From assembly GCA_002479215.1 (NCBI GenBank), contig DLME01000276.1, positions 5,835 through 18,161 on the forward strand: a DNA stretch of 12,327 nt, written 5' to 3'. How positions within the stretch are numbered: position 1 is the first letter of the stretch; each line of letters starts with the position of its first letter. Positions 1 to 12,327 of the stretch are shown one piece after another. The position numbers were made by a program, and so were the translations under genes. This DNA is from Syntrophaceae bacterium UBA7544 (GTDB lineage: Bacteria > Desulfobacterota > Syntrophia > Syntrophales > Smithellaceae). A model generated the notes under the pieces. That model did not search any database and was not told where the DNA came from. It was given only the letters and a program-made list of their open reading frames with translations.

Positions 1-15
1 GGTTTTAATTTCAGC

Positions 16-1278
16 TCATGAAAATCTACAGTGACCATCAATTGCCTCCCGATAAACATCAACAACTTCCTGTGCCGCTTTCGGCCAGCTAAAGACAGAA
101 TTTACGCGCTCTAAACCGGCTTGGCTGTACTTCTTTCTCTGATCGGAATTATTAAATAAAAAAGCTATTGCCTTCGTCAAGGCAGCGGCATCGGCGGGCG
201 GAACAATCATAGCCGCATCACCCACAACTTCCGGCAAAGCGCCGCCGCTAGTTGTAATCAAGGGAACGCCGCAAGCCATCGCCTCCACAGCCGGTATGCC
301 GAAGCCTTCATATACAGACGGAACAACGGCTATTGTAGATTTGGCGTAGTAATCGGCAAACTCCTCATTCTGAATACGGCCCGTAAAATGGACTATATCA
401 CCAATCCCCAGCCTGGCCACCAGTTTTGTAATTATTCCGTTTTTTTTGGGTTCTCCTATAACTGTTAATTTTACAGATTGTTTTTTTCTTACTTCCGATA
501 CAGCCTCCAACAAATAACTCAAACCTTTTAACGGCATATCCGCGCTATTAGTCACGATAATGGAATTTTCCGGCCGCGATCCATTTTGAGCCGGATAAAA
601 ATATTCATTGTTAATTCCATTATGAACAACGTGGAATTTATTTTCATCAATAGAGAATTCCTTAGCGATATCCTTTTTGGTAAATTTCGATACAGTTACA
701 ATATGGGAAAGCTGGCGCGCTACTCTTATCTGCATTTTAATAAAAGTGTACCAGCGAAAAACACGAAATTTCTGATAGATTGTTTTTGCCGCTTTAAATT
801 CCTCCTGTTTATCAACGGTTATCGGATGATGAATAGTTGCTATTGTCGGAATAACTTTTCTGGCGAGCCTTCCGACCCCGTAGGAAAGACTTTGATTATC
901 ATGAACAATGTCATAATGCATTCTGCGCTTTTGCAGATAGCGGTAAACCCGCTCGCCAAAAGTAAAAGGTTCCGGGAAACTGCCCGTGCAGACATTCAAA
1001 AATTCATACATGTTGATCGGATAGATCAGATCCCTTACCCTTTCCGGACGGAAAAGATGATGGGGATTATACATATCCAGGTTCGGCAACTTGTGCAGAC
1101 GCACTTTCGGGTCGAGATGGGGATATGGAGGTCCTGATATTACATCCACATTATGGCCGATATCAACCAATGCCTTGCTTAGATGTTTAATGTAAACACC
1201 CTGACCGCCGCACGTGGGATTGCCTCTATAGGTCAGCAGGCATATTTTCAATGGCCTTGAACTCGAACTTTTCTTCAC
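16..1278 (-). CDS. GT4-family glycosyltransferase (GT-B fold)
   Basis: Retaining glycosyltransferase of family 4, expected to move a sugar from a nucleotide-sugar donor to a cell-surface or lipid-linked acceptor in the cytoplasm or at the inner membrane. The 420-residue length is normal for GT4. An N-terminal Rossmann half has the glycine-rich GGQGVY loop (residues 24-29) that begins the acceptor domain. The C-terminal half has K251 in the ADMPLKG donor-site segment and the diagnostic E-x7-E motif (E324 and E332 in EGFGIPAVE), followed by GGALPE. The GTG start is chosen because it overlaps the TGA stop of the upstream PHP gene (GTGA) and has a GAGGG Shine-Dalgarno about 8 nt upstream. Translation is therefore probably coupled to the PHP gene. 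Donor and acceptor cannot be read from sequence. The family call is firm; the pathway is unknown. Confidence 0.93.
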   Translation of the reverse strand: MKKSSSSRPLKICLLTYRGNPTCGGQGVYIKHLSKALVDIGHNVDVISGPPYPHLDPKVRLHKLPNLDMYNPHHLFRPERVRDLIYPINMYEFLNVCTGSFPEPFTFGERVYRYLQKRRMHYDIVHDNQSLSYGVGRLARKVIPTIATIHHPITVDKQEEFKAAKTIYQKFRVFRWYTFIKMQIRVARQLSHIVTVSKFTKKDIAKEFSIDENKFHVVHNGINNEYFYPAQNGSRPENSIIVTNSADMPLKGLSYLLEAVSEVRKKQSVKLTVIGEPKKNGIITKLVARLGIGDIVHFTGRIQNEEFADYYAKSTIAVVPSVYEGFGIPAVEAMACGVPLITTSGGALPEVVGDAAMIVPPADAAALTKAIAFLFNNSDQRKKYSQAGLERVNSVFSWPKAAQEVVDVYREAIDGHCRFS

Positions 1279-1925
1279 ACACAGGCCCTCTGCACCAGCT
1301 TTTTCGAATTTTCGAACATGGCGGCAATTTCTTCACCCGTCAAACCAGCACCGCGGGCAATATTCGTTGCCATTTTACTACCGACGAAATCACTGGGGGC
1401 ATGAGCATCGTTATTGAGAACAAGCTGCGCCTTGAATTTTCTGGCCATCTGAGCGACATGCCCGTTGCTCAGGCTATGGTTCTTCCGCGTTGTAATTTCC
1501 AGATAAATACCTCTTTCGGCGGCCAATTTTGTTTCTTGTTCGGTCAGAAGACCGGGATGGGCTAAAATATCTATGGAAGAGTTAAGCGCGGCTAGATTTG
1601 TACCGGCAGGAACAGGCTCGGCCAAAGTCTCACCATGCACAACAACTATCTTTGCTCCCAATTTTCTGGCCTCATCAGCAAGCGCGGCTATATCTTTAGG
1701 GTGAACATGTGTAAGTTCAATGCCGGGAAGAACTGTAATATTCCCTTTTTCCGTTATCTTTGAACAAACCTTGATAATCCTTGGCAGAATGAAATCAATA
1801 TTGGAATGATCGGCATGATCGGTAATGGCTATAGCTTTATACCCGGCAGCAAAGGCGCGCTGAGCCAACTCCGTGGGAATTAAGTCGCCGTCACTGAAAA
1901 TAGAATGTGTATGAAGATCAATCAT
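1275..1925 (-). CDS. PHP-domain phosphoesterase (histidinol-phosphatase-like)
   Basis: Polymerase-and-histidinol-phosphatase (PHP) superfamily metal-dependent phosphoesterase, 216 residues, a stand-alone PHP barrel. The metal-ligand set is intact: H5 and H7 in DLHTHS, D36/H37/H40 in ITDHADH, E70 in PGIELTH, H98 in VVHGE, H123 in LAHPG, and D173/H175 in NNDAHA. These are the ligands expected for a trinuclear metal centre, so the protein is probably active. The substrate could be histidinol phosphate or another small phosphate ester. No his genes are nearby, so a role in histidine synthesis is not supported by context. It is the first gene of a two-gene operon and its stop overlaps the start of the glycosyltransferase gene, which hints at a shared role, perhaps in surface-sugar metabolism (inference). 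A modest Shine-Dalgarno (AGGA) lies about 10 nt before the ATG. Confidence 0.9.
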   Translation of the reverse strand: MIDLHTHSIFSDGDLIPTELAQRAFAAGYKAIAITDHADHSNIDFILPRIIKVCSKITEKGNITVLPGIELTHVHPKDIAALADEARKLGAKIVVVHGETLAEPVPAGTNLAALNSSIDILAHPGLLTEQETKLAAERGIYLEITTRKNHSLSNGHVAQMARKFKAQLVLNNDAHAPSDFVGSKMATNIARGAGLTGEEIAAMFENSKKLVQRACV

Positions 1926-1973
1926 TTATAACATCCTGGAATAAAATTTTTTGAAAAAAGTAATGTGACGTTT

Positions 1974-2002
1974 TTCTTAGCAAATTTGCGACTGAGAGTC
2001 AA
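1974..2002 (-). promoter_or_regulatory. possible sigma-70-type promoter for the PHP/glycosyltransferase pair
   Basis: On the minus strand a TTGACT -35 (2002-1997) is followed, after 17 nt, by TAAGAA (1979-1974), about 50 nt upstream of the PHP start. The -35 is good and the -10 is poor (3 of 6). The rest of the 172-nt gap between the PHP start and the first attC holds no gene and no clear hairpin. Confidence 0.3.
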
Positions 2003-2097
2003 CAAGGATGTGGATACTTTCAGAATTAATACATTATTGGTTATTTCGTAATGATCGATGCATTAATGAACAAGAACGATGACGTTACTTTATAATA

Positions 2098-2155
2098 TTT
2101 GTAACGAAAAGCTCAGCCGGAGCGCAGCGATCGGCTGTATTGCTTTTGTTATGTG
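2098..2155 (-). repeat. attC site 1 (terminal cassette)
   Basis: On the minus strand it runs from R'' ACATAAC to R' GTTACAA. Between them is the inner hairpin CAGCCG...CGGCTG, with a CTA apical loop and unpaired bases on one arm, as expected of extrahelical bases that set strand polarity in attC. R'' is followed by AAAA and R' is preceded by C, like the classical aadA attC, which gives the minus-strand orientation. The gene ending at 2159 stops 4 nt before it. The R' box is the most degenerate of the four, as is common at the end of an array. Confidence 0.78.
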
Positions 2156-2158
2156 TCT

Positions 2159-2698
2159 TTATTTATCATGCCAGAAATTTTCCATTTCCGTTTCATACTC
2201 ATCAAACATACTACAGGTATTATTTATTAATTCAATAATGCTTTCTAAGGATTCAGTAGTAAACTGAATATATTCATGAGTGATTCCTTTTGAATTTATT
2301 TTCAGTTTACATCTAGTATATCCATCATCATATGCACTTTCCCAGTCTGCATGAACTACTTGATTCCTGAGATTTCCTGCTAAAATGAGATTTTTCGTTA
2401 GTTGATCAAGTATGGTGATCTTTTTACATGCTGTATTTTGTAGTTCAAGTAAAAACCTTTTAAACATATCAACTTTAGATGAATAATTCATATTGTAGAT
2501 AACCAATAAGCCTTGTGCATCTGAACGTTCATTAATTAAATTACAAAGTGATTCGTTTAATAAGTTTTCCAAAGTATTAAAGCTGTGAACAATATATCCA
2601 ATAAGAGGCGCAGTCTCTTCTAAAAAATCTTCACTTGCGCCGCTTAAGTTTGTTGTTTGAAATGCATATTGCTGGATGGGAATTTCTTTTTTCTTCAT
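2159..2698 (-). CDS. cassette-encoded HEPN-like protein, function unknown
   Basis: 179 residues, predicted soluble and mostly helical, with no signal peptide or membrane segment. The notable motif is LRNQVVHADW, in which R111, N112 and H116 form an Rx4H signature with a polar residue after the Arg. This is the catalytic pattern of HEPN-domain RNases and nucleotide-transferase partners, and it sits late in a helical region, as HEPN motifs usually do. The helical segment around residues 30-57 and the region 95-116 could form the HEPN bundle. No antitoxin-like partner (MNT, small DNA-binding protein) is adjacent; the next gene is an exported protein in a different cassette. It starts about 11 nt after the attC2 core with only a weak ribosome site. 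HEPN assignment is inference from a short motif; toxin or defence activity is possible but unproven. Confidence 0.7.
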   Translation of the reverse strand: MKKKEIPIQQYAFQTTNLSGASEDFLEETAPLIGYIVHSFNTLENLLNESLCNLINERSDAQGLLVIYNMNYSSKVDMFKRFLLELQNTACKKITILDQLTKNLILAGNLRNQVVHADWESAYDDGYTRCKLKINSKGITHEYIQFTTESLESIIELINNTCSMFDEYETEMENFWHDK

Positions 2699-2708
2699 GT
2701 TAATTTCT

Positions 2709-2765
2709 CACATAACGGAGAAATCAGCTGGAGCGTAAGCGATCGGCTGAATTTACTTGTTATGC
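2709..2765 (-). repeat. attC site 2
   Basis: On the minus strand R'' is GCATAAC and R' is GTTATGT, with the same inner hairpin as the other copies. It differs slightly inside (CAGCTGG for CAGCCGG and one extra A in the loop, GTAAGC). The R'' end overlaps the last codons and TAA stop of the gene ending at 2753. Confidence 0.82.
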
Positions 2766-3316
2766 TCTCTTTTATCTATAACTTTAATGTCCGCTAACTC
2801 ATAAGAAGCAACCATTTTTTTAAATTCAGGCAAAATAATATCAAAATTCTGCTTGTCGAATGCACTTGCCACAACAGTGATTGTAACGCCTTTTTCCTCG
2901 ATATAGGCTATAACCTCAAATGGTTGACTCCTCAACACTTTACTCTCAAATTCCCTAGTGACAATGTTTTTCCCTTTTTTATTTTTAATTATTTCAGGAC
3001 GTGACATTTTTATGTCACGATCTTTGGCCTTAAATACCTCCTCATCATGAAGCAATGCTTGTTTAGCCGATTTGTTTTTAAAAGATGTCGCATAAATAAC
3101 AGCGGGCGCATTATTGAAGTCATAACCAGAAGGGATTAAAAAGAAAATTGCTCCAAATTTACCGGCAACTTTCTGATCTTGATACCACCCGTTAGGGATA
3201 TTCAACCAGAAAGCTTTATTATCTATGTAGCCTAATATTGACCTTTCAGTATCTTCGCAATAAGCATATGTGGAAATTACGAGAATAAAAAAAGTTATAA
3301 ATAATTTAAATCTCAT
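2753..3316 (-). CDS. cassette-encoded exported protein, unknown function
   Basis: 187 residues from the chosen ATG. The N-terminus is a signal peptide (MRFK, then a hydrophobic stretch LFITFFILVISTYAYC), with likely signal-peptidase I cleavage near residues 18-20, so the product is probably periplasmic or secreted. The mature part is mixed alpha/beta with a WLNIPNGWYQD segment and no catalytic motif I recognise. An in-frame ATG at 3412 exists but would put the start on the far side of attC3, in the neighbouring cassette. The ATG at 3316 instead has an AAAGGA Shine-Dalgarno 6 nt upstream and begins 15 nt after the attC3 core, so it is preferred. The last three codons and stop lie in the R'' box of attC2. 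The fold resembles small PsbP/DcrB-like lipid-associated proteins only in general character, which is too weak to name. Confidence 0.72.
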   Translation of the reverse strand: MRFKLFITFFILVISTYAYCEDTERSILGYIDNKAFWLNIPNGWYQDQKVAGKFGAIFFLIPSGYDFNNAPAVIYATSFKNKSAKQALLHDEEVFKAKDRDIKMSRPEIIKNKKGKNIVTREFESKVLRSQPFEVIAYIEEKGVTITVVASAFDKQNFDIILPEFKKMVASYELADIKVIDKREHNK

Positions 3317-3330
3317 AGTGCTTCCTTTGA

Positions 3331-3387
3331 GCATAACGAAAAAATCAGCCGGAGCGTAGCGATCGGCTGTATTGCCTTTGTTATGTG
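3331..3387 (-). repeat. attC site 3
   Basis: On the minus strand R'' is ACATAAC and R' is GTTATGC (matches GTTRRRY in all but one position). The inner hairpin has identical CAGCCG/CGGCTG arms and a bulged base. It begins 3 nt after the TAG stop of the gene ending at 3390. Confidence 0.84.
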
Positions 3388-3389
3388 TT

Positions 3390-3821
3390 CTATTTTGTTT
3401 TTGCATGTTCATGTTTTGTCAGAATTTCATTTATGGATTTTTGAAACTCTGGAACGTCAGAAGATGAAGGTATTTCACGGCGATATTTTATTGCTATGTT
3501 CATTGATTCAATTGTTTGCTTTTCAAAATCCAAGACAGACGGGTATTTAAGGATATTGTATATTGATTCATTATCAGTTTTGTATGTCTCGATATTATAG
3601 ATTTGCATATCCAATTTAGCTTCCATGTATTTTATCGGCAATTCTGTTTTGCCTTTCCGCAATTGTTGCAGCATTGATGTCGTGATATATGTATTTAGGC
3701 CATCCAGATAAAGACCCGCCTTAAAGCCTTTTTCAAAACCTATAATGCCGCCTAACAGGTTTGATGCAATGAGTAGAAGAACGAAAATAACTGCGATCAC
3801 AATTATCTTTTTCTTATTCAT
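3390..3821 (-). CDS. cassette-encoded single-pass membrane-anchored protein, unknown
   Basis: 143 residues. A lysine-rich start (MNKKK) is followed by one strongly hydrophobic helix (about residues 6-28), then a glycine-containing GGIIGFEKGFKAGL segment and a mostly helical, charged tail. The predicted topology is an N-terminal anchor with the remaining 110 or so residues outside the cytoplasm, or an uncleaved signal anchor. No enzymatic or binding motif is recognised. The start is supported by a GAGGA Shine-Dalgarno (TGAGGAAAATAAATG) derived partly from the attC4 core, showing how cassette insertion supplies the ribosome site. It is AT-rich like the other cassettes. Confidence 0.7.
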   Translation of the reverse strand: MNKKKIIVIAVIFVLLLIASNLLGGIIGFEKGFKAGLYLDGLNTYITTSMLQQLRKGKTELPIKYMEAKLDMQIYNIETYKTDNESIYNILKYPSVLDFEKQTIESMNIAIKYRREIPSSSDVPEFQKSINEILTKHEHAKTK

Positions 3822-3831
3822 TTATTTTCCT

Positions 3832-3888
3832 CACATAACGACGAAATCAGCCGGAGCGTAGCGATCGGCTGAATTGAAAGGTTAAGCG
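3832..3888 (-). repeat. attC site 4
   Basis: On the minus strand R'' is GCTTAAC, a perfect RYYYAAC, and R' is GTTATGT. The inner hairpin is identical to that in attC3. It follows the TGA stop of the gene ending at 3896 by 7 nt. The R'' box is complementary to the GTTAAGC core at 4330-4324, which opens the same cassette. That supports 3839-4330 being one excisable unit. Confidence 0.84.
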
Positions 3889-3895
3889 CTTTTTT

Positions 3896-4312
3896 TCAAT
3901 GCAAGAAACCTTTCCGGTTAAGAAAATAAGCATAGGCACAAATTGGGATAAGTAACAAAATCCCGCCGCCGAGAAAGCTTACGCCCCATTTACCTCCAAA
4001 TAAAAATGTTAAAAGACTGAGTGCTGTGCTGACAAGCAACAATTTCAGTGCTACCTTTCTAGAAAAAAGCAGCAAAGTGGATGCAACCAATATTAATATT
4101 ACTTGTGTGATGCGTACAATATGATCGACTATATTTAGGCTTTCATAAAATGTGGTTATTTCTTTTCCGAGTATACCTGTACGTGCCATCCAATAAGTTG
4201 CCATAAACCAGCCAAATGCTGATATAAGATAAAACACCATGATGGCTGTTGAAATAACTCCAATCAAAATCTTTGTTAATAGCTGCCTATTGATTCTGTT
4301 AGTAATGTTCAT
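3896..4312 (-). CDS. cassette-encoded four-helix inner-membrane protein, unknown
   Basis: 138 residues with four predicted transmembrane helices at about 14-36, 64-83, 88-105 and 113-131. The N-terminus and C-terminus are both short and basic, giving an in/in topology by the positive-inside rule. No charged residues stand out inside the helices and no transporter or enzyme motif is recognisable. It is the first cassette of the cluster. The start is 12 nt after a perfect GTTAAGC integron core (4330-4324), with no good Shine-Dalgarno, so expression is probably low or needs read-through. The product could be a small membrane modifier such as an immunity or superinfection-exclusion protein, but nothing in the sequence demonstrates that. 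Confidence 0.68.
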   Translation of the reverse strand: MNITNRINRQLLTKILIGVISTAIMVFYLISAFGWFMATYWMARTGILGKEITTFYESLNIVDHIVRITQVILILVASTLLLFSRKVALKLLLVSTALSLLTFLFGGKWGVSFLGGGILLLIPICAYAYFLNRKGFLH

Positions 4313-4323
4313 TTTATCACACA

Positions 4324-4330
4324 GCTTAAC
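4324..4330 (-). other. integron core site (attI-like or remnant attC end)
   Basis: GTTAAGC fits GTTRRRY exactly and lies 12 nt before the first cassette gene, the same spacing as in the other cassettes. Upstream sequence (4331-4400) lacks the inner hairpin seen in the four attC sites, so it could be the end of an attI or a degenerate attC. A GGGTC-GAA-GACCC hairpin lies nearby, at about 4357-4369. Confidence 0.45.
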
Positions 4331-4487
4331 AATGTTTATATGTATCCTTAGCCCACGGGTCTTCGACCCCTGCTTATGCGAGATAATTCGGCTAACAAAC
4401 TTCTATTCGCTTCGCCCTGCATCCGCCTGGCTTCGCTTTTGAAGTTTGAGTCTCATTACCCTCCGCTTTAATGTCACGATTGAATTT

Positions 4488-4507
4488 CTCGGCGGCAAGC
4501 CGCCGAG
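4488..4507. repeat. perfect palindrome (9-bp arms), REP-like
   Basis: CTCGGCGGC-AA-GCCGCCGAG is a perfect 9-bp-arm hairpin with a two-base loop, in the 280-bp spacer between the thioesterase stop and the first cassette. Much more GC-rich than its surroundings. No T-tract follows on either strand, so a simple terminator is unlikely. It shares the GC-(AA/TT)-GC centre with the palindrome at 4549-4578. Confidence 0.6.
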
Positions 4508-4548
4508 CATCTTCGATTCATGAGGAGATATTAATTCTGTATTCGCTC

Positions 4549-4578
4549 GCATACCCCGTAGCAAGCTACGGGGCATGC
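4549..4578. repeat. perfect palindrome with extended arms, REP-like or mRNA-end stem
   Basis: CCCCGTAGC-AA-GCTACGGGG (4554-4573) is a perfect 9-bp-arm hairpin. GCAT/ATGC flanks extend it after one A-C mismatch. It lies 15 nt past the thioesterase stop on the minus strand, so it could protect or end that transcript, but no run of T follows. Flanking GCTCGC tracts lie on both sides. The common centre with 4488-4507 suggests two members of one palindromic repeat family. Confidence 0.6.
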
Positions 4579-4592
4579 GCTCGCTAACGAAT

Positions 4593-4940
4593 TCATTTTT
4601 TCAAAAGCAGAAACGTTGCCGAAACACGGCAAATATTTTTGCCTTTATCATCTGTCACCAAACAATCACCAATAACAAGGCTTTGGCCTTTTTTAAAAAC
4701 GGTGGCATCGGCAATGAGTTCCCCATTATTAACCCCCGCCAAAAAATTGCTTTTGAGTTCAACGGTGGTCAAACCTTCTTCCGGGCTCAATTGAGTCATC
4801 ATCGCATGGGCAATGGCCTCATCGGCCAGAGCAACGATAAGCCCACCCTGCATCGTTTTCGCTCCCTGCAAATATTCCGGGCGCACCGGCATCCGAAACC
4901 GGGCATAACCGTCCTTCAGCTCATCTAAAGTTATCCCCAA
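4593..4940 (-). CDS. PaaI-type hotdog-fold thioesterase, start region abnormal
   Basis: Hotdog-fold acyl-CoA thioesterase of the PaaI group, which hydrolyses acyl- or aryl-CoA in the cytoplasm. Family segments are visible: GYARFRMPVRPEYLQ, then QGGLIVALADEAIAHAM, with the catalytic-type acid D40 (numbering from the TTG used here), and the C-terminal strands ending in RVSATFLLLKK. The usual HGG is QGG, so the His is lost. The start is a problem. The only near-cognate in-frame start is TTG at 4940, but family-like sequence (ANSFLDYLGI) and a longer open frame continue upstream to about 5065, with no ATG or GTG. An ATG at 5029-5027 is in a different frame; one extra G in the GGGG run at 5022-5019 would join it to give about 145 residues, the normal length. 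It lies directly downstream of ferritin on the same strand and is likely co-transcribed with it. It is either frameshifted, mis-assembled, or uses a non-standard start. Confidence 0.82.
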   Translation of the reverse strand: MGITLDELKDGYARFRMPVRPEYLQGAKTMQGGLIVALADEAIAHAMMTQLSPEEGLTTVELKSNFLAGVNNGELIADATVFKKGQSLVIGDCLVTDDKGKNICRVSATFLLLKK

Positions 4941-5038
4941 ATAATCCAGAAAAGAATTTGCCCCCTTTTGACCGGCTTTTATTTTTTCCAGATATTGTTT
5001 GTAATTATTAATAATCAGCCCCTCGGCATTTGAAATTT

Positions 5039-5575
5039 TTAAGCGACTACATTGTAAGCCGCCGGGTCAAGAGGTGATCCCGCTGGAAATATCCGCGTAC
5101 CTAATTCACGATCCAGAATCAAGATACCCTCTTTGGAGTTTCCTACCAATGCCAATTCGCGGGCAACTTTTTCCGTATTTTTTTCTTCTTCTATCTGCTC
5201 ATTTAAGAACCAGGAAAGAATAGGTTCGGACGTATAGTCGTTTTCTTCACGGGATATTTTAGTAAGATTATTGATTTTACCGGTAACAAACTTTTCATGC
5301 TCGTAGGCATCCTGCCATGCTTCCAGAGGTGTTTTCCATTTTGTTTTCAATTGTTTTAAATCCTGAAGTGTGACTATGCCGCCCCTGTCAATAATATGGT
5401 CAAAAAATTTCATCGCATGAATCATCTCCTCATGCGCCTGACAGCGCATCCAGTGCGCCATACCATCAAGACCCTCTTCGTGAAAGTAGGCAACCATCGA
5501 TAAATAAATATAAAAAGATTCGAGTTCATGCTTAATCTGATCATTCATTGCACCTCTAATTTTTTCTCCTATCAT
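5039..5575 (-). CDS. ftnA: bacterial non-haem ferritin (FtnA type)
   Basis: Iron-storage ferritin, forming a 24-subunit shell that oxidises Fe(II) and stores it as mineral. From the chosen ATG the protein is 178 residues and its ferroxidase ligands fall exactly on the E. coli FtnA numbering: E17, Y24, E49/E50, H53, E94, Q127 and E130. All are present, so the site should be active. There is an ATG three codons upstream at 5584, but the AGGAGG Shine-Dalgarno abuts it with no spacing, whereas it sits 9 nt before the ATG at 5575. That spacing and the numbering both favour 5575. The thioesterase frame begins shortly after the stop, and transcription probably runs through both genes. No clear Fur box is seen upstream. 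The ferritin family call is very secure. Confidence 0.96.
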   Translation of the reverse strand: MIGEKIRGAMNDQIKHELESFYIYLSMVAYFHEEGLDGMAHWMRCQAHEEMIHAMKFFDHIIDRGGIVTLQDLKQLKTKWKTPLEAWQDAYEHEKFVTGKINNLTKISREENDYTSEPILSWFLNEQIEEEKNTEKVARELALVGNSKEGILILDRELGTRIFPAGSPLDPAAYNVVA

Positions 5576-5624
5576 TTTGTCCATCCTCCTTTCCTAAATT
5601 AACAAAACACTCAATTTTCATAGC

Positions 5625-5640
5625 TTGCAAATTAATGCAA
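5625..5640. promoter_or_regulatory. inverted repeat upstream of ferritin, possible operator
   Basis: TTGCA-N6-TGCAA is a perfect 5-bp-arm inverted repeat between the ferritin start and its candidate promoter (a position where a repressor could act). A dyad this short can arise by chance in AT-rich DNA. Confidence 0.25.
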
Positions 5641-5664
5641 TAGCCTGCATCTTACTTCAGGTTT

Positions 5665-5693
5665 TTCATAGTCTAATTTTACAAATTTTCCAA
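5665..5693 (-). promoter_or_regulatory. possible ferritin promoter
   Basis: On the minus strand TTGGAA (5693-5688), a 17-nt spacer and TATGAA (5670-5665) each match 4 of 6 sigma-70 positions. This is about 90 nt upstream of the ferritin start. The intergenic region 5585-5759 otherwise holds no gene. Confidence 0.3.
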
Positions 5694-5759
5694 CCTTTTT
5701 TCCAGATTCAATACATCTAATAAAACGCTGCTAAAGAGAAAGGGCTGAAAATAATGTTA

Positions 5760-5786
5760 TTGACTAAAATGTTACTTTTTTATAAA
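5760..5786 (+). promoter_or_regulatory. promoter for the fluoride riboswitch / GTPase / HIT unit
   Basis: TTGACT (5760-5765), a 15-nt spacer and TATAAA (5781-5786) lie just upstream of the aptamer. Each hexamer matches 5 of 6 positions; the spacer is somewhat short. Predicted transcription would start around 5793, giving a short 5' tail before the aptamer at 5807. Confidence 0.55.
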
Positions 5787-5804
5787 TTTTGAATGAATTT
5801 ATAT

Positions 5805-5882
5805 CAGGTGATGGGGTTCACCTTATTTAACCGCCTTTGTTGCTGATAACTCCTACAGGAGATTAACCTGAAGGAGTTTTTT
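5805..5882 (+). ncRNA. fluoride riboswitch (crcB motif) 1, upstream of dynamin-like GTPase
   Basis: The conserved crcB-motif core is present. A first stem pairs GGTG (5807-5810) with CACC (5819-5822) around the loop ATGGGGTT. Then come AACCGCC (5829-5835) and the GCTGATAACTCCTAC segment (5842-5856). The loop GGGGTT (5813-5818) can pair with AACTCC (5848-5853), including one G-U, to form the pseudoknot that encloses fluoride in this family. The same AACTCC strand pairs alternatively with AGGAGTT (5872-5878), which contains the Shine-Dalgarno. Fluoride binding should therefore favour expression of the downstream gene (ON switch), as in known fluoride riboswitches. The recognition is from the conserved sequence and its near identity to the second copy at 8206. 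Confidence 0.93.
5848..5882 (+). terminator. riboswitch 1 expression platform: terminator-like hairpin that also hides the ribosome site
   Basis: AACTCCT (5848-5854) pairs perfectly with AGGAGTT (5872-5878). After one A-A mismatch, CAGG (5856-5859) pairs with CCTG (5867-5870), leaving a 7-nt loop. The hairpin runs straight into TTTTTT (5877-5882), giving intrinsic-terminator form. Its 3' arm contains AAGGAG, located 6 nt before the GTG start, so the hairpin can block translation as well as transcription. It is mutually exclusive with the aptamer pseudoknot because both need 5848-5853. Confidence 0.8.
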
Positions 5883-7550
5883 GTGGAAAATATCTCAGAC
5901 AAAATGACCCTTTCCCCGATCAGTAACCTTCTGCAGACTATTCATGATATCTCTGAACGCTTCCACCTTATCTCGCTTGCCCGCCAACTGGAGGCCGCGC
6001 AGAGTTTACTGGCACAGAATCCGCCTATTGATGTGGCCATTATGGGACAGTTCAAAGCAGGGAAAAGCTCTTTTCTTAACAGTCTGATTGGACAACCAGT
6101 TCTTCCCGTTGGCGCCATCCCGGTGACAACAGCCATTACCCGTCTGCAATATGGAAATATCGAGCGAGCAGTGGTCCGGCATTTCGACGGATTAACCACA
6201 GATGTATCACTTGCCGATATTGCAGAATTTACCTCGGAAGCTAAAAATCCAGGTAATCAAAAAAATGTCTCTATTGTGGATATTGCATTGCCGTCTCTTA
6301 AAAACTATGCCGGCTTACGTCTGGTGGACACGCCCGGGCTCGGTAGTGTTTATAAATATCACCAATCCACAGCCGAAAACTGGCTTCCCGCGGTGGGCAC
6401 TGCTTTGCTGGCAGTTAGCGCCGACCGGCCCCTCTCGGAACACGATCTGGAGCTTATCCGTGAATTAACAAGTCACACCCCGAATATTATTCTTCTTATG
6501 ACCAAAACCGATCTTCTCTCATCAGATCAGCAACAGGAGGTAATACAGTTTTTCAAGCAAACGCTGCAGCGGGAACTAAACCGGGAGTTGCCAGTATACT
6601 TATACTCAACACGCAATAAGACTGAACAATATAAAAAGCTCATCGAGGAAGAAATCCTCCATAAAATAAGTATAAACAGGGATTTTGAATTTCTGCGGAT
6701 TCTCCGGCACAAAACGCAATCCTTGTCTAAGAGCTGCCTCAGTTATCTGAACATCGCCCTGAAAACAGCTATACAGGCGGATCAGGATCGTGCCGGGCTG
6801 CATGAACAAATCCTCAATGAAAAAGTCAATGCGGATTTGATTCGTGAGGAATTGGGCCTCATCTCCCGGGAAAACCAGCGTCAGAGCCGTCCCCTGATCC
6901 AAACCTATCTAGAGCAGTTCCAGAAGCCATTGACAAAAAAGGTTAAGGGAAAACTGGAAAAAGATATGCCCGCGTGGAGGGGCAATCTCTGGAAACTATC
7001 AAGGCGCTATGAAGAATGGGTGTCCGAAACCATGACTGAAGAGATGCGCCAACTTTCCAAAGCCGAGCACCATAATTTTTTCGGTACCTTGAGAAAAGCT
7101 CATGCCAGCTTTACCCGATCACTGGAAGCTTTTCGTAAATTCCTCGCTGAAAATATTCAGAAAGTGCTCGGGGTAAAACTCGCGGAAGTAGATTGGAAGA
7201 TTGAAGTAGTTGAACCTGACCACCCTGACATCGCTTTTACCAGATCCTTTGATTTTCATCTGGACCTGATCTGGTTTCTCATCCCCATGTTTATTTTCAG
7301 GAAAATATTTGAGCGGCATTTCATCCACAGCATTCCGCGAGAGGTGGAAATCAATCTGTCCCGTCTGGCCTATCAGTGGGAAAAACGGATCAATACAGTA
7401 ATTGAGGCCATGAGAATCCAGGCAATTACTTATGTTCAGGAAGAACTCGCGACCATCGAAACACTGCTTTCTCAAACGCAAGGGAAGGCAAACGAAATCC
7501 ACCAGTTGATCGCTCAACTGGAAAATCAATCGGAAAGTTTGACAAAATAG
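5883..7550 (+). CDS. dynamin-like GTPase under fluoride riboswitch control
   Basis: Bacterial dynamin-superfamily GTPase, 555 residues. The G domain is complete: P-loop GQFKAGKSS (55-63), G2 threonines in PVTTAIT (80-86), G3 DTPGLGS (149-155) and G4 TKTD (207-210). A long helical, charged region follows (about 270-430), consistent with a dynamin stalk. Then a hydrophobic stretch LDLIWFLIPMFIFRKIF (460-476) may act as a membrane-insertion paddle or short hairpin. The C-terminal helix (495-550) is coiled-coil-like. Such proteins bind and remodel membranes or respond to membrane stress. The GTG start has AAGGAG 6 nt upstream, inside the riboswitch hairpin. The HIT gene follows 102 nt downstream on the same strand, probably in the same transcript. 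The substrate membrane and the reason for fluoride control are unknown. Confidence 0.9.
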   Translation: MENISDKMTLSPISNLLQTIHDISERFHLISLARQLEAAQSLLAQNPPIDVAIMGQFKAGKSSFLNSLIGQPVLPVGAIPVTTAITRLQYGNIERAVVRHFDGLTTDVSLADIAEFTSEAKNPGNQKNVSIVDIALPSLKNYAGLRLVDTPGLGSVYKYHQSTAENWLPAVGTALLAVSADRPLSEHDLELIRELTSHTPNIILLMTKTDLLSSDQQQEVIQFFKQTLQRELNRELPVYLYSTRNKTEQYKKLIEEEILHKISINRDFEFLRILRHKTQSLSKSCLSYLNIALKTAIQADQDRAGLHEQILNEKVNADLIREELGLISRENQRQSRPLIQTYLEQFQKPLTKKVKGKLEKDMPAWRGNLWKLSRRYEEWVSETMTEEMRQLSKAEHHNFFGTLRKAHASFTRSLEAFRKFLAENIQKVLGVKLAEVDWKIEVVEPDHPDIAFTRSFDFHLDLIWFLIPMFIFRKIFERHFIHSIPREVEINLSRLAYQWEKRINTVIEAMRIQAITYVQEELATIETLLSQTQGKANEIHQLIAQLENQSESLTK

Positions 7551-7652
7551 ATATAATTCATCTAAGTAAGAAAAGAATATAAATTCTGTTTTACTGAAAT
7601 GAAAAGTCATTTGTCATTTAATTGACCATCAATGCTGTGAAGGAGGCTGTAT

Positions 7653-8087
7653 ATGGCAGAAAAATCTGGTTGCGTTTTTTGCGACATTGTAGCGGGTAAG
7701 GCCAAGGCCTACAAAATTTATGAAGATGAACTATCCCTGTGCATTCTGGATATTCATCCCTATACAAAGGGACATTGCCTGGTCATCTCCAAAAGACACG
7801 TTCCCTGGTGGCATGAATTGACCGAGGAAGAAAATATAAGCCTCTTCAAGGTTGCCAAAATCATTGCTAATAAAATGATGGAGGCCTTTAAACCGGACTT
7901 TGTCTTTCTTTACGCCCGCGGCCGGAGAGTTCCCCATACTCATCTATTTCTCATACCCACTTACCACGGTGATGTTTTGGACCGGTTTTTTAATGCTTTG
8001 GAAAATTTTCAGGAAGCGCCTCAGATGCTGACAAAATTGAAAGATCCGGCAGAAATGGAAGAAGCTGCCCGGCTTCTTAAAATTTAG
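7653..8087 (+). CDS. HIT-family nucleotide hydrolase with altered histidine triad
   Basis: Histidine-triad (HIT) superfamily protein, 144 residues, cytoplasmic; relatives hydrolyse or transfer nucleotide phosphoramidates, dinucleoside polyphosphates or similar substrates. The N-terminal CVFCDIVAG (C7, C10) resembles the zinc-binding CxxC of many HIT proteins, followed by KIYEDE, LDIHPYTKGHCLVISKRH and the triad region VPHTHLFLIP. The canonical H-x-H-x-H reads H95-T-H97-L-F99: the middle, nucleophilic histidine is kept but the third is phenylalanine. A GGAGG Shine-Dalgarno sits 6 nt before the ATG. It follows the dynamin-like GTPase by 102 nt with no strong terminator between, so it is probably the second gene of the fluoride-controlled unit. 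A weak AAGAAGC/GCTTCTT stem (8059-8078) lies at its 3' end. Activity on any given nucleotide cannot be predicted. Confidence 0.87.
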   Translation: MAEKSGCVFCDIVAGKAKAYKIYEDELSLCILDIHPYTKGHCLVISKRHVPWWHELTEEENISLFKVAKIIANKMMEAFKPDFVFLYARGRRVPHTHLFLIPTYHGDVLDRFFNALENFQEAPQMLTKLKDPAEMEEAARLLKI

Positions 8088-8142
8088 CAAGTCATGGCTT
8101 GATATTGATCATTCTGAGAAATAACATTTGAAAAATATGTTG

Positions 8143-8170
8143 TTGACAACCGCATGTCATTTTGTTAAAT
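8143..8170 (+). promoter_or_regulatory. promoter for fluoride riboswitch 2 / antiporter
   Basis: A perfect TTGACA (8143-8148), a 16-nt spacer and TTAAAT (8165-8170, 4 of 6). It lies about 37 nt before the aptamer, giving the second riboswitch its own promoter and so a transcription unit separate from the GTPase-HIT unit. Confidence 0.6.
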
Positions 8171-8205
8171 CGCGCGTGCCGTAAAGATTTCATTGATTTC
8201 TCGCG

Positions 8206-8282
8206 CGGGTGATGGGGTTCACCTTTAACCGCCTTAATTGCTAATAACTCCTATCAATAATTATTTGTTTAGGAGTTATTTT
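8206..8282 (+). ncRNA. fluoride riboswitch (crcB motif) 2, upstream of CPA antiporter
   Basis: It has the same core as riboswitch 1: GGTG (8208-8211) pairs with CACC (8220-8223), the loop GGGGTT (8214-8219) pairs with AACTCC (8246-8251), and AACCGCC (8227-8233) lies between. Compared with copy 1, the linker between stem and AACCGCC is 3 nt shorter. The expression platform is AATAACTCCT (8243-8252), which pairs perfectly over 10 bp with AGGAGTTATT (8271-8280) and so masks the AGGAG ribosome site. No long T-tract follows, so control is most likely translational. An in-frame ATG at 8238 lies inside the aptamer and is not a real start. Confidence 0.93.
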
Positions 8283-9485
8283 ATGGACAGTATTTATACT
8301 CTTGCCGCCTTTTGGTTTTTAGCTGCCGTTTTATCAACCGTACTTGCCAACCGCCTCAAAATCTCAATAGCTTTAATGGAAATTATTGTCGGCGCAGTTG
8401 TCGGGTATGCAGCTTTCCATCTAAACTTTACCGACAAACTTTCCTTGAATGCCGACTGGTTAAAATTTTGCACGGGAGTCGGGGCTATTTTGCTTACATT
8501 TCTTGCAGGTGCGGAATTAAATCCTGATGTAATGAAATCCAAACTCAAAGAAGTATCAATTATTGGGTTCATTGGATTTCTCGCTCCTTTTATCGGTTGT
8601 TTCTTAATTGCATATTATCTGATTGGATGGGACATGCAAGCGAGTCTATTATGCGGTATTGCTCTTTCCACAACATCAATGGCCGTAGTTTACGCAGTAA
8701 TGCTGGAATATGGATTTAACACAACCGAATTCGGTAAAGGCATACTAGGGGCATGCTTCGTCAATGACTTGGGAACCGTCATCGGTTTAGGACTGATATT
8801 TGCCCCCTTCACATATAAAACGTTAATATTTATTTCAGTAACAATAGTTTTAATTTTTATTTTACCCTGGATCACGGATTTTCTTATAAGGCATTTCGCA
8901 TATAAAACAGCAGCAATTCGTGCAAAATGGATACTTTTTGTATTACTGTCAATGGGAGTACTTGCTTTATGGTCGGATAGTGAACCGGTCCTACCAGCCT
9001 ATGTAATAGGTATGCTATTAGCAAAAACTATGGAAAAAGATGGTCATTTTGTCAGAAGATTGAGGACTTTGACCGTTGGCTTTTTAACGCCGTTATATTT
9101 TTTAAGAGCTGGAGCTCTTATGTCAATACCTGCAGTTGTTGCAGCCCCTGTTATCTTTTTTGTACTCTTTGCCGGAAAAGTGGTTTCCAAGATCTTCGGA
9201 TTATATCCGATCATTCAAAATTTCAGAGATGACAAAAAAGAAAAATGGTATTATACATTGCTCATGTCAACCGGTTTGACGTTTGGAACTATATCCGCAC
9301 TATTTGGATTGTCACATAATATTATTTCTCAAGCGCAGTATTCTTACATTGTCGGCGTAGTAATTGCCAGTGCTGTGGTACCAACACTTATAGCCAATAA
9401 ATTTTTCTTACCCAAACATTTACTCGAGGAACCGGTTTTAGATGATCAGGCACCCGATGAAAAAGATATTATTAATAAATTGTAA
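8283..9485 (+). CDS. CPA-superfamily cation/proton antiporter, fluoride-controlled
   Basis: Monovalent cation/proton antiporter (CPA) family integral membrane protein, 400 residues from this ATG, with about 11-13 hydrophobic helices. Family landmarks are LLTFLAGAELNPD (70-82), the broken-helix segment ALSTTSMA (127-134), N161-D162 in CFVNDLGT at the ion-binding position, and GLTFGTISA near the end. The short C-terminal tail is polar, with no TrkA-N domain, so it is unlike full KefB/KefC. The ATG at 8283 has AGGAG 7 nt upstream. The Shine-Dalgarno lies in the riboswitch hairpin. CPA genes downstream of fluoride riboswitches are a known association and are thought to help fluoride tolerance, although the transported ion is not settled by sequence. 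It is convergent with tupC, with a 28-bp gap and no clear terminator in between. Confidence 0.9.
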   Translation: MDSIYTLAAFWFLAAVLSTVLANRLKISIALMEIIVGAVVGYAAFHLNFTDKLSLNADWLKFCTGVGAILLTFLAGAELNPDVMKSKLKEVSIIGFIGFLAPFIGCFLIAYYLIGWDMQASLLCGIALSTTSMAVVYAVMLEYGFNTTEFGKGILGACFVNDLGTVIGLGLIFAPFTYKTLIFISVTIVLIFILPWITDFLIRHFAYKTAAIRAKWILFVLLSMGVLALWSDSEPVLPAYVIGMLLAKTMEKDGHFVRRLRTLTVGFLTPLYFLRAGALMSIPAVVAAPVIFFVLFAGKVVSKIFGLYPIIQNFRDDKKEKWYYTLLMSTGLTFGTISALFGLSHNIISQAQYSYIVGVVIASAVVPTLIANKFFLPKHLLEEPVLDDQAPDEKDIINKL

Positions 9486-9513
9486 TATATAATTATCGTC
9501 TAAAGAAAAAAAA

Positions 9514-10605
9514 TTACTTTTCCCGCCGCATAACGTGAACGGCAGTAGCCTTGAAAGAAGTGATTATAGAAGCTCCCTCTTCCAATTGTAAATCTTCGCA
9601 GGAAGGCTGTGTAATATATGCAGTCAATGAAAAACCGCAATCCAAAACGAGTTTATAAAAAAAGCCCTGCCGGACAATTTTCTGAACTTTTGCCTCAAAG
9701 ACATTACGCGCGCTTATTTTGCCTTGCGTATCTTTAGAAACCGTAACATTCTCTGGACGCACACAACAAAACACTTTTTGCCCGGCGGAAGAGTTTCCTA
9801 CGGCTTCAATGACTTTGCTATTAATAGAAATTTCCATGAGGCCATTGGCATTATTTTTGACAGTGCCTTCCAATACAGATTCTGTTCCAACGAAGTTAGC
9901 GATAAATTCATCGGCCGGCTGATTAAATATTTTCGCTGTTGTTCCCGATTGCACAATTTTACCGCTGTCCATAAAAGCAACATCCTGCGCCAGACGCAGT
10001 GTTTCTTCTCGGTCGTGCAACGCCATCACGGCGGTGATTTTTGTTTCCTTTAAAATCCTCTGCAAATCGTCAATTACCGCTTCCCGTGTTGGCGGATCAA
10101 GAGAATTAAAGGGTTCATCAAGCAAAATCAGTTGGGGTTTAAGGGCAAAAGCGCGCGCCAGCGACACCCTCCTGGCTTCGCCCCCGGAAAGCGATTTCGC
10201 CGATCTTTTTTCCAGTTGAGCGATTCCAAAATAATCCAATGATTCGCCAACACGCTTTTTGATTTCATCCTTTTTGCCTTTTCGAAACTTCAAACCAAGA
10301 GCAATATTCTCATGAACCGAACAGCTAAGAAGTAAAGGCTCTTGAAAAACAACGGCTGCATTGCGGCGCAACATCATGCGATCGACATGGGAATTGATGA
10401 GCATATCTTGAAAATAAAGTTGCCCTTGCCAGGGTTTCAACAAACCAGCCATAGTTAAAATGGTCGTCGACTTCCCGGCACCGTTGGGTCCGATCAAAGC
10501 GAATATTTTCCCCCGTTCAACAGTAAGTTCACTAATATTCAACACAGTTACGTCACCGCGCTGAACAAGAAGGTTTTCTATTTTTATTATATTCTCGACT
10601 TTCAT
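9514..10605 (-). CDS. tupC: tungstate ABC transporter ATPase TupC
   Basis: ATP-binding subunit of the tungstate importer, cytoplasmic, 363 residues. The ABC domain is complete: Walker A GPNGAGKST (39-47), Q-loop Q88, signature LSGGE (139-143), Walker B LILLDEPF (159-166), D-loop and switch H197. After about residue 235, a C-terminal TOBE-type domain (roughly 240-363) carries the oxyanion-regulatory or dimer region seen in molybdate/tungstate ATPases. The start ATG overlaps the tupB stop (ATGA), so the two are translationally coupled. Identification as TupC rather than ModC rests on the adjoining tupA. The gene is convergent with the antiporter. Confidence 0.9.
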   Translation of the reverse strand: MKVENIIKIENLLVQRGDVTVLNISELTVERGKIFALIGPNGAGKSTTILTMAGLLKPWQGQLYFQDMLINSHVDRMMLRRNAAVVFQEPLLLSCSVHENIALGLKFRKGKKDEIKKRVGESLDYFGIAQLEKRSAKSLSGGEARRVSLARAFALKPQLILLDEPFNSLDPPTREAVIDDLQRILKETKITAVMALHDREETLRLAQDVAFMDSGKIVQSGTTAKIFNQPADEFIANFVGTESVLEGTVKNNANGLMEISINSKVIEAVGNSSAGQKVFCCVRPENVTVSKDTQGKISARNVFEAKVQKIVRQGFFYKLVLDCGFSLTAYITQPSCEDLQLEEGASIITSFKATAVHVMRREK

Positions 10606-11300
10606 CGCGGGCGTTGCCTTTGCTGTATCTGGGTAAGAACAAGGTTAACCATAAAAGCAAGCAGTAGTAGTATGATGCCCAAAGCTATCGCCACATCAAA
10701 ATTACCTTTGCCTGTTTCCATAACCGTTGCCGTGGTTAGTACTCGTGAGTAGCCCTTAATGTTGCCGCCGACCATAATCGAAGCGCCTACTTCGGAAATC
10801 ACTCCCCCAAAACCGGCCATCACGGCGGCCAAAAGCGGCAAACGCGCTTCTTTGATCAATACCCACACCATTTGTAATCTGGTCGCTCCGAGCGACAAAA
10901 TCTGTAAACGGAGATTTTCCGGCAGCTGCTGAATGGCGGCAAGGGATATACCCATAATAATAGGCGTGGCGATAATAGCCTGGGCAATAATAATGGCCAA
11001 AGGCGTATAAAGGATTTCTAAAAACCCGAAAGGTCCGTTGCGCCAAATCATAATAGTCACAAAAAGACCGACAACCACCGGAGGCAGACCCATTCCCGTA
11101 TTAATCAGACTAATGACGAACTTCCTGCCTCGAAAATTAGCCAGCGCAACCACCGTACCCGCCGATACACCAAGGACCAGACTGATGAACGTTGCCAATC
11201 CGGAGACTTGCAGCGAGAGCAAGGTTATTCCCAGCACTTCCGGATCAAGACTGACGATTAATTCAAAAGCCTTTTTTATGCCTTCTAGTATTAATTCCAC
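10602..11300 (-). CDS. tupB: tungstate ABC transporter permease TupB
   Basis: Inner-membrane permease of the tungstate importer, 232 residues, with about five or six transmembrane helices. The cytoplasmic EAA-loop that docks on the ATPase is visible as LSLGATRLQMVWVLIKEARLPLL-type sequence at about 136-157 (G138 and the terminal LP). The GLPPVVVG motif (71-78) is typical of oxyanion permeases. The start is GTG with an AGGA Shine-Dalgarno about 9 nt upstream. It follows tupA after 80 nt and overlaps tupC by 4 nt. It pairs two by two with TupC and receives tungstate from TupA. Confidence 0.91.
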   Translation of the reverse strand: MELILEGIKKAFELIVSLDPEVLGITLLSLQVSGLATFISLVLGVSAGTVVALANFRGRKFVISLINTGMGLPPVVVGLFVTIMIWRNGPFGFLEILYTPLAIIIAQAIIATPIIMGISLAAIQQLPENLRLQILSLGATRLQMVWVLIKEARLPLLAAVMAGFGGVISEVGASIMVGGNIKGYSRVLTTATVMETGKGNFDVAIALGIILLLLAFMVNLVLTQIQQRQRPR

Positions 11301-11337
11301 TTTTTAAATCCTGTAAAAACAACAGCAACGCCTAAGC

Positions 11338-11365
11338 CTTGAAAAAACTGAACCCGTTTTTCAAG
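11338..11365 (-). other. intercistronic stem-loop between tupA and tupB
   Basis: CTTGAAAAA (11338-11346) is perfectly complementary to TTTTTCAAG (11357-11365), with a loop of about 10 nt, between the tupA stop and the tupB start. No T-tract follows the stem on the minus strand, so it may stabilise the tupA mRNA or partly attenuate downstream expression rather than terminate fully. Confidence 0.5.
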
Positions 11366-11380
11366 CACTCATTTATTGAT

Positions 11381-12253
11381 TTATTTTCCCAGTTCTTCCA
11401 GCGTCTTTCCCGCATCAGGGAAAAACAAAGGCGATCCGTATTTATCGACACCAAATTTTTTAATAATAGTTTGCGTTTTTGCGGAAACCATGAAATCGGC
11501 AAATGCCCTCGCGCCTTTGGCATTGGCTTTCGGCCATTTGTCGGCATTAACTTCGATTACATGATAAATATTGAGCAGAGCGGCATCCCCTTCCACTAAA
11601 ATATCCATACCCAGATTTTTTTTCATGGCCAAATATGTTCCGCTATCGGCAAGAGTATAGCCTTTTTTCTCGGCAGCAACATTAAGAGTTTGCCCCATGC
11701 CTAACCCGGTTTGCTGATACCATTTCTGCCCTTCAGGATTTACTCCGGCAGCCTTCCATAATTTTTTTTCCTGAGAGTGCGTCCCGGAATTATCACCTCT
11801 GGACATAAACAAAGCGCTTGTCTCGGCTATTTTCTTAAACGCTTCCACAGCCAAATTCGTATCTTTTATTTTTGCTTGATCGGCACTTGGACCAACAATA
11901 ATGAAGTCGTTATGCATAACCAGACGCCTGTTGATTCCAAACCCATCAGCTATAAACTTCTTTTCCGCATCGGGTGAATGAACAAGCAGAACATCGGCTT
12001 CCCCTTTTTGCCCCATGGCCATGGCCTGTCCTGAACCAACGGCAATAGTCTTTACAAAATAACCCGTCTTTTCTTCAAATAGCGGAATCAAAATATCCAG
12101 AAGTCCGGTATCCTGAGTACTTGTCGTCGTGGCTAAAATTATATTTTTTTGCTTTGGCTGAGATTGGGCAGCGCTAGCAGATGAAACGCTAAATGCTAAT
12201 AACGTTATTGTCGATAAAAATATTATTAATTTAATTGTCTTTAATTTTTCCAT
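11381..12253 (-). CDS. tupA: tungstate-binding periplasmic protein TupA
   Basis: Substrate-binding protein of the tungstate importer, 290 residues. A signal peptide covers about residues 1-28 (basic start, hydrophobic core, ASA cleavage site), so the product is periplasmic. TTTS (42-45) in ILATTTSTQDTGLLD is the oxyanion-contact motif typical of TupA, differing from ModA. AVGSGQAMAMGQ (71-82) and SRGDNSGTH (151-159) supply further conserved binding-cleft segments. AGGAG lies about 6 nt before the ATG. It heads tupABC. Tungsten in such organisms serves formate dehydrogenases and aldehyde oxidoreductases. The 74 nt upstream in the window show no clear promoter or molybdenum/tungsten cofactor riboswitch. 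Confidence 0.95.
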   Translation of the reverse strand: MEKLKTIKLIIFLSTITLLAFSVSSASAAQSQPKQKNIILATTTSTQDTGLLDILIPLFEEKTGYFVKTIAVGSGQAMAMGQKGEADVLLVHSPDAEKKFIADGFGINRRLVMHNDFIIVGPSADQAKIKDTNLAVEAFKKIAETSALFMSRGDNSGTHSQEKKLWKAAGVNPEGQKWYQQTGLGMGQTLNVAAEKKGYTLADSGTYLAMKKNLGMDILVEGDAALLNIYHVIEVNADKWPKANAKGARAFADFMVSAKTQTIIKKFGVDKYGSPLFFPDAGKTLEELGK

Positions 12254-12327
12254 TATTCTACTCCTGGTTATTTTTTATAGAGATTTAATCATTGCTGGGA
12301 ATAAAGGATCTTGCCGGAATCCTGAAA

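Follow-up and report, generated by a model that had tools for sequence, protein, structure and literature searches.

The window, by which we mean the whole 12,327-nt stretch of DNA analysed, carries two fluoride riboswitches (RF01734; cut-off, 34 bits), and a search of the draft genome to which it belongs gave no further RF01734 match at E 0.001 (Table 1). As the first-pass annotation had recognized, a complete aptamer lies directly upstream of a complete dynamin-like GTPase gene (555 codons, from the GTG at 5883 to a stop ending at 7550), and a gene for a HIT-family protein follows on the same strand; the PHTH signature of this protein is kept in 16/16 members of its cluster. The second riboswitch, overlooked in that annotation, precedes the gene for a CPA2-type cation/proton antiporter. 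The antiporter scored 97.8 bits against TIGR00932, under the cut-off of 238.3 for that model, and its ATG was used as the start, the TTG at 8238 in the list of open reading frames falling inside switch 2. The promoter-like site adjoins aptamer 1 on its upstream side and is nearly unchanged at one related locus (L100), although sites of that quality, weak indications when taken alone, numbered nine in the scanned stretch versus 5.0 in shuffled sequences.

Table 1. Features of the fluoride riboswitch locus in the window. A1 is the GTPase profile used in this study.
Feature	Position	Strand	Support
Promoter-like site TTGACT-17-TAAATT before switch 1	5760..5788	+	9/12 consensus letters
Fluoride riboswitch aptamer 1	5798..5862	+	RF01734, 51.5 bits, E 4.4e-12, model 1-64 of 64
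Expression platform, switch 1	5848..5882	+	terminator-like stem 5848-5878, U-run to 5882
Dynamin-like GTPase, 555 aa, GTG start	5883..7550	+	PF00350 (Dynamin_N) 88.8 bits, cut-off 27
P-loop GQFKAGKSS, residues 55-63 (G1)	6045..6071	+	8/9 columns invariant in A1, ninth nearly
G3 motif DTPG, residues 149-152	6327..6338	+	invariant in A1
G4 motif TKTD, residues 207-210	6501..6512	+	T207, K208, D210 invariant in A1
Hydrophobic stretch, residues 461-480, candidate membrane-inserting tip	7263..7322	+	11 invariant columns in A1
HIT-family protein, 144 aa, motif PHTHLF	7653..8087	+	PF01230 61.3 bits
Fluoride riboswitch aptamer 2	8199..8260	+	RF01734, 49.4 bits, E 2.2e-11
Stem, pseudoknot strand of switch 2 paired with GGAG before antiporter gene	8243..8280	+	
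CPA2-type cation/proton antiporter, ATG start	8283..9485	+	PF00999 111.9 bits

The aptamer helices and the pseudoknot are conserved and covary: among 37 aptamers chosen by Rfam score, 93.5% of cells were paired versus 87.6% in shuffles, with values of 100% for P1, 99.5% for the pseudoknot and 78.9% for P3. Downstream, the 5′ arm of the platform stem of switch 1 holds the pseudoknot strand of the aptamer, ACUCC, and its 3′ arm includes the Shine-Dalgarno sequence AAGGAG (5871-5876), in line with the earlier suggestion that the ribosome site lies within the switch; six uridines (5877-5882) run directly up to the GTPase start codon. The 41 nt from 5845 to 5885 fold at -14.4 kcal/mol (z -4.5), and the corresponding region of switch 2 (8225-8285) at -13.6 kcal/mol (z -4.6). 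The platform stem of switch 1 was not listed by a simple terminator scan. In 18 sequences picked for this stem layout, 92.4% of cells were paired, with weak covariation (one pair with changes on both sides), and support for the terminator stem consists in the conserved layout of sequences chosen for it. In the standard model of this riboswitch class, the ligand-bound aptamer keeps its pseudoknot and the terminator or anti-Shine-Dalgarno stem cannot close. The pairings readable in the DNA predict the same competition for the ACUCC strand here: fluoride binding would hold ACUCC in the pseudoknot, the stem would stay open and the gene would be made.

The protein behind switch 1 contains a Dynamin_N domain with the G1, G3 and G4 motifs; in relatives, these motif patterns were matched anywhere in the protein. 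Its predicted structure (pLDDT 80.5, pTM 0.67) superposes on BDLP and IniA across 478-479 residues with an rmsd of about 10 Å, and the Foldseek TM-scores (0.44 for BDLP and 0.39 for IniA) indicate that the full-length matches are loose. Only long structural matches were used, as many small GTPases resemble just the head domain. The model predicts a GTPase head on a long helical neck or trunk, a fold resembling that of bacterial dynamins such as Nostoc BDLP and the Campylobacter DLP pair. Residues 461-480, which precede a long helix of the model and are partly of low confidence (pLDDT about 50 in part), are a candidate membrane-inserting tip that may confer a role at membranes; among six diverged sequences, a clearly similar hydrophobic stretch was seen by eye in L269 only.

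The protein nevertheless differs from the bacterial dynamins with which it was compared. Its sequence match to mycobacterial IniA is distant (E 1.6e-16, residues 31-214; 16% identity over the aligned part), the protein was not placed in that family, and IniA is induced by tuberculosis drugs, with no fluoride link seen in the accessible parts of the sources. DynA of Bacillus subtilis belongs to the same superfamily and, according to the portions of the literature available, protects membranes under insult, but its NCBIfam model gives the window protein 37.1 bits against a cut-off of 1600. The two Campylobacter DLPs work together, and pairing in operons is reported for the majority of bacterial DLP genes, whereas here a single GTPase gene stands behind the switch. 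Phage defence of the LeoA type was set aside as an explanation; PADLOC returned a 60-residue match to LeoA for the window GTPase (28.5 bits) and one of 60.7 bits for a diverged relative (L049).

We then asked how often the two elements occur together, a check that the first-pass annotation had proposed, with absence from related genomes as the outcome that would count against the idea. The pairing recurs. Across 155 genomes of the host's order, a switch lies within 300 nt upstream of 49 of the 51 full-length GTPase relatives, 48 of these switches being over the cut-off. Conversely, 54 of the 113 over-cut-off switches in the order stand directly before the GTPase gene or its 5′ fragment. An over-cut-off switch is present in 55/56 GTPase genomes of the order versus 15/99 of the rest; the GTPase is thus absent from 15 of the 70 switch-bearing genomes, which implies that fluoride defence can do without it. 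A further set that includes far loci has the pairing in 64/69 loci, although the far loci L173 and L178 have no switch, and the association extends to Spirochaetota, Bacillota and Chlorobiota, where a switch or genes for enolase, antiporter or CrcB precede the GTPase. For example, in Syntrophomonas palmitatica JCM 14374 (L174) the switch is followed by enolase, a small gene and the GTPase. In a diverged dynamin group, 38 of 51 loci have a switch (31 at >=30 bits), and the 13 without one fall mostly into whole subclades; of five diverged matches inside the order, three have an upstream switch, and the two others, G082 and G090, have it behind the gene.

These counts depend on the way in which the sets were assembled. 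Related genomes are not independent; moreover, 13 of the 18 rows of profile A1 come from genes behind switches and all matches over 700 bits form one clade, so the pairings cannot be taken as independent events. Of the 51 weak profile matches (<=40 bits), presumed to be other GTPases, 41 were entered into the order-wide count; the ten left out were nine second pieces of genes already counted and one short piece (G089:C103), none of them sharing a contig with any switch listed. Genes were called as the longest frame, by which the GTPase frame was missed in L129, L133, L154 and L177. In searches that covered over 40 genomes the RNA filters were stricter, and phylum-wide pairing counts, for which a switch was allowed within 400 nt, are lower bounds. 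Since 37 aptamers served to train the covariance model R2, 7 from far loci and others from contigs recurring in the named set, the Rfam result is the independent one for far loci; the upstream switches of L170 and L172 were matched by R2 alone (27 bits). One of 52 rows of the diverged set, a piece of a split gene (G430:C36), was left out. The tree of this group was built by a quick method from rows of at least 450 residues, does not contain L177 and shows the rough pattern only; its very long branch, L198, reflects a wrongly chosen frame.

Chance adjacency was rejected on the grounds of this recurrence across genomes. Damaged loci do occur as single cases, namely an insertion in L100 and a remnant in L139, and they are all that a chance neighbourhood or a decayed, functionless switch could draw on. 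With pairings in 49/51, 64/69 and 38/51 loci, covarying aptamers and a conserved expression platform, we regard that explanation as extremely improbable.

The genes that accompany the GTPase are variable. The first-pass annotation had envisaged a GTPase-HIT module, but this proved too narrow: among 76 loci, the same-strand run with the GTPase includes enolase in 16, HIT in 12 and CPA in 12; in 23 the GTPase is not followed by any same-strand gene within 350 nt. HIT, one of several partners, was therefore rejected as part of a core unit. Related loci have enolase, HIT, Usp or CrcB in the same run; cluster names were assigned by testing one or a few members each with Pfam. As for the HIT protein, it might, as a guess prompted by earlier work on HIT enzymes, clear adenylate-fluoride, an activity for which our literature search found no paper.

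The frequency of enolase in these runs bears on a second idea of that annotation, that the GTPase is made in excess against inhibition by fluoro-metals. AlFx and MgFx mimic the gamma-phosphate in GTPases, and an ordinary GTPase blocked by fluoro-metal and GDP could be overmade so that some stays active, as proposed for enolase. Some bacteria do meet enolase inhibition with more enzyme, according to the accessible text of a 2024 review (PMC11139923). Such titration, however, requires a basal copy that the cell needs even when fluoride is absent, whereas the only GTPase match in the window's genome stands behind the switch, the family is nearly absent from switch-less genomes of the order and 23 of the 76 loci have no same-strand gene after the GTPase within 350 nt. 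Enolase can be found in genomes or on contigs that have no switch, whereas the GTPase family hardly occurs outside switch-bearing genomes; for that reason we favour overproduction less and consider it rather unlikely.

A different role would be to organize or protect the antiporter or another exporter where Fluc and CLC-F are missing. Neither CrcB nor CLC was found in 39/56 GTPase genomes of the order, the window's genome included, and CPA is among the recurrent neighbours; these genomes are, however, incomplete drafts. CLC is also not significantly rarer in GTPase genomes (16/56 versus 35/99 of the others; Fisher p 0.48), many GTPase loci have no CPA or CrcB nearby, and L176 has CrcB and the GTPase in one run. 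A partnership with transporters is, in our estimate, improbable.

The known fluoride regulon provides the closest context. The locus shares with it the RF01734 aptamer, a platform that combines terminator and Shine-Dalgarno overlap and, as far as the sources were available, known partners nearby (Na+/H+-type antiporter, enolase, CrcB, MutS-like proteins and Usp), but here the gene behind the switch is a dynamin-like GTPase. No dynamin is named as a fluoride-switch target in the literature searched, a body that did not extend to Baker 2012 or to supplements, which agrees with the first-pass annotation, where such a GTPase did not figure in the known set; it is likewise missing from the target-gene lists in the accessible portions of Weinberg 2010, a 2020 review and the 2024 review. 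The fluoride-switch operon of Enterobacter cloacae FRM, reported in the available text to confer resistance, similarly contains enolase and Usp, but has neither dynamin nor HIT among its six genes (ppaC, uspA, eno, gpmA, crcB and orf5249). By its placement and its gene runs with known members, the GTPase appears to be a recurrent member of the fluoride regulon.

The anatomy of the locus, the recurrent pairing, the kept GTPase motifs and the predicted bacterial-dynamin fold are together best accounted for, we think with somewhat better than even confidence, by a fluoride-defence locus in which a fluoride-induced dynamin protects membranes alongside the antiporter of switch 2. Once switch 1 is on, the GTPase would work at the inner membrane, where it would most likely preserve membrane integrity or remodel membranes as HF crosses and the proton gradient falls, by analogy with the action of IniA and DynA against other insults, a role that the first-pass annotation had also raised; switch 2 would supply the antiporter for pH and ion balance. 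Against this reading stand the switch-bearing genomes that lack the GTPase, the diverged and far loci that lack a switch, the looseness of the full-length structural matches and the low model confidence at part of the hydrophobic tip. Fluoride could also act on the protein itself. Fluoro-metals trap GTPases, and metal fluoride with GDP might lock the assembled dynamin into a coat that stiffens the membrane and slows HF entry. The dynamin-type fold with kept GTPase motifs and the position of the gene downstream of a switch for fluoride, the same ion that might lock its product, are compatible with this, but such trapping is a generic property of GTPases, and we hold the idea to be a long shot. 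Its fuller form, with fluoride as both inducer and working ligand and the trapped coat limiting HF entry in place of an exporter where Fluc and CLC-F are absent, seems slightly less likely still.

Membrane protection by a fluoride-induced dynamin would widen current descriptions of fluoride defence, which in the accessible text of the 2024 review cover export, the balance of pH and ions, adjustments of phosphate and metabolism (increased enolase among them) and responses to oxidative stress. A dynamin-like GTPase kept behind a fluoride switch in many anaerobic bacteria, and directly behind nearly half of the order's over-cut-off switches, would add to this defence a membrane arm that has so far drawn little notice. 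Bacterial dynamins would in turn gain a defined chemical trigger, switchable at will, and the pairing is also open to study in a named strain, the S. palmitatica isolate described above.

Two fluoride riboswitches were located in the window by an Rfam search, and no further one was found at an E-value of 0.001 in the 2.98-Mb draft genome that contains it (listed completeness 93.8%). Its protein and genome matches carry the names Smithella, Smithellaceae and Syntrophaceae, which puts this genome near the order Syntrophales. Downstream of switch 1 come a GTPase of 555 residues, which carries a Dynamin_N domain, and then a HIT protein, confirming the first-pass annotation, in which a fluoride aptamer had been placed directly ahead of a dynamin-like GTPase; switch 2 is followed by a CPA2-type antiporter. 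Neither CrcB nor CLC was found in this draft genome, and its single enolase match lies on a contig other than that of the window, unlike in several relatives, whose switch-led gene runs contain enolase.

Fluoride riboswitches and the neighbouring transporter genes in the window
Feature	Position	Strand	Basis
Fluoride riboswitch 1	5798-5862	+	Rfam match well above curated score
Fluoride riboswitch 2	8199-8260	+	Rfam match well above curated score
ABC transporter genes, tungstate-type	9514-12253	opposite, convergent to antiporter	best NCBIfam matches are tungstate transporters, under model cut-offs

Relatives of the tungstate-type transporter occupy the same place in genomes G001, G003 and G006. 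In the HIT protein of the window (7653-8087) and 15 members of its cluster (16/16), PHTH followed by two hydrophobic residues stands in place of the usual HIT motif, HxHxH; judged from this motif, the HIT proteins of the GTPase loci perhaps form a distinct subgroup.

The switch–GTPase pairing recurs in related genomes, one of the two points on which the first-pass annotation had made its proposal depend. When the positions from a switch search and a GTPase profile search of 155 genomes of the order were crossed, 49 of the 51 full-length GTPases (matches over 700 bits, in 49 genomes) had a same-strand switch within 300 nt, and in 47 of these the distance was at most 100 nt. The switch in genome G002, counted among the 49, scored only 22.8 bits. 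On this contig of the closest named relative (G002:C1; L100:5733-5990), the P3 hairpin is interrupted by an insert of about 180 nt whose ends are 21-nt inverted repeats; read by eye, both aptamer halves are present and nearly identical to those of the window, and a switch lengthened by such a hairpin may still function. Of the two GTPases without a switch, one (G133:C141, L164 among the named genomes) has a match starting at residue 56, at an apparent contig end, and the other (G150:C130) matches locus L139 in place, where a terminator-like stem and a Shine-Dalgarno (SD) sequence are kept before the GTPase gene and the aptamer match is absent. At the level of genomes, an over-cut-off switch was present in 55 of 56 with a GTPase-family match above 100 bits versus 15 of the remaining 99; Fisher's test gives p = 8.5e-27, with the caveat that relatedness makes the genomes non-independent. 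Among the 41 checked of 51 weaker GTPase matches, two were near a switch, both of them pieces of the GTPase family. Of all 113 over-cut-off switches in the order, 54 stand directly ahead of the GTPase or its 5′ fragment, the genes behind the remaining 59 being classified in part only. At G026:C6 (78676-78798 and 78855-78916), a fluoride switch precedes a GTPase match limited to roughly the final 40 residues, probably a decayed second copy.

Similar arrangements were found in named genomes, for which the best 80 of 146 relatives were retained. At loci of the deltaproteobacterial type, a switch lay within 250 nt in 64 of 69; otherwise, L131 and L163 carry it on the same strand 0.9 and 2.3 kb upstream, with a prenyltransferase-repeat or enolase gene intervening, L164 and L167 begin at a contig edge, and L139 is a remnant. 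Seven of 11 far loci (identity 37-41%) have an Rfam-level same-strand switch upstream, either directly (L175, L177) or at 1.5-2.9 kb (L169, L171, L174, L176, L179), while L170 and L172 have weak upstream matches only and no switch was found upstream of the GTPase in L173 and L178. The gene order is CPA-enolase-x-GTPase in L169 and L171 (Spirochaetota), enolase-x-GTPase in L174 (Syntrophomonas palmitatica), enolase-GTPase in L179 (Chlorobiota) and CrcB-CrcB-x-GTPase-CPA-Usp in L176 (Clostridia); these runs are presumably single transcripts. In a phylum sample of 395 genomes, where counts allowed 400 nt and are lower bounds, a listed switch was present within this distance in at least 18 of 21 close (>700 bits) and at least 7 of 12 middle (450-700 bits) loci; among the matches listed, six of the other eight have a same-strand switch 0.6-2.3 kb upstream, and two lie on contigs without a listed switch.

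In an alignment of the two window aptamers with 35 others, P1 was paired in 100% of cells, the pseudoknot in 99.5% and the whole of P3 in 78.9%, its lower part being kept; both-side changes occurred in 6 of 13 pairs versus 3.2 in shuffles. The pseudoknot strand AACUCC has a potential alternative partner, GGAGUU, immediately 5′ of the start codon; the resulting stem would include the SD sequence, and in switch 1 a U run lies directly behind it. Such competition between stem and pseudoknot is the known on-switch logic of this riboswitch class. A simple pattern script, applied to the window together with 66 named loci whose switch lies a short way upstream, found a run of at least four U beyond a GGAGUU-like partner in 38 of the 67 sequences and a partner 3-14 nt ahead of the start in 23.

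CrcB was above cut-off in 4 and CLC in 51 of the 155 genomes, and both were absent from 39 of the 56 GTPase genomes, which are drafts. Because CLC is not significantly rarer in GTPase genomes of the order, the absence of both is a setting and no proof of replacement. Bacterial dynamins of studied role guard membranes. The dynamin IniA is reported to cut membranes, and its overexpression to give some isoniazid resistance, its loss having a marginal effect only; DynA of Bacillus subtilis, also of the dynamin superfamily, is reported to shield membranes from damage. HF is described in a 2024 review (PMC11139923) as crossing the membrane and lowering the proton gradient. Production of the window GTPase in response to rising fluoride would be consistent with a role in the upkeep of membranes stressed by HF. 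Titration, in which the GTPase would be made in excess because the enzyme is inhibited, is the less likely reading, since genomes of the order that lack the switch scarcely have the family. No paper found in our literature search appeared to link a dynamin, GTPase or histidine triad protein to a fluoride riboswitch or fluoride resistance; a gene table in Baker 2012 or in supplements may list one, and a prior mention of the pairing there is possible.

The GTPase profile also recovered a diverged set scoring 100-180 bits, most of whose members have about 600 residues; the one member tested matched Dynamin_N at 103.3 bits. With our own switch model (R2), a switch was found directly upstream in 38 of 51 fetched diverged loci, with a score of at least 30 bits in 31; the Rfam list alone gave at least 23 of 52. 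A rough tree separates members with and without a switch largely by entire subclade and implies at least six changes. In two switch-less members (L269 and L270) the C-terminus matches DUF6062 at 34.0 and 29.6 bits (cut-off 27), and at 4 of 76 named loci DUF6062-cluster genes share a same-strand run with the GTPase; this fusion and proximity hint that DUF6062 and the GTPase may work together.

Other neighbours were also observed. At 9 of 76 GTPase loci the same-strand run includes a small AAA-type ATPase of ~210-250 aa (L101, L108, L111, L116 and others), and at 6 of 76 it includes a prenyltransferase-repeat protein of ~280 aa, with a Pfam match of two members (L031, L101, L113, L131, L160, L166). 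Proteins of 498-562 residues that belong to one cluster, in which a single tested member matched MutS domain V, stand as tandem pairs behind fluoride switches in L104, L105, L138, L170, L172 and L176, and oppositely oriented, outward-facing pairs of fluoride switches were seen in L136, L137, L138, L251, L252, L260 and L261.
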